A stretch of DNA of 64,000 bases, from contig CACYTP010000009.1 in NCBI GenBank assembly GCA_902777385.1, positions 1 to 64,000 on the forward strand, written 5' to 3'. Shown piece after piece: positions 1 to 64,000 of this stretch (position 1 is its first letter; each line of letters begins with the position of its first letter). The notes below the pieces were generated by a model. It had not been told where the DNA came from, did no database searches, and saw only the letters and a program-made list of their open reading frames with translations. The stretch is from an uncultured bacterium (lineage in GTDB: Bacteria > Cyanobacteriota > Vampirovibrionia > Gastranaerophilales > Gastranaerophilaceae). The translations under genes were made by a program, and so were the position numbers.

Positions 1-165
1 CCGGACTTTTGCCGGACAATAAGAGCAAATAAAGTGACATTTCGTCCCATTTGGTAACGCATAAAAAGATTTTTTCCGACCGCCCAAACCTAAACACACC
101 CTAAACTTTGCCAAATAATCAATTTAAGAGTTCAAATGATATGTCCTGTTAAACCATAATCTAAA
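1..165. other. left edge without a recognisable gene
   Basis: I see no convincing reading frame or RNA gene in this stretch on either strand. It is AT-rich and ends at the hairpin that terminates the tRNA-Ser transcript. It may be the tail of a longer spacer continuing to the left. Confidence 0.5.
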
Positions 166-203
166 AACTACTGCCGATAAGCATAAGCTTACCGGCAGTA
201 GTT
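166..203 (-). terminator. terminator of tRNA-Ser
   Basis: AACTACTGCCG pairs with CGGCAGTAGTT. Inside this the stem continues with TAAGC/GCTTA after one mismatch, closing on a short loop. Read on the minus strand, the stem begins right after the tRNA 3' end and is followed by a T tract, the form of an intrinsic terminator. Confidence 0.8.
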
Positions 204-290
204 CGGAGACGGTGAGATTCGAACTCACGGTGGAATTGCTCCCACACAACCTTTCCAAGATTGCACCTTAAACCACTCGGACACGTCTCC
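204..290 (-). tRNA. tRNA-Ser (anticodon GGA)
   Basis: On the minus strand the sequence folds as a class II tRNA. The 7-bp acceptor stem is GGAGACG/CGTCTCC with discriminator G. The D arm, anticodon loop CTTGGAAA with anticodon GGA, long variable arm and a T arm containing GTTCGAATC are all present. The long variable arm and G73 are typical of tRNA-Ser. CCA is not encoded. A strong terminator hairpin follows directly. Confidence 0.95.
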
Positions 291-346
291 ACATGTGATT
301 ACAGAATTATAATAACACAAACATCTTTTTATGGTAAACTCTATTT

Positions 347-1624
347 ATGGTTATGAGAGTTAAAAAGAACATAAACGGGTTAAGCGGATGTATCGAAATC
401 CCTGCTGATAAATCTATTTCACACAGAGCAATAATGTTTTCGGCAATTGCCCACGGAAAATCCGTTATAAAGAATTTTTCAAGCGGAGAAGATCCTAAAT
501 CTACGCTCAAACTGTTTAAAGAACTCGGTGTTGATATTAAATACACCGATGAAAAAACTGTCGAGGTAAATTCGTCAGGAAAACTTAATTCTACATCACA
601 ACCGCTCTACTGCGGAAATTCAGGGACAACCATGCGGCTTGTAAGCGGAATTTTGGCAGGACAAAATTTTAATACCATATTAACAGGTGATGAAAGTTTA
701 TCCAAACGCCCGATGAAAAGGATTATTACCCCTTTAACACAAATGGGAGCAAATATTGAGTCAGATAATTTTCATGCACCATTAAAGATTTTTGGGAATA
801 AGTTACACGGAATTGAATATGCATCGCAAATCGCATCCGCACAGGTTAAATCATCCGTAATCCTTGCGACATTGAATGCAGACGGCAAAACAAAATACAC
901 AGAACCGTATTTATCCCGTAATCACACAGAACTTATGCTTAAATATATGGGTGCTGATATACAAACATCAGAAAACACAGTAATCATAAACCCGTCTGAA
1001 ATTGAGGGCAAAGAATTCCGTGTATGCGGTGATATATCTTCAGCAGCATACTTTATTGCTGCAGGTTTGATAGTACCTAATTCAGATATTATATTAAAAA
1101 ATGTCGGTCTGAATCCGACAAGAACAGGTATTATAAAAGTAATTGAAAACATGGGCGGAAATATTGAAATATTAAGCAAAAATAATATTTCCGGAGAAAT
1201 TGTCGGAGATATAAGAATCAAATCGTCAAATCTTAAAGGAACAACTGTAAGCGGTGAACTTATACCGCAACTTATTGATGAAATACCTATAATTGCGGTA
1301 CTTGCAACTCAGGCGGACGGTCAGACTATTATAAAGGATGCACAGGATTTAAGAAACAAAGAATCAGACAGAATTTCATCAACAGCAAGAGAATTAAAAA
1401 AACTGGGTGCGGATATTTCGGAAACAGAAGACGGATTTATAATAAACGGAAAAACGAAGTTGTCAGGTGATGTTGAAGTTGAAACATATAACGATCACAG
1501 ATTAGCAATGAGTTTATATGTCGCAGGATTAGTATGCGAAAAAGAAATAGCAATAAATGGTTTTGAATGGGCAAATATATCTTTTCCCGAATTTTTAGAG
1601 CTGTTTTCAAAATTAAATCGTTAA
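347..1624 (+). CDS. aroA: 3-phosphoshikimate 1-carboxyvinyltransferase (EPSP synthase)
   Basis: AroA transfers the enolpyruvyl group of PEP to shikimate-3-phosphate, the sixth step of the shikimate pathway to aromatic amino acids, in the cytoplasm. The 425-residue length is normal for the family. Visible motifs are DKSISHRA (residues 21-28), GNSGTTMRL (90-98), DESLSKRPM, KESDRI (about 340) and NDHRLAMS (about 387), which bind PEP and shikimate phosphate. ATG at 347 is used; a second ATG lies two codons on and neither has a clear Shine-Dalgarno. The gene stands alone, divergent from tRNA-Ser. No other shikimate gene is in the window. Confidence 0.97.
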   Translation: MVMRVKKNINGLSGCIEIPADKSISHRAIMFSAIAHGKSVIKNFSSGEDPKSTLKLFKELGVDIKYTDEKTVEVNSSGKLNSTSQPLYCGNSGTTMRLVSGILAGQNFNTILTGDESLSKRPMKRIITPLTQMGANIESDNFHAPLKIFGNKLHGIEYASQIASAQVKSSVILATLNADGKTKYTEPYLSRNHTELMLKYMGADIQTSENTVIINPSEIEGKEFRVCGDISSAAYFIAAGLIVPNSDIILKNVGLNPTRTGIIKVIENMGGNIEILSKNNISGEIVGDIRIKSSNLKGTTVSGELIPQLIDEIPIIAVLATQADGQTIIKDAQDLRNKESDRISSTARELKKLGADISETEDGFIINGKTKLSGDVEVETYNDHRLAMSLYVAGLVCEKEIAINGFEWANISFPEFLELFSKLNR

Positions 1625-1720
1625 TTTTTCTTAACAGTGTGTAAAAAATAGGCAAAAAAATTTTATTAAAATTTTTTATAAACTTGTAAGGTTAGTTTTA
1701 AAAATTAGAAAGGTATGCCT

Positions 1721-2725
1721 ATGTCAGGTGATGTTAACTTAGGTTTACGCAGTAGTAATCCGTTTTTAGCACAGTATTCGGATACGACTGTTCAAGCTCC
1801 GCAACAAGTAACACAATATGCTGGGAATCCAAATTTTCAGGGCGGACTGGAAAATGATACTTTTCAGAGATCAGAAGGACCGGGATTAGTAAGTGCAGTC
1901 GGATTAACAGGAGTGGGCGGCGGACTTGGTGCTGCTGCAGGTTACTATTGGAAAGGTAATCCGCTGAATAAAGTTGAAGACGGTTACGCATTAAAAGATG
2001 GTTTTACAAATACTTATGATGCACAAAAATTTGATGAGTACGTTAATAAAATTGTTGAAAAACGAAAATTAAACGCACTTTCATCATTGGGTATAACAGA
2101 TTTAAAACAATATGAAGCTATAGAAAAACTTGCTAAAGGCGAAGAATTAACAGATGAATTAAAGACAGCACTTCCAAAAGATATTAAAACTGCTGATGAG
2201 GCTAAAGCTTTCATGCAAAAAGCCGCACCAAAACTTGAAAAAGTTAATCCTGCACACATAAGAGAAGTTGCAAAAAAATCATTTGAAGAAAATTACTCAA
2301 AATCAGCTGTACAGGCAAAAATTAAGAACTACACAGCTATGGAAGAAGAATTAACAAAACTCGGCAAAAATGCAACACCTGAACAATTACAGGAATTTAT
2401 AGCTAAAAATAAGGATAAATTTGGCATTAAAAATTCAAAGAAATTGAAAAATTATACGGATAAACTGTTAAAATTGAATCAGGAAGAGTTGTTACAAGAA
2501 TTACAAAAACGTAACAACGGTTTTAAAACAACAATCAAAGAATTTCAGACAGAAATATTATCTCATGTAGATTCTGAAACCGGATTACTTAAAGAAGGTG
2601 CTCCTAAAAATATTAAAGCAATGTTCAAAAACTTCCGATTAGCGGAACTCAAACGTTATGGACTTTGGGGTGCAGGTATCGGTTTTGGAGCATGGATAAT
2701 GAACAAAGTTTTAGGCAGTAAATAA
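1721..2725 (+). CDS. lineage-specific protein with Gly-rich and helical segments
   Basis: Not recognised. The reading frame opens with ATG at 1715, but AGAAAGG at 1707-1713 is well spaced only for the second ATG at 1721, so I start there (334 residues). After a Gln/Asn-rich head containing NFQGG there is a Gly/Ala-rich hydrophobic stretch (about 55-75). A long Lys/Glu-rich helical middle follows, then a C-terminal hydrophobic stretch (GLWGAGIGFGAWIMNKV). It could be a membrane-associated protein with a charged helical domain. It stands alone and ends at a bidirectional terminator shared with the LCP gene. Confidence 0.7.
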   Translation: MSGDVNLGLRSSNPFLAQYSDTTVQAPQQVTQYAGNPNFQGGLENDTFQRSEGPGLVSAVGLTGVGGGLGAAAGYYWKGNPLNKVEDGYALKDGFTNTYDAQKFDEYVNKIVEKRKLNALSSLGITDLKQYEAIEKLAKGEELTDELKTALPKDIKTADEAKAFMQKAAPKLEKVNPAHIREVAKKSFEENYSKSAVQAKIKNYTAMEEELTKLGKNATPEQLQEFIAKNKDKFGIKNSKKLKNYTDKLLKLNQEELLQELQKRNNGFKTTIKEFQTEILSHVDSETGLLKEGAPKNIKAMFKNFRLAELKRYGLWGAGIGFGAWIMNKVLGSK

Positions 2726-2762
2726 TACCTTAACCTTAATTAACAATAACAAACCTTACAAA

Positions 2763-2788
2763 AAAAGACCGATTTAAATCGGTCTTTT
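2763..2788. terminator. bidirectional terminator
   Basis: AAAAGACCGATTT is followed by its perfect complement AAATCGGTCTTTT, giving a strong hairpin with A/T runs on both sides. It lies between the convergent ends of the lineage-specific gene at 1721 and the LCP gene, so it can serve both. Confidence 0.9.
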
Positions 2789-2799
2789 ACGTTTATATG

Positions 2800-4170
2800 T
2801 TATTTACCTGCTACAACAAGGGTAAAATCAGTATCACCGCACATAAATATAGCAGGCTCATAAACAAATTGATAGCCGTCAATTTCATCAATAGACTTCT
2901 TCAAATCATTGTAAAAATCAGACGAAATTCTTGATTTATGAGCAATAAATTGTGAATGCGTTTTACCGACATGAGATTCACAAGAAATAATAACTCCGGC
3001 ATCTTTTAACTTAGCCCTTATATTTTGAGCCTCAGTCACTTTGTTATCAGTATAAACAAGTGACGCAGTAACCGGTGAGTCAGAATCAGAAACGACTTTT
3101 TTTCTGTAAATCAATCGATTAAGGACCTCCTGAGTTTTATCAGGATCTAAAATCCAATAACTAATATAGCCTTTCTTATTCGGAGCTCCCGGAAGAGTTG
3201 CAATTTCGATTTTGTCCATGTCAACATGCTTCATCAACATAGCAAACTGAGTAAGCTCATACATAGACATATTAGTTTTGATATATTTTCTTGCTACACC
3301 AACGATATCAGGGATTTTAGTAACAGTTTCAGGTTTTTTCAGTTCTGACAAAACTCCTCTTAAAAACCATTGTTGACGCTGAGTTCTGCCAATATCACCC
3401 ATCGGATCATGTCTGAATCTTAAATAACCGACCGCTTCACTAGGAGATAAATGCTGATTACCTTTTGATAAATTTATGTGCAAGTTGCCTGCATAATCAT
3501 TATAGTGCATGTTTTTTTCCACATAAACATCAACACCGCCCAACGCCTTGACAATCTCTCGGACAGCATTATCATGAACCATGATATACCTGTCAATTTT
3601 AACACCTAAAGTGTTTTCAATAGTCTTTATCGTCATTTCAACACCGCCTATTGAATGAGCAGCATTAATTTTCTGAATACCGTTACCATCAGGCAGATAT
3701 ACCTTGCTGTCACGAGGAATAGAAACGGCATTAATTGACTTGGTTCTTGAATCAACATTAACAAGAATAATAGTATCGGTACGAGTGCCTGTCCACAAAT
3801 CATCAGGATTATCACTTACATCAACGCCTAATAATAATATATTTTTTCTTCTTAATCCAAACGGTAATGAAAAATCTGCCTCTGATTTACTTGCATTTGA
3901 AGCTGACATATTTGCAAACATCTTTGTAATAGGAGAATCTTCGCCAAAATGTCTTGCACAAAAATCAGTTTTTAAACCGAAATAAAATACTGCGACAATA
4001 GAAATTACAACTACAAAGAATAAAAATACAAAGCCTCTTACAAATCTGGCATGTGCCTCTTGCCGTTTTCTCATTTCATTTAGGTATGCTTTACTTTTAT
4101 CGTTATTAGACTTTACACCGCGACCTGAACGACCGAAGTTGGGGCTGCTACCTTGTTTATAAGTTGTCAT
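2800..4170 (-). CDS. LytR-CpsA-Psr (LCP) family cell-envelope protein
   Basis: LCP proteins move polyprenyl-phosphate-linked glycopolymers onto peptidoglycan at the outer face of the membrane. The 456-residue protein has a basic cytoplasmic head, one transmembrane helix (about 44-66), the LCP catalytic domain (about 110-290) and a LytR_C-like C-terminal domain (about 355-430). Signature residues are present: NILLLGVD, TRTDTIIL, SIPRDS, the KINAAHSIGG region and RFRHD-x4-GR-x2-RQQ. With csaB, wecB and uppP in the window it suggests a wall-linked polymer. A 16-bp perfect palindrome (4203-4218) lies 33 bases upstream but is short enough to arise by chance. Confidence 0.93.
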   Translation of the reverse strand: MTTYKQGSSPNFGRSGRGVKSNNDKSKAYLNEMRKRQEAHARFVRGFVFLFFVVVISIVAVFYFGLKTDFCARHFGEDSPITKMFANMSASNASKSEADFSLPFGLRRKNILLLGVDVSDNPDDLWTGTRTDTIILVNVDSRTKSINAVSIPRDSKVYLPDGNGIQKINAAHSIGGVEMTIKTIENTLGVKIDRYIMVHDNAVREIVKALGGVDVYVEKNMHYNDYAGNLHINLSKGNQHLSPSEAVGYLRFRHDPMGDIGRTQRQQWFLRGVLSELKKPETVTKIPDIVGVARKYIKTNMSMYELTQFAMLMKHVDMDKIEIATLPGAPNKKGYISYWILDPDKTQEVLNRLIYRKKVVSDSDSPVTASLVYTDNKVTEAQNIRAKLKDAGVIISCESHVGKTHSQFIAHKSRISSDFYNDLKKSIDEIDGYQFVYEPAIFMCGDTDFTLVVAGK

Positions 4171-4252
4171 ATTTACACTCTCTTTTTAAATTACTAACCA
4201 ACATGTAATATATTACATTAAAAACTTCTCAAGGACAATTTGTAAAGAATAT

Positions 4253-5626
4253 CTAAACCAAATGAACCAGATAAAGGCTCACAAGTGAAAAATAAACAAG
4301 CAAACCTACAACGTCAATAGTCGTTGCAATAACAGGTCCTGAAGCCACTGCAGGATCAATTTTAATAGATTTTAGACCAAGCGGAGTTAATGTACCAATA
4401 ACAGTAGCCATTGTCATATTTACTGCCATTGCAAGTCCTACAACACAGCCCAAGCCCATACTGTGCTTCCATCCCCATGTTGCAAGCATAACCAAAAGCC
4501 CGAAAAACATACCAATTAAAGCACCAATACAAGTTTCTCTTAATATATGATGGATAGCAGAACTCATAGTAACTTGTCCCGTAGAAAGACCTCTGACCAT
4601 AAGAGTAATACTTTGAGTACCGATATTACCGCCTAAACCTGCTAGTAACGGCATGAATGCTGCAACTATAGGCAGCATTGAAAATGTCGGCTCAAAATGG
4701 TTGGCAACATGGACAGCTACAAATTCACCCAGCAGAGTAATAAACAGCCATGGCGTTCTTGCTCGAATTGCTCTAAAAATACTACCTGTCAAGATTTCAT
4801 CTTCATCAACTTCTACGGTAGAAATACCTGACGTCTGGTAGATTTCTTCGGTAGTTTCTTCTTCAAACAAATCATGAACATCGTCCCAAGTAATCATTCC
4901 CTTTAACCTGTTATATAAATCAACAACAGGAAGAGCATTATACTGATATTTCATAAATACATCAGTAATATAGTCGCTATAATCATCTACATGAAGTTTT
5001 ACAATATCAGAAATCATTATATCCTGTATTTTTTGATTTATAGGTGAAGTTAAAAGTTTACGCAGAGAAACAACACCTAACAAGTGATTATGCTTATCTA
5101 CTACATAGACGTAATAAAGCTCCATATTATCTTCTGTCGCACTAATCCTGATATGATTTAATACATCTTTAACACTCATATCGGAATTAACCGTAAGTAC
5201 AACAGGGTTCATCATACCACCTGCGGTATCTTCGTTGTAGGTCAAAAGTTCTCTGACTTCTTCAGAAAATTTATGCGGTAATTTATCGAGATATGTTTCG
5301 GATTCATCCTCTTCCATATCACCCAAAACGTCAGCCGCAGCATCGTGAGGCAATTTTGTAAGAATTCTTGATGCCATTTCTTCATCAATATCGCCTAATA
5401 ATTCAACCTGAATTTGAGGATTTAAATATTCCATCAAATCCGCTGCTTTTTCTACATCCAAAAGCTTAAAACAGGTTAATCTTTCATCCGGTTTTAATTC
5501 TGCGAAAATATCAGCAAGATCTGCCTCATGGTACCCGTTCAGTTCTTCTTTTAACTGAACAAGAGTATCATCATCCATAATTTCTCTTATACGCTCTATT
5601 GTGTTTTGAGTATTAAGCATATCCAT
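4253..5626 (-). CDS. mgtE: magnesium transporter MgtE
   Basis: MgtE is a homodimeric Mg2+ channel gated by its cytoplasmic domain. The 457 residues show the expected order: an acidic N domain of helical repeats (1-125), two CBS domains (about 130-255), a plug helix and five transmembrane helices (about 285-457) with the conserved PLLAGLGGNIGTQS pore motif. The MNPVVLTV and DVHDLFEEE segments are typical of the CBS part. It lies 82 bases upstream of the LCP gene on the same strand. The ATG at 5626 has no clear Shine-Dalgarno, so the start could be two codons downstream. Confidence 0.95.
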   Translation of the reverse strand: MDMLNTQNTIERIREIMDDDTLVQLKEELNGYHEADLADIFAELKPDERLTCFKLLDVEKAADLMEYLNPQIQVELLGDIDEEMASRILTKLPHDAAADVLGDMEEDESETYLDKLPHKFSEEVRELLTYNEDTAGGMMNPVVLTVNSDMSVKDVLNHIRISATEDNMELYYVYVVDKHNHLLGVVSLRKLLTSPINQKIQDIMISDIVKLHVDDYSDYITDVFMKYQYNALPVVDLYNRLKGMITWDDVHDLFEEETTEEIYQTSGISTVEVDEDEILTGSIFRAIRARTPWLFITLLGEFVAVHVANHFEPTFSMLPIVAAFMPLLAGLGGNIGTQSITLMVRGLSTGQVTMSSAIHHILRETCIGALIGMFFGLLVMLATWGWKHSMGLGCVVGLAMAVNMTMATVIGTLTPLGLKSIKIDPAVASGPVIATTIDVVGLLVYFSLVSLYLVHLV

Positions 5627-5710
5627 AACATCATTATATTATAAATATACAGATATAAACAACTAAGAACATGTTTATGATAAAATAAATTTACAGGAGA
5701 GAACATTGTT

Positions 5711-7444
5711 ATGATAAAAGATTATTTTTTAAAAAATATAGAAAATGGCATAAAAAAAGCAATTGCTGATAAAAAATTAGGCGAAATGTCTGATTATAAA
5801 GAAGGAACACTTAATACCGAACGACCTAAAAATACGGATTTTGGGGACTTTGCGGTAAATGTGTCTTCACTAGCCAGATTTGCGAGAATGGCACCTCCTC
5901 AGATAGCCAACACCATATTAGAATACGTTGACAAAGACGATAATGAATATACCGTAATAGGCGGCTTTATCAACTTTAAGACAGGAAATAATCTTTTAAA
6001 GCAAACTATTAAAGAAATTTTCGAAAAAGATACAGATTTTGGGAAACCTGAAAATATAAGTAAAGAAAAAATAATACTTGAATATATTTCAGCAAATCCT
6101 ACAGGGCCGTTCCACATTGGTCACGGCAGGTGGGCAGCTATGGGTTCAGTGCTTGCAAATTTACTAAAATTTTACGGTCACGAGGTTTATCAGGAATTTT
6201 ACATTAATGATGCGGGTTCTCAAATTCAAAAGCTTGGAAACTCATTAATTATAAGAGTTAAACAGGAATTAGGCGACTCAATTGATTTTCCTGCTGACGA
6301 AATTGAAAGGAAAAATTATTATCCGGGAGATTATTTAATACCGGTTGCTAAAGAATTTTTGAAACAGCATTCAAAAATAAAAACAATATCCGATGTTGAT
6401 AGTATAGATTTGCATGTGTACTGTGACTTTGCAAAAGAATATGAAGAAAGAGTGCAACGTGAATTATTAGATAAATTAAGAGTACATTTTGATAATTTTT
6501 ACTCGGAATTAACTCTTCACAATTCAGGCAAAGTAGCTCATTATGTTGGAAAACTTGTTGACTCCGGAAAGATTTACGAAAAAGACGGAGCTACTTGGTT
6601 CAAATCATCTGACTATGGTGACGATCAGGACAGAGTAATTAAGAAAGTTGACGGCTCAAATACCTACTTAACGGCAGATATTGCATATCACGCAGATAAG
6701 CTTGAAAGAGGCTTTGACCGAATGATTGATATATGGGGAGCAGACCATCACGGCTATGTTGCAAGAGTAAAAGCATCACTTGAAGCACTCGGTTACGATC
6801 CTAATAAACTTGAAATCTTACTCGGACAGCTTGTTAATCTTGTAATCAACGGTAATGAAGTCAGAATGGGTAAACGTAAAAATATGGTTACCCTTGAAGA
6901 TTTGGTTGATGAAGTAGGCGTTGATGCCACAAGATTCTGGATGTCAATGAGAAACATTGATACTACTCTTGATTTTGATATAGAACTTGCAAAAACAAAT
7001 ACGGATGAGAATCCGGTATTTTATGTACAGTATGCACATGCAAGAGCATGCTCGATTTTAAGAAACGCTGTTGAAGACAAAATTAATTCTCAAACAGGAG
7101 ATGTTACAAAAGCACCTCTTACAAAATCGGATTTAGATAAATTAGAAAACACATACAATGAAAATATAATAGTTCCGACACTTGACACCGCTAAAAAATT
7201 AATCTTGAAATTAGAAGAATTTAAATCAATGATTAAAACTTCGGCAGAAACACGTCAGGTGTACACTATTTGCAGATATGTACAGGAACTTGCAAGTGAG
7301 TTTCATTCCTTCTACAATTCTAATCGTGTAATTTCTGACGATATTGATATGATGAAAGCAAGATTATCTCTTGTTATAGCGGTTAAAAGAGTGCTTAGAA
7401 ATGCCCTGAATTTACTTGGAGTTACCGCACCTGAAAAAATGTAA
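5711..7444 (+). CDS. argS: arginine--tRNA ligase
   Basis: This class I aminoacyl-tRNA synthetase charges tRNA-Arg. The 577 residues include an N-terminal Add1-like domain (1-105), the catalytic HIGH sequence (residues 135-138, within TGPFHIGHG), the WGADHHGYV region and the MGKRKNM segment. That segment stands where other class I enzymes have KMSKS, which ArgRS usually lacks. A helical DALR anticodon-binding domain follows (about 450-577). The start ATG has CAGGAGAG 8-10 bases upstream. Single-gene unit, divergent from mgtE. Confidence 0.97.
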   Translation: MIKDYFLKNIENGIKKAIADKKLGEMSDYKEGTLNTERPKNTDFGDFAVNVSSLARFARMAPPQIANTILEYVDKDDNEYTVIGGFINFKTGNNLLKQTIKEIFEKDTDFGKPENISKEKIILEYISANPTGPFHIGHGRWAAMGSVLANLLKFYGHEVYQEFYINDAGSQIQKLGNSLIIRVKQELGDSIDFPADEIERKNYYPGDYLIPVAKEFLKQHSKIKTISDVDSIDLHVYCDFAKEYEERVQRELLDKLRVHFDNFYSELTLHNSGKVAHYVGKLVDSGKIYEKDGATWFKSSDYGDDQDRVIKKVDGSNTYLTADIAYHADKLERGFDRMIDIWGADHHGYVARVKASLEALGYDPNKLEILLGQLVNLVINGNEVRMGKRKNMVTLEDLVDEVGVDATRFWMSMRNIDTTLDFDIELAKTNTDENPVFYVQYAHARACSILRNAVEDKINSQTGDVTKAPLTKSDLDKLENTYNENIIVPTLDTAKKLILKLEEFKSMIKTSAETRQVYTICRYVQELASEFHSFYNSNRVISDDIDMMKARLSLVIAVKRVLRNALNLLGVTAPEKM

Positions 7445-7521
7445 CATATCATTAATATAGCATTATAAATTGACAAAAATTTTCATTTACAATTTTTAAA
7501 AGACACAAAAGGAATTAAAAC

Positions 7522-7842
7522 ATGAAAATACCTAGACGTTTACCCGTAAAATTAACAAATAAAAAATATATGCTGGCTAAAGTAAAACGAAATATGATGT
7601 TAGCACCTGCGGTAGCAAATCTTGGAATTGCCGCAATGGAAGCACATTCGCATGCTTTACCCACAACACTCTTTTTTGGAGGATTTGGTTTATTATTTTT
7701 AAAAGCTGCAGAAAAGCATATAAATACCATGCTTGAACATAGAGCAGGCTATAAAGAAATTGTACACCGAGCAATCGGTATCCAAATTGTAAAGCTTGAA
7801 AACAAAATTGCTGAATTAAGAAGCAGAAAACTAAATAACTAA
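7522..7842 (+). CDS. small hypothetical membrane-associated protein
   Basis: Not recognised. The 106-residue product has a very basic head rich in Lys and Arg, a short Met/Ala-rich segment, a hydrophobic stretch (about 45-65, PTTLFFGGFGLLFLKAA) and an amphipathic charged C-terminal helix. AAAGGAA at 7508-7514 precedes the ATG at normal spacing. It follows argS by 77 bases and may be cotranscribed. It is convergent with the pilin-like gene, and no clear terminator separates them. Confidence 0.6.
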   Translation: MKIPRRLPVKLTNKKYMLAKVKRNMMLAPAVANLGIAAMEAHSHALPTTLFFGGFGLLFLKAAEKHINTMLEHRAGYKEIVHRAIGIQIVKLENKIAELRSRKLNN

Positions 7843-7932
7843 ATCATACAACAGCTCACTAGCAAGTTGTAGCAGTTAATAACAAACTAAAAGGTAGTAT
7901 CAAATTTTGTCGTAATTTTGCTTCTTAGCAGA

Positions 7933-8938
7933 CTATTCTACACAAATGACTCCTCTTGGATTACCTTTATAACAATATTTATCTTCTGGCGAAGAATTGT
8001 CATGTTCTAACCACATTCCCTGTGCAAAATCTTTATCTATTTCTGTCGATGCCCAGAACCAACCGTTTTGAACTAATGTAGGATAATTATGTCTCTGGTT
8101 ACTTATTGACTGCAGATTTCCCATAGTAGGTAATGACATCCCCATACTTGCACATTTATCTTTTGCGGACTGCCAAGTTAAACCTTGTCCACCTACATCT
8201 ACTACGCAACCTACACCGGGGATATCTGAACCGGCACAGCCTTTAAATCTTGCAGCAGTCAAGCTTCGGATATCGTTAAATTTGTTATTTATTGTTTCCG
8301 CATTAGGTGCTGCAGAACCGTTTACATCTGTTACAAAGTCTATTGATGCAGTAGCATTTGATGTATATACAAATTCTTTGCTTCTTCCCCCACCAACAGG
8401 TAATGACTTCTTTGATGAAACTAATGCATCAGTATCGTCTATTTTCCCCACATCAGGATTATAATTTAATATTATTGAAGCACCGTCTGCTAAAATTAAA
8501 CCAACATTATTTGTATTAGTTGTAAGAGACAATTGTCTTCCTGTTCTGGCTTTACTTATTTCAAACTCTTCACCCTCACCGTCAATTACTGTTTTAGTCG
8601 GCCAACAGTCTGCTATATGATTACTGTCACATCTTTTTGATACTTTTAAATATTTTTGTAATTCATCTACAAAGGCTTCGGTTGACGGGTATGTTCCGCT
8701 TAGTTCACCGTGGGCTTTCATTATTTCCATTGCCTGTGTAACTTTATATACAATGTTAGCATGGCGTTCGGAATTTTTCCTTTCAGTAACATTTTCAATT
8801 AATGCAGGTAACGTTATTGCCGCAATAACACCGATAATGCCCAAAGTTATCAACACTTCAGCGAGAGTAAATGCCTGTAAATCCTTACTATGAGAGGTTT
8901 TTACCCCCCCCCCTGGGCTGAAACATAGATATAATCAT
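7933..8938 (-). CDS. type IV pilin-like protein with C-terminal lectin-like domain, frame broken at a G10 tract
   Basis: The main frame (8856-7933) encodes a prepilin N-terminus, AFTLAEVLITLGIIGVIAA, and a C-terminal segment (GLTWQSAKDKC, LPT, GWFWASTE, VICV) resembling C-type-lectin-like DUF1566/Lcl domains. Such a protein would be cleaved before Phe and assembled into a pilus or pseudopilus. No start codon lies upstream in this frame. The only good start is ATG at 8938 with AAAGAGG five bases away (a second in-frame ATG is at 8926). It is out of frame because of ten Gs on the coding strand (8904-8913). With nine or twelve Gs the product would begin MIISMFQPRGGVKTSHSK and run into the pilin helix. 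With ten it stops at TAG after TCA. This is either phase variation in an off state or a homopolymer sequencing error. Confidence 0.75.
8904..8913 (-). repeat. G10 homopolymer at the pilin start
   Basis: Ten consecutive C on the plus strand (G on the coding strand) lie between the ribosome binding site plus ATG and the prepilin cleavage region of the gene at 7933-8938. A G/C run of this length is very unlikely by chance in a genome about two thirds A+T. Loss of one G or gain of two restores the frame. Confidence 0.9.
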
Positions 8939-9020
8939 ATAATCCTCTTTTTATTTATATTATAAATAATATTATAACATATTATTTACAGGTTCGCAAG
9001 GGTAAAACAAACAGCAAAAT

Positions 9021-9050
9021 AAAATTACCTGAAAAATAACAGGTAATTTT
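9021..9050. terminator. terminator downstream of minE
   Basis: AAAATTACCTG pairs with CAGGTAATTTT across an A-rich loop. It lies 26 bases beyond the minE stop on the minus strand and ahead of the pilin-like gene, so it should end the minCDE transcript. Confidence 0.8.
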
Positions 9051-9076
9051 ATTGATAAAAATTATAAATATTTAAA

Positions 9077-9670
9077 CTATTTAACAGCTTTAACTTTTTT
9101 ATCTTCCGTTTCAGTCTTTGAAGCCGTCTTTGAAACAGGTTTTGTAACAACGGCATCGGATTTTGAAACAGTTTCATCAGCATCGGAAACTGCAGAAATT
9201 TCTTCCTCAGTTTCGTCTGTATCTGTTTCATCAGTTTCATCTGCTATTGAATTATCAGCGTCAGTAATTACCTCTGCAGTATCATCAGAAGCTTCATCAG
9301 GCTCAGCTTCTTTATTTTCTTCTAATTTAGCTTTTTCTTCATCTTCTTTAGCTAAAGTTGCCTCAATTTCAGCTTCATCTTTTGCTCTCAATACAGGAAT
9401 AGAAAGCATTAAAGCCATTTGATTACCTTCCTGTTCAAAACCTAATTCAAGAGCTTCCTTGTCCATTTCAACATATTTTGAAAGCAATTCAACAAGTTCT
9501 TTTCTCATTCTGTCCATAAGTTCAGGAGTCAAATTAGTTCTGTCCTGCATCAAAACAAATTTCAAACGATTACATGCAACATCTTTTGTACTTTCTTCTT
9601 CCTGATTTTTCTCAGTCTGACGGAAGAAGCCTAAAACTTTATTATATAAATCAGTAAATATATCTTTCAT
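9077..9670 (-). CDS. minE: cell division topological specificity factor MinE with long acidic tail
   Basis: MinE drives MinCD off mid-cell membrane so the division ring forms there. Residues 1-95 match the family: an N-terminal membrane-targeting amphipathic segment, the MinD-contact helix (CNRLKFVLMQDRTNLTPEL, about 33-51) and the dimerisation strand region (VELLSKYVEMD, VLRAK). The product is 197 residues, whereas MinE is usually 80-110. The extra hundred residues are Asp/Glu/Thr/Ala-rich, low-complexity, and end in a Lys-rich segment. Last gene of minC-minD-minE, three bases after minD, with AAGGAG upstream. The tail has no recognisable domain. Confidence 0.9.
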   Translation of the reverse strand: MKDIFTDLYNKVLGFFRQTEKNQEEESTKDVACNRLKFVLMQDRTNLTPELMDRMRKELVELLSKYVEMDKEALELGFEQEGNQMALMLSIPVLRAKDEAEIEATLAKEDEEKAKLEENKEAEPDEASDDTAEVITDADNSIADETDETDTDETEEEISAVSDADETVSKSDAVVTKPVSKTASKTETEDKKVKAVK

Positions 9671-9673
9671 TTT

Positions 9674-10489
9674 CTACTTCTCCTTACCAAGTAAACCTGA
9701 GAAAAACTTTTTAACTTTTCCCATTACGCTTGTATCTTCTTCAAGATTCAGGAACGGAACATCTTCGCCCAAAATTCTTCTTGCAACATTAGCATAAGCT
9801 TGTCCGGCAAGAGATTTTTCATCATTTACAATAGGTTCGCCCTTATTTGTAGATGTTATGATACCTGCATCCTCAGGGATTATGCCAAGAATTGGAGTGG
9901 AAAGTATCTCGGAAACATCTTCAACACTCATCATATCATTTGTTTTTATCATATTAGGTCTTACCCTGTTAACAAGAAGTTTATAAGACTTAATTTCTTC
10001 CTTAGCCTCTAAAAGCCCGATTATTCTGTCTGCGTCGCGAACAGCAGACATTTCAGGTGTTGTAACAACAATTGCTTCAGAAGCACCAGCTATAGCATTT
10101 TGAAAACCCTGCTCGATACCCGCAGGACAGTCAACTAAAATAAAATCAAAATCTTTTTTCAATTGTTCACATATATCTTTTAGCTGTTCTTCAGTAACTG
10201 CTGTTTTATCTCTTGTTTGAGCGGCTGCAAGCAGGCATAAATTAGGGTTTTTCTTATCCTTAACTAAAGCCTGTTTTAATTTACAACGTTCTTCAACAAC
10301 ATCAACAATAGTATATACTATTCTGTTTTCAAGACCAAGCAACAAATCAAGATTTCTAAGTCCTAAATCTGTATCAATCATAACGACTTTTTTACCTGCT
10401 CTTGCCAAAGCCGTACCGATATTTGCATTTGTAGTAGTCTTGCCTACACCGCCTTTTCCGGACGTAACTACTATAACTCGACCGCTCAT
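9674..10489 (-). CDS. minD: septum site-determining ATPase MinD
   Basis: MinD is a membrane-cycling ATPase that recruits MinC to the cell poles. The deviant Walker A motif GKGGVGKTTT stands at residues 10-19 of MSGRVIVVTSGKGG. Walker B is in DFILVDCPAG, and a C-terminal amphipathic helix (VKKFFSGLLGKEK) serves as membrane-targeting sequence. I start at 10489, which has AAAGGAGA six bases upstream and the usual family N-terminus. An in-frame ATG at 10540 would add 17 residues and also has a weak site (GGAAAGGAAA). Middle gene of the min operon. Confidence 0.95.
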   Translation of the reverse strand: MSGRVIVVTSGKGGVGKTTTNANIGTALARAGKKVVMIDTDLGLRNLDLLLGLENRIVYTIVDVVEERCKLKQALVKDKKNPNLCLLAAAQTRDKTAVTEEQLKDICEQLKKDFDFILVDCPAGIEQGFQNAIAGASEAIVVTTPEMSAVRDADRIIGLLEAKEEIKSYKLLVNRVRPNMIKTNDMMSVEDVSEILSTPILGIIPEDAGIITSTNKGEPIVNDEKSLAGQAYANVARRILGEDVPFLNLEEDTSVMGKVKKFFSGLLGKEK

Positions 10490-10553
10490 TATATCTCCTT
10501 TTTCAATTTCTACTTTTTTTTCTTCAACTAATGCTGTCATAATTTCCTTTCCA

Positions 10554-11459
10554 TTATGATTCGTGTAATTTATATATCATAATATGATTTTTATTAACAA
10601 CTGCCTCTTCCGGCACATAAGTATCTGTCCTGTGAATATATGGAGTATTCACGGTATCAGGACGTCTTGCCAAAATATCACCTATTCTCAACTGTATTGC
10701 ATTCAATTTTAATGCACGAATTTTTGAATATTGATTACCGTCAGAACCTGCATGAGCAATTCCGCCAAGAATACCCCAAACAGTAATATCACCTTTTGCA
10801 ATAATTTCAGCACCGGGATTTACATCACCTATAATAACAATGTTACCGTCAGAAGAAATGCTCTGACCTGAATGTAATGTTCTGTAAATATATAATGTTG
10901 GTAATTTTTCGGTTTCTTTATTATGTTTTCGTATTTCTTCAAGATTTTCAACTTCTTCAAAGGTAACAACCTGAATATCAGATTCAACCGCACTGCTATT
11001 ATCTTCAACAGGAGTGTAATTTATATCATTGTCAGGATTATAAGCCGCATCTTCAGCCTTAGTTTCAGCTAAAGCATCACCACCGAAAATTTTATCAAGA
11101 GCATTTTCCAAAGCTTCATTTACGGTTTTATTTTTTTCTTCCGTTGCTGATATGTCTAATGCAGGAAGAACAGCTGCATCCAACTGTGAAATTTGTATCC
11201 CCAACTCTTTTGCAGATGAAGTTGTAACATCAGATGACGTACTTATAAACTCGATTTCCGAATCCATTGTTTCTATTAAAGCTTTTATACTGATTAATTC
11301 TTGTTCAGATAAATTCATTGAACCAAGTTTTAAACAAATTTTCTTAAACTTTGCTTCAGGCATATCAAGAATTTTGCTCAATTCGTAAATAACGTCAGAA
11401 GTCTTTTTTGAATGAGCTAAATCAATGATAAAGCCATTTTCTACATATCCCTTTTCCAT
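10554..11459 (-). CDS. minC: septum site-determining protein MinC
   Basis: MinC blocks FtsZ ring assembly away from mid-cell. The C-terminal beta-helix domain (about 190-285) is clear: LYIYRTLHSGQSI, NIVIIGDVNPGAEIIAKGDITVWG, and IRALKLNAIQLRIGDILARRP. These are the conserved MinD-contact and dimerisation elements of MinC_C. The N-terminal 80 residues are a plausible but divergent MinC_N domain. The two domains are joined by an acidic linker (about 100-175) longer than usual. First gene of minCDE; AAGGGAA precedes the ATG. Confidence 0.93.
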   Translation of the reverse strand: MEKGYVENGFIIDLAHSKKTSDVIYELSKILDMPEAKFKKICLKLGSMNLSEQELISIKALIETMDSEIEFISTSSDVTTSSAKELGIQISQLDAAVLPALDISATEEKNKTVNEALENALDKIFGGDALAETKAEDAAYNPDNDINYTPVEDNSSAVESDIQVVTFEEVENLEEIRKHNKETEKLPTLYIYRTLHSGQSISSDGNIVIIGDVNPGAEIIAKGDITVWGILGGIAHAGSDGNQYSKIRALKLNAIQLRIGDILARRPDTVNTPYIHRTDTYVPEEAVVNKNHIMIYKLHES

Positions 11460-11568
11460 TAATTTCCCTTCCTGAAAATAGTATAATCTGATAACAAAAG
11501 ATTACTTAAAAAAAAAGGGTTACGCAATAAAATATTTAGAATTGTTGCGACAACAGTTAAATTTAAAG

Positions 11569-12696
11569 TTATGCAAAACTCTGATTATACCATCTTGAAA
11601 CACCTGCAGCCCAGCCGCTGTTCATACCAGCTCTGTCTGTAGGATCATTTGTAGGACAATATTTTGCACCTACCTGAGCAAGAGATGTCAAACCTTTATC
11701 TAAATACCCTGACTTCAAAAATTTTGCCATGTGCATTATACAATCATCAACAGAATTGTATGTTCTAAACTGTGTAGAACCTGCAATTCTTACTCCGCCT
11801 ACATTATTTTGCTCTCTTGCCAAACGGCTACTGCCATTACCACTTTCATGCATACATATTGAGGCAAGTAATCCGGCGTTGACACCATATTGAGCCTGTG
11901 CATCAAGGAAAACCTGACCTTTACCACCCAGAACACCGCCTAATTTTGAATTTAAATCATTTGCACTTCCGCTAAACGGAGAAGAAAGAGACAGCCCCGA
12001 ATTTGCAGAAGGTCTTGTCAACTGTGCAAAGCGAGGAGCAGCCTGAGTTCGTGAAGAGTATGACTGTCTTGATGCTGATGGTCTTTGCTGCTGAGTTTGC
12101 GGAGGTTGTTGCTGCTGAGGAGCCTGTACAGTCGGATATTGAGGCATCGGCATTGCCGGTTTTAACATATCTGCGTAAGCACCTGTTGTAACAGCAGGCA
12201 AACCTGAAGAATCAACAACACATGAAGGAGGTAACGGAACTCCCGGTAAAGACGGATACGGATACAACTGTGGATTTTGAGATAAATTTAATAAACTCAA
12301 TCCTGTTCCATCTAATGCTGAACCTCCCGGAGGAACAAACATATCACCATCAAACTGGAATGAACCCGGAAGATATGATGCCATTGCTTGTAATGGATTT
12401 GATGATGAAATATTGCCTGCAAGCAAATTCCCGACTAAAGCTGGAGGAACTGAACCACTGCCGCCGTTTCCTGTTCCTGTTAATAAATCTCCTACTAACG
12501 GAGAATTTGCCTGAGAATTATTACCACCAAGTAAATTTCCAACTAAAAAAGGATTTGAGGATGCAGAATTATGATTATTGTTTGTTCTGTTGCCAAGATT
12601 GTCAAAGAAATTTGCAAGCATGTTCATTCCCATTGCGAACTGCATCATGCCCCAATTATCACAACAACCGTAACTATTCCAATAACCATAACACAT
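11569..12696 (-). CDS. glucosaminidase-domain protein with low-complexity N-terminus
   Basis: The C-terminal 130 residues look like a mannosyl-glycoprotein endo-beta-N-acetylglucosaminidase (peptidoglycan hydrolase) domain: FLDAQAQYGVNAGLLASICMHESG, SRLAREQNNVGGV and a final GWAAGVSRWY, with the catalytic Glu in HESG. The N-terminal 245 residues are low-complexity: a Trp/Tyr/Cys/Met-rich head, three repeats of the form P-x-LVG[ND]LL, then Pro/Gln-rich linker. No signal peptide is visible, so export is unclear. Start ATG 12696 has AAGGGAAA upstream. It sits 109 bases upstream of minC on the same strand, suggesting a division-linked wall hydrolase (inference). Confidence 0.8.
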   Translation of the reverse strand: MCYGYWNSYGCCDNWGMMQFAMGMNMLANFFDNLGNRTNNNHNSASSNPFLVGNLLGGNNSQANSPLVGDLLTGTGNGGSGSVPPALVGNLLAGNISSSNPLQAMASYLPGSFQFDGDMFVPPGGSALDGTGLSLLNLSQNPQLYPYPSLPGVPLPPSCVVDSSGLPAVTTGAYADMLKPAMPMPQYPTVQAPQQQQPPQTQQQRPSASRQSYSSRTQAAPRFAQLTRPSANSGLSLSSPFSGSANDLNSKLGGVLGGKGQVFLDAQAQYGVNAGLLASICMHESGNGSSRLAREQNNVGGVRIAGSTQFRTYNSVDDCIMHMAKFLKSGYLDKGLTSLAQVGAKYCPTNDPTDRAGMNSGWAAGVSRWYNQSFA

Positions 12697-12758
12697 TGTT
12701 AATTTCCCTTACCTTATATATATAAAGTATTTTTCAAGCTGAAAATTGCTGAATATTT

Positions 12759-12770
12759 TTACTTGTAAAC
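12759..12770. promoter_or_regulatory. possible operator in divergent promoter region
   Basis: TTTACTTGTAAA, an inverted repeat of five bases around TT, lies in the 151-base gap between the divergent glucosaminidase gene and the NrtR-like regulator. A regulator binding near its own start is common, but a 5-bp half-site in AT-rich DNA is weak evidence. Confidence 0.2.
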
Positions 12771-12847
12771 AAATCTTAACAAAATTTATAAAGACAAATA
12801 TACAAAATAAATTTTTATTGTATCATAATCATAGGGTAGAGATAATT

Positions 12848-13534
12848 ATGTTTAATGAAACTAAAACACACGAAATAACGGTCGACGTAGTAATACTTAC
12901 TATCATTAATAATTCAATACAAGTATTACTTGTAAAGCGTCTAAATGAACCATTTAAAGATAAATGGGCTATTCCCGGCGGATATGTCAGACTAAGTGAA
13001 AATCTTGATCAGGCAGCATTGAGAGTATTAAAGGAACGAACCAATGTAGATAACATCTATCTGGAACAGTTATATACCTTTGGCGATCCGCTTCGTCACC
13101 CGAATTCAAGGGTTATAACCTGTGCATACTTTGCACTTGTTAGAGCCGAAGACATTAAAGTTATATCTTCACCTGAATTGGGATGGCATAAAGTTTCTGA
13201 TTTACCGCCATTAGCGTTTGACCATAAGGAAATTATCCAATATTCAATGAAGAGAACTCGTGAAAGATTGGAAATCTGTCCGGTAGCTTACCAATTGCTA
13301 AATGAAAAGTTTACACTGACTGAAATGCAAAAATCTTATGAATTGATTATGGGCAAGAAGTTAGATAAACGTAATTTCAGAAAGAAGGCTCTTGCTACAG
13401 AAGGACTGATAGAATTGAACGAATTTACGAAATCTTCATCAAAACGCCCTGCCAGATTGTACACGTTTGAAAGTATAAAACTGAATTCAAAACGTGCACA
13501 TTTCATTTCTAAGAAAAAGGAGAAAAAATTATAA
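12848..13534 (+). CDS. nrtR: NrtR-like Nudix-related transcriptional regulator
   Basis: NrtR proteins join a Nudix domain, used as ADP-ribose/NAD-metabolite sensor, to a C-terminal winged helix that represses NAD-synthesis genes. Residues 1-140 are Nudix-like (VLLVKR, WAIPGGYV). The Nudix box reads GYVRLSE then RVLKERTNV, so the usual REUXEEXGU glutamates are partly replaced, as expected for a non-catalytic sensor. The C-terminal part (about 150-225) is the NrtR DNA-binding type (LTEMQKSYELIMG, DKRNFRKK, RPARLY). ATG 12848 has AGGGTAGAG upstream, so I reject a 34-residue upstream extension. The stop overlaps secG by one base. pnuC at 59.2 kb would be a natural target. Confidence 0.82.
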   Translation: MFNETKTHEITVDVVILTIINNSIQVLLVKRLNEPFKDKWAIPGGYVRLSENLDQAALRVLKERTNVDNIYLEQLYTFGDPLRHPNSRVITCAYFALVRAEDIKVISSPELGWHKVSDLPPLAFDHKEIIQYSMKRTRERLEICPVAYQLLNEKFTLTEMQKSYELIMGKKLDKRNFRKKALATEGLIELNEFTKSSSKRPARLYTFESIKLNSKRAHFISKKKEKKL

Positions 13535-13758
13535 TGTTAAAGTTTGTTTGGGCATTACAGGTAATATCAGCGTTACTGGTTACTGTATTAATTCTTTTAC
13601 ATTCCCCAAAAGGCGATGGAATTGCCGGCATTGGCGGAGCATCTCAGTTATTTACATCACAGAAAAGTGCTGAAAAGGGTTTAAATAAGCTAACCGGCAT
13701 TATCGCAGCAATATTTATTGTTTGCACTTTCCTGCTTGGGTTTGGTATAGTTAAGTAG
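13534..13758 (+). CDS. secG: protein-export membrane protein SecG
   Basis: SecG is the small accessory subunit of the SecYEG translocon. The 74 residues show two transmembrane helices (5-23 and 53-72) around the conserved cytoplasmic loop LLHSPKGDGIAGIGGASQLF, where HSPKGDG and the GGxxQLF element are strongly family-typical and cyanobacteria-like. The ATG overlaps the nrtR stop (TAATG) and the GGAGAAAAAA just upstream serves as ribosome binding site. Translational coupling with nrtR is likely. Confidence 0.95.
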   Translation: MLKFVWALQVISALLVTVLILLHSPKGDGIAGIGGASQLFTSQKSAEKGLNKLTGIIAAIFIVCTFLLGFGIVK

Positions 13759-13759
13759 T

Positions 13760-14461
13760 ATGAACATACTCGTAACTGGTGCCTCAAGAGGAATAGGCAG
13801 GGTAATAGCAGAGGAATTAAAATCTGTCGGCAGCATATATGTTACAGGTCGAAACGAAGAAAGATTAAAAACGATTTCGGCAGAGACTTTATGTGTGTGT
13901 GATTTAGCTCAAGATACTAATGTTCTTAAAGATTTTATTTGCAATAACAGAATTGATGTACTTATTAACAATGCAGGTGAATATATTTATTCGTCAATTG
14001 ACGAAATTTCCGATATTGATATTGAACGTATATACAAAACAAATTTAATAAGTCCAACTGAACTTATATCTGCGGCTATACCACACATGAAAGAAAACAA
14101 GTGGGGCAGGATTATAAATATAGGTTCAATTTCAGGTGTAATGGGAGAGGCAAATGCTTCAATTTATTCTGCGTCAAAGGCAGGATTATTAGGACTAACA
14201 AAAGCACTTGCGTTAGAGCTTGCAGAATATAACATAACAGTCAATACGATTAATCCGGGTTGGGTTGATACCGACTTAGGGAACTCCTCTATAAATGACA
14301 GTGAGTTTTCAAAGGATGAAATTCTGGAATGCATACCGCAAAGAAGATTTGTAGAACCTGTTGAAATTGCAGGACTTATAAAATATTTAATTTCAGATAA
14401 TGCTAAAGGCTTAACCGGACAAGGTATAAATGTATGTGCAGGATTAAGTGTAGGCATATAA
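13760..14461 (+). CDS. short-chain dehydrogenase/reductase, FabG-like
   Basis: A 233-residue classical SDR. It has the nucleotide-binding TGASRGIG (residues 6-13), NNAG (about 71-74), catalytic Ser in IGSISG, YSASKAG with the Tyr/Lys pair (about 138-142), and the PGWVDT loop after it. The nearest well-known member is 3-oxoacyl-ACP reductase FabG of fatty-acid synthesis, but no other fab gene is near, so the substrate is open. It begins one base after the secG stop with no Shine-Dalgarno of its own, implying coupling to secG. Confidence 0.85.
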   Translation: MNILVTGASRGIGRVIAEELKSVGSIYVTGRNEERLKTISAETLCVCDLAQDTNVLKDFICNNRIDVLINNAGEYIYSSIDEISDIDIERIYKTNLISPTELISAAIPHMKENKWGRIINIGSISGVMGEANASIYSASKAGLLGLTKALALELAEYNITVNTINPGWVDTDLGNSSINDSEFSKDEILECIPQRRFVEPVEIAGLIKYLISDNAKGLTGQGINVCAGLSVGI

Positions 14462-14512
14462 GTTGTAAGAAAAATTGGTTTATGATAATCTTTATACAGT
14501 AGTGAGGTTTAT

Positions 14513-15277
14513 ATGATAAAAAAAATAATATTTTCTGTTATAGGTTTATTGGTTATTTTGGAACTTTTATTTGCTGTCTACAAGCACATAGAGCTAAATA
14601 AAGAAATTGAAACGGTGAGTGCATCAGTAATCAATGAAAATGAAGAAATAATAGCAGCTGACAACGGTATTATTAAAGAACTAAAGTTTAAAAATTTTGA
14701 TAAAGTTCAAGAAGGTGATATTATTGCTGAAATTGATATAACAAATCAGCCTGAAACAAATTGTATAAATCAAGAAGAAATTTCATCTGCGGATCAAAAG
14801 GCAGTAAAAGAATATGAAAATGCTGCGATTATGTACAAGGACGGAGTTATTAGCAAAGAAGAGTATGACAACTCACTTAAACAATATAAAACCGAAACAG
14901 CAAATAACAATGCTAAATGCAAGCCTGCAAATGAAATTATTAAATCAATACATGCGAATGCAAATGGGGTAATTTTGTATGCTGACTTAAAAGAAGGAGA
15001 TACTGTAAAATATGATAGCAGCATAGGAATTGTTAATCCGGAGAATGCAGCTGTTAAGGCTTATTTTTCTCCTAAATATAAAAATAGGATAAAAGTTGGC
15101 GATAAAGCCAAAATTTCCATAGTTAAATATCCTGAAAAAATATATAGCGGAGAAGTTGTATCTAAGGACAAAATTGATATTAACGGGCAAGCCATTATTG
15201 TAAGAGTTAATGAGGATACTAAAGATTTAAATATTAAAAATGGTGATGGTGCGATAGTTACATTACTAAAAAAATAA
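14513..15277 (+). CDS. HlyD-like membrane-fusion adaptor protein
   Basis: 254 residues with an N-terminal signal anchor (about 4-24), a first half lipoyl-like segment (IIAADNGIIKELKFKNFDKVQEGDIIAEID), a short helical hairpin (about 95-125), a second lipoyl half (IHANANGVILYADLKEGDTV) and a C-terminal barrel. This is the order of periplasmic adaptor subunits of efflux or secretion systems. The hairpin is short and no ABC or RND partner is adjacent. AGTGAGG precedes the ATG. The end lies three bases from the convergent uvrB stop. Confidence 0.75.
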   Translation: MIKKIIFSVIGLLVILELLFAVYKHIELNKEIETVSASVINENEEIIAADNGIIKELKFKNFDKVQEGDIIAEIDITNQPETNCINQEEISSADQKAVKEYENAAIMYKDGVISKEEYDNSLKQYKTETANNNAKCKPANEIIKSIHANANGVILYADLKEGDTVKYDSSIGIVNPENAAVKAYFSPKYKNRIKVGDKAKISIVKYPEKIYSGEVVSKDKIDINGQAIIVRVNEDTKDLNIKNGDGAIVTLLKK

Positions 15278-15280
15278 TAA

Positions 15281-17269
15281 TTACTTCACCATCTCTCTTA
15301 ACTTTTTCAGTTGATCTCTGATTTCAGCCGCACGTTCAAAATCGAGAATTTTGGCAGCTTTATGCATGTCTTTTTCAAGTTTATCTATAAGTTTTGGTAA
15401 ATCTTTCTTATCAACACCCATATCAACCATTTCTTCCGCAACAATATCTTCCAAGTCACGGTAACTTGCAACAAGTGATAATAAATTGTTTTCAATAGGT
15501 TTTTTAATAGTCTTAGGAACGATTCCGAATTTTTTATTATGCTCGATTTGAATGCTGCGGCGTCGTTCGGTTTCATCTATAGCATTTTTCATGGAATCCG
15601 TAACCTTATCTGCATACATAATTACCTCTCCGCATGAATTTCTTGCAGCACGCCCAATCGTCTGAATTAAGCTGGTTTCTGATCTTAAAAATCCTTCCTT
15701 ATCTGCATCCATAATCACAACAAGGGAAACTTCCGGAATATCCAATCCCTCTCTTAAAAGATTTACACCTATAAGAACATCAAACTCACCAAGTCGCAAA
15801 TCTCTTAAAATCTCTACACGTTCTAAAGACTGAATACCACTATGTAAATATCTTACTTTTATCCCTTCCTGAATAAAGAAATCCGTTAAATCTTCAGCCA
15901 TACGCTTTGTTAAGGTGGTAATCAATACTCTTTCATTTTTATCGGTACGTTTTTTAATTTCGGCTTTCAAATCATTAATTTGCGTAGCAATAGGTCTGAC
16001 AGATATTTTTGGATCTACAAGTCCTGTCGGTCGAATAATCTGCTCAACCAATTTGGAGGAAGTTTCTTTTTCAAAATCACCCGGAGTAGCTGAAATATAA
16101 ATTTTCTGATGAACCCTATCAAAGAATTCATTATTCCTTAACGGTCTGTTATCCTTAGCACACGGAAGTCTAAAACCATATTGTATAAGAACATCTTTTC
16201 TTGCCGCATCACCATGAGCCATACCCTTTAGCTGTGGAAGCGTAACGTGAGATTCATCTATAACAGTCAGAAAATCTCCCTGAAAATAATCCAATAAAGT
16301 CGCCGGAGGGGAACCGGGTGCCCTGCGTTCTATAATTCTTGAATAATTTTCAATCCCTGAGCAATAGCCCATTTCTTTAATCATTTCTATATCATATTTT
16401 ACTCGTTGTTCAAGTCTTTGTGCTTCTATAAGTTTATTTTCATTTCTTAATTCGACAAGCCTGTGCTGTAATTCTTCTCTGATTAAGGAAATTGTTTCTT
16501 CCTGATTTTCATCATAAGACAGATAATGAACGGCAGGATAAATTACAACGCTGTTAGGAGTATCCAAAACTTCACCCGTTACATTATCAATTCTAACGAT
16601 TTTTTCAATCTCATCTCCAAAGAAATATATTCTTGTAATAATTTTTTCATAGGCAGGCATAATTTCAACAACATCACCTTTTGCCCTAAATGTTGAACGT
16701 TCAAGCACTAAATCATTTCTCTTGTACTGAACCGAAATCAGGTGACGCAATAAAACATCCCTTTCTACTTCATCCCCGGTTTTTAATTCTACAGAACCTC
16801 TAAAATAATTTTCAGGTAATCCTAACCCATAAATACAACTGACAGAAGCAACTATAATAACGTCATTACGCTCATATAGGCTTCTGGTTGTATTATGTCT
16901 TAATCTGTCGATTTCTTCATTAATTGAAGCTGATTTTTCTATATAAGTGTCAGTACGGGGAATATATGCCTCAGGTTGATAATAGTCATAATAACTTATA
17001 AAATATTCAACCGCATTATCAGGGAACAGTTCTTTAAACTCATTGTATAGCTGAGCTGCCAATGTTTTATTATGAGCAATTATTAAAGTCGGTTTCTGCA
17101 CCTTTTCTATTACATTTGCAATAGTAAAAGTTTTACCCGAGCCTGTAATACCCAACAAAGTTTGAGCATCACAGCCCTCATTTAATCCTTCTACAAGCTC
17201 CTTTATTGCTTTAGGCTGATCTCCAGCAGGTGAATATTTAGAACTGATTTTAAACGGTTTGTATTCCAT
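15281..17269 (-). CDS. uvrB: excinuclease ABC subunit B
   Basis: UvrB is the damage-verifying helicase-like subunit of nucleotide excision repair. The 662 residues contain Walker A GITGSGKT (40-47), the beta-hairpin [20 protein letters not shown] that inserts at the lesion, the DESH box ([12 protein letters not shown]), helicase motifs V/VI ([19 protein letters not shown]) and the C-terminal UVR motif ([14 protein letters not shown]) that contacts UvrC. Length is standard. Divergent from metK; neither uvrA nor uvrC is in the window. Confidence 0.98.
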
Positions 17270-17382
17270 AACTATATATTAGCATGAATTAATAATAATA
17301 AAATATCAAAGCAACCAAATATATATTAAGAAAAGTGTATTTTTTACACGCAAATTTGATTTTATATGATTTCTATTGTAGA

Positions 17383-17459
17383 CTACATTAAAGAGTAAAT
17401 GCCGGGTCGGAATTAAAAACCTTACCGGCTGGTAGAAATTAAAATTAAGGAGAAGGAAA
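17383..17459 (+). promoter_or_regulatory. structured metK leader, candidate SD-sequestering pseudoknot
   Basis: GCCGG (17401-17405) pairs with CCGGC (17425-17429). The loop's 3' part CCTTA (17420-17424) is complementary to TAAGG (17446-17450), which is part of the metK ribosome binding site AAGGAG. Together these form an H-type pseudoknot that would hide the site. CTAC (17383-17386) can pair with GTAG (17432-17435) outside the first stem. Known SAM riboswitches commonly sit before metK and some (SAM-II, SMK box) act by hiding the ribosome binding site. I do not recognise this as a known class. Confidence 0.45.
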
Positions 17460-18734
17460 ATGACACCAAGAAACTTTTTATTTACTTCGGAATCTGTTAC
17501 CGAAGGACACCCCGACAAAGTATGCGATCAGATTTCTGACGCTATTTTAGACGAATTTTTGACAAAATATCCACAGTCAAGAGTAGCGGCAGAAACAACC
17601 GTTACAACAGGCATGGCTTTGGTTTGCGGAGAGATAACATCAGATTGTTATGTTGACATTCCGGCTGTTGTAAGAAATACCATTAAGAATATCGGATATA
17701 CCGGTTCACACGGCGGCGGATTTGATGCTGATACATGTGCAGTACTAACAAGTATTGATGAACAATCTTGCGATATTGCAGGTGGTGTAAATAAAGCATT
17801 CGAATCAAGAAATGATAATGCTGACACATCAACATCTGAAACAGCAAATATAGGTGCAGGAGATCAGGGTATTATGTTTGGTTATGCTTGTAACGAAACT
17901 CCTGAATTAATGCCGTTACCTATTAGTCTTGCTCACAAATTGTCATACAGATTAGCTCAGGTTAGAAAACAAGGGATTTTGCCTTATTTAAGACCTGACG
18001 GGAAATCTCAGGTTACGGTTGAGTATGTTGATGGTAAACCATCAAACATAAATACTGTTTTAATATCAACTCAACATGATCCTGAAATTAATGGAATAAG
18101 TGATAATTCAAAAGTTCAGGAAATAATTAAAAATGATGTAAAAAAATATGTTATTGACTGGGTATTTGAAAACGAATCACCTATAGGCTTATCAAAAGAT
18201 ACTAAAATTCTTGTTAATCCGTCAGGCAGATTTGTTGTTGGCGGACCTCAAGGAGATGCAGGCTTAACGGGACGTAAAATTATTGTTGATACTTATGGCG
18301 GATATTCTCGCCACGGCGGCGGAGCTTTCTCCGGAAAAGATCCGACGAAAGTTGACCGTTCAGCCGCTTATGCTTCAAGATATGTTGCTAAAAATATCGT
18401 TGCTGCCGGTTTAGCTGATAAATGTGAAATTGAATTGGCATACGCTATCGGTGTTGCAGAGCCTGTATCAATTATGGTTGATACATTCGGAACAGGTAAA
18501 GTTTCAGATGATGAGATTTCAGCACTTGTTTCTAAAAACTTTGACCTTAGACCGGCTGCTATTATCAGTCAATTTGATTTGAGAGGATTGCCTGCGAAGA
18601 ATGGCGGGAAATTCTATCAATTGCTTGCTGCATACGGTCACATGGGCAGAACTGATATCAATGTTCCTTGGGAACAGACTGATAAAGCTGAAAGCTTAAA
18701 ATCACAAGCTTTAAGCGGTTGCACTTGTGCCTAA
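17460..18734 (+). CDS. metK: S-adenosylmethionine synthase
   Basis: MetK makes SAM from methionine and ATP. The 424 residues show the N-terminal [18 protein letters not shown] (about 11-28), [12 protein letters not shown] (about 135), the [13 protein letters not shown] loop and [19 protein letters not shown], all catalytic or substrate-binding elements. AAGGAGAAGG precedes the ATG and is overlapped by a possible pseudoknot in the leader. Single-gene unit ended by a strong hairpin at 18763-18790. Confidence 0.98.
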
Positions 18735-18762
18735 TAACTTGAAAAATAGTATTATAAAGTAG

Positions 18763-18790
18763 AATGGATTATCATAAAAGATAATCCATT
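18763..18790 (+). terminator. terminator of metK
   Basis: AATGGATTATC pairs with GATAATCCATT over a six-base loop and is followed by TTATTTTATGG. It starts 28 bases after the metK stop and precedes the leuC ribosome binding site. Confidence 0.8.
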
Positions 18791-18829
18791 TTATTTTATG
18801 GTAAAATATAGCTACAAGGAGTGTATATC

Positions 18830-20071
18830 ATGGGACAAACAATTGCAGAAAAAATTATATCAGAACACGCAGGACACGATGTTAAGCCGGGAGAACTTGT
18901 AATAGCAAATGTTGACGTTGCGGCAGTTCAAGACGGAACAGGACCTTTAACTGTTCAAGAATTTAAAAAACTTGGGGTAAACAAATTACATAACCCTGAA
19001 AGAAGCATCTTATTTATTGATCACGCTTCACCTAGTCCAAGAAAAGAATTATCAAATACACATAAGGTTCTAAGAGAATTTTCAAAAGAATATGGAGCCG
19101 TACTTTCTGATATAGGTGCAGGAGTTTGTCACCAAAGATTAGTTGAAACATTTGTTAATCCGGGAGAAATTTTAGTAGGTGCCGATTCTCACACCTGTAC
19201 GTCAGGAGCATTAGGAGCCTTCGCAACAGGTATGGGTTCAACAGATATAGCAGTTGCAATGGCATTGGGCAAAACATGGTTAAAAGTCCCTGCTACATTC
19301 AAAATCGAAGTGACCGGCGAGTTTAAGGAAGGAATTTGCTCTAAAGATTTAATGTTGTACCTGATAGGACTTATCGGTGCAGACGGAGCTACATACAAGG
19401 CTCTTGAATTCTGTGGGGATACCATTGAAAATATGTGCATGTCCGAAAGATTTACCTTAGCCAATATGGCAGTTGAGGCAGGTGCAAAAGCAGGATTATT
19501 TGCCACAGATGAAAAAACAAAGGCATTTTTAAAAGAACATGGAAGAGAAGATAAGTTCCGTTTAATTACACCTGATGAAGACGCGATATATGAAAGAGTA
19601 ATTAAAATTTACGCTGAGGATATTCCACACACAGTATCCTGCCCGCATACCGTAGATAATACAAAAACTGTTGAACAGCTAAAGGACGTAAAGGTTGATC
19701 AGGTTTATGTAGGAACTTGCACGAACGGCAGAATTGAAGATTTAAGAGTGGTTGCAAATATTCTTAAAGACAAAAAGATTAATCCTGACGTTAGAATGCT
19801 TATATGTCCGGCATCAAAAGATGTTTACCTGAAAGCATTAGATGAGGGATTAATAAAAATCTTTGTTGAAGCTAATGCAACAATACTTCCACCGGGATGC
19901 GGACCTTGTGTTGGAGTACATGCTGGAACTCTTGCTGACGGAGAAGTTTGTCTGGCAACTCAAAATCGAAACTTCCAAGGCAGAATGGGAAATACTGAAG
20001 GGCAAATTTACCTTGCATCGCCTTATGTTGCGGCTTACACCGCACTTAAAGGTTATATTTGTGCCGAATAG
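18830..20071 (+). CDS. leuC: 3-isopropylmalate/homoaconitate dehydratase large subunit
   Basis: A [4Fe-4S] dehydratase subunit that isomerises isopropylmalate in leucine synthesis. At 413 residues it belongs to the shorter archaeal-type LeuC/HACN branch rather than the ~465-residue enterobacterial type. Cluster cysteines are in VGTCTNGR and PPGCGPCVG; substrate motifs GADSHTCTSGALG and QNRNFQGRMG are intact. AAGGAG at 18815-18820 fits ATG 18830; the GTG at 18821 is too close. No small subunit (leuD) follows; the next genes are a sigma/anti-sigma pair. Homoaconitate or methylmalate-type activity cannot be excluded. Confidence 0.9.
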   Translation: MGQTIAEKIISEHAGHDVKPGELVIANVDVAAVQDGTGPLTVQEFKKLGVNKLHNPERSILFIDHASPSPRKELSNTHKVLREFSKEYGAVLSDIGAGVCHQRLVETFVNPGEILVGADSHTCTSGALGAFATGMGSTDIAVAMALGKTWLKVPATFKIEVTGEFKEGICSKDLMLYLIGLIGADGATYKALEFCGDTIENMCMSERFTLANMAVEAGAKAGLFATDEKTKAFLKEHGREDKFRLITPDEDAIYERVIKIYAEDIPHTVSCPHTVDNTKTVEQLKDVKVDQVYVGTCTNGRIEDLRVVANILKDKKINPDVRMLICPASKDVYLKALDEGLIKIFVEANATILPPGCGPCVGVHAGTLADGEVCLATQNRNFQGRMGNTEGQIYLASPYVAAYTALKGYICAE

Positions 20072-20137
20072 TTGTTCAAATTGTCACAGAAATAATTATA
20101 TCCGCAATTTTACCAATATAGTTGAATAAATAAATAC

Positions 20138-20170
20138 AAAAACTTCTTATCATATAGATAAGGAGTTTTT
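20138..20170 (+). promoter_or_regulatory. hairpin enclosing the ribosome binding site of the ECF sigma gene
   Basis: AAAAACTTCTTATC pairs over 14 positions (one U-G wobble) with GATAAGGAGTTTTT, loop ATATA. The 3' arm contains AAGGAG, the only Shine-Dalgarno of the sigma gene, three bases before its ATG. The shape also fits an intrinsic terminator of leuC, so it may both end leuC transcripts and gate sigma translation. Confidence 0.7.
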
Positions 20171-20173
20171 GTT

Positions 20174-20773
20174 ATGGGTTCACAAAAGATTCAATATAAA
20201 AAATTGAATATTGAAAAACTTATTGAACTTGCACAACAGGACGACTTGAAAGCACTTGAAGAATTAATAAAAATAGAACAAAAAAATGTATTTGCGACAT
20301 TTGCTTACCTTAGTAACAAAAAGGAGGATGTATCAGACTTAACGCAAGAGGCACTTTTGAGAATTGCCAAAAACATAAAAACATTAAAAAATCCTAAGAA
20401 TTTTAAAAGCTGGGCAAACCAGATAGTAACACATCTCTATTATGACGAATTAAGAAAAAATTTAAGGAAACCAAATACTATATCCATTGATTCAGAAACA
20501 GAAGAAAACGGAGATTTAATGCTAAAAAATTTACTACAGGATAAAAAATGCAAACCAAACGAAAAATGCTTGGCGCTTGAAATTGAAGAAATAATAAGAG
20601 CAGGGATAAACAGCCTGCCTGAGCCATTTAAAATAGTCATTGTACTAAGGGAATTACAGGGATTAAGTTATGAAGAAATTGCAAACACAACGAAATCAAG
20701 TCTGGGGACTGTTAAATCCAGAATTGCAAGAGCCAGAACTAAATTACAACAAAGTTTAAAGAATTATATATAA
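20174..20773 (+). CDS. ECF-type RNA polymerase sigma factor
   Basis: 199 residues with sigma region 2 (about 30-100: DVSDLTQEALLRIAKNI, NFKSWANQIVTHLYYDELRK) and region 4 (about 140-195: LPEPFKIVIVLRELQGLSYEEIANT, LGTVKSRIARARTKL), the -10 and -35 reading parts of an extracytoplasmic-function sigma factor. It is followed after nine bases by a zinc-finger anti-sigma gene, the usual pairing. Its ribosome binding site is locked in a 14-bp hairpin, suggesting translational control. Confidence 0.92.
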   Translation: MGSQKIQYKKLNIEKLIELAQQDDLKALEELIKIEQKNVFATFAYLSNKKEDVSDLTQEALLRIAKNIKTLKNPKNFKSWANQIVTHLYYDELRKNLRKPNTISIDSETEENGDLMLKNLLQDKKCKPNEKCLALEIEEIIRAGINSLPEPFKIVIVLRELQGLSYEEIANTTKSSLGTVKSRIARARTKLQQSLKNYI

Positions 20774-20782
20774 GGAGTACTT

Positions 20783-21316
20783 ATGAAAGATCCAAACTGT
20801 GAACAAGTTGAAACACTGCTACAATTTTATATAGAAGGAAGTCTTAGCAAGCAGCTTTCTAATGCAATTGAATTCCATCTGAATATATGCAGTGAATGCA
20901 GAAATAAATATCGTCAAATGGCGTTAGCTAATAACGTTAACAAGTCTGATATAAAGCAATATGAAGCCGAAAACGGGGAACTTAAAAATTCAGAATTGGA
21001 TCATTTTACAAAAAATTTATCCGCATATATAGACAATGAATTAGGCGACAACGACAATTTTCGCATTAGAAAAATTGCAATAATTAATCAAGAAGCAAGA
21101 AAGGAACTGCAGGACATTCTTGCTTTTAGGCAAATATTGCAGGACTCATTTAATAAAACAAAAAGTAAATTAAAAAAAGATTATTCTGAAGATACAATAA
21201 ACAATTTGGCATTTGAAGGGAAAAGGCAGTACTCATCAAAAATATACTATTTATTTTTATCAGCTTTATCAATTACAACAGTAATTATCATAACTTTAAT
21301 ATTCGGAATTAACTAA
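20783..21316 (+). CDS. membrane anti-sigma factor with zinc-finger (ZAS) domain
   Basis: 177 residues. The N-terminal H-x3-C-x2-C motif (His32, Cys36, Cys39) in FHLNICSECRNKY marks an anti-sigma ZAS domain. A second helical segment (about 75-115, LSAYIDNELGDND) looks like another ZAS-type fold without metal ligands. One transmembrane helix is at about 155-175, so the sensor side outside the membrane is almost nothing. It would hold the ECF sigma factor encoded just upstream. AAGGAG precedes the ATG; a bidirectional terminator follows. Confidence 0.85.
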   Translation: MKDPNCEQVETLLQFYIEGSLSKQLSNAIEFHLNICSECRNKYRQMALANNVNKSDIKQYEAENGELKNSELDHFTKNLSAYIDNELGDNDNFRIRKIAIINQEARKELQDILAFRQILQDSFNKTKSKLKKDYSEDTINNLAFEGKRQYSSKIYYLFLSALSITTVIIITLIFGIN

Positions 21317-21319
21317 AAA

Positions 21320-21347
21320 AAAAGAACCGCTTAATAGCGGTTCTTTT
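21320..21347. terminator. bidirectional terminator
   Basis: AAAAGAACCGCT pairs over 12 bp with AGCGGTTCTTTT around TAAT, with A and T runs on either side. It lies between the convergent ends of the anti-sigma gene and rpmE. Confidence 0.9.
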
Positions 21348-21362
21348 ATATTTATTATAAGA

Positions 21363-21566
21363 TTACTTTTTGTTTCCGTAACGTTTATTAAATCTTTCAA
21401 CTCTACCTTCAGAGTCAAGGATTTTTTGTTGACCGGTATAGAACGGATGGCATTTGTTACAAATTTCAACCGTAATACCGTCTGTTACAGAACCTGTTTC
21501 AATTTCGTTACCACAAACGCACTTAATAACAGTCTTCTTGTAATCAGGATGTATTCCGTCTTTCAT
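21363..21566 (-). CDS. rpmE: 50S ribosomal protein L31 (zinc-binding type)
   Basis: 67 residues, typical of L31. Cys16, Cys18, Cys36 and Cys39 (CVCGNEI and [10 protein letters not shown]) form the zinc site of the C+ type. The KDGIHPDY start and [20 protein letters not shown] end match the family. GAAAGAGG precedes the ATG. It lies 91 bases after the Tic20-like gene on the same strand. Confidence 0.97.
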
Positions 21567-21657
21567 GTTTTACCTCTTTCTTTTCTCAAGATTCCAAACT
21601 TGATTAACAATTATTTCGACCTTTTAAATGATACTACGCTAAAAAATATTACGCAAG

Positions 21658-22062
21658 TTATTTTCTAAAATTAGATTTTATAATATCTGAAACCCACGGA
21701 ATATAAGAATACAATCCCATAAAGGCAAAAACAGCTAAATATAAGATTGTACCATATATCAGACACTGCATTATTGAATAACCAACAATAAAAGGCATAT
21801 TAAATAAATATACAAGCTGTCTTATAAGACGATTTAACAACGGAATATAACTTAAAAATCCAACAATGTGCCAAAATATAAAGTTAAAGATTACATAAAG
21901 TAAACTTAAAAATACAGACTGCATAATATGGTACAAAGTAAATCTAGGCGGGAATTTACCTCTTACTGCTGAAATTATAAGCCACACAACTCCCACAATA
22001 CCGGCGGAAAGGTATGTTAGACCTGATACTATTCTATCTGCTAATTTAGGGGTATTATCCAT
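21658..22062 (-). CDS. polytopic membrane protein, possibly Tic20-like
   Basis: 134 residues with about four hydrophobic helices (15-32, 48-70, 85-103, 108-125). The DRIVSGLTYLSA opening and the PPRFTLYHIMQSVFL segment resemble Tic20 / DUF4870-type proteins of cyanobacteria, but this is a pattern impression and not a firm match. It begins two bases after the TPR gene stop, so the two are probably cotranscribed behind rsfS. Confidence 0.5.
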   Translation of the reverse strand: MDNTPKLADRIVSGLTYLSAGIVGVVWLIISAVRGKFPPRFTLYHIMQSVFLSLLYVIFNFIFWHIVGFLSYIPLLNRLIRQLVYLFNMPFIVGYSIMQCLIYGTILYLAVFAFMGLYSYIPWVSDIIKSNFRK

Positions 22063-22064
22063 TA

Positions 22065-23126
22065 CTAAACAGCCTCTCCGGAACGTTTCTTATCAATGTA
22101 TTCATCAATTACCAAACTATACACTAATTTGTGTTCATCATTTTCAGGTTCTATATTAATTGCAGCTCTATACGCAGCAATTGCCTTTTCTATATCACCC
22201 TGTAAGTAATGCCCATTACCAAGCAACAGATATGTTTTTGCATCATTCGGTGCAAAATGCAGTATATTTTTATACACATCAACAGCTTTATTAACTTCGC
22301 CTAAATTAGCGTACAAATTAGCCAATAACTGATAAGCATTTACAGTCTTAGGCTCAAGTTCAATGGCTTTATTATAATATTCTATTGCTCTGTCATATTC
22401 TCCAAATTCAGACATTGAAATTGCATAGCAAATATATGCTCTGTAATTGCTGCCTTCCATTTCAATAGCTTTTTCAAAATATGAATATGCCTCATCTCTG
22501 TTTTTCATTAGCGTTAATGTATTACCTATACATATAGCAACAGTCTTATTATCAATATTTAATGCATACACACGCTTATATAAGTCAAGTGCAGTTTCAT
22601 AATCATATAACTTAAAACAAACATTACCCATATCAACAAGTGCTGTAACATTATTAGGATCAAGAGATAATGCTTTTTCATAGTAAGCTTTTGATTCTAT
22701 AAATTCATCATTATCCTGATATAAAAGTGCTATTGCATTGTAAATTTCAGGATTTTTGGAATTTAAATCTATTGCCCTGTTATAATAAAATAAAGCTTTA
22801 GGAAAATTCTTCCACTCAGCAAAAACATTTCCTATATTATAATATATTAAATAATTTTTAGGATTAATGTCTAATGCACGATTGTAATATGATAAAGATT
22901 TTCTGAAATCTTTTTCGTAATACCACATAGTACCCATACCAACAAGAGCCTGAACATCTTTCGGATCAATGGCAAGAATGCTTTCAAGAACTGAAATAAC
23001 CTTATCATAATTCTGCTCTTCCATATATAATCTTGACAACAAGTGGTAATGTTCAAGGTTATTCGGCTCTTTTGCCATTAGCATTAAAGTATTACTGATT
23101 TGTTTCTCTAAATCTTGATTTTCCAT
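22065..23126 (-). CDS. tetratricopeptide-repeat protein
   Basis: 353 residues made almost wholly of TPR units of 34 residues (for example ALVGMGTMWYYEKDFRKSLSYY, IYYNIGNVFAEWKNFPKALFYY), about nine in series from residue 35. TPRs bind partner proteins; no catalytic domain or signal peptide is visible. I start at the ATG at 23126, within MENQDLEKQI. The longer frame from 23189 would overlap rsfS. Operon rsfS - this gene - Tic20-like gene. Confidence 0.85.
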   Translation of the reverse strand: MENQDLEKQISNTLMLMAKEPNNLEHYHLLSRLYMEEQNYDKVISVLESILAIDPKDVQALVGMGTMWYYEKDFRKSLSYYNRALDINPKNYLIYYNIGNVFAEWKNFPKALFYYNRAIDLNSKNPEIYNAIALLYQDNDEFIESKAYYEKALSLDPNNVTALVDMGNVCFKLYDYETALDLYKRVYALNIDNKTVAICIGNTLTLMKNRDEAYSYFEKAIEMEGSNYRAYICYAISMSEFGEYDRAIEYYNKAIELEPKTVNAYQLLANLYANLGEVNKAVDVYKNILHFAPNDAKTYLLLGNGHYLQGDIEKAIAAYRAAINIEPENDEHKLVYSLVIDEYIDKKRSGEAV

Positions 23127-23146
23127 AATATATTCTCTCTCTATTA

Positions 23147-23545
23147 TTAATCTGCATATATTGTATAATCTTTTGAAAGTTCTTTCCATTCAGCTTCTGA
23201 TATACGAAACGCATGATTCCAGAACTTTTCAATAGCATAAGTTTCTCTTTCGTCACGGTGTAGAACATGAACTACAACATCACCATAGTCAAGCAAATTC
23301 CACCTGTTTTTTGCATCATTTTCCATCCTTATAGGTAATCGCTCAAACTCTTTTTTTATACCCTCTCTGACGGACTCCATCAAAGCTTTTACCTGAGGAG
23401 TTGAATCCCCGGTAACTATTACAAAATAATCTGCTAAAGATGAAACATGTCCTATATTTAATATAGAAATATCTTTACCTAACTTATCGTCCAAAATTCT
23501 GGCTATTACACTCGCCAATAATTTTGACTCAACTTCTTTTGCCAT
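23147..23545 (-). CDS. rsfS: ribosome silencing factor RsfS
   Basis: RsfS (Iojap family) binds L14 on the large subunit and blocks subunit joining when nutrients are scarce. The 132-residue product has the family core: DISILNIGHVSSLADYFVIVTG, ESVREGIKKEF, WNLLDYGDVVVHVL and the REFYxLEKFW-like end (RETYAIEKFW). Start ATG 23545 has AGAGAGGT upstream; the frame could extend seven codons to 23566, without a site. Confidence 0.93.
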   Translation of the reverse strand: MAKEVESKLLASVIARILDDKLGKDISILNIGHVSSLADYFVIVTGDSTPQVKALMESVREGIKKEFERLPIRMENDAKNRWNLLDYGDVVVHVLHRDERETYAIEKFWNHAFRISEAEWKELSKDYTIYAD

Positions 23546-23609
23546 ATTTACCTCTCTATAAAGCAAATTATAGCAAAATTTTAAGTACTTGGCAACATAT
23601 TAATATAGT

Positions 23610-24149
23610 CTATATATTCTTACCCATATTATAGGCAGATTCTAAAAGTTTTAAGTTCGATGCAGCCTCATTTGGTCCCTCTAATCCACCACCATCAATA
23701 ACACCGCATAATTTTGTATTTGGCAGACAAGCTATCCAACCTCTCACGCCACTAAGCACTGTCTCCGATATTCCTTCTGCAGCATCGGCTGATGTAGTTA
23801 TTACATATATATCCCTAAAATTATACCCCGTAGCAAACAAACTGTTTGCTCTGTCAATTAAGGTTTTCATCTGCCCCGACATCTCATAATAATATATAGG
23901 AGTTGCCCATACTATTACATCAGAAATTTTCATCTTATCAGTTATTTCATTCGCATCATCATTTATTACGCATTTGCCTAACTTCTGACAAGCTAAACAA
24001 CCCTTGCAAAATTTTATATCTTTATCCTTTAATGATATAAATTCGACACTGTTACCTGCATCAACAGCCCCACGCTCAAACTCTTTTGCTATAATTTCTG
24101 AATTTGCATTTACTCTTAAACTCGTTGAAATTATTAAAACTTTTTTCAT
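23610..24149 (-). CDS. flavodoxin-fold NAD(P)H oxidoreductase / iron-sulfur flavoprotein
   Basis: 179 residues of the NADPH-dependent FMN reductase family. The FMN phosphate loop is STSLRVNANSE (residues 8-18), and ATPIYYYEMSGQMKTLIDR holds the isoalloxazine. A compact Cys-x2-Cys-x2-Cys-x5-Cys motif (residues 48-60) as in iron-sulfur flavoproteins could hold a [4Fe-4S] cluster. It follows the C_GCAxxG_C_C gene by 19 bases on the same strand; the two families often travel together. AGGAG precedes the ATG. Electron donor and substrate are unknown. Confidence 0.85.
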   Translation of the reverse strand: MKKVLIISTSLRVNANSEIIAKEFERGAVDAGNSVEFISLKDKDIKFCKGCLACQKLGKCVINDDANEITDKMKISDVIVWATPIYYYEMSGQMKTLIDRANSLFATGYNFRDIYVITTSADAAEGISETVLSGVRGWIACLPNTKLCGVIDGGGLEGPNEAASNLKLLESAYNMGKNI

Positions 24150-24168
24150 CTGACAATACTCCTGTAAT

Positions 24169-24639
24169 TTACTTGTTTATAACTGAATTTGATCTATACT
24201 CTTTTAAAAATTCTTCAAATATTTCAACAGAATCCCCTACCAACTCAATACATGGTCGTTTCTTATAATAAGTTTCTGTTCGCTCACTCGGAACAGGAGT
24301 TGTTGAACTTTCAACCCCTTGTAATAGTTCTCGACATATTATACTTCCATTTTTATCCCTAAATCGTTTTGCTAATTCTTGCACTATTTTATACTGATTT
24401 GCTTTATCGGCACCTGAACTCTCTCCGCTTGAAAACGCAAGCCCTGCAGCCATAAACATACCACTCACTGTGCCGCATACTTCTCGCATACGCCCCATTC
24501 CGCCGCCAAAGGAAGATGCAAGTTTCATCGCTGTCTCAAAATCAAAACCTAATTCTTCACAAAATACCCCAAGAACAGCCTGAGAACAGTTATAACCTGA
24601 CTTGAAAAGTTCCTTTGCCTTCTCAGTTTTATCACTCAT
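24169..24639 (-). CDS. C_GCAxxG_C_C family redox protein
   Basis: 156 residues matching the family named for its cysteine pattern: YNCSQAV (Cys18), FGGGMGRMREVCGTVSGMFM, CRELL and a final RPC. Members are thought to be redox-active and occur mainly in anaerobes, often next to flavoproteins as here. The function has not been established for the family as far as I know. AAGGAG precedes the ATG. A terminator lies upstream between this gene and tRNA-Leu. Confidence 0.88.
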   Translation of the reverse strand: MSDKTEKAKELFKSGYNCSQAVLGVFCEELGFDFETAMKLASSFGGGMGRMREVCGTVSGMFMAAGLAFSSGESSGADKANQYKIVQELAKRFRDKNGSIICRELLQGVESSTTPVPSERTETYYKKRPCIELVGDSVEIFEEFLKEYRSNSVINK

Positions 24640-24681
24640 ACAAACTCCTTACATTAATTTTATCTTATTACAATTTTAATA

Positions 24682-24711
24682 AAAAAAGACTTACTTTTGT
24701 AAGTCTTTTTT
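24682..24711. terminator. terminator downstream of tRNA-Leu
   Basis: AAAAAAGACTTAC pairs with GTAAGTCTTTTTT over a TTTT loop. On the minus strand it starts six bases after the tRNA-Leu 3' end and should end that transcript. Confidence 0.88.
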
Positions 24712-24717
24712 TAAGAT

Positions 24718-24804
24718 TGCCCTTGGCCAGACTTGAACTGGCACCGAGGTTGAGCCCCGATCGGATTTTAAGTCCGACGCGTCTACCGATTCCGCCACAA
24801 GGGC
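24718..24804 (-). tRNA. tRNA-Leu (anticodon TAA)
   Basis: The minus strand gives a class II tRNA: acceptor stem GCCCTTG/CAAGGGC with discriminator A, D arm with CGGTAGACGCG, anticodon loop CTTAAAA with anticodon TAA, long variable arm, and T arm with GTTCAAGTC. CCA is not encoded. Upstream of its 5' end are two 122-bp repeats that each carry a copy of its first 11-12 bases. Confidence 0.95.
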
Positions 24805-24805
24805 A

Positions 24806-25049
24806 AGCAATCAAAATTATTTAGTTTTCAATCATTTTATCTCTTTCGACAAGATAGAAAAGGCGTCTACCTTCCCTCTCCTCGAACGATACTTAATCGT
24901 ACTCGTCGGCAGAGTGCCACAAGGGCATGCAATCAAAATTATTTAGTTTTCAATCATTTTATCTCTTTCGACTGGATAAAAAAGGCGTCTACCTCTCCTC
25001 TCCTCGAACGATACTTAATCGTTCTCGTCGGCAGAGTGCCACAAGGGCA
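24806..25049 (-). repeat. tandem 122-bp repeat (two copies) carrying the 5' end of tRNA-Leu
   Basis: Positions 24806-24927 and 24928-25049 are two copies of a 122-bp unit differing at six aligned bases. Read on the minus strand, each begins GCCCTTGTGGC, identical to tRNA-Leu bases 1-11. It then leaves the tRNA sequence for a small hairpin GGCA-CTC-TGCC and a second hairpin GAACGAT-TAAGT-ATCGTTC (perfect in one copy). It returns to the D-loop sequence GGTAGACGC followed by a T run. The same A/T-rich flank, containing GCAATCAAAATTATT on the plus strand, adjoins the real tRNA. They look like remodelled partial tRNA copies with their promoter. Confidence 0.85.
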
Positions 25050-25134
25050 TGTCTAAACTGTATATCTCAGCCAGATCAATATTATATTATTAAAAATATG
25101 AATAATTGTCAAATAATAAAATTTTGAAATTCTG

Positions 25135-25162
25135 TTAACTTTTGTAACAAACTTACTATAAT
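25135..25162 (+). promoter_or_regulatory. sigma-70-type promoter for the 25216 gene
   Basis: TTAACT (25135-25140), 16 bases, TATAAT (25157-25162). The spacer holds TTTGTAACAAA, an inverted repeat found identically at 61823-61833 before another lineage-specific gene. The start codon of the gene is 54 bases downstream. Confidence 0.55.
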
Positions 25163-25215
25163 TTGTAAATTATATATTAATTAAATACTTAATATATATA
25201 AAGAGAGGTATAATC

Positions 25216-25647
25216 ATGTCGAAAGCATATTGGAATGGTGTATTAAGCAGACTACCTGACTTCTGCAAAAATATGGGCAAAACAGCAATGATGGGTGCAA
25301 TGATGGCTGAATATAATTCGCATGGACATCACCACTGCGGTTGTTGCGGTCCAAGTATCTGGGGCGGAAGTCCAATGATGGGCAGTAATTATTATTGGAA
25401 TGGTGTCGCAAGTATGTATGGTCAATACGGTGGAGGATACTACGCTCAGCAACAGAACCCTTATTTGGGTGGCTCTTACGCAATGGGTCAAAGTGGCTTA
25501 ATTAATCCACAGACAGTTTCGGCACGTCTTGATTCAATATATGGTAGCGTTGGACAGCAGGCAACAACACCTACGCAACCGACGACACCGACTCAAACAG
25601 GTACAGGACAGCCTACGCCAAGCAACACGTCTGCACCTTCAGTATAA
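25216..25647 (+). CDS. small Gly/Tyr/His/Cys-rich low-complexity protein
   Basis: Not recognised. 143 residues: a short helical head (MSKAYWNGVLSRLPDFCKN), a Met/Ala stretch, a His/Cys knot (HGHHHCGCCG, about 37-46), a Gly/Tyr/Gln-rich middle with a repeat of YYWNG, and a Thr/Pro/Gln-rich tail. No signal peptide. The YWN-plus-Cys head recalls the N-terminus of the glucosaminidase at 11569-12696 (YGYWNSYGCCDNWG). AGAGAGG precedes the ATG and a good promoter is visible. Structural or metal-binding roles are guesses. Confidence 0.65.
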   Translation: MSKAYWNGVLSRLPDFCKNMGKTAMMGAMMAEYNSHGHHHCGCCGPSIWGGSPMMGSNYYWNGVASMYGQYGGGYYAQQQNPYLGGSYAMGQSGLINPQTVSARLDSIYGSVGQQATTPTQPTTPTQTGTGQPTPSNTSAPSV

Positions 25648-25675
25648 GTTGAACCTTGCATATTTACAATAAAAA

Positions 25676-26692
25676 TTATGTAAAATATTTATCAAATAAA
25701 TTCCATTCAAAATTTTGAGAACGGCTAAATTCCAGTAACTTATCGGGATTTAGCTGTTCCATTCTATCAAATGGTGCATCAAAATCTTCTTCAATCGACA
25801 TCGTCAGCAACGGTAAAAATGCTTCATAAGCAAGTTTTTCAACTTTTGCATCATAATTTATAGCCAGAGTTTTTACCCCTGTCTTAATAGCTACCAGAAC
25901 AGCATGAAACCGCATTGCTATCATATACTCTAAGCGAGAAATTCTTATAATAACATCGGTCTGGGAAGTATTTTTTACAATTTCTGTCATCATGCGAGGA
26001 TTAATAGTTTTAAGCATTTTTTCAAATTTTTTACATATTTCATAATCAATAGTTTCCTGAAATACATATAGTTCAATTTTTCTGTCGCTAAAACGTGTTA
26101 CAATCTGCTGTGCCAAAGAGAACAAAAAGGCGTCATCAATGGATTTAAATGCACGGAGCTGAACCCCGACTGTTCCCTCTTTTTCATTTAGCGGCAATTC
26201 AACTGAAAAAACAGGATCTGATACAAGTTTAGCATTTATTCCAACACGTTTTAAATATTTTTTACTCTTTATATCCCTAACTGTTACTAACTCACATCTT
26301 GATAATAAGTTAAACACAATTTTCTTGGCTAATTTACGTCTTAAAGGGCCTATTCCTTGGGCAAAAATTATTACAGGTTTTTTAAAAACACAAGCTAACC
26401 AGATAACAAAACTGTAATACAATAAACTTTTAAAACTTGTAATATCCTGAAGTAAACTACCACCGCCTGAAATTAAAACATCGGTAGAAGAAATTGCTGC
26501 AATTAGCATCAATAAATCAAAATTTTTAACGGCTTTCACGCCGTAAGATTTTGAGGTTTTTAACGGTGAATTTGAAAGGACGGTAATCTCAGCACCAAAT
26601 CTGTTTAATCTATCAATTATTACAGATAATATAGCCTCATCTCCAAAATTATCATAACCGTAATAACCGGATAACAAAACCTTCTTAGCCAC
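25676..26692 (-). CDS. csaB: polysaccharide pyruvyl transferase CsaB
   Basis: CsaB adds a ketal pyruvate from PEP to a cell-wall polysaccharide, creating the ligand for S-layer-homology domains. The 338 residues show GYYGYDNFGDEAIL near the start, the SGGGSLLQDITS motif (about 93-104), IIFAQGIGPL, and a C-terminal MRFHAVLVAIKTG motif. It is the last gene of eda-kdgK-csaB, six bases after the kinase. Presence fits an envelope with pyruvylated polymer; no SLH-domain protein is in this window. Confidence 0.9.
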   Translation of the reverse strand: MAKKVLLSGYYGYDNFGDEAILSVIIDRLNRFGAEITVLSNSPLKTSKSYGVKAVKNFDLLMLIAAISSTDVLISGGGSLLQDITSFKSLLYYSFVIWLACVFKKPVIIFAQGIGPLRRKLAKKIVFNLLSRCELVTVRDIKSKKYLKRVGINAKLVSDPVFSVELPLNEKEGTVGVQLRAFKSIDDAFLFSLAQQIVTRFSDRKIELYVFQETIDYEICKKFEKMLKTINPRMMTEIVKNTSQTDVIIRISRLEYMIAMRFHAVLVAIKTGVKTLAINYDAKVEKLAYEAFLPLLTMSIEEDFDAPFDRMEQLNPDKLLEFSRSQNFEWNLFDKYFT

Positions 26693-26698
26693 TATAAA

Positions 26699-27640
26699 TT
26701 ACCCTTTCTTGTTAATAATAGAAAAAACTTCATCTGCATAAGGCACAGATTTGACAGCACCTATTCCTTTTGCCTGAAGCCCTGCAACAACACTTGCCAA
26801 TTTTGAAGCTTCTACAGGATTATATCCATGAGTAATACCATACATAAATGCACCATTGAAGGCGTCTCCGGAGCATGTTGTATCTACAACCTCATGTGTA
26901 TGGAATTCTACAAATTCTATACTACCGCCATAACCTACATAATAACCGCCTTTTTCACTTGACTTCAGAATAACAGTGCTTACACCAAAATCCATTAATT
27001 TTTTTATAATATTCTCTACAGAATCAAGTTCAAGAATACTCCCTGTATCATACTTGGTACTCATAAATAATATGTCAATATAATCTATTACGTTATTAAA
27101 GTTTTCTCTTGCACTTTCCTGTGTATGTATCATTGAAGAATAATTCGGGTCATAAGCCGTCAAAATTGAATTTTCCTTGGCACACTTATATGCTTTGACA
27201 ACTGCTTCAGCAGATGACAAAGATATAGACTGTGTTATTCCTGTAGAATATACAATTTTTGAATTTTTTATATAATCCTCTGAAATATCATCAATAGACA
27301 ACTTAGACTGAGCAACTTTTTTCCTGTAATATAACAATTCTTTTTCTTCAACACTTGGACGAGTTACAAAATAAAAACCGTTAGGCTCATTAGCAATTTT
27401 TACCTGAGAAATATCTAAACCTTCAGATGCCCAACTATCCAATAAATAATCTTTAAAAGGATCGTTTCCAACACGAGTTATAAATCCGACATTTGCACCT
27501 AATCTGGATGCAGCAACAGCAGAAACTAAAGAATCCCCGCCGTAGTATTTATGCAAACATTCGGTATCTGCGAGTTTCTCATCACTTGAAAGTTCTATCA
27601 AACTTTCTCCAATTGTTATAATATCCAACTTTTGTTCCAT
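26699..27640 (-). CDS. kdgK: PfkB-family sugar kinase, probably 2-keto-3-deoxygluconate kinase
   Basis: 313 residues of the ribokinase/PfkB fold. GGDSLVSAVAASRLGANV near residue 35 and the catalytic anion-hole motif DTTCSGDAFNGAF (about 252-264, Asp as base; DTxGxGD in most members) are clear. The gene lies seven bases upstream of csaB and eight bases after a KDPG aldolase. This makes KDG to KDPG the likely reaction (inference from context), feeding pyruvate and glyceraldehyde-3-phosphate. Fructokinase activity remains possible. Confidence 0.85.
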   Translation of the reverse strand: MEQKLDIITIGESLIELSSDEKLADTECLHKYYGGDSLVSAVAASRLGANVGFITRVGNDPFKDYLLDSWASEGLDISQVKIANEPNGFYFVTRPSVEEKELLYYRKKVAQSKLSIDDISEDYIKNSKIVYSTGITQSISLSSAEAVVKAYKCAKENSILTAYDPNYSSMIHTQESARENFNNVIDYIDILFMSTKYDTGSILELDSVENIIKKLMDFGVSTVILKSSEKGGYYVGYGGSIEFVEFHTHEVVDTTCSGDAFNGAFMYGITHGYNPVEASKLASVVAGLQAKGIGAVKSVPYADEVFSIINKKG

Positions 27641-27647
27641 TTTATAC

Positions 27648-28250
27648 CTACAATTTTTTTAGCAAATATTTTGCTCTTGTTGTAATTTCAGAATAGGAAT
27701 GTCCTTGATACAAATCTCGTCCTACACCAACTGCATAAGCACCTGCATTTAAATATGCCGAAACTTCATTTAGCTTTACATTACCCTGTACAAGAACTTT
27801 TAAAAACGGCATCGGTCGTAACAAATCCTCAACATAAAGTACTCCGCCTAAAGAAGTTATCGGATACAACTTAATTAGAGGGACTCTTGCTTTCCAAGCC
27901 TGATAAGCCTCATTTGCAGTAGAAGCTCCTGCAATAAGAGGAATATGACGATCTTTTGAAATTTTAACCAAATTCATTTGAAAAATTGGGGAAGATAACA
28001 ATTTTGCACCTGACTGTATAGCCGCATTTGCCTGAAATGAAGTTATTATTCCACCTGCACAAACATTTACAATATCTTTCACTTCATTTATTGCATCATA
28101 AATCTCCGGAGTTTCAACATTTATCTCCACAATTTTTATTCCTGCCGAAGCAAACGCTTTAGCCATATTAATAACATTATCCGGTTTATTGTTTCTTATT
28201 ATAGGAAAAACTTTCTCTTCTCCCAGTATTTTTATTAAATCTTTGTTCAT
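27648..28250 (-). CDS. eda: KDPG/KHG aldolase
   Basis: Class I aldolase of the lower Entner-Doudoroff pathway that splits 2-keto-3-deoxy-6-phosphogluconate. At 200 residues it has family length. FPIIRNN (residues 15-21), VEINVETP with the catalytic Glu, the CAGGIIT strand (VGAGTVL in most members, so divergent) and LIKLYPI with the Schiff-base Lys are visible. AAAAGGAC precedes the ATG. First gene of an operon with the kinase and csaB, divergent from the cyclase gene. Confidence 0.92.
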   Translation of the reverse strand: MNKDLIKILGEEKVFPIIRNNKPDNVINMAKAFASAGIKIVEINVETPEIYDAINEVKDIVNVCAGGIITSFQANAAIQSGAKLLSSPIFQMNLVKISKDRHIPLIAGASTANEAYQAWKARVPLIKLYPITSLGGVLYVEDLLRPMPFLKVLVQGNVKLNEVSAYLNAGAYAVGVGRDLYQGHSYSEITTRAKYLLKKL

Positions 28251-28308
28251 AAATTGTCCTTTTTATAAAAGTATTATATCATAAATTAATAAGAGGGCTA
28301 TTCTTAAC

Positions 28309-30345
28309 ATGAAAATATTTAAATCAACAGGATTTTTTCTTAAAGCATTTTTTATAATAGTATTTATGGCAATAGTTACACTCTTCGTAACAATAGAATT
28401 TTTAGAACCGTTTGCCTACAATTTTATGACTAAATACTTCATGACTGAGTCCGCAAATGCTTCAAATAACACTGTTTTAATTATGATTGATGATAAATCA
28501 ATATCTTATCATCGTTGGCCATGGCCAAGAGAATATTATGGGAAAATATTTAACTATTTAAATGAATATTCAAAAACCAAAGTAATTGGGTTTGATGCAA
28601 TAATACCCGGACTTGATAAAGATAACCCTCAATCAGATGAAAACTTTTTTAAAGCTGTTGCCAATACCCCAAATCTTGTAGTAGGATTTCAACCAATGTT
28701 AGACTTAACGACAGATAAGGATAAGATACAAAATTACTTAGATAAGTTTTTTAACAAGTTTTACAATATTGATATAATCAATAATAACCCAATTCCATAT
28801 ACAAAATACAATGCAATGATAGAATATCCGGACAAATATCTGAGAGCAGCTAAAAATATGGGTTCAATAGCTGTTCCTACAAACAATTACGGATATGTAA
28901 CAATGATGAATCAGATTGTGTCTGTAAACGGGGATTATTATCCGTCTCTTGCATTAAGGATGTATATGTATGAAAAAGGGTTAAAAAATATTTTACTTAC
29001 CCCGTATGCGATAATATCTGATGAAACAGGATTATATATTCCAGTAACTCCAAACAGAGACGGAATGCAAAATTATATTCGATATTACGGCAAGTACAAT
29101 AAAGAGCAGGATAGCTTTGCAAAACTGTTCAAATATATCTTTAGCAGATATAGCGATGTAGCATTTAATGATGAAGGGATATACACACATAAAAAATATT
29201 CCGCCTCTGATATTTTAAGGTCGTATGACTTAATAAAGCAAGGTAAAAAACCTATAATTAATCCTCACGAATTTGACGACAAAACCGTATTTATAGGTGC
29301 TAATGCAAAAGCACACTCACTGAGTCTGGAAGATGCAATAGCTACACCGCTTGACAGCAGTCATCCCGGACCGGATATTCAGGCAACAAACTATGATAAC
29401 ATAAAATATAATCAGTTTGTCAGAGCAACAAACGGGATAGAATTACTAATAATTTGCACCGCAGCAATAATAATTACGTTGATTTTGATAGCTAAACTTT
29501 CGTTGTTTAAGTCGCTGTTAATGTCCATATTTCTGGCAATAATCTATTGCATAACATCAGCGATATGCTATACGCATGGTTACGCACTTATACTTGTACC
29601 CCCGATTGCACTTCAACTTGTATCATCAATATTCGGATACTCATATAAATATATAATTGAAGGCAGAAATAAAGAAAAAATAAAAGTTGCTATGGGAAAA
29701 TACATTTCTCAAGACATAATGCAAAACATTGTAAAAGACATTGATAATATTAAGCTTGGGGGTAAACGTGCAACGGTAACGGTCCTATTTGCTGACATCA
29801 GAGGCTTTACAAGTATGAGCGAAAAAATGTTACCTGAAGAAGTATCTAATATTTTAAATGAATACTTTACGGAAATAGAACCTATTATTACCGAACATAA
29901 CGGTGTAATTAACAAATTTATAGGGGATGCTGTTATGGCAATATTCGGTGAACCGATACAGGATCTTAATCATCCTGTTAATGCCGTAAAATGTGCATAC
30001 GCAATGCTAAAGAAAGTTCGGGAATTACAGGAAAAATGGTTATTTGAGGGTAAGCCCAAAATAGAAATAGGCGTTGGAATTAATACAGGTGAGGCATTTG
30101 TAGGCAACATCGGTTCGGAAAAAAGACTAGAATACACCGTAATCGGAGATACCGTAAACCTTGCAAGCAGAATAGAGCATTACAACAAAGTCTACCACAC
30201 AAACCTTTTAGTTAGTAGTTCAACCTACAAATACATCACAGATATAGCGGATGTTATAAAAATCAGCGAAGTAACAATTAGAGGTAAAGCTAAAAAAATG
30301 GATATATATGAAGTTCTCAGATTATCGGACAAAAAATCAAAATAG
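28309..30345 (+). CDS. CHASE2-domain class III adenylate cyclase
   Basis: 678 residues. A signal-anchor helix (about 9-32) is followed by an extracytoplasmic CHASE2 sensor (about 50-365; VLIMIDDKSISYHRWPWPREYY and KVIGFDAII are typical). Three membrane helices (about 375-450) lead to a cyclase domain (about 480-665). The two metal-binding Asp are in FADIRGFTSMS and FIGDAVMAIFG. Lys in NKFIGDA and Asp in YTVIGDTVNLASRIE form the adenine-recognition pair, so cAMP is the likely product. Divergent from eda; its stop abuts the stop of the convergent gene at 30346 with no gap. Confidence 0.93.
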   Translation: MKIFKSTGFFLKAFFIIVFMAIVTLFVTIEFLEPFAYNFMTKYFMTESANASNNTVLIMIDDKSISYHRWPWPREYYGKIFNYLNEYSKTKVIGFDAIIPGLDKDNPQSDENFFKAVANTPNLVVGFQPMLDLTTDKDKIQNYLDKFFNKFYNIDIINNNPIPYTKYNAMIEYPDKYLRAAKNMGSIAVPTNNYGYVTMMNQIVSVNGDYYPSLALRMYMYEKGLKNILLTPYAIISDETGLYIPVTPNRDGMQNYIRYYGKYNKEQDSFAKLFKYIFSRYSDVAFNDEGIYTHKKYSASDILRSYDLIKQGKKPIINPHEFDDKTVFIGANAKAHSLSLEDAIATPLDSSHPGPDIQATNYDNIKYNQFVRATNGIELLIICTAAIIITLILIAKLSLFKSLLMSIFLAIIYCITSAICYTHGYALILVPPIALQLVSSIFGYSYKYIIEGRNKEKIKVAMGKYISQDIMQNIVKDIDNIKLGGKRATVTVLFADIRGFTSMSEKMLPEEVSNILNEYFTEIEPIITEHNGVINKFIGDAVMAIFGEPIQDLNHPVNAVKCAYAMLKKVRELQEKWLFEGKPKIEIGVGINTGEAFVGNIGSEKRLEYTVIGDTVNLASRIEHYNKVYHTNLLVSSSTYKYITDIADVIKISEVTIRGKAKKMDIYEVLRLSDKKSK

Positions 30346-30756
30346 TTATATCTTGATTACTTTATCGTTTATAACAATCATCACAAGCTTATCTTCCAAG
30401 TTACGAACAAATTTGGCAATATAACTCTTGCTTGGAGAAGTAATTGACCTAAAATTTTCGGTAATAATTTTTTGTGCATTTACAATAGTAGTCTTTACTT
30501 CTCGGCTGTATTCCTGATTAAAGTCTTTATATGTTTCAATATAACCGTTATCTGTATAAAATTTATGCAAGTGGGACACTTTTCTGCCCAAATTGTCAAA
30601 ATTAACAGAATCAACAATTCTTTGATGGGAATCCATTACTACACGTTTTGTTCTTACCTTACCATCGTATGTTTCTTTAACAGTTGAATCACTGTCGGGA
30701 TTTGATATCACAAATCTATTGTTGCCAAAAGATATTTGGGAAACACTTAAAGCCAT
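30346..30756 (-). CDS. hypothetical protein with N-terminal ISFGN motif
   Basis: Not recognised. 136 residues, no signal peptide or membrane helix. The head MALSVSQISFGNNRF carries the ISFGN sequence also seen in the helicase at 49045-51405. The rest alternates short strands (TYDGKVRTKRVVMDSHQRIVDS, NLGRKVSHLHKFYTDNGYIETY) reminiscent of RHS/YD-type or beta-meander repeats. It begins four bases after mtaB on the same strand and may be cotranscribed. Confidence 0.6.
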   Translation of the reverse strand: MALSVSQISFGNNRFVISNPDSDSTVKETYDGKVRTKRVVMDSHQRIVDSVNFDNLGRKVSHLHKFYTDNGYIETYKDFNQEYSREVKTTIVNAQKIITENFRSITSPSKSYIAKFVRNLEDKLVMIVINDKVIKI

Positions 30757-30760
30757 ATTA

Positions 30761-32050
30761 TTAGAACTCCTTTATTTCAGCAGAAATAATACCATTATTA
30801 TGGCTAAGCATATTAGCATAAACAAAAGAATTTGACAAGTTCGAATTTTTTGAATTTAAAATCACTGTTAAATAGTTATCCGTAACTCCTTTAAGGAAGC
30901 CGGAATGCTTGTCCGGATGCTTTTCTACAAGAACTCTTGCCGTTTGCCCAATATTTTTATCAATGAAACTGTAATATTTTTCCTTAGAAATACTTTTAAT
31001 AATGTCCGCACGTTTCTCTTTAACTTTATCATCCACCTGAGAATTTAAGGTTTCGCCAACCGTCCCTTTTCTTACTGAGTATGGGAAAGTATGAATTTGA
31101 GTCAAACCGGATTTTTCTAAATTTGATTTTGTAATATTAAAATCATAATCGGATTCACCTGCGAATCCAACAATAATATCACTTCCTATAAATGGCAAAT
31201 CAAATTTAGAATTAATTTTTTCAATTATAGTCATAGCCTGTTCTACACTATAATGTCTGTTCATATTCACTAAAGTTTTATCGCAAAGAGATTGCAATGA
31301 TAAGTGAAAATGAGGACAAAATTTATCTGATTTTGACAAAAAATCAAGCATTTCATCTGTAATTTCGTCAGGATACAATGAGCCGAGCCGATAACGTTTA
31401 AGTTGAGTTTTTGCTTCAACGGCTTTTAACAAATCCAACAGTGTCATTCCAAACTCATTACCCCACAGCCCGATATGAATTCCTGTAAAAACTATTTCAG
31501 AGTATCCTTTTTCAACAAGGTTATTAATTTGTTCAATTATAAAATCCGATTTTGCACTGCGGCTGTTACCTCTTGCAAAAGGAATAATACAATAAGAGCA
31601 TCTGTTATTACATCCATCCTGAATTTTTAGGCTAGCTCTGGTTTTTGAGGTATCTGTGATAGGGACATAGGTAAACTCTCGTCTTTCCATAATATCAGAC
31701 ACGCAAATTTTTACTTTGTTCTCAATTACTTTTGCCATATTCAACTTTTCATCATTACCGACGACATAATCAATAAAATCATATTCAAGCAGACTAGCTT
31801 TTTCAATTTGTGCAAAGCAGCCGGTGAGAATATTTACAATATTTGAATTTTTATGTTTTGAATTTCTTAGGAGATACAAAGCCTCATTATCACTTTTATG
31901 AGTAACAGAACAGGAATTTAAAATATAAAAATCGGCATCTTCAATATTTTTTACTTCGCTATATCCGTTATTTACCAGATTTTCAGAAATAAGGGTTCCT
32001 TCAAACTGGTTTGATTTACACCCCATAGAATGTATTAAAAATCTTTTCAT
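30761..32050 (-). CDS. mtaB: tRNA t6A37 methylthiotransferase MtaB
   Basis: Radical-SAM enzyme converting t6A to ms2t6A at position 37 of ANN-reading tRNAs. The N-terminal UPF0004 domain holds three cluster cysteines (SMGCKSNQFE, LNSCSVTH, LTGCFAQ). The radical SAM motif is CNNRCSYC, followed by IPFARGNSRS; a TRAM domain ends the protein. GCKSNQ (GCKVNQ in most MtaB) favours MtaB over MiaB. I start at 32050 (MKRFLIHSMGC); the 22-residue upstream extension is a Tyr/Leu run with no site. Confidence 0.9.
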   Translation of the reverse strand: MKRFLIHSMGCKSNQFEGTLISENLVNNGYSEVKNIEDADFYILNSCSVTHKSDNEALYLLRNSKHKNSNIVNILTGCFAQIEKASLLEYDFIDYVVGNDEKLNMAKVIENKVKICVSDIMERREFTYVPITDTSKTRASLKIQDGCNNRCSYCIIPFARGNSRSAKSDFIIEQINNLVEKGYSEIVFTGIHIGLWGNEFGMTLLDLLKAVEAKTQLKRYRLGSLYPDEITDEMLDFLSKSDKFCPHFHLSLQSLCDKTLVNMNRHYSVEQAMTIIEKINSKFDLPFIGSDIIVGFAGESDYDFNITKSNLEKSGLTQIHTFPYSVRKGTVGETLNSQVDDKVKEKRADIIKSISKEKYYSFIDKNIGQTARVLVEKHPDKHSGFLKGVTDNYLTVILNSKNSNLSNSFVYANMLSHNNGIISAEIKEF

Positions 32051-32176
32051 AAGCCAATAATATTGTAAATATAAATAAATGTAAACATTTATAAACAAGT
32101 ATATGAAAAATAGCAAAAAATTTTACTTTTAACATTTACTATAATATAATTATTTTACGAAAGTGTAGGTGTATAT

Positions 32177-32992
32177 ATGCAAATATCAGCAATTTCATCC
32201 GCAAACAGCTTCGGCAGAGGCTATGGCATTTCAGATGAAGACGCACAAAGAATAGCTTTAAGTACAGCTTTAGAAAAAGCTGAAAAAAGACGTAATCGTA
32301 CAAAGTTAGCTTACGCATCAATTCCTGTAATTGCTGGCGTAGCAGCAGCAGCATTAACCAGAGGGAAAATGGGAATGATAATTACAGAGGCAAACGAAAG
32401 GTTAGTCCAAAAGATGCCTCCTGTATCCGAATTCCTCGGTAAAACCGTAACAGGTAAAGCAGCTAAAGTTTCAGAAGGTTTAAAGAGTGCAGGTAACTGG
32501 TTTGGCTTAATGGGAGTTGCTGCACTGGGCGGATTAGGCATAAGAGCGGCAGCAAATAAATCTGACGGATACAGAAACTTCAGATTAAATCATCCTGTAA
32601 TGACATTCTTAGGTGATATGGCTTTATTTGCAGGTGCTGTATTGGCTTTACCTCTAGGCGGACAGAAATTATATTCTAAATTCAGTCCTGAATTTCAAGC
32701 AGGCGTAGCAAAGAAAGTTGGTAAAATCGCTGATAAATTCAACGAAGTAAAAACTCCGAAATTTATTAAAAATGGTATTGATGCTGTCGCAAAACACATA
32801 CCTGATGCAATCAAAAACATTCCGGCTAAAATTTCAGAATATACTCCTGAAGCGATAAAAGATTTCGGAAAAGGACTTTTAAAGTATGCTCCTGAAATCA
32901 CATTGTTTACAACGTTCTTCTCTTCATTATCAGAACCATCGAGAGTGAAGGCAGACTTTGTTAAAGAATATAATAATATAAAAAATGCTTAA
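32177..32992 (+). CDS. lineage-specific membrane protein with N-terminal SFGRG
   Basis: Not recognised. 271 residues: a Ser/Ala head with SFGRG (residues 11-15), a basic helix, then hydrophobic helices (about 45-62, 110-125, 140-160). A Lys/Ile/Pro-rich amphipathic stretch (IPDAIKNIPAKI, TPEAIKDFGKGLLKYAPEI) and a last hydrophobic segment follow. General build is like the genes at 58207 and 61899: several Ala/Gly-rich helices and charged spacers without a signal peptide. AAAGTGTAGGTG precedes the ATG. Ends at a shared terminator. Confidence 0.65.
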   Translation: MQISAISSANSFGRGYGISDEDAQRIALSTALEKAEKRRNRTKLAYASIPVIAGVAAAALTRGKMGMIITEANERLVQKMPPVSEFLGKTVTGKAAKVSEGLKSAGNWFGLMGVAALGGLGIRAAANKSDGYRNFRLNHPVMTFLGDMALFAGAVLALPLGGQKLYSKFSPEFQAGVAKKVGKIADKFNEVKTPKFIKNGIDAVAKHIPDAIKNIPAKISEYTPEAIKDFGKGLLKYAPEITLFTTFFSSLSEPSRVKADFVKEYNNIKNA

Positions 32993-33011
32993 GAATTAAG
33001 AATAGTTGTTG

Positions 33012-33038
33012 AAAAGACCGTTTTATAAACGGTCTTTT
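33012..33038. terminator. bidirectional terminator
   Basis: AAAAGACCGTTT pairs over 12 bp with AAACGGTCTTTT around TAT, with T and A runs outside. It separates the convergent ends of the 32177 gene and the dusB - tRNA-Pro unit. Confidence 0.9.
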
Positions 33039-33079
33039 TTTATTAATTTTAAAAAATATCGAAAAATCTCACAGAAAAA

Positions 33080-33153
33080 TCGGAATGACAGGATTTGAAC
33101 CTGCGACCCCCGCGACCCGAACACGGTGCGCTACCAAGCTGCGCTACATTCCG
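33080..33153 (-). tRNA. tRNA-Pro (anticodon CGG)
   Basis: On the minus strand: acceptor CGGAATG/CATTCCG with discriminator A, D arm GCGCAGCTTGGTAGCGC, anticodon arm CCGTG-TTCGGGT-CGCGG with anticodon CGG, and T arm with GTTCAAATC. The C1-G72 pair and G-rich anticodon are typical of tRNA-Pro. It lies 30 bases after dusB on the same strand and may be part of that transcript. Confidence 0.95.
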
Positions 33154-33183
33154 ATATATATAATATAACACAAAATAAAAATA

Positions 33184-34179
33184 TTAAGCAACAGGAATTT
33201 CATCTAATATTTTTATTATATTATCATAATTATCTTCAACAACAAGAATAGAACGAGCTTTAGCGGCATTTTTAATACCGGTTATATAAAATGAATAAAA
33301 TTTACGCATGAACTTTATACCGACTTGTTCCCCTCTTAGTTTAATCTCTTCATTTAAATGAATTTTTATAATATCAATTTTTTCTTTGATAGAAGGGGCA
33401 GGTAATATTTCACCTGTTGAAAAATAATGAGAAATTCTTGAAATAAGAGTAGGATCACCCATTGCTGCACGTCCTACTGCTACTCCATCTGCTTTTGAAC
33501 ATTCAATACACTTTATAGCATCCTCAACAGAACAAATATCGCCGTTTGCAAATACAGGAATATCAACGTTCTCTTTTAAAATTCGTATCTTTGACCAATC
33601 TGCATGACCTGAATACATTTGAGAGCGTGTTCTTCCATGAATTGTTATAAATTCAGCACCTGCTTCCTGCATCCTTTGCCCAAATTCAACATAATTCATT
33701 TCATCAGCAGTATAACCAAGCCTAAATTTGACACTTACGGGTTTATCCGTCCCCCCCTTAACCGCTTTAACTATATCCGCAGCCAAATCTGGATTTCTCA
33801 TTAAAGAACAACCATCCTGTCCTTTCACAACTTTATTTACAGGGCACCCCATATTAATATCAATCATATCAGCTTTTTCAGACAAATATTCAGCAGCAGC
33901 TTTCATTAAATGAGGTTTATGACCTGATATTTGAAAATTAATCGGATGCTGTTCATCATCAAGCTTAGTAATAACAGACTCTTTCACCTGTGCCAAGAAT
34001 TCAGAACTTATCATTTCAGTAGTTATTAGACAATCAGATGAATACCCCCTAACCAATTTTCGCATAACATAATCAGTAATCCCTGCCATCGGGGCAAGAG
34101 ATACCTTACTTTTAATAAGCTTTTGAACTCTGCTTTCACTATTTTTTATCGGCAACCGGTTTTGTTGACTGCTCAACAT
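33184..34179 (-). CDS. dusB: tRNA-dihydrouridine synthase
   Basis: FMN enzyme reducing uridines in the tRNA D loop. The 331-residue product has the TIM-barrel motifs LAPMAGITDYVMRKL (about 32-46), DINMGCPVNKVVKGQDGCSLM with the catalytic Cys (about 107-125), TIHGRTRSQMYSGHADW and FANGDICS plus GVAVGRAAMG. It is closest to DusB. Its ATG lies 41 bases inside the 3' end of the upstream TPR gene in another frame, implying coupling. A tRNA gene follows 30 bases after it. Confidence 0.93.
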   Translation of the reverse strand: MLSSQQNRLPIKNSESRVQKLIKSKVSLAPMAGITDYVMRKLVRGYSSDCLITTEMISSEFLAQVKESVITKLDDEQHPINFQISGHKPHLMKAAAEYLSEKADMIDINMGCPVNKVVKGQDGCSLMRNPDLAADIVKAVKGGTDKPVSVKFRLGYTADEMNYVEFGQRMQEAGAEFITIHGRTRSQMYSGHADWSKIRILKENVDIPVFANGDICSVEDAIKCIECSKADGVAVGRAAMGDPTLISRISHYFSTGEILPAPSIKEKIDIIKIHLNEEIKLRGEQVGIKFMRKFYSFYITGIKNAAKARSILVVEDNYDNIIKILDEIPVA

Positions 34180-36277
34180 ACTCTTTTAATTCCTTTGCTC
34201 TGCTTGCAGCATAAGTTTTGTATTCATCTTCAGGAACATCAGATGCTGCATATTTTTCATAAAATCCGTAAGCATCTTTATAATTTTCCATACTATCATA
34301 ATCTACAGCTATATTATAATTTATGATTTTTAAATCATCAGGCTTTATAGCTATCGCCTTTTTATAATCATTAATAGCTTCATCAAATTTTTTCTGAGAG
34401 TCAAATATCATTGCCCGGTAATATAAAGCATAGGCATTATTATCCTCACTTGCAATAATCTGATTTAACAAAGGCAAAGCCTGATCATAATTTTCTGAAT
34501 CATACAATACAATTGCCTGATCTAACAAATTTGATATTCCTGCTTTTTTTACTTCTGCTAAAAGTTTTTGAGCTTCTTTATTATTTTTGTTCAACAATAG
34601 TGCTTTTTCGGCATAGGCTTCTGCACTATCCCAATCTTCACCATCTGCATATAAGGCTGCAATATAATATGCAATTTCAGAATCAGCAGGCTTTAACTCA
34701 AGTGCCTTTTTATAATATATTATTGCATTTGCATTATCATCTAAATTTTGATAAGCGGATGCAACAGCCAACATTGTATCTGAAGTGGCAGGAAGAATTT
34801 TTAAATATTCGGCAATTGCCGTTTCATAATCTTTATTATTAAAGGCTTCCGCAGCTATATCAAGCTGATTACTTAATATAGTCTCATTAATATCTTCAAT
34901 AGCCTTCGCAATCAACTTATTGTCCGGGAATTTCTTTTCAGCTGTATTCAATATACTTAAAGCATCTTTATAGTTTTTGTTTTGAGATTCTGTTATCGCC
35001 AAATTTAAATATATCTCGCCTGTAGTATCTTTTGGCAGTAAATAATTATACAATATTTTTGCATCATCAAGCTTACCCTGCTTATGTAAATCCAAAGCAT
35101 AAGAATAAAGCATATCTGTTGTATCAATACCGTTTGCATTTTTGTTCAAATATTCTATAAATGCCTGAGGAGACATAGTAGTTTTTGCTGAATTAAACAA
35201 TTCATTCTGAACAATCGTATTACCGGGATCCATTGATAAAACTTTTTTATATAACTCCTGAGCAGCTCTGTCATCACCTAATGCAGATTTACATTGAGCT
35301 TTATAGATATTCGCATTAATATTGTTTGGTTCTAAAATTAAAACTGAATCATAAGCTATTATCGCAGTTTTATAATCACCTTTTTGCTGATACAATGTTC
35401 CTACATTTATACGGGTACTTATATTTGAAGGGCTAAGCTGTTCCGCTTTTTTATAATGCTCAAGTGCCTCATCATATTTTTCTTGTTTTTGTAAAATAGC
35501 ACCCAAATTAGCATTCAAATCAGCATCTGACGGGCTATCCTCCAATTTCTTTTTGTATATTCTTTCCAGAGCATACAACACATCTTTATTATCGTTACTT
35601 TTTGACAAAATGTAGTTATATTCCTCAACTGCAGCCTCTTCAGAGCCTAATTTGTCAAGTAATTTTGCATAAGCCAATCTTAACTGTATATCAGAAGGAT
35701 CAACGGCAATAGCCTTACGGTAATATTCAACTGCCTTTGGTTCATTACCGAGAATTTTCATAATATCACCAATCTGGTTATAAACACTCTTGACTTGAGA
35801 AGATTCGCCCAATGATTGGCTGAATTCATAAGCTGCAGCAGAAAAATTTCCTTCAGCACGCAATTCTTTTGCCTTATTAAACCTAGACAGTGCAGTTCTA
35901 TCAAACTTTAACATATTTAAGCAAGTATTAAGATTTTGTGTAACAGGACCAATAGCAGAAGAAACCTGTGCATTATCTCCGGTAGGATACATCTGCATAT
36001 AAAATAATGCACTTCTGTAATCATCAGCCGCACTACTCCAATTTTTCTCAGTATTTGCATAATGCTGTCCTCTGGACAGGTATGCATTAATTATCTGAAT
36101 TCTTGCAGAATTATCTTTATAATTTATCCTTAGTGCATTTTTAAATTCAGTAATGGCACCTGAATACTGATAATTAGATAAATATTCCGTACCTAAGTCG
36201 AAATGCTCTTTAAAGTCAGCAAAAGCCGGATTTGATATTACTAATAAACTAAGTAAAATTACTAATTTTCTGTTCAT
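34139..36277 (-). CDS. exported long tetratricopeptide-repeat protein
   Basis: 712 residues with a signal peptide (1-20, ending NPAFADF) and some fifteen TPR units through the rest (for example YEFSQSLGESSQVKSVYNQIGDI, AVEYYRKAIAVDPSDIQLRLAYA, AIIYYKKALELKPADSEIAYYIA). TPR arrays of this length scaffold envelope complexes. Nothing shows the partner. ATGs near the end overlap dusB by 41 bases. The region upstream holds the terminator of a tiny gene on the same strand. Confidence 0.85.
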   Translation of the reverse strand: MNRKLVILLSLLVISNPAFADFKEHFDLGTEYLSNYQYSGAITEFKNALRINYKDNSARIQIINAYLSRGQHYANTEKNWSSAADDYRSALFYMQMYPTGDNAQVSSAIGPVTQNLNTCLNMLKFDRTALSRFNKAKELRAEGNFSAAAYEFSQSLGESSQVKSVYNQIGDIMKILGNEPKAVEYYRKAIAVDPSDIQLRLAYAKLLDKLGSEEAAVEEYNYILSKSNDNKDVLYALERIYKKKLEDSPSDADLNANLGAILQKQEKYDEALEHYKKAEQLSPSNISTRINVGTLYQQKGDYKTAIIAYDSVLILEPNNINANIYKAQCKSALGDDRAAQELYKKVLSMDPGNTIVQNELFNSAKTTMSPQAFIEYLNKNANGIDTTDMLYSYALDLHKQGKLDDAKILYNYLLPKDTTGEIYLNLAITESQNKNYKDALSILNTAEKKFPDNKLIAKAIEDINETILSNQLDIAAEAFNNKDYETAIAEYLKILPATSDTMLAVASAYQNLDDNANAIIYYKKALELKPADSEIAYYIAALYADGEDWDSAEAYAEKALLLNKNNKEAQKLLAEVKKAGISNLLDQAIVLYDSENYDQALPLLNQIIASEDNNAYALYYRAMIFDSQKKFDEAINDYKKAIAIKPDDLKIINYNIAVDYDSMENYKDAYGFYEKYAASDVPEDEYKTYAASRAKELKEYVEQSTKPVADKK

Positions 36278-36377
36278 TACTAGCCCTCACACACAATATA
36301 CTAATACAAGAATAAAAATTTGTATATATTCACCTATCTAAAACCAACGGATATTTAATATTTATTAATTATTACAA

Positions 36378-36406
36378 AAAAATCCCCGAATATATCGGGG
36401 ATTTTT
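36378..36406 (-). terminator. terminator of the small gene at 36424
   Basis: AAAAATCCCCGA pairs with TCGGGGATTTTT over ATATA. It lies just after the stop of the small minus-strand gene and before the long TPR gene. It is symmetrical enough to work in either direction. Confidence 0.85.
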
Positions 36407-36423
36407 AAGTTAATTAACTTTAA

Positions 36424-36576
36424 CTATTCAAAATCAGCTTTTGAAATTAACACCATAAATTCATCAAACATTTCCTGCAACGGTAATGTAATAGACGAAA
36501 CTTCTGATAAGCACATCTCAGAAGATATCATATCCAACTCTTCTTCTGAATGTGAAGTTTGGGTAAATGTTTTCAT
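36424..36576 (-). CDS. very small acidic hypothetical protein
   Basis: About 50 residues, MKTFTQTSHSEEELDMISS onward, rich in Glu, Ser and Met, with no hydrophobic segment. AGGAG lies ten bases before the ATG at 36576; the ATG at 36585 is only one base from it. The short gene is followed at once by a strong terminator, which supports real expression. Function unknown; could be a small regulator or adaptor. Confidence 0.5.
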   Translation of the reverse strand: MKTFTQTSHSEEELDMISSEMCLSEVSSITLPLQEMFDEFMVLISKADFE

Positions 36577-36797
36577 AAAATTCATACTCCTATAATATAT
36601 ATCCATTGTACATGTTTGTATATCGGAAAAAATTTTTAAAACTTTAGTATTTTAATATTCATAAGATATATAATATATATACATCATACTTCTATACAAG
36701 GTTTTGAGACTTTACATTTTGTTACATAAAGAAATATATCTAGGTAGCCAAAAAAAAATAATTGTGGTAGGATAAGTTTGTTACATATTTAAAACAT

Positions 36798-36813
36798 AGG
36801 AGATACGACCATA
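36798..36813 (+). promoter_or_regulatory. infC ribosome binding site with AUA start codon
   Basis: AGGAG at 36798-36802 is eight bases before ATA at 36811, in frame with IF-3. No ATG, GTG or TTG lies at a workable distance; the first in-frame ATG (36853) has no Shine-Dalgarno. Rare start codons are a known part of IF-3 autoregulation. Confidence 0.65.
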
Positions 36814-37353
36814 GCAAACGAGACCAGAGGCAAGGACAAAGACAAAGTCCTTATGAATGAAAAAATTAGAGCAAAAGAAGTCAGACTTATTGGCAAGGAT
36901 GGAGAAAATATAGGTATCATTGACACACAAAAAGCATTACAGATGGCCTATGATGAAGATTTGGATTTAGTTGTAATCAGCCCAAATCAAGCTCCACCGG
37001 TAGCAAAGATTTTAAACTACGGTAAATATAAATACGAGCTGGAAAAGAAAGCTAAAGAAGCGAAGAAAAAACAACATACAGTTGATGTTAAAGAAATCAA
37101 AATCAGATATAAAATTGACACCCACGATTATCTTGTGAGAATCAAGAGTATCCAAAAATTTATAGCTCAGGGGAACAAAGTAAAAGTTGTAGTTATGCTT
37201 AGAGGTCGTGAAATGCAACACTCAAGCCTCGCATTTGAATTGGCTAACAGATTTATAGAAGATTTAAAAAATGAGCCTATAGTATTAGAGAAAAAACCAA
37301 TGCTTGAAGGCAGAAACGTAACAATGTACTTTGCACCGCAAGGTTCAAACTAG
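36811..37353 (+). CDS. infC: translation initiation factor IF-3, likely AUA start
   Basis: IF-3 binds the 30S subunit, keeps it free of 50S and checks start-codon/initiator-tRNA pairing. The N domain (MNEKIRAKEVRLIGKDGENIGI), the basic linker (KYELEKKAKEAKKKQ) and the C domain (VKEIKIRYKIDTHDYLVRI, KVVVMLRGREMQH) are all present. I extend the start from ATG 36853 to ATA 36811. AGGAG lies eight bases before the ATA, and the added 14 codons (ANETRGKDKDKVL) give the usual short N-terminal tail. The genes normally downstream, rpmI and rplT, are absent here. Confidence 0.93.
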   Translation: MANETRGKDKDKVLMNEKIRAKEVRLIGKDGENIGIIDTQKALQMAYDEDLDLVVISPNQAPPVAKILNYGKYKYELEKKAKEAKKKQHTVDVKEIKIRYKIDTHDYLVRIKSIQKFIAQGNKVKVVVMLRGREMQHSSLAFELANRFIEDLKNEPIVLEKKPMLEGRNVTMYFAPQGSN

Positions 37354-37412
37354 AAAAATTAACAGTCTATACAAGACGGTTAATATATAAACACTTAAAA
37401 CACGGTCATAAT

Positions 37413-38267
37413 ATGATTAAAAATTTAATCAATCAGAATGCAATATTTTCATTTAAAGTAGCAAGAGGTTCTGTCAGACAACGGACAGAACTTACAGAAA
37501 AACTCGTCGAAAAAATATATCGAGGGATTCAGGATTACAACACGGAAACGAATTCCGACTACATTACAAAAGACAAGTTTGAAACAATCATACATACAAA
37601 ATTACCTGAGGATAAAAGCGTAAAAGTTCAACCAATTGCAAATGCAGGCAAAGATACATACGAAGGGTTTTCTGATTTAGATATAGACAAAAATGATAAT
37701 GTTCTTGGGCATATAATTGAACTAAACTTTAGACGGAAAAGATTTCCACTACACGATACCTTTGTATTTGTTCATGAAATGATACATGTTCTTGATAAAA
37801 TGATAAATCCTAAAATTTTAACAAGAATGATAAATATAAGTTCAAAACTCAACAACAACAATTCGTTTGGAAGCGATATAAATAAATATAATAACTTATA
37901 TGACAGTCTATATGGTGACTCATACGAAAAATTCACTAACGAAACAGAAAAAAGACAAGTTTTGGCAAGACACAAAGATAGCATTAAGAGATTTCTTGCG
38001 AAAAGAGCACCGCAAGAGAAAATAGATATTCTTCAAAATCTCAGATATCAATTATGGTTGGAACTCCATGCTTACACTATTGAAAACGATTACATAGAGA
38101 AAATGGGAAAATCTAATAATGTTGATACATCATCAATCAAAACAAAAGTTGACAAATATCTGTTTGAAGAAAAAATTAACATGATTAAGGAGCTTGCAAA
38201 CAAAATTATCAGAGAAGAACGATTAAAGCACAAGAAAAAGCTTATAGCTAATTCATCTGAGCATTAG
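37413..38267 (+). CDS. putative zincin metallopeptidase
   Basis: 284 residues, no signal peptide. FVFVHEMIHVLDKM (about 117-130) contains HEMIH, an HExxH zinc motif. ELHAYTIENDYIE about 90 residues later offers a Glu as third ligand, the gluzincin arrangement. The N-terminal part has AIFSFKVARG and a helical lead; the C-terminus is Lys-rich. I do not recognise the family, and activity is inferred from the motif alone. It follows infC by 59 bases, and its 3' end overlaps the convergent atpG end by 20 bases. Confidence 0.6.
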   Translation: MIKNLINQNAIFSFKVARGSVRQRTELTEKLVEKIYRGIQDYNTETNSDYITKDKFETIIHTKLPEDKSVKVQPIANAGKDTYEGFSDLDIDKNDNVLGHIIELNFRRKRFPLHDTFVFVHEMIHVLDKMINPKILTRMINISSKLNNNNSFGSDINKYNNLYDSLYGDSYEKFTNETEKRQVLARHKDSIKRFLAKRAPQEKIDILQNLRYQLWLELHAYTIENDYIEKMGKSNNVDTSSIKTKVDKYLFEEKINMIKELANKIIREERLKHKKKLIANSSEH

Positions 38268-39180
38268 CACCTGAAATAACTTCTACAATTTCGTTTGTAA
38301 TAGCTGCCTGACGTAATTTATTATACTCAACAGACAAAGAACCGATTATCTTTTCAGCACTATTTGTAGCTGCAGACATTGCAGTCATTCGTGACGCAAG
38401 TTCACTTGCCTGAGCTTCAAGCAAGGACTGATAAATAATATTGGTAATGTACATCGGCACAATTTTTTGTAATATATGATGTTTATCAGGTTCAAATTCC
38501 ATTAACGGATCTATTACCCCGTCATATAACTTGTCATGGTCTTCAGACAAAGTTTTTAGCGGTAAAACATTCCACTCCTCTACATAATAACTCATCATAT
38601 TTTTAAAACGAGTAGTCATTATTTCAATCTTATCGATTTTACCACTTACAAAATATTCGGCTAAATCTTCTGTTACAAGCTTTGCCGACTCAGGTTCGGG
38701 ATTATTTGCGATAGCAATATATGATTTTACTATCTCACAATTATACACAGATATTTTCCTCTTTAGAGAAACTAAACCTTTTTGACCAATAATAAACAAA
38801 TAAGTTCGCATACCCTTATCAGAATACTCTTTTATTTTGGCTAAAGTACGACGTACAACATTAGCGTTATAAGCACCGGCAAGTCCCTTATTAGAAGTAT
38901 TTACAAGCAAACCTACAGATTTTATATCACGAACCTTTAATAACGCAGGATAATTATCTACAGGACTTTTAATTTTTAACGTATAGGAATTAAAATCGGG
39001 TACATACGCCAACATCTTTTTAAAAACAGAATTCAAGTTCTCCGTAAATGGTCTTGATGCCTTAACAGTTAACTCTGCTTTTTTTACTTTAGCAGATGCG
39101 ACCATCTTCATAGCACGAGTAATCTTTTTTGTACTTTCTACACTCTTTATTCTGTTTTTTATATCTTTTAAATTTGCCAT
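38248..39180 (-). CDS. atpG: ATP synthase gamma subunit
   Basis: The central rotor shaft of F1. 310 residues with the conserved N-terminal helix (DIKNRIKSVESTKKITRAMKMVASAK, written in part) and the C-terminal helix with LASRMTAMSAATNSAEKII. The middle has an insertion-length similar to cyanobacterial gamma, but I see no clear regulatory Cys pair. Last gene of the operon; AAAATT then ATG, with a weak site. The beta and epsilon subunits do not follow. Confidence 0.96.
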   Translation of the reverse strand: MANLKDIKNRIKSVESTKKITRAMKMVASAKVKKAELTVKASRPFTENLNSVFKKMLAYVPDFNSYTLKIKSPVDNYPALLKVRDIKSVGLLVNTSNKGLAGAYNANVVRRTLAKIKEYSDKGMRTYLFIIGQKGLVSLKRKISVYNCEIVKSYIAIANNPEPESAKLVTEDLAEYFVSGKIDKIEIMTTRFKNMMSYYVEEWNVLPLKTLSEDHDKLYDGVIDPLMEFEPDKHHILQKIVPMYITNIIYQSLLEAQASELASRMTAMSAATNSAEKIIGSLSVEYNKLRQAAITNEIVEVISGANAQMN

Positions 39181-39202
39181 ATATAATTTTACCCGTTATT
39201 AA

Positions 39203-40714
39203 CTAAAATGTCTTTTTAAATGTAGTAATAGCATCATTTAATGCAGTTTTATCCTCATCAGATAATGAACCTCCGTCGTTTAACTTCTTGACTAAATCTT
39301 TTAGATTACCTTCAAGATAGTTGCACAAATCGTTTTTGAAACGCTGTACAGCAGTATTATCTACATCATCTAAAAAGCCTTCATTAGCAGCATACAAAAC
39401 AAAAATTTGTTCTGCAACACTAAGAGGATGGTACTGAGGCTGTTTTAATACTTCAGTTAATTTTTCCCCACGCAGTAATTGATTTTTTGTAGCTTGATCG
39501 AGGTCGGAAGCAAACTGAGCAAATGCTTCTAATTCACGATACTGTGCCAAATCAAGTCTCAATTTACCTGCTACTTGCTTAATACCTTTTGTTTGAGCGG
39601 CACCACCTACACGGGAAACAGAAATACCTGCATTGATTGCAGGTCTTACACCTGCATTAAAGTAATTTGCTTCTAAAAATATTTGTCCGTCAGTAATAGA
39701 AATTACATTGGTAGGGATATAAGCTGAAACGTCACCTGCCTGAGTTTCAATAATCGGTAAAGCTGTTATACTTCCACCGCCCAATGAATCATTTAATTTA
39801 ACAGCACGCTCCAATAATCTTGAATGTAAGTAGAATACATCACCCGGATATGCTTCACGTCCCGGCGGTCTTTTAAGCAACAAACTCATTGCACGATAAG
39901 CCTGAGCATGTTTACTCAAATCATCATAAACAATTAATACATCTTTACCTTGTTCCATAAATTCTTCGGCAATAGTAACACCAGCAAAAGGTGCAATGTA
40001 CTGAAGAGGTGCGGCTTCATCAGCAGTTGAAGAAACTATAATGGAATACTCCATAGCACCACGTTCTTCTAAAGTTTTGGCAATTTGAGCGACAGTAGAT
40101 GCCTTCTGACCTATTGCAACATAAATACAAATAACATTCTGACCTTTTTGGTTAATAATAGCATCAAGTGCAATAGCGGTTTTACCTGTCTGCCTGTCAC
40201 CAATTATCAATTCTCTCTGACCTCTGCCAATTGGAGTTAAAGCATCAATAGCTGTTAAGCCTGTTTGAAGAGGCTGACATACAGATTTTCTTGTAACTAT
40301 ACCCGGAGCAACACGTTCAATAGGTCTGGTCTTTGAATACTCAAAATCCCCCTTACCGTCAATCGGTTTACCTGTAGGGTCAATTATACGACCAATTAAG
40401 CCTTCGCCTACAGGAACAGAAGCAATTTTCCCTGTTGTATGTACCGTCATTCCTTCTTTAATCTGAGTATAAGAACCAAGTACTACGACACCAACATTAT
40501 CCTCATCAAGGTTCATTGTAATACCAAGAGTATCCTTACCGTCTTCAAATACAACCAGTTCACTCGCCATGACATTGCGTAGACCATATATACGAGCAAT
40601 ACCGTCACCAATTTCTATTACACTACCTGTATTTGAAACTTCAGTTTTTAATTCAAAATCAGCGATTTTGCTTCTTATTATTGAACTTATTTCATCAGGT
40701 TTAATTACTGCCAT
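39203..40714 (-). CDS. atpA: ATP synthase alpha subunit
   Basis: Non-catalytic nucleotide-binding subunit of F1, 503 residues. Walker [11 protein letters not shown] (about 169-178), the [13 protein letters not shown] segment, [22 protein letters not shown] and the [11 protein letters not shown] arginine-finger motif are intact. AGAGAGGT precedes the ATG. Second to last gene of the operon, eleven bases after atpH. Confidence 0.98.
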
Positions 40715-40725
40715 TTTTACCTCTC

Positions 40726-41289
40726 TTATTTATTATTTAATAACAAACTTTTATTTAATGTCTCAATACGATGTTTTACACTCATATCAATTACATTATC
40801 ATATATTTTTATCGTAATACCAGCAATAATGCTTTCATCAATCTGCCACTCAGGTAATATAGTTTTTTTTAGCTTTTCGGATAATTTTGAAACAATATCG
40901 GATTTTTGCTCTAAACTTAATTCCACTGCAGACACAACCGTCACAGGCTGAACGTTGTTTAATTCATTCATTTTAATCTTGAATTGAGAACATATCTGAG
41001 GGATTTCGTCTATACGCCCCTTCTCAATTAATATATTAAGAAAATTTACCAGATCGGAAGAAATTTTTTCTTTAAAAACAGATGTAACAATATCTTTTTT
41101 GACATCAATATTTATTGACGGATTATACATTACTGCTGATAAATCAGCGGAATTAATTAAAGCCTCGGATACAACATCCAGTTCGGAATCCATCTGTTCA
41201 AAAGATGTTCCTTTATCTTTGACAAGTTCTACCAACGCATCGGCATAATTTCTTGCAACAGATGATATTTTTTGTTCTTGACTTGCCAT
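40726..41289 (-). CDS. atpH: ATP synthase delta subunit
   Basis: Peripheral-stalk cap joining b subunits to alpha. 187 residues with the N-terminal six-helix domain ([17 protein letters not shown]) and the C-terminal [23 protein letters not shown], and a final [22 protein letters not shown] of the usual type. One base after atpF. Length and order fit. Confidence 0.94.
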
Positions 41290-41290
41290 A

Positions 41291-41800
41291 TTACAATACC
41301 ACCTTTTCTAATTCTTTAATACCATCATCAATATACCTGTTATGTAAATCAGGATTTTCTTTTAATCTGCGAGTAATATAATTTGTAGCCATAGCAACAG
41401 AGGCTTTTACCGTTTCATCACTCAGTTTTGTATAAAGAGTTTTGGTTTCCGTTTCAACAACTTTATCAACATTATCTGTAATCTGCCGAACTCTGCGTCT
41501 GACAGAATTCTGTATGGAATCAGCCACATTATCAGCTTGAAGTTTTGCTAAAGAAAGTTTATCCTCAACCTCCTGAGATAAATTCTTAACCTTATCTGCG
41601 GCATCTTTAAGTGAAATTTCAGCTTCGGATTTCGCCTTACGAGAAGCTTCCAGTCTTGCAATAACACGCTCTTTTAAATTTGTCAACGCATCAGATATTT
41701 TAAGTTTATTCATTACGATTGCCAATAAAACTACCAAAACTATAAAATTAAAAGTATTTGACGCCAGTATTAAATTCCACAGGCTGTTTAAATCACTCAT
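41291..41800 (-). CDS. atpF: ATP synthase b subunit
   Basis: Peripheral stalk. 169 residues: one transmembrane helix (about 16-32, NFIVLVVLLAIVM) and a long charged coiled coil to about 150. The start overlaps the b' stop by four bases (ATGA). With b' it forms the heterodimeric stalk usual for cyanobacteria and other photosynthetic-lineage bacteria. Confidence 0.93.
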   Translation of the reverse strand: MSDLNSLWNLILASNTFNFIVLVVLLAIVMNKLKISDALTNLKERVIARLEASRKAKSEAEISLKDAADKVKNLSQEVEDKLSLAKLQADNVADSIQNSVRRRVRQITDNVDKVVETETKTLYTKLSDETVKASVAMATNYITRRLKENPDLHNRYIDDGIKELEKVVL

Positions 41801-42249
41801 GACTGCCCCCTATTTACATTACCGGCTGTAATATCAGTACCCAAAACCTTATCGGCAAGTGTTGAGGCAAGACTTTCAATTTGAGCATCAAGTGCCGATT
41901 TAGCATCATTATATTCATCTTGCAGAGCATTTTTTTTCTCGTTAATCTCGGCAGATGAAACTTTTACTGCTTCATTAATTTGAGCTTTGCCGATATCATT
42001 ATATTCCTTTATTTTGTCAGCAATAGTTTTTCTTGCCTCATCCTCAGCAAGTGCCAGTTTTTCATCTCGCTCTGTTAAAAGAGTATTTGCTTTATTATTC
42101 ATATCATCTGCTTCATTGTAATTTGCATTCATAATATTTTCACGCTCCTCAACGATTTTAGTAATCGGAGCATAGAAAATCCTGTTCATCAAAAAGACGA
42201 ACACAATAAAACTTAGCATAGATATAATAAATGTCGCATTAAATTCCAT
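41797..42249 (-). CDS. atpF': ATP synthase b' subunit
   Basis: 150 residues: one N-terminal membrane helix (about 5-24, TFIISMLSFIVFVFLMNRIF), then YAPITKIVEERENIM and a coiled coil. It is the first of the two b-type genes after c, which is the position of b' (called atpG in cyanobacterial naming). The presence of both b' and b is lineage-informative. Confidence 0.92.
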   Translation of the reverse strand: MEFNATFIISMLSFIVFVFLMNRIFYAPITKIVEERENIMNANYNEADDMNNKANTLLTERDEKLALAEDEARKTIADKIKEYNDIGKAQINEAVKVSSAEINEKKNALQDEYNDAKSALDAQIESLASTLADKVLGTDITAGNVNRGQS

Positions 42250-42268
42250 TCAAGAGCCTCTTCACAAA

Positions 42269-42490
42269 CTACTTAGCTAACAATTGGAATGCAATAACGA
42301 ATGCGTATAATGCACACGCTTCTGCAAGAGCTGCACCGACTAAGAAGAAACCAACAGCCTTACCTGCTATTTCCGGCTGGCGAGAAATCGCATCCATCAA
42401 ACCTTTTGTTGCAATACCAATACCTAATCCTGCACCGGTTGCACCAAATCCAATTGCAATACCTGCTCCTAATTGTGCTAAATTTTCCAT
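42269..42490 (-). CDS. atpE: ATP synthase c subunit
   Basis: 73 residues forming two helices of the membrane rotor ring. GAGIAIGFGATGAGLGIGIATKG is the Gly-rich first helix, shown here only in part, and SRQPE is the polar loop. The ion-carrying Glu lies in VGAALAEACALYAF. Ala after the Glu and no Gln in the first helix argue for protons rather than Na+ (inference). AAGGAGAA precedes the ATG. Confidence 0.97.
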   Translation of the reverse strand: MENLAQLGAGIAIGFGATGAGLGIGIATKGLMDAISRQPEIAGKAVGFFLVGAALAEACALYAFVIAFQLLAK

Positions 42491-42528
42491 AATTTTCTCC
42501 TTATATTTTAGTTGTATTAAACTTTTAA

Positions 42529-43218
42529 TTAATGTTCATCACCGGTTGCACCACCTATATATGCCATTGTCAGCATCATAAAAACAGTAGCTTGAATAAA
42601 TGCAACCAAAATTTCGAATAACATTACCGGCAAAGGTGCGAAATATGCACATGCCGCCAATGCAATTGATACCAATACTTCTCCTGCAAATATATTTGCA
42701 AACAGACGGATTGCCAAGCTTAACGGTCTTGTTATCATTTCAAGTAAATCAACAAACATCATTATTATACTTACAAATGAAAAATCTTTTAATAAAAATT
42801 TATGTTTTTTCTTTATTACACCGGCTACTACATAATATACAAGAACGATAACAGCCATAGCTGCCGTCATATTTATATCATTTGTCGGAGAAGCTAATTC
42901 TCCTTCTTTTAAATGAATTATCCTTAAAGGCAATTGCCCCATAAGATTAGCAAATAATATAAATAGAAATAATGATGCAACAAGCGGAACATGCTTTCTG
43001 TTATCAGCAGGCATCATAGAATCCATAAGTCCCCAGAAAAAGCTCATTAATCCTTCGCATGCTGCCTGAATTTTATTTGGAATTACAGAAAGATTGCGGG
43101 TAGCGATGAATGCAAACATCAATATACAAAACATGGCAAACCACATGGTTAAAACAGTGTCCATATTGACGGAAACAGAACGTCCTAAAATATGAAATAC
43201 ATATACCCAATGTTCCAT
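42529..43218 (-). CDS. atpB: ATP synthase a subunit
   Basis: Membrane stator subunit with the two ion half-channels. Five or six helices; the essential Arg is in RPLSLAIRLFANIFAGEVL (about residue 160). ATG at 43218 is ten bases after GAGGGAG; the ATG at 43227 is too close to it. First gene of atpB-E-F'-F-H-A-G; no atpI precedes it. Confidence 0.96.
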   Translation of the reverse strand: MEHWVYVFHILGRSVSVNMDTVLTMWFAMFCILMFAFIATRNLSVIPNKIQAACEGLMSFFWGLMDSMMPADNRKHVPLVASLFLFILFANLMGQLPLRIIHLKEGELASPTNDINMTAAMAVIVLVYYVVAGVIKKKHKFLLKDFSFVSIIMMFVDLLEMITRPLSLAIRLFANIFAGEVLVSIALAACAYFAPLPVMLFEILVAFIQATVFMMLTMAYIGGATGDEH

Positions 43219-43276
43219 TCTACACATCTCCCTCTTTATTTATACTATCACACCAACAAAATAGTTGCAAGAAATT

Positions 43277-43528
43277 TTAAATATTGCAAAGTTCTAATTT
43301 TTTTAACTTTGGCAAATGTTTAATTCTAAATTCTTCTTTTTGTGCTTCAGATTTGGTATCAAATTCTCTGGTATAAACAATTTTTATAGGTTTATTGGCT
43401 CTGGTATATTTAGCACCTTTTCCGGCTTTATGCAGTTCAAATCTGCGTTGCACATCATCAGTATATCCGCAATACAATGTATTATTTTCTGTCAGAAGTA
43501 TATATACATAGAATTTCTTGTCAATCAT
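43277..43528 (-). CDS. GIY-YIG domain protein (UPF0213-like)
   Basis: 83 residues, a single GIY-YIG nuclease-like domain: YVYILLTENNTLYCGYTDDVQRRF holds the YVYIL/YCGYT pair that names the fold, with the conserved Arg after it. HKAGKGAKYTRANKPIKIVYT and EAQKEEFRIKHL complete the YhbQ-type pattern. Members may bind or cut DNA; the cellular role is unclear. Same strand as atpB, 58 bases upstream of it. Confidence 0.9.
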   Translation of the reverse strand: MIDKKFYVYILLTENNTLYCGYTDDVQRRFELHKAGKGAKYTRANKPIKIVYTREFDTKSEAQKEEFRIKHLPKLKKLELCNI

Positions 43529-43612
43529 ACTATTATATATACCAAAAATGCCGGATTAATTAATCCGACATTTGATGTAACGTTATAACATAAGGGGAGT
43601 AGAAAATTTTTA

Positions 43613-43996
43613 TTATCCTACGGAAGTAAAACCGCCGCCGGATGAACAAGAACCTGCGGAACATCCGCCGGATGCAATGCCTGCACTTGAAGCACCTGCA
43701 AATCCGCCAACTGAGTCACAACATTCAGCCAACGCAGCCATGGCATTAGCCCAACCTTGCATAAATGTTGAATTATTAGCCAGCGTCTGATTATTTTGGT
43801 CTTCATAACTGCCGAAATCAATATTTAATGAAAACGGATTTGTAGGAATAAACATATCATAATTTGTAACAGGAATATCAAATAATGGTGCACTATAATT
43901 AGATGCGATTGATCCTGTTGTTTCTACACTTTTTGCTTTGTTTTTAGAAGTTGCTGCTGCTGTTAATTCGTTTGAATTACCTGTAATACTGTTCAT
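43613..43996 (-). CDS. small protein with Gly/Ser/Cys-rich tail
   Basis: Not recognised. 127 residues; Ser/Thr/Asn-rich head without signal peptide, a middle with FDIPVTNYDMFIPTNPFSLN, a short helix (GWANAMAALAECCDSV) and a tail rich in Gly, Ser and Cys (SGGCSAGSCSSGGGF). AAGGAG precedes the ATG, so expression is likely. The tail resembles Gly/Cys-rich ends of surface or modified small proteins, but no modifying enzyme is adjacent. Confidence 0.6.
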   Translation of the reverse strand: MNSITGNSNELTAAATSKNKAKSVETTGSIASNYSAPLFDIPVTNYDMFIPTNPFSLNIDFGSYEDQNNQTLANNSTFMQGWANAMAALAECCDSVGGFAGASSAGIASGGCSAGSCSSGGGFTSVG

Positions 43997-44204
43997 GGCT
44001 CTACTCCTTAATATCTACTCGTTACATTAATATAAAAAAAATTTTTATTATCTGATTTCAGCATGCCATTGTTTTGTAACATTTGTTTACATAAATTGTA
44101 CCAAAATCTCATCCTATAGATTGATATAATTTGTCCTGTTGGTTGATGTCATCCTGAAATTAAAAATATATGCTTATAATGTAAAAAAGATTAGGGAATG
44201 AGAG

Positions 44205-44858
44205 ATGAAAAAAATATTTTTAACCGTTATTTCTATTATCACGCTATTATGCAGTTCGGTTTTTGCTGCGGATAACTATTTAAATACGGTAATACTTGAA
44301 GGTATATCAGGAGGAGGGTATAACATCCTGCTCAGATCAGATGCAATCGCATCCGTAAAACGTACAGTGGTAGACAACAATAAAGTTGTTTTAAATATAA
44401 AAGGACTTACTGCTTCAGACGATATTTCGACAGTCTACAGGAATACGTCTTCCGCTAACGGAATTATCGTTGAAAATGTCGGAAACAATGAAGTAGCAGT
44501 ACAGATACAAGGCAAAAATGTAGCTAATGCAAATATAATATTTGATAGCCCGGCTACAGCCCCTATTGTTGTATCGGACGGCATTTCTAACAAGGCAATT
44601 TGGTGGAGTATAATTGCACTTCTGGGATTGTGCATCCTGTTTGCAAAATCAAGAAACATTAAGGTTGACTCAAAGGATAAAATAGAAGCGGGAGTAAGAA
44701 AAAATATCCGTGACAGAGAAGTTCAAATGTACAGAAACTACAGAAGAGAACTCTTAATGAAACCGAGTATTGATTACAAGATTACAAATCCGAGGATGAA
44801 AAGAGCAATAAAAGAAGCTGATACTATAAGACATTTGCAAAGAGTATCCAGAGTATAG
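44205..44858 (+). CDS. exported protein with AMIN-like domain and C-terminal membrane helix
   Basis: 217 residues: signal peptide (1-21, ending SVFAADN) and a beta-rich domain (about 25-118; VILEGISGGGYNILLRSD, VVLNIKGL, EVAVQIQG) resembling AMIN domains of pilus secretins and amidases. A transmembrane helix (about 129-147) and a basic cytoplasmic tail with RDREVQMYRNYRREL follow. First of three plus-strand genes ending in an SPFH protein. The AMIN call is by pattern only. Confidence 0.6.
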   Translation: MKKIFLTVISIITLLCSSVFAADNYLNTVILEGISGGGYNILLRSDAIASVKRTVVDNNKVVLNIKGLTASDDISTVYRNTSSANGIIVENVGNNEVAVQIQGKNVANANIIFDSPATAPIVVSDGISNKAIWWSIIALLGLCILFAKSRNIKVDSKDKIEAGVRKNIRDREVQMYRNYRRELLMKPSIDYKITNPRMKRAIKEADTIRHLQRVSRV

Positions 44859-44885
44859 GTTGATAATTAGACAGGAATTAAGAAA

Positions 44886-45080
44886 ATGGCTATAAGAGTA
44901 CTAATGTTATTATTATCAATATTTATATGCACTAACATAATTATCATTTTGGTAAGTTTTTTGTTCGGAGAAAATTTATACCAAAAACACGGTAAAACAA
45001 TAATGAACGGGTTTGGTTTATTAATTTTGTTAGTAGTTATCGGATATGTAATGGCATCAGTATTCGGACTTGGGAAATAG
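44886..45080 (+). CDS. small two-helix membrane protein
   Basis: 64 residues with two hydrophobic helices (about 4-27 and 42-60) joined by a short basic loop (GENLYQKHGKT). Unrecognised. AGGAATTAAG precedes the ATG. It sits between the AMIN-like gene and the SPFH gene, with the SPFH start 11 bases after its stop, so the three may form one membrane assembly. Confidence 0.65.
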   Translation: MAIRVLMLLLSIFICTNIIIILVSFLFGENLYQKHGKTIMNGFGLLILLVVIGYVMASVFGLGK

Positions 45081-45090
45081 GAGAAAAAGA

Positions 45091-45927
45091 ATGGCTCAGA
45101 GAAGAAAAGAATTTGAATATAACAATACGGAAAGCTTTAACGTAAAGTCAATGGCGACACCTGTTTTAGTTGTATTGTTACTAATAATGTTTGTAGTGTT
45201 ATTCAACCCGATAGCAATAGTCGGAGTTGGCGAAAGAGGCGTTAAAGTAACTCTCGGTAAAGTTTCACCTGAAAGCTTCACTGAAGGCGTACATTTTGTA
45301 ACACCGTTCATATCAAAAATCAAAAATATGGATGTTAAAACACAAAAGAATTTTATGGATACGGAAGTTTATACAAAAGACATTCAGCAGGCAAGAATTT
45401 CATACGTTATAAATTACAACCTACAACCGCATAATGCACACAAAATGTATAGAGAAGTAGGTGTAACATACAAAGACACTATTTTAATGCCTGTAGTTGA
45501 AGGTACAATTAAAGACGTTATAGGTAAGTGGAATGCTCAGGATTTAGTAGCAAACAGAGAAGCTGCCGCAACAGATATTATCGGAAAACTACAGAAACAG
45601 TTAGAATCTAAATACATTAACATAACCGGATTTCAGATTACAGAAATAAAATATTCGGATGTATTTGAACGTTCTATTGAAAGTAAAGTTACAGCAGAGC
45701 AAGAAGCTTTAAAGGCTAAAAACAGAACCGTACAAATACAAGAAGAAGCAAAACAAAAAATAATATCTGCCGAAGCTGAAGCAAGATCAATGAAAATAAG
45801 AGCTGATGCTCTTGCACAAAACAAATCACTTGTTCAATATGAAGCAGTCCAGAAATGGAACGGGGTTATGCCAACATATATGCTAGGAAACTCAATGCCA
45901 TTTATCGGACTTGGCAATATAAAATAA
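45091..45927 (+). CDS. SPFH/band 7 (prohibitin-like) membrane protein
   Basis: 278 residues: one N-terminal membrane helix (about 20-42), the SPFH domain (about 48-205; GVGERGVKVTLGKVSPESFTEG in part, YKDTILMPVVEGTIKDVIGKW) and a helical tail (EQEALKAKNRTVQIQEEAKQ in part) ending VQKWNGVMPTYMLG, as in prohibitins and HflC. Such proteins build rings that organise membrane proteases. Start at ATG 45091 with AGGAGAAAAAG; an upstream TTG at 45070 is rejected. Confidence 0.9.
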   Translation: MAQRRKEFEYNNTESFNVKSMATPVLVVLLLIMFVVLFNPIAIVGVGERGVKVTLGKVSPESFTEGVHFVTPFISKIKNMDVKTQKNFMDTEVYTKDIQQARISYVINYNLQPHNAHKMYREVGVTYKDTILMPVVEGTIKDVIGKWNAQDLVANREAAATDIIGKLQKQLESKYINITGFQITEIKYSDVFERSIESKVTAEQEALKAKNRTVQIQEEAKQKIISAEAEARSMKIRADALAQNKSLVQYEAVQKWNGVMPTYMLGNSMPFIGLGNIK

Positions 45928-45960
45928 ATTTAACACATATAACCTTAATAATCCTTAATC

Positions 45961-45990
45961 ATCCGCTTCTGGAGAAGCGGATTTCTTTTT
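45961..45990 (+). terminator. terminator of the SPFH cluster
   Basis: ATCCGCTTC pairs with GAAGCGGAT over TGGA and is followed by TTCTTTTT. It lies 34 bases after the SPFH stop, before the convergent wecB. Confidence 0.9.
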
Positions 45991-46000
45991 GACTAAAATC

Positions 46001-47119
46001 TTAAAATTTAAAATATGAACTGATAATTTGTTCAATTTTCTTTGAAGCCAGTCCGTCACCGTATGGATTTTGAGCAGTTAAGCGAGTATTTTCTTTCGAA
46101 TCGGATAGTATCTTATCGCTTAATGATACAATTTTTTCATAATCAGCTCCAACAAGAACAGAAACCCCTGCGTCAATACCTTCCTGTCTTTCGGTTTCAT
46201 ATCTCATTACAAGAGTAGGACAACCAAATGACGGAGCTTCTTCCTGTATGCCGCCGGAATCAGTCAAAATCAATTTCGCATTTTTCATTAAATAAACTAA
46301 ATTCGGATAATCCAGCGGAGACAACAACTTTATGTTATTAAAGTGTTCTAAATTCGCATGTATTTTATCTTTTACATTCGGATTAGGATGAACAGGAATC
46401 ACAAAAGTGTGGTCAGAATATTTTTCTGCTAAATATTTGATAGCTTTAATAATTCTATCTATTCTTTCTCCATGATTTTCTCTTCTGTGTGCGGTTATAA
46501 GCACTAATTTATCATCAACAATTATGTTTTCCGCCTCATAAAAAGCCTTAGCACTATTCATAGTATCTTCAGATAAACAGAACAAAGCATCAATTACAGT
46601 ATTTCCCGTAATATGAATTTTATCCTCAGATATAGCTTCTTTTAAAAGTGCATCTTTATTTTTGGCAGTTGGAGCAAAATGCAACTGTGCAACTCTGGAT
46701 GTCATTTGACGCATAATTTCTTCCGGAAACGGCTCATATATATCATAAGAACGCAAACCTGCCTCAACATGAAATACAGGAACTTTATTATAAAAACTTA
46801 CCAAAGCTCCGCATAAAACAGTCATGGTATCACCCTGAACTATAGTTGCATCAATCGTATTTTGGGCAAAAACTTTATCAAGTGCAGATAAAATTCTCGT
46901 CTGAACCTCAGCCAACGACTGGTTTGGTCTCATACAATCAAGATTTATATCAGCTTTTAAATTAAAGTATGATAAAGTTTGATTAGATAATTCTTTTTGC
47001 TGTTCGGTATTACAAATTATAACATTGTATTTTTCTGAATGTTTTTTAAGTTCTAATATCACCGGAGCGAGTTTGATAACCTCCGGTCTTGTCCCAAATA
47101 CAAATAAAATAGTTTTCAT
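46001..47119 (-). CDS. wecB: UDP-N-acetylglucosamine 2-epimerase (non-hydrolysing)
   Basis: Interconverts UDP-GlcNAc and UDP-ManNAc for envelope glycans. 372 residues with GTRPEVIKLAPVI (residues 9-21), VQGDTMTVL, HVEAGLRSYD, and DSGGIQEEAPSFGCPTLVMR near the C-terminus. Single gene; UDP-ManNAc would suit a wall-attached polymer handled by the LCP and CsaB proteins (inference). Confidence 0.95.
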   Translation of the reverse strand: MKTILFVFGTRPEVIKLAPVILELKKHSEKYNVIICNTEQQKELSNQTLSYFNLKADINLDCMRPNQSLAEVQTRILSALDKVFAQNTIDATIVQGDTMTVLCGALVSFYNKVPVFHVEAGLRSYDIYEPFPEEIMRQMTSRVAQLHFAPTAKNKDALLKEAISEDKIHITGNTVIDALFCLSEDTMNSAKAFYEAENIIVDDKLVLITAHRRENHGERIDRIIKAIKYLAEKYSDHTFVIPVHPNPNVKDKIHANLEHFNNIKLLSPLDYPNLVYLMKNAKLILTDSGGIQEEAPSFGCPTLVMRYETERQEGIDAGVSVLVGADYEKIVSLSDKILSDSKENTRLTAQNPYGDGLASKKIEQIISSYFKF

Positions 47120-47247
47120 AGCTGAAATTTTAATATAAACAATTTTTATTTACAACAACCGGAATATTAACTAAAGGTACTAAATAAATCGTGGAATGCA
47201 AAATAACAATTATCAACAAATAATGAAGAGAACAGAAGGAGAAAGCC

Positions 47248-47481
47248 ATGCTAGATTTATACTATATGCAAAACTGTCCTTATTGCAAAAAAGTCCTAAA
47301 TTATCTGAGTGCAAACGGAATAGACTTTGATGCAAAAGATGTATCGGAAAAAGTAAACTATAATGAATTATTGAGTATCGGACATATAGATCAGGTTCCG
47401 TTTCTTGTAGACAAATCAAATGGAACATCAATGTACGATTCAGATATGATAATTTCATACATTGAGAAACAAAACAGGTAA
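47248..47481 (+). CDS. glutaredoxin-like protein
   Basis: 77 residues, thioredoxin fold. CPYC at residues 10-13, the QVPFLVD cis-Pro loop (about 48-54) and SDMIISYIEK make up the glutaredoxin pattern. GAAGGAGAAAG precedes the ATG. The next gene, a hybrid-cluster-protein homologue, starts four bases after its stop; Grx and Hcp families are both linked to thiol/NO chemistry. Confidence 0.9.
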   Translation: MLDLYYMQNCPYCKKVLNYLSANGIDFDAKDVSEKVNYNELLSIGHIDQVPFLVDKSNGTSMYDSDMIISYIEKQNR

Positions 47482-47485
47482 ATAT

Positions 47486-49036
47486 ATGTATAACAATACT
47501 CCTAATAATTTTGAATATGATGAATGTATTGCAAAAGGTATTTGCTCAATACACCCGAGTATATCAGCACTTGAAGAAGTAATACTGCTCATAATAAAAC
47601 AATCTGCATACTACATACTAAAACTCAAAGAATTAAACATTAATACAAAACAAGCAGAAAACACAATACTTTGCATGCTCACTTCAGTAATATCAGGGGC
47701 ATCTTACAGTGATGAAAAACTATTAAGTATTATATCAACATCCTATAAATATCACACGAATTTAAGAGAAAAATATATTGAGGTTTGTAATGATAAAGAC
47801 ATTAAATATCAGGATTTGAAATTAAAGATTAAAATCAGCCCTGACATGAGTATTTCTAACATAATTTCAATAGGGGAAAAAATATTTAAAAGTTCAACCT
47901 ATAATACAGAAAAGAAATACATTATTGACCTGATAAACATACTGATAAAAAATACAGCACTTAACTTAATAAGATACTCGGAATACATAAGCACTGAGGC
48001 AGAACTGATTAAACCGATTTTAGAAGCTTTGAACATCCAAAACCACAAACAAGCTTCATTAAGCAAATATTACAAAAAAATCAGTGAACTTTCAGAAATA
48101 AATCATGCCATTCAAAAAGAATGCAGCAAATATTTCGTTGAAAATTACGGAGAAATTACAAAAACTGAAGTTGATTTTTCATCTTCAAAGGGTAAAGCAA
48201 TACTCGTATCAGGGAAATCCCTTTCAGATTTATACAATCTGCTTGAATACACAAAGGATAAAAACATTGATATATACACGCATGATGACTTATTAATGGC
48301 ACACGCATACCAAACATTTAAGTCATACAAAAACCTGAAAGGACAATTTGGAAGCTGTACGGATAAATGTGTACTGGATTTTTCAACTTTTCCTGGGGCA
48401 ATACTACTAACAAAACAATTTTCCATGAACCTTGAATATCTTTATCGTGGACGGTTATTTACAACTGCACAAATAATTCCAAAGGGAATAACAGGCATTA
48501 CAGATAACAATTTCGAATATTTAGTCAAATCTGCAACTGAGTCTAAAGGTTTTGCCAAAGGGCAAAAGCGTGCTAAAAAAATTGTAGGATATAATAAAAA
48601 AGAACTAATAACTTACTTAAAAAAAATCTCTTTGAAAATATTAAACAGAGAAATAGAAAATATTTTTGTACTATATCCTACAAGTAACTTTTCATCCACC
48701 TATGAAAAGTTAATCTCAAAATTAACAGACAAAGATTTTGTGTTAAATTTTAACGACAATGAAATTAAAAATATCAAAAATTCAATAACAATAAATTTAT
48801 CATTTAACAACAGAATGATAAATGAAGTATTGGAATATACGTTCAAAAGTCTGAAAACCGACAAAAGCAAATACAGATTTTACTTTGTAAATTGTGATTA
48901 TGCGACAATCTCAGATATTATTTATTATAAAACTAAAGGATTTTCAAAACTGCATCTTTCGAATTGCACTCCAAACACAATCAATCCGGGACTGCACAAA
49001 TTTATTACAAAATTATATGACATAGAAAAATATTGA
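47486..49036 (+). CDS. divergent hybrid cluster protein (Hcp) homologue lacking cluster ligands
   Basis: 516 residues, aligning end to end by eye with Hcp. ISALEEVILLIIKQSAYYILK fits the N-terminal helices. VSGKSLSDLYNLLEYTKDKN, IDIYTHDDLLMAHAY and FSTFPGAILLTK match the Hcp middle domain (ISGHDLKDLYNLLEQT, VYTHGEMLPAHGYP, FPGPIVMTSNC). The hybrid-cluster ligands are missing: TSNC is TKQF, the GGCDGA motif reads YPTSNF, and ACGKYRF and GQCND have no counterpart. Of the N-terminal CxxC...C set only ECIAKGIC-like cysteines remain. It probably lacks the Fe-S-O cluster and hydroxylamine/NO reductase activity. Cotranscribed with a glutaredoxin. Confidence 0.7.
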   Translation: MYNNTPNNFEYDECIAKGICSIHPSISALEEVILLIIKQSAYYILKLKELNINTKQAENTILCMLTSVISGASYSDEKLLSIISTSYKYHTNLREKYIEVCNDKDIKYQDLKLKIKISPDMSISNIISIGEKIFKSSTYNTEKKYIIDLINILIKNTALNLIRYSEYISTEAELIKPILEALNIQNHKQASLSKYYKKISELSEINHAIQKECSKYFVENYGEITKTEVDFSSSKGKAILVSGKSLSDLYNLLEYTKDKNIDIYTHDDLLMAHAYQTFKSYKNLKGQFGSCTDKCVLDFSTFPGAILLTKQFSMNLEYLYRGRLFTTAQIIPKGITGITDNNFEYLVKSATESKGFAKGQKRAKKIVGYNKKELITYLKKISLKILNREIENIFVLYPTSNFSSTYEKLISKLTDKDFVLNFNDNEIKNIKNSITINLSFNNRMINEVLEYTFKSLKTDKSKYRFYFVNCDYATISDIIYYKTKGFSKLHLSNCTPNTINPGLHKFITKLYDIEKY

Positions 49037-49044
49037 CATAACAG

Positions 49045-51405
49045 TTAATTCACATTAGCAGGCTCACGGTTCACTAAATTTATTGCCGCCTGAGTTTTTT
49101 CAATCAAACCTGTATAATACTTAAAATCTGATTCGTCAACTGCGATTTCAGCACCGATACGAGCAACATTTTGTATCTGTTTTAACAAATCAATAGTCAT
49201 CATAATACCTTTAAACATTGTACCCTCATCTTTGTACTTACGTTTATCTGCATTATAATATATTTTACTCCAGTTTTGAGTTGAATCGCTCTCTACGGAA
49301 TTCATCTCAGCCCAATTGTAAATATTATTTGTAAGTTCATTATTGACTTCAACTTGTCTGAATTTTACGTCATTTTTAGAAGACAAATCATTATATTTAT
49401 TCAAAACAGAGTTCAAAACCTTTATATATTTTTCAATAGAAGCGTTCGACCAATCATAGCCCTTAGGCTTGTCATTAAAAACTTTTGTAAATTGTCCATC
49501 CTTTTTCGGCTCAATATTTGCTAAAGCACCAACTGCACCTGCAAGCTCAGCCGGAGTCATAGCATCAAAAATCTTGGAACTTATCATTTCTATAACAGGG
49601 ATTTGTTCATAACCGTTAAGCCCTGAAATCAATACACCTTTTTCTGTTAAATTATTTTTCTGAGTAAGATAGTCAAAATTTCTCAACATACTGATTTTTT
49701 TAGAAAATTCGTTTCTTAAGTTTTTCTTGTTTCTTGCAGCTATCTGAGGATTTTTGTTATAGGTATAAAAAGACTTATCAAACAGCAGCTCAAGTATATC
49801 ATCATTCTGTAACTCTTTATAGTATTTTGCAATAAACGAATAATCCGGTTTTAACGCACTTTTCAGATTATTTGGTTGTGCATGCACAAGCATATCGAAT
49901 GCAGATTGTTCCAAATCATTCAGACTTAATGTATAGCAATATCCTTTTTTGTCTATACCTCTTCTACCTGCTCTGCCTGCCATTTGATGAAATTCATTAG
50001 GCGAAATTCTACGCTTGTTGTCAGGACCGTCAGGTGTTGAGGATGGCTTTCTGGATGCGGTTATAACAGTAGTTCTTGTCGGCATATTAATACCTGCGGA
50101 AAGCGTTTCTGTAGCAATTACAACTTTCACAAGTTTATTCTGGAACAGTTCTTCTACAAGTTCTTTCTGACTTGGAAGCAAACCCGCATTATGTACCGCA
50201 TATCCTTTTAACAATGCTCTCATATCCATTGTTTCGCCAAGATACTTGCCTTCCGAGTCAAATCTCTCAACTGTATCCATAATTAATTCTTTTTCTTCGT
50301 CAGTAGTTAACTTTGGACCATATTTTGTAAGATATTCGAGAATATCTTTGCTGTTCTTTTTGTCAAAAACGAAAAATATTGCAGGAAGTCTGTCTTCATC
50401 TTTAAGTTTTCTGACTACATCATTATAAGCATAGGCAGGAATTAGACCTTTTTTTTCTGCAAGTTTTGATAATTTTTCAAGTTGAGCATTAAATTTTGAT
50501 TTTTTATTTGATGACACAGGCTGAGTTAAGTCAGAAACATTAATATTTTCAAATTCTAACGGAACATGTCTGTTCTCACTTGGAACATCAATAAGTACAG
50601 TATGAACAGTATAATTTGGTTTTGCTTTGTATGAAGCAATTTCATCATTATTGCCGGACACAACTTCAGGATCTTGTTCATATCTCAACCCTGACATCCA
50701 GCCTGCAATATCTCTGTTATTTCCTATCGTTGCAGATAAGGATAACAACTGAGTTTCAGGCTCGGAAAGGAATATGGATTGTTCCCAAATACCGCCTCTG
50801 TCTACATCTCCTAAATAATGTAATTCATCAAAAATTACGGTTTTTAAGTCATTCAATAATTCATTTTCTCTTCCGAAGAACTTTCCAAAAACCATGTTTC
50901 TGTAAACTTCAGTCGTCATAATTATTATAGGAGCGTTTGGATTAATTTTTGTATCACCTGTTAAAATTCCTACATTATCAGCACCGTATATTTTTTGAAA
51001 ATCTCTGAATTTTTCATTACTCAAAGCCTTTAGTGGTGTAGTATAGAAAGTCTTTTTGCCGTCATGGATATTTTTACCTATTGCATAATGTGCAATAGCA
51101 GTCTTACCTGTACCTGTAGGAGCCGTAACAAGGACATCATTATCTAAAAGTATGTTTTGAGCTGCAGCCAGCTGAAAGTTATCAGCCTTTGCACCTTTTG
51201 GCAACTTAAAATAATTTGCTCTTACGGTTTTATCAAAATCGCTGTTACCAAATGATATATTTTTATATGACATCATTGCCATTGAATCAATCATTTTATC
51301 AGCATTTATATATTTTTGGGTAATATTCTTTGAGTCGGCATATTTATTATCGGAATTTATTGATGCAGATGCAGGTGTATATTTCGTAATAGCAAGAACT
51401 TTCAT
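49045..51405 (-). CDS. Ski2-like superfamily II RNA helicase
   Basis: 786 residues. After a lineage-type head containing ISFGN (50-54) comes the helicase core: Q-like FQLAAAQ, Walker A APTGTGKTA, DELHYLGDVDRG (DExH box), LSATIGN, TETLSAGINMPTRT and the final motif VI HQMAGRAGRRGIDKKGY. This is the Ski2/Mtr4/DOB1 type seen in cyanobacteria, acting in RNA turnover. The C-terminal 300 residues are helical and lack an obvious DSHCT match. Start at 51405 follows AAGGATACAATA; the longer frame from 51447 would overlap the upstream gene. Confidence 0.88.
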   Translation of the reverse strand: MKVLAITKYTPASASINSDNKYADSKNITQKYINADKMIDSMAMMSYKNISFGNSDFDKTVRANYFKLPKGAKADNFQLAAAQNILLDNDVLVTAPTGTGKTAIAHYAIGKNIHDGKKTFYTTPLKALSNEKFRDFQKIYGADNVGILTGDTKINPNAPIIIMTTEVYRNMVFGKFFGRENELLNDLKTVIFDELHYLGDVDRGGIWEQSIFLSEPETQLLSLSATIGNNRDIAGWMSGLRYEQDPEVVSGNNDEIASYKAKPNYTVHTVLIDVPSENRHVPLEFENINVSDLTQPVSSNKKSKFNAQLEKLSKLAEKKGLIPAYAYNDVVRKLKDEDRLPAIFFVFDKKNSKDILEYLTKYGPKLTTDEEKELIMDTVERFDSEGKYLGETMDMRALLKGYAVHNAGLLPSQKELVEELFQNKLVKVVIATETLSAGINMPTRTTVITASRKPSSTPDGPDNKRRISPNEFHQMAGRAGRRGIDKKGYCYTLSLNDLEQSAFDMLVHAQPNNLKSALKPDYSFIAKYYKELQNDDILELLFDKSFYTYNKNPQIAARNKKNLRNEFSKKISMLRNFDYLTQKNNLTEKGVLISGLNGYEQIPVIEMISSKIFDAMTPAELAGAVGALANIEPKKDGQFTKVFNDKPKGYDWSNASIEKYIKVLNSVLNKYNDLSSKNDVKFRQVEVNNELTNNIYNWAEMNSVESDSTQNWSKIYYNADKRKYKDEGTMFKGIMMTIDLLKQIQNVARIGAEIAVDESDFKYYTGLIEKTQAAINLVNREPANVN

Positions 51406-51415
51406 TATTGTATCC

Positions 51416-52105
51416 TTATCTTTTAATGTATTTAAGATAGTCGCCAATTTTCAGTACATCATTGATAACATATAGGGCATCTCTGTTGTGAAATCTCACA
51501 CAACTGTGAGTTAAATGTCTGTTATTTCTCAAAATTGCTTCTTCGTGCCGTGTTCCGTGTGCATAACCGCCATTATCCCACATATTGCCTGTAATAGTAT
51601 CCACTACATTTAGATAGGCTATTTTCGGGCCGTAATCAAAAGGAAATCTGCGTCTTTTAGTTCCTCTATCACAATCTAAATACGGATATACCTGTTTTTT
51701 TAAAACCTTTCTTATTCCGGGTTTTGTCGGAGTACCAGGGGCCCCTGTAGCAACCTTAAAGGATTCTATTGCTTTGCCGTTGCCATCATATACATAAAAT
51801 CTGCAATTTGTAACATCAACAGTTCCCTTTGCAAGCATTTTTTTACCTTGCAGAGTAAAGTAAGGATCCGGTGCATCCTTTAATATCTCAGGATCATTTG
51901 TCCAACTGCTCGGATTAACGGATTCACGAAAGACTTTTGGTAAATCTTCACTTGTATATTTATCGACCGGATTTGTTGTTCTTAAAAAGGTATCGGGTTT
52001 CTGACTTAAATCAACACGTTGTGCTTGTATAGGCTGTGCATAAGATAAAGTACCTGCAGCAGCCAAAATTCCTAAATTATATCTTATATTATTTAATATC
52101 TTCAT
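51416..52105 (-). CDS. exported L,D-transpeptidase-like (YkuD) protein
   Basis: 229 residues with a signal peptide (about 1-27, ending SYAQPIQAQ). The YkuD domain (about 90-225) has VYDGNGKAIESFKVATG, GYAHGT (catalytic-pocket His) and LTHSCVRFHNRDA with the nucleophile Cys; the usual SHGC reads THSC. Family members make 3-3 peptidoglycan cross-links or anchor wall proteins. It lies eleven bases upstream of the helicase start and overlaps the discarded longer helicase frame. Confidence 0.88.
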   Translation of the reverse strand: MKILNNIRYNLGILAAAGTLSYAQPIQAQRVDLSQKPDTFLRTTNPVDKYTSEDLPKVFRESVNPSSWTNDPEILKDAPDPYFTLQGKKMLAKGTVDVTNCRFYVYDGNGKAIESFKVATGAPGTPTKPGIRKVLKKQVYPYLDCDRGTKRRRFPFDYGPKIAYLNVVDTITGNMWDNGGYAHGTRHEEAILRNNRHLTHSCVRFHNRDALYVINDVLKIGDYLKYIKR

Positions 52106-52328
52106 AAAAATTTTAAATTCCGTAAATTTTAAAATTTGCCATTAATTAAAGAAATGTAAATAAGTATAAACATCAATAATCTTTAATATTTCTTAAAATG
52201 CTACTTGCAAAATATATATGTTTATACTACCATATCATTACTAACGTGCGTCGGTGATATATTTTTGTGGATAAGCCGATTAAGGAATTTAAATAGTACT
52301 AGTATAAATAATTATAAAGGAACGAAAA

Positions 52329-52682
52329 ATGAACCCTATTATTGATGAATTAGAAAAACCATATATGGAAAAAGAGATTCCGGACGTAAATCCGGGCGAT
52401 ACAGTCAAAGTATTTGTAAGAATTGTTGAAGGTAACAAAGAAAGAATTCAGGCTTTCGAAGGCACAATCATTAAGAAACATGGTTCAGGAATCAACAAAA
52501 CTATTACCGTTAGAAAGATTTTCCAAGGGGTAGGCGTTGAACGTGTATTCTTAATTCACTCACCAAGAATTGAAAAAATCAATATTGTTAGACGTGGTGA
52601 TGTTAAGCGTGCTAAATTGTACTACTTGAGAGAACGTTCAGGTAAAGCAACTCGTATCAAGGAAAAAATTGAAAAAAGATAA
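52329..52682 (+). CDS. rplS: 50S ribosomal protein L19
   Basis: 117 residues of normal L19: [24 protein letters not shown] (in part), [16 protein letters not shown] and [24 protein letters not shown] precedes the ATG. First of rplS-rbgA-rnhB; its last 14 bases overlap the next gene. The 223-base gap upstream holds no gene I can see and presumably its promoter (a TATAAA lies at about 52303). Confidence 0.97.
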
Positions 52683-53511
52683 GACACATATTCATTGGTA
52701 TCCCGGGCATATAGCCAAAGCTGAAAGAAAGTTAAAAGAACAGCTTTCTTTAGTGGATGCCGTTGTAGAAGTAATTGATGCGAGATTACCGCTATCAAGC
52801 AGTTATGAAAATATTACGGGGCTTTTAGGACAAAAGCCTCGTTTAATTTTGCTCAATAAATCAGATTTGACTGATAAAAATGAATTGAAGCACTGGGTAA
52901 GTATTCTTGAAGAAAAAAATAATGCAACCGTCATGGTTTCAGATGCCAAAAATTCCAAGGATTTGAATATTATTATAAAGAAATTAGAGGAATTATCCGA
53001 GCCACGCATACAGGAAATCATGAAAAAAGGCTTGTTAAGACGCCCTGCAAGAGTAATGGTTGTAGGAATGCCAAATGTAGGAAAATCCAGCATAATAAAC
53101 AAGCTGACACGTTCATCTAAAACCAAAACTGGAGCTAAAGCCGGAGTAACCAGACAACAGCAATGGGTTAGGATAAATCCTAAACTGGAGCTTTTGGACA
53201 CGCCAGGGATAATTCCAATGAAACAAGATAATCAGGAAGCCGCAATGAAACTTACTTTCGTTAATTCTGTTTCTGAAAATGCTTATTCTAATGAAATTGC
53301 GGCAAATAACCTTATAGAGATTTTGGCTGAAAAGTATCCTGAGCAATTAAAAAATTATTACCAGTTAGAGGACAGTGATATATCTCTTGAAAATATTGCG
53401 ATAAGACGTAACTGGATTATATCAGGGGGAAAAGCAGATATAGAAAGGACATCTGTTTACGTTTTGAGAGATTTTAGAGAGGGCAAAATAGGGAAGTTTA
53501 TTTTGGATTAA
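52669..53511 (+). CDS. rbgA: ribosome biogenesis GTPase YlqF/RbgA
   Basis: Circularly permuted GTPase needed for late 50S assembly. 280 residues; the G motifs come in the order NKSD (63-66), GMPNVGKSS (about 133-141), LDTPGI, as in the YlqF family, with [12 protein letters not shown] at the N-terminus. It starts with TTG at 52669 inside rplS, with AAGGAAAA just upstream; no other start fits the HWYPGH head. Coupling with L19 suits its role. Confidence 0.94.
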
Positions 53512-53516
53512 TAATT

Positions 53517-54167
53517 ATGGCACACATTGACGAGCTGTTTAAATTTGACAAAAGTTTTTCTGATACAGTAATCGGTACTGATGAAGCCGGACGCGGACCT
53601 GCTGCCGGCGGAGTATTTGCTGCTGCTGTATATTTTCCGAATAAATCTAAAAAATTAATAGAAAATTTATCAATACTAAACGACAGCAAACAGTTATCAA
53701 AAAAAAAGAGAGAATCAATATATGATACTATAAAAAATGAGACCATCAATTCAATAATATGCGTTGAAGTTGAGGAGATTGAAAAATATAACATACTAAA
53801 TTCATCATTAAAAGCTATGAAATTAGCATGTAGAAACGTTATCAGTCAAATTGATATGAAGGATTTTATAGTATTGGTTGATGGGAATAAACTGATAAAA
53901 GAATTCAAGTACCCTCAAAAATACATTGTAAAAGGTGACAGCAAATCAGCAGCAATCGCAGCAGCGAGCATACTTGCAAAGGTTACCCGTGACAGATATA
54001 TGGAAGAACTTGATAAAAAATATCCGGAATACGGCTGGGCAAAAAATGCAGGTTATCTGACGAAAGAACATCTTGCGGCAATAGATAAATATGGTTTAAC
54101 AGAGTTTCACAGACCGTCATTTTTGAAAAAACACTTTGAAAAACAAGAGCAGTTAAGCCTTTTTTAA
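53517..54167 (+). CDS. rnhB: ribonuclease HII
   Basis: Removes ribonucleotides from DNA-RNA hybrids. 216 residues: GTDEAGRGPAAGG (Asp22, Glu23 catalytic), LNDSKQLSKKKRE, VLVDGNK with the third Asp, and SIAAASILAKVTRDRYM-type motif (here AIAAASILAKVTRD). The C-terminal FHRPSFLKKHF is typical. Begins five bases after rbgA. Confidence 0.96.
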   Translation: MAHIDELFKFDKSFSDTVIGTDEAGRGPAAGGVFAAAVYFPNKSKKLIENLSILNDSKQLSKKKRESIYDTIKNETINSIICVEVEEIEKYNILNSSLKAMKLACRNVISQIDMKDFIVLVDGNKLIKEFKYPQKYIVKGDSKSAAIAAASILAKVTRDRYMEELDKKYPEYGWAKNAGYLTKEHLAAIDKYGLTEFHRPSFLKKHFEKQEQLSLF

Positions 54168-54251
54168 GCACATTACATTTTGTAAAATATAATGTAATAT
54201 TAGCAAAATATTTTATTTTTAAATTTTATTTGAATAAGTCGGTAATTACTC

Positions 54252-55673
54252 ATGCAAATAAATCGTATAAATTATAAATATAGCACCCCGTATTATAGAC
54301 AAACAAAAGTTGACAATACCAGACCTGCGAATACAGGCGGCAAAACACAGAATTTATTGCCTAACTATTATTACATGCCAATATTTACGGGGAATTATGC
54401 AATAATTAAAGCGGATAATCAGGAACAAGACGCTCAAAATAAGAAGAATGATTTTTTAAGAATGCTAAAAGATACGAATTGGTACGATGAAACTGATGAA
54501 ATAATACCTGCCCAAAACTATTCTGACTGGGACAATGAGCAAATAAACCTTATTAGAAAACAATTGAGTGAGTATGAAGACGACGGAACCCTAAAGACAC
54601 TACTGCAAACAGCAAATCTTTGTACATTTAAAGATTACATCTTGGACGGAGAAAACATATACAGTCTGTCAAATTCAATTACAAAGGACTTGTTTGAAAA
54701 CAAATATCAGCTTAATTATGAACGTTGGCTAAATCCAACAAAAGATTGCGAAGTAAATTTGTCTATAAAAGACAGCCGAGAAAAATTAAAAAACATTGCA
54801 AATAATATTACTGACGATATAGAACTTCTTAGACTAACCCCCGCTAAAGAATTTATAGACAGACAACTGCAACCGTATATAAAAAATGATGAGTTTATAA
54901 TTCCCAAAAAAATTTTCGGAAGCAAACCTATGCTGTACTCATTTACCGAAAGCATTATCAAGCAGCTTAACACAATATGGCGACGAGCGAAGTATCACAG
55001 TGGAGAAAATCAACCGGAAGATCTACGAAAACTTGCAGGTGAAGTCCTTGAAATACGAGATGACCTAAAATATTCTTTGGAAAGAATAAATAACGTAAGA
55101 CGTAACGGAAAAGGACAAAATAACTTTGATATAAAGATTAAAATGTGGGACAGAAATCCAAAAAGGGACTTATTTCAGGGTAATTTTTCAACCTGCTGTA
55201 TCGGCATGGGAGCAGTAAACGGAGATGTCATGGCAAAGTATCTTCTGCACACATGCTTTAATATGATAGAAATTATAGACAATAATACAGATAAAACAAT
55301 AGGAAATGCACTCTGCTATTTTGCTGAAGCTGACGGAGAATTAGCATTTATAATAGATAATGTTGAAATAAATAAGGAATACCTGCCATCCAAGGAGGCA
55401 GGAAACGACATTAGAGATGGTATCGTTGAATATTCAAAAAATTTACTTAATTACATAAAAAAAGATAACCAACCTATCAGCATATACATGAGCTACAGAA
55501 GAAATGATATTAACGCTCCAAAAGAAAATGCAGAAGAAAAATTCTTTGAATTTATCGGAGAACTTTACACTGATATATATCTTGACTTGTATGACGGTTC
55601 AATATTCAGTAGTGACAGTCTGTCACAACAAATAACAGCCTGCAAGCTGTACGACGGAAACGAAACCTGCTAA
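54252..55673 (+). CDS. lineage-specific protein with IFTGN head and WDRNP...CC segment
   Basis: Not recognised. 473 residues, no signal peptide. The head is Tyr/Asn-rich with IFTGN (44-48). The middle is helical. A conserved-looking core at about 295-380 reads IKMWDRNPKRDLFQGNFSTCCIGM, here given with flanks broken, then IIDNNTDKTIGNALCYF and LAFIIDNVEINKEY, a layout of strands like an acyltransferase or papain-like fold. The paired cysteines after FQGNFST are a possible active site (guess). Ends with a Cys. It stands alone between rnhB and the convergent protease gene. Confidence 0.6.
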   Translation: MQINRINYKYSTPYYRQTKVDNTRPANTGGKTQNLLPNYYYMPIFTGNYAIIKADNQEQDAQNKKNDFLRMLKDTNWYDETDEIIPAQNYSDWDNEQINLIRKQLSEYEDDGTLKTLLQTANLCTFKDYILDGENIYSLSNSITKDLFENKYQLNYERWLNPTKDCEVNLSIKDSREKLKNIANNITDDIELLRLTPAKEFIDRQLQPYIKNDEFIIPKKIFGSKPMLYSFTESIIKQLNTIWRRAKYHSGENQPEDLRKLAGEVLEIRDDLKYSLERINNVRRNGKGQNNFDIKIKMWDRNPKRDLFQGNFSTCCIGMGAVNGDVMAKYLLHTCFNMIEIIDNNTDKTIGNALCYFAEADGELAFIIDNVEINKEYLPSKEAGNDIRDGIVEYSKNLLNYIKKDNQPISIYMSYRRNDINAPKENAEEKFFEFIGELYTDIYLDLYDGSIFSSDSLSQQITACKLYDGNETC

Positions 55674-55719
55674 GTAAAATATTAAATGGAACAAGCATAT
55701 ACAGGCAAAAATAAAGCCG

Positions 55720-56244
55720 CTACTTGTAGATACTCATAAAACGCTCAACATCCCTTTTACTAAGATGCTTTGTATCAGTTATCTGTGAATACATAATATC
55801 AGAAGAAGAAGGTGAATGTTGTAATCCGAGAGCATGACCGATTTCATGTAATGCCGTTGCATAGAACTCTGCATCAGACATTCTTACATTAGTTCTCGGA
55901 TAATTTTCAAATATTTTAATACGGGCAGTAGCATAAAAACCTCTTGGAGTATAAGAATGTGTAACACCAACGGCATTAGCTCGTCCGCTCGCTTCGTCAA
56001 AATCATTGTTATTTTGAAAAGTAACAATAATCTTCGGTATCTTTTTTTCAGTTTCTACATAAAAGAATTTTGCAATATTTGTTCTTGCTTCCCACTCACT
56101 AAAAGCTTCTTTCACAAGATATGCTCTTGGATTATCCTGAACATAAACTTTTACAGGGAAAAACTGCCATCTTGGTAGTTCATAAGCAAAAACAGGAGAT
56201 GCTAACATTAACAAAAACAATAATAAAGTAATAATTTTCTTCAT
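55720..56244 (-). CDS. exported matrixin-like zinc metalloprotease
   Basis: 174 residues from ATG 56244: signal peptide (1-19, ending SPVFAYE) and one peptidase domain. ALHEIGHALGLQHS supplies HExxHxxGxxH, and SSDIMYSQI supplies the Met-turn, the metzincin/M10 signature. RANAVGVTHSYTP lies before it. Small, without propeptide or haemopexin domain. Twelve codons more upstream (ATG 56280) would put residues before the signal peptide, so I reject that start. Confidence 0.88.
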   Translation of the reverse strand: MKKIITLLLFLLMLASPVFAYELPRWQFFPVKVYVQDNPRAYLVKEAFSEWEARTNIAKFFYVETEKKIPKIIVTFQNNNDFDEASGRANAVGVTHSYTPRGFYATARIKIFENYPRTNVRMSDAEFYATALHEIGHALGLQHSPSSSDIMYSQITDTKHLSKRDVERFMSIYK

Positions 56245-56291
56245 AAAAATAATATACCTCATTTTATAAAAAATATTCATTATGTAACTTT

Positions 56292-58154
56292 TTATTTAGA
56301 ACTAACTATACTCTGAACAAAATTATAGGTATCAATAAATCTGTTTTGAGTACCCTTACCCTCTTTAACACCCAATAATATTACCAGATAAATATTTCCC
56401 TGATGTTCAAATACGGTTACAACATTACTAAGGTTACCTCTTACGCCATACTTAACCCCAAGGCAATTATCCAGATATATTTTACTTCTTTCTCTTAATA
56501 AAGGATTAAGAGTGGACACACGCATCTGCATCCCGTCCCTGTTTATAATATAAGACTTATTCCTGAATATCTGACAAAAATGTTGATTATTCAATGCGTA
56601 TTCAACCAGCTTACATGTATCCTCGGCAGTCGTGATATTTCCTACTTCAAACCCTGTTGGAGAAACGAATTTTGTATGCTCAGCACCTAAGATATACATC
56701 TTTTTATTCATCATAGATACAAAATCTTCTACAGAACCACCAACCGCTTCAGCAATTATATTTGCAACCGAGTTGTTTTGAGTAATCATTAAAATATTTA
56801 TTAAGTCATATAATGTAGCAACATTAGTATGCTCAATAACACCGAAAGGAAGTTCAATATCCATTTGAGTATTACCGCTTTCTAACGCCAAAATTGCGGT
56901 CATGATTTTTGCACAACCGACAGCACTAAATTCATCAGTTGAAAGTTTCTTCATTAAAATACTACTGTCGTTCAAATTTTTAATAATTAAAGAAGAAGTA
57001 TTAATTTTTTCGGGCAAAATTAAGCCGTCTTTATAAACTTCAGGCAAACTTTCGGTGAGCATCTTACGTTTATCAAACTGCTCTCTAACCGGCATTAATT
57101 GTTTATTCCCTCCGGCACAAGCTTTTTCAAGATATGCCATGTATCTTGCCTTATTTTTATAGTAATATTCCGTATCAAAAACCTGAGAGAAATAATCAAG
57201 TCTGTCCAGAGAATCAATTGCAAGCATAGTTCGCATACATTTTGTACATTTACCGCAATTTTTAGAATCTGTAATACAAACATGTAAATGCTTTTGGGCA
57301 GGAGCATAATGAAGTATATCCTGTACTTTTTCAAAAAATGTTTTTTCTCCACCCTCAGGAATAATTTTTAATTCGGAAGTACTCAAGACATAATCCAATA
57401 ATAGTTCATAATTTCCGCACTCATGTCTGTCACATTCTTCTAAAGAGAACTGTGAATAATCAAAACCCGAAGAACCGTAATAGAAAATTTTGAACAATTT
57501 TTGCAAAGCAAAAACCGGAAACATGTTACAATAAATATGATCATAACCATACTTTGGACTGAATTCTTCTGACAAATTACTGCTTGTAATTATATATGGC
57601 AAGTCCAGTTCATCTGCAAGCTCAATGCTTTCTTTTATACACTCACGCTTAATTTTTTGATTATCTCTGCCTCCCTCATTGTAACCTGCAATATCAAATG
57701 CCCCGACATCATTAATCATAAGATGAGAAACTCTCATCCCCGGATAATCACAATCTAAATATTCATTCAGGACATGCATGGAATCGATACCCCTTGACAT
57801 TCCGGTACCTACAGCACCTGCATTATGCACGGGTTTACGCTTAACTTCAGCCTGAATTCTTGTTTTATAAAATCCTTTCCCGTATTTTGAAAGAGTAGGA
57901 ATTAAGTGAACCCTTATATTATGCAACAATTCCTCAGAAACCGGAGAAAGACATACGATATCTTTATTATTCCGCATTGCAACTGGAAGCATAGCTATCA
58001 AAAATGCGTCACTTCTATCTTTAACTAAATACCCGCCATACTTATTATCAACATCAAGCCATAATGTTTTTATTTCATTATTAATCTCAATTTCACAAGA
58101 CAAACGGGTTAATTTCCCATTTCTTTTTATCTTTGGTTCACCAATTGTAATCAT
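56292..58154 (-). CDS. fusion of a PP-loop ATP-pyrophosphatase-like domain and a degenerate S11 peptidase domain
   Basis: 620 residues, one frame, no signal peptide or membrane helix. Residues about 115-345 look like an adenine-nucleotide alpha-hydrolase: GTGMSRGIDSM (SGGxDS-like), then CGKCTKCMRTMLAI, as in PP-loop proteins of envelope-precursor pathways. Residues about 400-620 resemble D-Ala-D-Ala carboxypeptidase (S11): GCAKIMTAILALES, TQNNSVANIIAEAVGG, HTKFVSPTGFE, LGVKYGVRGNL. The SxxK serine reads Gly and KTG reads KYG, so peptidase activity is doubtful. Without export the C-terminal part would be cytoplasmic. Possible muropeptide-precursor enzyme or sensor; unproven. Confidence 0.65.
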   Translation of the reverse strand: MITIGEPKIKRNGKLTRLSCEIEINNEIKTLWLDVDNKYGGYLVKDRSDAFLIAMLPVAMRNNKDIVCLSPVSEELLHNIRVHLIPTLSKYGKGFYKTRIQAEVKRKPVHNAGAVGTGMSRGIDSMHVLNEYLDCDYPGMRVSHLMINDVGAFDIAGYNEGGRDNQKIKRECIKESIELADELDLPYIITSSNLSEEFSPKYGYDHIYCNMFPVFALQKLFKIFYYGSSGFDYSQFSLEECDRHECGNYELLLDYVLSTSELKIIPEGGEKTFFEKVQDILHYAPAQKHLHVCITDSKNCGKCTKCMRTMLAIDSLDRLDYFSQVFDTEYYYKNKARYMAYLEKACAGGNKQLMPVREQFDKRKMLTESLPEVYKDGLILPEKINTSSLIIKNLNDSSILMKKLSTDEFSAVGCAKIMTAILALESGNTQMDIELPFGVIEHTNVATLYDLINILMITQNNSVANIIAEAVGGSVEDFVSMMNKKMYILGAEHTKFVSPTGFEVGNITTAEDTCKLVEYALNNQHFCQIFRNKSYIINRDGMQMRVSTLNPLLRERSKIYLDNCLGVKYGVRGNLSNVVTVFEHQGNIYLVILLGVKEGKGTQNRFIDTYNFVQSIVSSK

Positions 58155-58206
58155 ACTTCTCTCCGATTGGTATTATTATATAATCAATATACATCTTTGT
58201 CTAACA

Positions 58207-59190
58207 TTAAACAGGATTTTTTTTAGATTTTTTATCAAATTTATCAGATAAAAAAGTAGAGATTAGAGGAATTAAAATATAATATATTGTTCCAAGTATC
58301 AATACAGGCTTAACAACTCTTATCCCTTCAATATATTTATCCAGGTTCTTTGAATTTTTATTTGCTATCTTAAAATTTTCTACAAATTTGTCAGTTGATT
58401 TTTCCGTAAGTTTATTTATAGCATAACCGCCAGTAACGGATAAAGCTGTAGAAATACCCGCATTATACATTAACGCTTTTTTCCTATCATCATTAATTCT
58501 ATTGTTCTTAGCGGTAAGATTAATAAAAGCAGACGTTGCTAAAATATCCGTAAGCGAAATAATATGCTGTTCAAATATTGTATTATGGAATTTATCAGCC
58601 ATATTTATAACAGTATTAGAATTTATTATGGAAGCAATACCTTTAGACAACTTATCCGTTAATTTAGAGGATTTATTTTGAATACCTGAACAAGAGCCTT
58701 TAAACGAAGTATCTTTAGATTTTTTTTGATTTTCATTATTTCCGTATAATTTATTCATTATTGGCGGAATTATAGCACAAGTAATAACAGACTTTGGAAC
58801 AGCAATAAGAAAACCTAATCCGAGTTTTATCAACTGTGTTGCAAAATTATATTTTGGCGAAGATTTTATGGACTTCTTTCCATATATTAGTCTTTTAACA
58901 GTTTCAGGCTTTAAAAACTTTTTAGGATTATTGTCAATATTTTTAACAGCATTAGCAACAGGTAAAGATGCAACCAACATCAATAAATAACCTGTTAAGG
59001 TCGATGCAATAGACTTTGTACTTGCATATTGACGATTTTCTTTATCAGTATGCGGAGTTGCCATAATAATCACAGGACGAATAGTAGAAAATGCGAGAGA
59101 AGCAGTTGCCGCAAATAATGCACCATTTTCCGAGGCAAATTTAAGTGTGTGTTTTAATGCTTTGCTGTTGTAAATTGACTGTACTTTCAT
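58207..59190 (-). CDS. lineage-specific multi-helix membrane protein
   Basis: Not recognised. 327 residues with several hydrophobic stretches (about 22-45, 65-85, 117-140, 215-235, 245-262, 295-315) and Lys/Asn-rich loops. TSFKGSCSG stands in the middle. The head (MKVQSIYNSKALKHTLKFAS) is basic. Build resembles the 32177 and 61899 genes. It is divergent from pnuC with only 16 bases between the starts. Confidence 0.6.
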   Translation of the reverse strand: MKVQSIYNSKALKHTLKFASENGALFAATASLAFSTIRPVIIMATPHTDKENRQYASTKSIASTLTGYLLMLVASLPVANAVKNIDNNPKKFLKPETVKRLIYGKKSIKSSPKYNFATQLIKLGLGFLIAVPKSVITCAIIPPIMNKLYGNNENQKKSKDTSFKGSCSGIQNKSSKLTDKLSKGIASIINSNTVINMADKFHNTIFEQHIISLTDILATSAFINLTAKNNRINDDRKKALMYNAGISTALSVTGGYAINKLTEKSTDKFVENFKIANKNSKNLDKYIEGIRVVKPVLILGTIYYILIPLISTFLSDKFDKKSKKNPV

Positions 59191-59206
59191 TTTAATTCAT
59201 TATACA

Positions 59207-59914
59207 ATGATAATAATGAAAATAACAGATTATTTAAAAAATGAATTTTCCGTATGGAAACAACACGAACTGTTAATATTAGCAATCGCATTATTTGTTA
59301 TCATAATAAACTCAATTTTACTTAAAGATAATATTATTGCTGCAATTTCAGCAATATGCGGAATAATGTACACAATACTTGCAGGTAAAGGGAAAATATA
59401 CTGTTTTTTATTTGGTTTATGCGGTTCTTTTTGCTACAGCTATCTTGCATATCAAAATGCACTATACGGGAATTTATTATTATACTTATGCTACTATATT
59501 CCGGCTCAAATTACAGGATTTTATAAATGGGGGAAAAATCTTAAACAAGATTCCAATAATGAAATAATAAAAACATCCTTATCAAAAAAAGACTTAATTA
59601 TATACACAATTATAGGAATAATTGGAAGTATAATAACAATACTTATATTGAATTACTCTGGAGACAGTAATCCGATAACAGACGGGATAACGACATTTTT
59701 ATCCGTATTGGGAATGATTTTAACGGTAAAAAGATGTATTGAGCAGTGGTTAGTTTGGTTTATAGTAAACACATTATCAGCAATAATGTGGATTTGCGTA
59801 ATAGCAAACGGAGTAAAAGTATATTCTACACTTGTCATGTGGATAGTCTATGTAATACTCGCTGTATATTTTTATTTTGAATGGAGAAATGAATTTAACA
59901 GTAAGTTAAATTAA
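59207..59914 (+). CDS. pnuC: nicotinamide riboside transporter PnuC
   Basis: Facilitated uptake of nicotinamide riboside for NAD salvage. 235 residues, about seven membrane helices. YGNLLLYLCYYIPAQITGFYKW (shown in part) and DGITTFLSVLGMIL with VKRCIEQWLVWFIVN are the conserved PnuC ligand-site segments. The start could be ATG 59207 or 59216; no clear Shine-Dalgarno. An NrtR-type NAD regulator is encoded at 12.8 kb. Terminator follows. Confidence 0.93.
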   Translation: MIIMKITDYLKNEFSVWKQHELLILAIALFVIIINSILLKDNIIAAISAICGIMYTILAGKGKIYCFLFGLCGSFCYSYLAYQNALYGNLLLYLCYYIPAQITGFYKWGKNLKQDSNNEIIKTSLSKKDLIIYTIIGIIGSIITILILNYSGDSNPITDGITTFLSVLGMILTVKRCIEQWLVWFIVNTLSAIMWICVIANGVKVYSTLVMWIVYVILAVYFYFEWRNEFNSKLN

Positions 59915-59938
59915 AAGACGGGTTGAAACCCGCCTTTA
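59913..59938 (+). terminator. terminator of pnuC
   Basis: AAAGACGGGTT can pair with AACCCGCCTTT with one A-C mismatch over a very short loop, overlapping and following the pnuC stop. The rest of the 175-base gap to kdsC shows no gene. Confidence 0.65.
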
Positions 59939-60105
59939 CAATGACTGTGATTTTCTTCCTTTCGGAACACTAATTACCAATAATCTGTTAATCATCCGTT
60001 CTGATTAATTTATTTATCGGTACTTATAAGAAAAATTTTAAAATTTTGTATAAAATTCGTACATTTGTATGAATTTATAGTATAATTAGTATGAAGGTAG
60101 GGATT

Positions 60106-60579
60106 ATGATAAAATTAGCAGCATTTGATGTAGACGGAGTTTTAACGGACGGCAGTATTACTTATGACGAAAATGGATTGGAATACAAGACATTTAATGC
60201 AAAAGACGGACAGGGAATTGTAAACTTGAATAATTCCGGCATTATTACTGCCATTATAACTGCCAGAGAAAGCGGAACTGTTGAACGCCGAGCAAAAGAC
60301 TTGAAAATAAAAGAATTGCATCAAGGACAAAAAAATAAGATTGAAAAACTAAACGAAATTATAAACAAATACAGTATTACTTATGACGAAGTTGCATACA
60401 TCGGGGATGATTTACCTGATATCTGCATTTTAGAAAAAGTAAAAATTGCCGGCTGTCCGGCAGATGCCGTAGATGAAGTTAAAGCAAAAGCTAACTGGCA
60501 ATCCGCTAAAAACGGAGGCAGAGGGGCTGTCAGAGAGTTTTGTGATTACATATTAAAAAGCAATAACAGAGGAGTATAA
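60106..60579 (+). CDS. kdsC: KdsC-like HAD phosphatase
   Basis: 157 residues of the cap-less HAD family that includes 3-deoxy-manno-octulosonate 8-phosphate phosphatase. FDVDGVLTDG (nucleophile and acid/base Asp), IITARESG, and YIGDDLPDICIL are the HAD motifs I-IV; GGRGAVREFCDYIL is the KdsC-type tail. ATG 60106 follows AGGTAGGGATT; the ATG at 60091 lacks a site. It suggests Kdo or a related sugar acid in the envelope, but sialate or other phosphatase use is possible. Operon with queD and uppP. Confidence 0.88.
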   Translation: MIKLAAFDVDGVLTDGSITYDENGLEYKTFNAKDGQGIVNLNNSGIITAIITARESGTVERRAKDLKIKELHQGQKNKIEKLNEIINKYSITYDEVAYIGDDLPDICILEKVKIAGCPADAVDEVKAKANWQSAKNGGRGAVREFCDYILKSNNRGV

Positions 60580-60581
60580 CT

Positions 60582-60947
60582 ATGTATGAAATTAAAACAC
60601 AGGCATTTTTTTCTGCAGCACATCACCTGCTGAATTATGAAGGGGAATGCGAAAATCAGCATGGACACAATTGGATGGTAGAAGCTTTTGTTAAAGGTGA
60701 AACCTTGGATAAAAGTAATATTCTGATTGACTACAAAGTTTTAAAAAAAGAATTGAACTCCGTGTTGGATTTATTAGATCACCACGATATTAATGAACTT
60801 CCGGAATTCAAGGGAGAAAGCCCGAGCAGCGAAATGATTGCCGCTTTCATATATTCAAAATTAAAAGAGAAAATAGTACAATTAAGCAAAATATCTGTAT
60901 GGGAAACTCAAACATCCTGTGCAAGTTATTACGAAGAAGAAGTCTAG
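60582..60947 (+). CDS. queD: 6-carboxy-5,6,7,8-tetrahydropterin synthase QueD
   Basis: First committed enzyme of queuosine/7-deazaguanine synthesis. 121 residues; zinc ligands His15, His27, His29 (AAHHLLNY and HGHNW), catalytic Cys23 in GECENQ, DHHD (about 67-70) and VWETQTSCASYYE complete the PTPS/QueD signature. Two bases after kdsC. No other queuosine gene is in the window. Confidence 0.93.
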   Translation: MYEIKTQAFFSAAHHLLNYEGECENQHGHNWMVEAFVKGETLDKSNILIDYKVLKKELNSVLDLLDHHDINELPEFKGESPSSEMIAAFIYSKLKEKIVQLSKISVWETQTSCASYYEEEV

Positions 60948-60971
60948 AGAGCTATTTGGAGAAAAATATAA

Positions 60972-61814
60972 ATGAATTTTATACAAGCAATTTTAATGGG
61001 GATAGTACAGGGATTAAGCGAATTTTTACCTGTATCAAGTTCGGCACATCTGGTTTTTACATCGAATTTCTACAAAGTATTTGCAAATGTGCCTATACAT
61101 GACCAGTCGAATCAGGAAGTGTTCTTTGATATAATGGTTCACTTCGGAACGCTTATTGCTGTAATATATTTCTTTAGAAATGATATCATTAAAATTGCGA
61201 AGGCATTTTTTAAAGCTATCGGAACCGGAAACTGGTCCGATAAAGATGCAAAACTTGGATTACTTATTACGTTTGGAACAATAATAACCGTACTTATAGC
61301 ATATCCATTAAATGAAGTTGCAGAAGCACTTGTATATAAGCCTGAAATCGTCGGAGGCTTGCTGATAATTACGGCATTTGTACTATTTTACAGTGAAAGA
61401 AAATCTAAAACACTTGATGTCAAAAAGGACGAAGTTGATTTAAAAACCTCTATAATTATAGGAATAGCACAGGGTTTAGCGGCACTACCTGGGTTTTCAC
61501 GTTCCGGCTGGACAATAGCTGCAGGATTATTTGGAGGTTTAGACAGAGTAACAGCTGCAAGATATTCTTTTCTTTTAAGTATTCCGATAATTTTGGGAGC
61601 ATCTATGGTATATCCGCTTGTTAAAATTGATATTCAAGAAGCCATGACATATAACTGGACAGCAATTATTGCCGGAACAATTACCTCCTGCATTGTTGGA
61701 TACTTATGTATAAAATATTTTATGAAATTTTTAGCAAAATTTTCACTAAATATATTTGCCTATTATTGTCTTATAATGGGTGGTTTTGCTCTTGTTTTCT
61801 TTAGCATATTTTAA
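60972..61814 (+). CDS. uppP: undecaprenyl-diphosphatase UppP
   Basis: Recycles the lipid carrier of peptidoglycan and glycan synthesis. 280 residues, about eight membrane helices. GLSEFLPVSSSAHL (14-27), DIMVHFGTLIAVIYFF and SRSGWTIAAGLFGGLDRVTAARYSF (shown in part) are the BacA/UppP motifs. AGAGAG ... GGAG precede the ATG. Third gene of kdsC-queD-uppP. Confidence 0.96.
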   Translation: MNFIQAILMGIVQGLSEFLPVSSSAHLVFTSNFYKVFANVPIHDQSNQEVFFDIMVHFGTLIAVIYFFRNDIIKIAKAFFKAIGTGNWSDKDAKLGLLITFGTIITVLIAYPLNEVAEALVYKPEIVGGLLIITAFVLFYSERKSKTLDVKKDEVDLKTSIIIGIAQGLAALPGFSRSGWTIAAGLFGGLDRVTAARYSFLLSIPIILGASMVYPLVKIDIQEAMTYNWTAIIAGTITSCIVGYLCIKYFMKFLAKFSLNIFAYYCLIMGGFALVFFSIF

Positions 61815-61898
61815 TGTAAAAATTTGTAACAAACAACATTTGGGTAGCAAAAAAATATCTTGAGTTACCTTATATTTTCAGACATACATGGAGTTATA

Positions 61899-62933
61899 AT
61901 GATACAGCCTGTCAAAAATTATAGCAATAATATTGGGTTTACTTCATCAAACAAAATGATAGATGAAGAAGAAATCAAAAAGCATCCGGTGTTAATCAAA
62001 AACAATTTGTCCAACAGAATGGCGATTGGATGGGATAAATTTACCAATGCTATAACCATGTATCCTGCAAGAGGGCTAAAGGGTAGTAAAAACTCCAATT
62101 TTTATGAATTTTTAACTATGGGTATAATCCCATATTTAACAGGCAGCTTAACTTTAATGGCTGTATTTAACACATACAGCACATATATGCCTAAAGACAA
62201 AGCCGGAGCGGCTAAATTCGGCAATAAGATGGCACTGGGCGTTCTCTTCTACGGTTTAGCCAAAAGTATTTCAAAAGAATTCGTAACTAAGCCGGTAAAA
62301 TGGTTTACAGGCATTGATACAGAAGAACCTTACGCAGAAATGAAATATAAACTTCCTGAACACATTAATGACACTAATATAACCAGTTTAGAATATCACA
62401 AAGTTCTTGAAAGCCTTGAATTTCCTCGTTGGGACGTAAAATATGGGGACGAATCAAAAGGTGAAACAAGAAACGTATGGTTTGATAAGATTGCTAAGAA
62501 AATAGGTCTTGGGGATAATCTTAAGGATTCTGATCAGGATGTAAAACCTCGAGTAAAAGAAATAACGGTAAAAACAGATCTTGCAAAAGCGTTTGCATCA
62601 TATTTATGGGCAGGCGTAGGCGTAGGTTTGGCATTACAAAATACATGGGACAAATTCTTTGAAATGGCAACCTTTAAGTTCTGGAAAGTAAAACCATTCT
62701 ATGAAACCGTAGTTAAATTTGGTGAATGCTTGTGGAACAGCTGTAAAGAGTTATACAGAGGACCAAAAGATGAAACAAAATATTTATACAAAAATTCAGG
62801 TAAATTACTTGTAGGAACGGCCGCTCTGGCTACTGTTCTTGGGGTAGCGAATGCACTTATAAGCAGACATAAGCCTTCTAAGCTTGACTCAAATGATGTC
62901 ATTGAAAAAGGCAGAAAGTATGTGGTGAACTAG
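61899..62933 (+). CDS. lineage-specific membrane-associated protein
   Basis: Not recognised. 344 residues from ATG 61899, which follows ATGGAGTTATA; an upstream TTG frame is rejected. Head NNIGFTSSNK resembles the FTGN/SFGN heads elsewhere. Hydrophobic stretches at about 68-85, 105-120, 230-248 and 300-320; between them charged segments with many Trp and Lys (WFDKIAKKIGLGD). The stop is one base from the next start, so the two form a pair. TTTGTAACAAA and GGTAGC-A7 lie upstream. Confidence 0.65.
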   Translation: MIQPVKNYSNNIGFTSSNKMIDEEEIKKHPVLIKNNLSNRMAIGWDKFTNAITMYPARGLKGSKNSNFYEFLTMGIIPYLTGSLTLMAVFNTYSTYMPKDKAGAAKFGNKMALGVLFYGLAKSISKEFVTKPVKWFTGIDTEEPYAEMKYKLPEHINDTNITSLEYHKVLESLEFPRWDVKYGDESKGETRNVWFDKIAKKIGLGDNLKDSDQDVKPRVKEITVKTDLAKAFASYLWAGVGVGLALQNTWDKFFEMATFKFWKVKPFYETVVKFGECLWNSCKELYRGPKDETKYLYKNSGKLLVGTAALATVLGVANALISRHKPSKLDSNDVIEKGRKYVVN

Positions 62934-62934
62934 G

Positions 62935-64000
62935 ATGAGAACATCTATGATGGACAATTTCATAACGGGTAAACATCCTATGTTTTTAGCTTCAGGAACA
63001 GAGGCTAAACCGGGGCAGCATACTTCTGATATAGAACTTGTTACCAGAAGAAAAAATAAACCTAAATTTGACGTAAACAGAGAACTTGCGAACAGAACGT
63101 TTATCAGACCGTTGCCTCCGAAAGGCAGAATAGTACGCAATAGTATAGCATCAGCACCGTTAAATTTTGTACAGGATATAAAAACTGATATAAATGCCCT
63201 AAGAAGTGCAGCTTCAGGGGAAGCAAACGACCATCAACTAGGCAAGCTGAATGATTTAGGTATGAAACTGGGCGGTCTTGCTATAGCATCATATTTATTT
63301 ACCCTAAAACATGCACCTGTAACAAAAGCTATGGAATTTGTAGGGGTAGGTTCTTTCTTCGCATCTATGGCACTATGGCCTAAGCTGGCATTAGACCTGC
63401 CTGCAAGATTGATACACGGATTCAGCCCGTTTATGAGATATGAAGATGCACAGGGCAGGAAAAAGGGTTTCTTCTCTGACAATCAATTCATACCATTTGA
63501 TATGTTGACAGAAAAAGAAATTAACAGAATTGGAAACAGACTCCGCATACCGACAAATTTGCCTAACAGACGTGAAGCGGTTGAAGAAAAAATGAGACAA
63601 ATTGCTCTTCAAAATAACACAATGTGGATGCTTACAGCAGGATTTGCAACACCTGTTTTAAGTTCATTAATATGTAACGTTGCGGAGCCATACGTTGATA
63701 AAGCACACAGCTTCATAATGAACAAAAAACTTGATAATCTTTTGAGAGATTTTTCCAACCAAAAAGTTAAATATGCTACAAACATTACAATTGACAACGT
63801 TAACAGCGTAATAAGCCTCAACCATGATTTACCTATGACAGAAAAGTTAGTTGGGGACTTGGCTGACGCACTTGCTTCGGATTTTGATCCGATTGTAAGA
63901 ACAGGAATTTACGAAGATTTAAAAATAAAATTCCTTGATAACAAAAAATTTGTATTATCAGATACTCAACTCAATGAAATATCAAATTCTTTGTCAAAAC
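62935..64000 (+). CDS. lineage-specific membrane-associated protein, cut by the window edge
   Basis: An open frame from ATG 62935 to the end of the window (355 codons, no stop). Not recognised. It has a basic head (VTRRKNKPKFDVNRELANR), hydrophobic stretches (about 105-125, 135-155, 225-245) and charged segments (DMLTEKEINRIGNRLRIPTN). Begins one base after the preceding stop and is surely cotranscribed and coupled. General build resembles its neighbour, without repeat-level similarity that I can see. Confidence 0.7.
   Translation, partial: MRTSMMDNFITGKHPMFLASGTEAKPGQHTSDIELVTRRKNKPKFDVNRELANRTFIRPLPPKGRIVRNSIASAPLNFVQDIKTDINALRSAASGEANDHQLGKLNDLGMKLGGLAIASYLFTLKHAPVTKAMEFVGVGSFFASMALWPKLALDLPARLIHGFSPFMRYEDAQGRKKGFFSDNQFIPFDMLTEKEINRIGNRLRIPTNLPNRREAVEEKMRQIALQNNTMWMLTAGFATPVLSSLICNVAEPYVDKAHSFIMNKKLDNLLRDFSNQKVKYATNITIDNVNSVISLNHDLPMTEKLVGDLADALASDFDPIVRTGIYEDLKIKFLDNKKFVLSDTQLNEISNSLSK

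Follow-up and report, generated by a model that had tools for sequence, protein, structure and literature searches.

The gene described here belongs to an uncultured gut or rumen bacterium of the Gastranaerophilales, relatives of the cyanobacteria, whose genome (G000; 2.32 Mb) is 99.95% complete. In the window (the whole stretch of 64,000 nucleotides that was analysed), a single open reading frame of 620 codons, starting with ATG and occupying exactly positions 56,292 to 58,154, joins a PP-loop-like half to an altered peptidase S11 half, as a first-pass annotation had recognised without giving the strand, which is the minus strand. The features of this gene and of its immediate surroundings are as follows:

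55635..55650, minus strand: terminator-like hairpin 3' of the M10 gene (one found, against 1.6 expected in shuffled sequences)
55720..56280, minus strand: gene for a secreted M10 (matrixin-type) metallopeptidase, 11 nt downstream of the fusion gene (PF00413, E 1.4e-18)
56292..58154, minus strand: fusion gene, QatC/QueC-like PP-loop half plus degenerate S11 half, 620 amino acids
56295..57047, minus strand: S11 fold domain, residues 370-620 (Pfam and structural alignment)
56445..56453, minus strand: KYG at the KTG position, without Thr, residues 568-570 (alignment)
56772..56780, minus strand: QNN at the SxN position, without Ser, residues 459-461 (alignment)
56907..56918, minus strand: GCAK at the SxxK position, without the nucleophilic Ser, residues 413-416 (alignment)
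57048..57200, minus strand: helical C-extension and linker, residues 319-369 (AlphaFold2 models)
57201..57830, minus strand: QueC-type PP-loop core, residues 109-318 (structural alignment to QatC and Cap9, HHalign to QueC)
57237..57278, minus strand: QueC zinc-type motif C-x6-C-x2-C-x2-C with four cysteines, residues 293-306 (sequence)
57780..57797, minus strand: degenerate PP-loop SRGIDS (canonical SGGxDS), residues 120-125 (sequence)
57831..58154, minus strand: N-terminal extension, residues 1-108, with strands and helices like the N-extension of QatC
58159..58164, minus strand: ribosome-binding-site-like GGAGAG, 4 nt 5' of the ATG (sequence)
58175..58203, minus strand: promoter-like TAGACA-17-TATAAT, a consensus match of a kind about as common as chance predicts (22 sites found in the scan, 20.3 expected in shuffles)

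The fusion gene, its distribution and its neighbours

The protein carries no hydrophobic N-terminus, transmembrane segment or export signal in a Kyte-Doolittle profile with a 19-residue window (maximum 0.12 within the first 40 residues and 1.46 anywhere), in agreement with the first-pass reading of a protein of cytosolic type, and by its sequence it is presumably cytosolic. An AlphaFold2 model of the whole protein reached a mean pLDDT of 94.3 and a pTM of 0.84, the latter suggesting that the two halves are held in a defined arrangement.

Among 97 relatives, the full-length fusion was found in eight of the 13 genomes of the genus, at 50-73% identity and without stops, and in none outside it; a fusion profile run over 386 genomes of the phylum placed it in this genus only, the two halves being separate proteins elsewhere, and a single-protein query in a first scan of genome contigs gave no match. 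Three of the genomes without it (G006, G009 and G010) form a more distant group, with 38-41% identity in the neighbouring membrane protein, and one closer relative without it (G001) is represented by a fragmented genome that is 84% complete. The frame is not a product of chance, given an S11 match above the Pfam cut-off and the same stop-free frame in eight genomes, and the intact fusion in all eight members having it rules out a frame error between two separate genes. No relatives were detected in viral contigs, which disfavours phage origin or carriage.

Pairwise dN/dS values of 0.04-0.15 for the N-terminal half and 0.11-0.21 for the S11 half, although dS approaches saturation for several of the comparisons, indicate that neither half is decaying freely and that both are under purifying selection. 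It is thus hardly credible that the fusion is decaying or accidental and without function, as its confinement to one genus and its loss of several catalytic residues might have suggested: it is free of stops in eight genomes, its dN/dS ranges from 0.04 to 0.21, and its pocket and cysteine residues are invariant.

The M10 gene immediately downstream is probably co-transcribed with the fusion gene. A gene of this type, with a signal-peptide-like start, follows the fusion by 1-30 nt in four of the eight genomes (G000, G004, G011 and G012), and a gene for a lysozyme of the LysM-phage type lies convergent to it in five (G002, G005, G008, G011 and G012); other neighbours, read by eye, encode a membrane protein and RNase HII- and GTPase-like proteins. 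This metallopeptidase and lysozyme context is loosely compatible with a role connected to the envelope. It could also mean that the fusion acts together with its neighbours, the secreted metallopeptidase or the wall-lytic genes, for instance by chaperoning or regulating them inside the cell, an idea that draws on the adjacency of the M10 gene in half of the genomes and of the convergent lysozyme gene in five, but that is rendered quite improbable by the four genomes (G002, G003, G005 and G008) in which no M10 gene was found beside the fusion. About 4 kb from the fusion gene, positions 51416-52105 (minus strand) of the window encode what appears by eye to be an L,D-transpeptidase-like protein (HGTRHE...THSCVR).

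The QatC-like half and its altered PP-loop

The N-terminal half (residues 1-369), folded on its own with a pLDDT of 95.7, matched no family above cut-off in Pfam, NCBIfam, PHROG or PADLOC; the Pfam QueC family (PF06508) was absent from its matches at E <= 1, DUF6395 gave a weak match touching the cysteine segment, and a profile search of the PDB returned weak PP-loop (MnmA) matches only. Foldseek by itself yielded no match for this half at E < 0.001, and its assignment comes instead from re-alignment with VIA, from HHalign and from the shared order of the PP-loop and the four-cysteine motif. By VIA, the top match was QatC of the qatABCD system (9y01_B; Z 15.3, 302 residues aligned over residues 1-362), followed by Cap9 of type IV CBASS (9nto_B; Z 12.4, core 113-314) and then by TilS and LarE (Z about 9), and HHalign against QueC gave an E-value of 7e-5, with a probability of 62% in local and 94% in global mode. 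The cysteine segment, in which the first-pass annotation had noted a CxxC and an MRTML stretch, reads C293-x6-C300-x2-C303-x2-C306-MRTML and corresponds to the four-cysteine motif of the QueC family (PMC13329287); with variant spacing, it is intact in all eight fusions.

In QatC itself, as described in PMC13279940, four strands and three helices make up an N-extension; a QueC core holding four zinc cysteines comes next, and three further helices form a C-extension, the part to which QatB binds. In the model, the fusion shows an N-extension, a QueC-type core, a four-cysteine motif and a helical C-extension in the same order, with the differences that its SGGxDS loop is broken, that its identity to QatC is 12%, and that an S11 domain stands at its end; that this domain takes the place of QatB after the C-extension is only a suggestion drawn from the model. 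Unlike the qatABCD system, the gene has no QatA, QatB or QatD beside it, and the fusion protein itself gave no PADLOC match. With Cap9 and QueC (PF06508) it shares the predicted fold of the core (113-314), but its PP-loop is broken, it has no Pfam QueC match, and a deazaguanine context was not seen. The source genome also encodes a normal QueC, and it has a MurI-type racemase, so that a MurL role is not needed.

Direct sequence homology links this half to stand-alone proteins of about 400 residues (roughly 24-42% identity, homologous over about 345 residues), which differ from the fusion in keeping their own loop (S[GCAS]GxDS), in lacking an S11 domain and in ending in a short basic or hydrophobic tail. 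A scan of 84,980 species recovered seven of the fusions together with such stand-alone proteins, in records titled Victivallales, Verrucomicrobia, Opitutales, Kiritimatiellaeota and Lentisphaeraceae, and further in Clostridia, Bacilli, Spirochaetia, Planctomycetaceae and one archaeon; four more occur in other genera of the same bacterial family, others in cyanobacteria, and others again on plasmids of Paracoccus yeei (P0002). On one of these plasmids, pTT13-1, a homologue annotated as hypothetical (L139:8419-10095) carries about 180 extra N-terminal residues and is 37% identical to a Verrucomicrobia member. Where the DNA shows their surroundings, stand-alone members lie mostly in polysaccharide loci (L028-L031, L046-L070, P0002), next to flippase-, glycosyltransferase-, pyruvyl-transferase-, TupA-type ATP-grasp- and CapA-like genes (called partly by Pfam and partly by eye), whereas the fusion gene lies outside such a context.

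The two groups also differ in the loop that would hold the phosphates of ATP. The motif S-[GCAS]-G-[VI]-D-S is present in every one of the 23 stand-alone members aligned, and the eight fusions all deviate from it, a correlation that counts as few events because the fusions are one lineage; the loop reads SRGxDS in five of them and SRGISS, SRGINS and VGGIDS in one each, so that Arg replaces Gly in seven, Asp is lost in two and the first Ser in one. Within the fusion lineage the loop is still changing (Asp to Ser or Asn, Ser to Val). A few distant cyanobacterial stand-alone members have slight variants (SLGVDS, SGGIDA, TGGIDT), and the loop is therefore not wholly constant among proteins other than the fusions. 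The 'activating enzyme' originally envisaged for this half is at odds with the loop being broken in 8/8 fusions and kept in 23/23 stand-alone proteins.

The S11 half and related proteins

The C-terminal half (residues 370-620) is clearly of the S11 type, both by HMM search and by structure prediction, as had first been supposed. Pfam PF00768 (Peptidase S11) matches residues 383-552 with an E-value of 4.7e-15 (56.1 bits, against a cut-off of 27.6), and the modelled domain aligns with DacB of Bacillus subtilis (3mfd_A; VIA Z 30.4, rmsd 2.4, 228 residues) and with the Streptomyces K15 enzyme (1skf; Z 29.2). The motif columns were set by alignment with active S11 proteins; STTK or SLTK, SAN or SGN, and KTG stand in the S11 domains of a prophage-like protein and of three further cyanobacteria. 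The alignment placed Gly at the SxxK serine (G413-C-A-K416) and KYG at the KTG position (K568-Y-G570), the two replacements already recorded in the first-pass annotation; the loss of the SxN serine (QNN) and the degenerate PP-loop (SRGIDS) were not. In all eight species the hydroxyl residues are exchanged (24 of 24 positions), the SxxK Ser for Gly or Ala, the SxN Ser for Gln or Arg, and the KTG Thr for Tyr or Val, and K416, N461, K568 and G570 are the same in every copy. In a tree, the fused domains of the eight species group together (support 82/98), beside S11 domains with active motifs. The half thus resembles the S11 D-Ala-D-Ala carboxypeptidases (DacB, K15) in its predicted fold and in the Lys, Asn, Lys and Gly of its motifs, and differs from them in lacking all three catalytic hydroxyls and a signal peptide and in being attached to a PP-loop domain.

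S11 peptidases act via an acyl-serine. That the half retains some serine-free chemistry, for instance through K416, or a residual non-acylating activity could be read from the four invariant pocket residues, but the dependence of the family on an acyl-serine and the want of a conserved alternative nucleophile in the SxxK segment (C414 is Val, Phe or Thr in other copies) make it very improbable. These pocket residues may also be conserved for folding alone.

Other S11-like proteins were met in the same searches. Apparently the only other one in the source genome (G000:C5:118598-119023; L072) is a membrane-anchored, class-A-beta-lactamase-like protein with active SIIK, SDN and KTG motifs, found in many genomes of the family; its anchor, its active motifs and its wide occurrence in relatives led to its rejection as the source of the fused domain. 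A prophage tail-fibre-like protein (L106, ORF 163-2220, of G212) bears an S11 domain with active SLTK, SAN and KTG.

A search with the fused S11 domain as query also returned a Mur ligase-S11 protein of 737 residues (L111:3842-6055 of G171; Mur_ligase_M 1.5e-32, Mur_ligase_C 3.8e-12, S11 7.5e-10), encoded near radical-SAM-like and glycosyltransferase-like proteins. Like the fusion, it is an ATP enzyme of cytosolic type with a degenerate S11 C-terminus from the same taxonomic family; unlike it, its GKTT P-loop is intact, its S11 part is more degenerate, having lost both Ser and Lys of SxxK, and it occurs in one genome, together with a broken remnant of the S11 part in another (L107 of G100). 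In this bacterial family a dead S11 module thus stands C-terminal to two different ATP-type enzymes, the best indirect hint, by analogy, that such a module may recognise a cytosolic substrate of peptide or peptide-sugar type. The literature on Mur ligase-S11 fusions, PP-loop pseudoenzymes and inactive S11 homologues contained nothing fitting.

Binding without catalysis as the favoured reading

Taken together, these observations are best explained, with a probability that we put at about 0.45, by a double pseudoenzyme, cytosolic and conserved, whose function is to bind and not to catalyse. Its N-terminal half would be a QatC-like domain of the QueC family with an altered phosphate-binding loop; its S11 half, deprived of its Ser and Thr hydroxyls with the lysines, asparagine and glycine of the pocket retained, would recognise a peptide of a wall or glycan precursor, such as one with D-Ala-D-Ala at its end; and recognition might be relayed through the attached QatC-like domain, in the manner of a receptor or scaffold. 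The protein carries no sensor output domain, which speaks against this reading. The mechanism first proposed for this locus would then be half right: the S11 half is disabled as described, but the half held to be activating has lost its canonical ATP-phosphate loop as well. A more specific and doubtful version is a cytosolic receptor for peptidoglycan precursors, in which the pseudo-penicillin-binding domain would read a precursor ending in D-Ala-D-Ala (such as UDP-MurNAc-pentapeptide) and the silenced QatC-like domain would relay the state of wall synthesis.

The main rival is that the QatC-like half is a live ATP-dependent ligase or amidating enzyme acting by carboxylate adenylation, with the dead S11 half as its substrate holder, in a new modification of wall or glycan peptides, a view close to the mechanism first proposed for this locus. 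ATP chemistry is the business of QueC, Cap9 and QatC (PMC13329287, PMC13279940), the stand-alone homologues with intact loops lie mostly in polysaccharide loci, and in a Gastranaerophilales Mur ligase an intact GKTT loop goes together with a degenerate S11 tail; moreover, S120, D124 and S125 survive in five of the eight fusions, so that ATP might still be bound. Against this, the loop is broken in every fusion, and in several ways; the S156A/S161A mutation in the PP-loop abolishes QatC function (PMC13279940); and the fusion is no longer found in polysaccharide loci. We regard an active ligase as unlikely, and the double pseudoenzyme as the most likely account; both enzymatic activities would then have been lost, and the ligand and a part in signalling are put forward conditionally.

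No precedent for a protein of this make-up was found in the literature, as the first-pass annotation had also held. To our knowledge, the union of a QueC-family domain and an S11 domain in one protein has no described counterpart, and neither has a fusion in which both enzyme halves are disabled and yet under selection.

The stand-alone QatC-like proteins, found widely in polysaccharide loci and matched by no Pfam family, deserve study in their own right. They tie the QatC/Cap9 fold, on which current work concerns protein modification in phage defence, to glycan loci, and the fusion ties it to a penicillin-binding fold that apparently functions intracellularly; the fusion offers a simple test case for S11 pockets as receptors of precursors.
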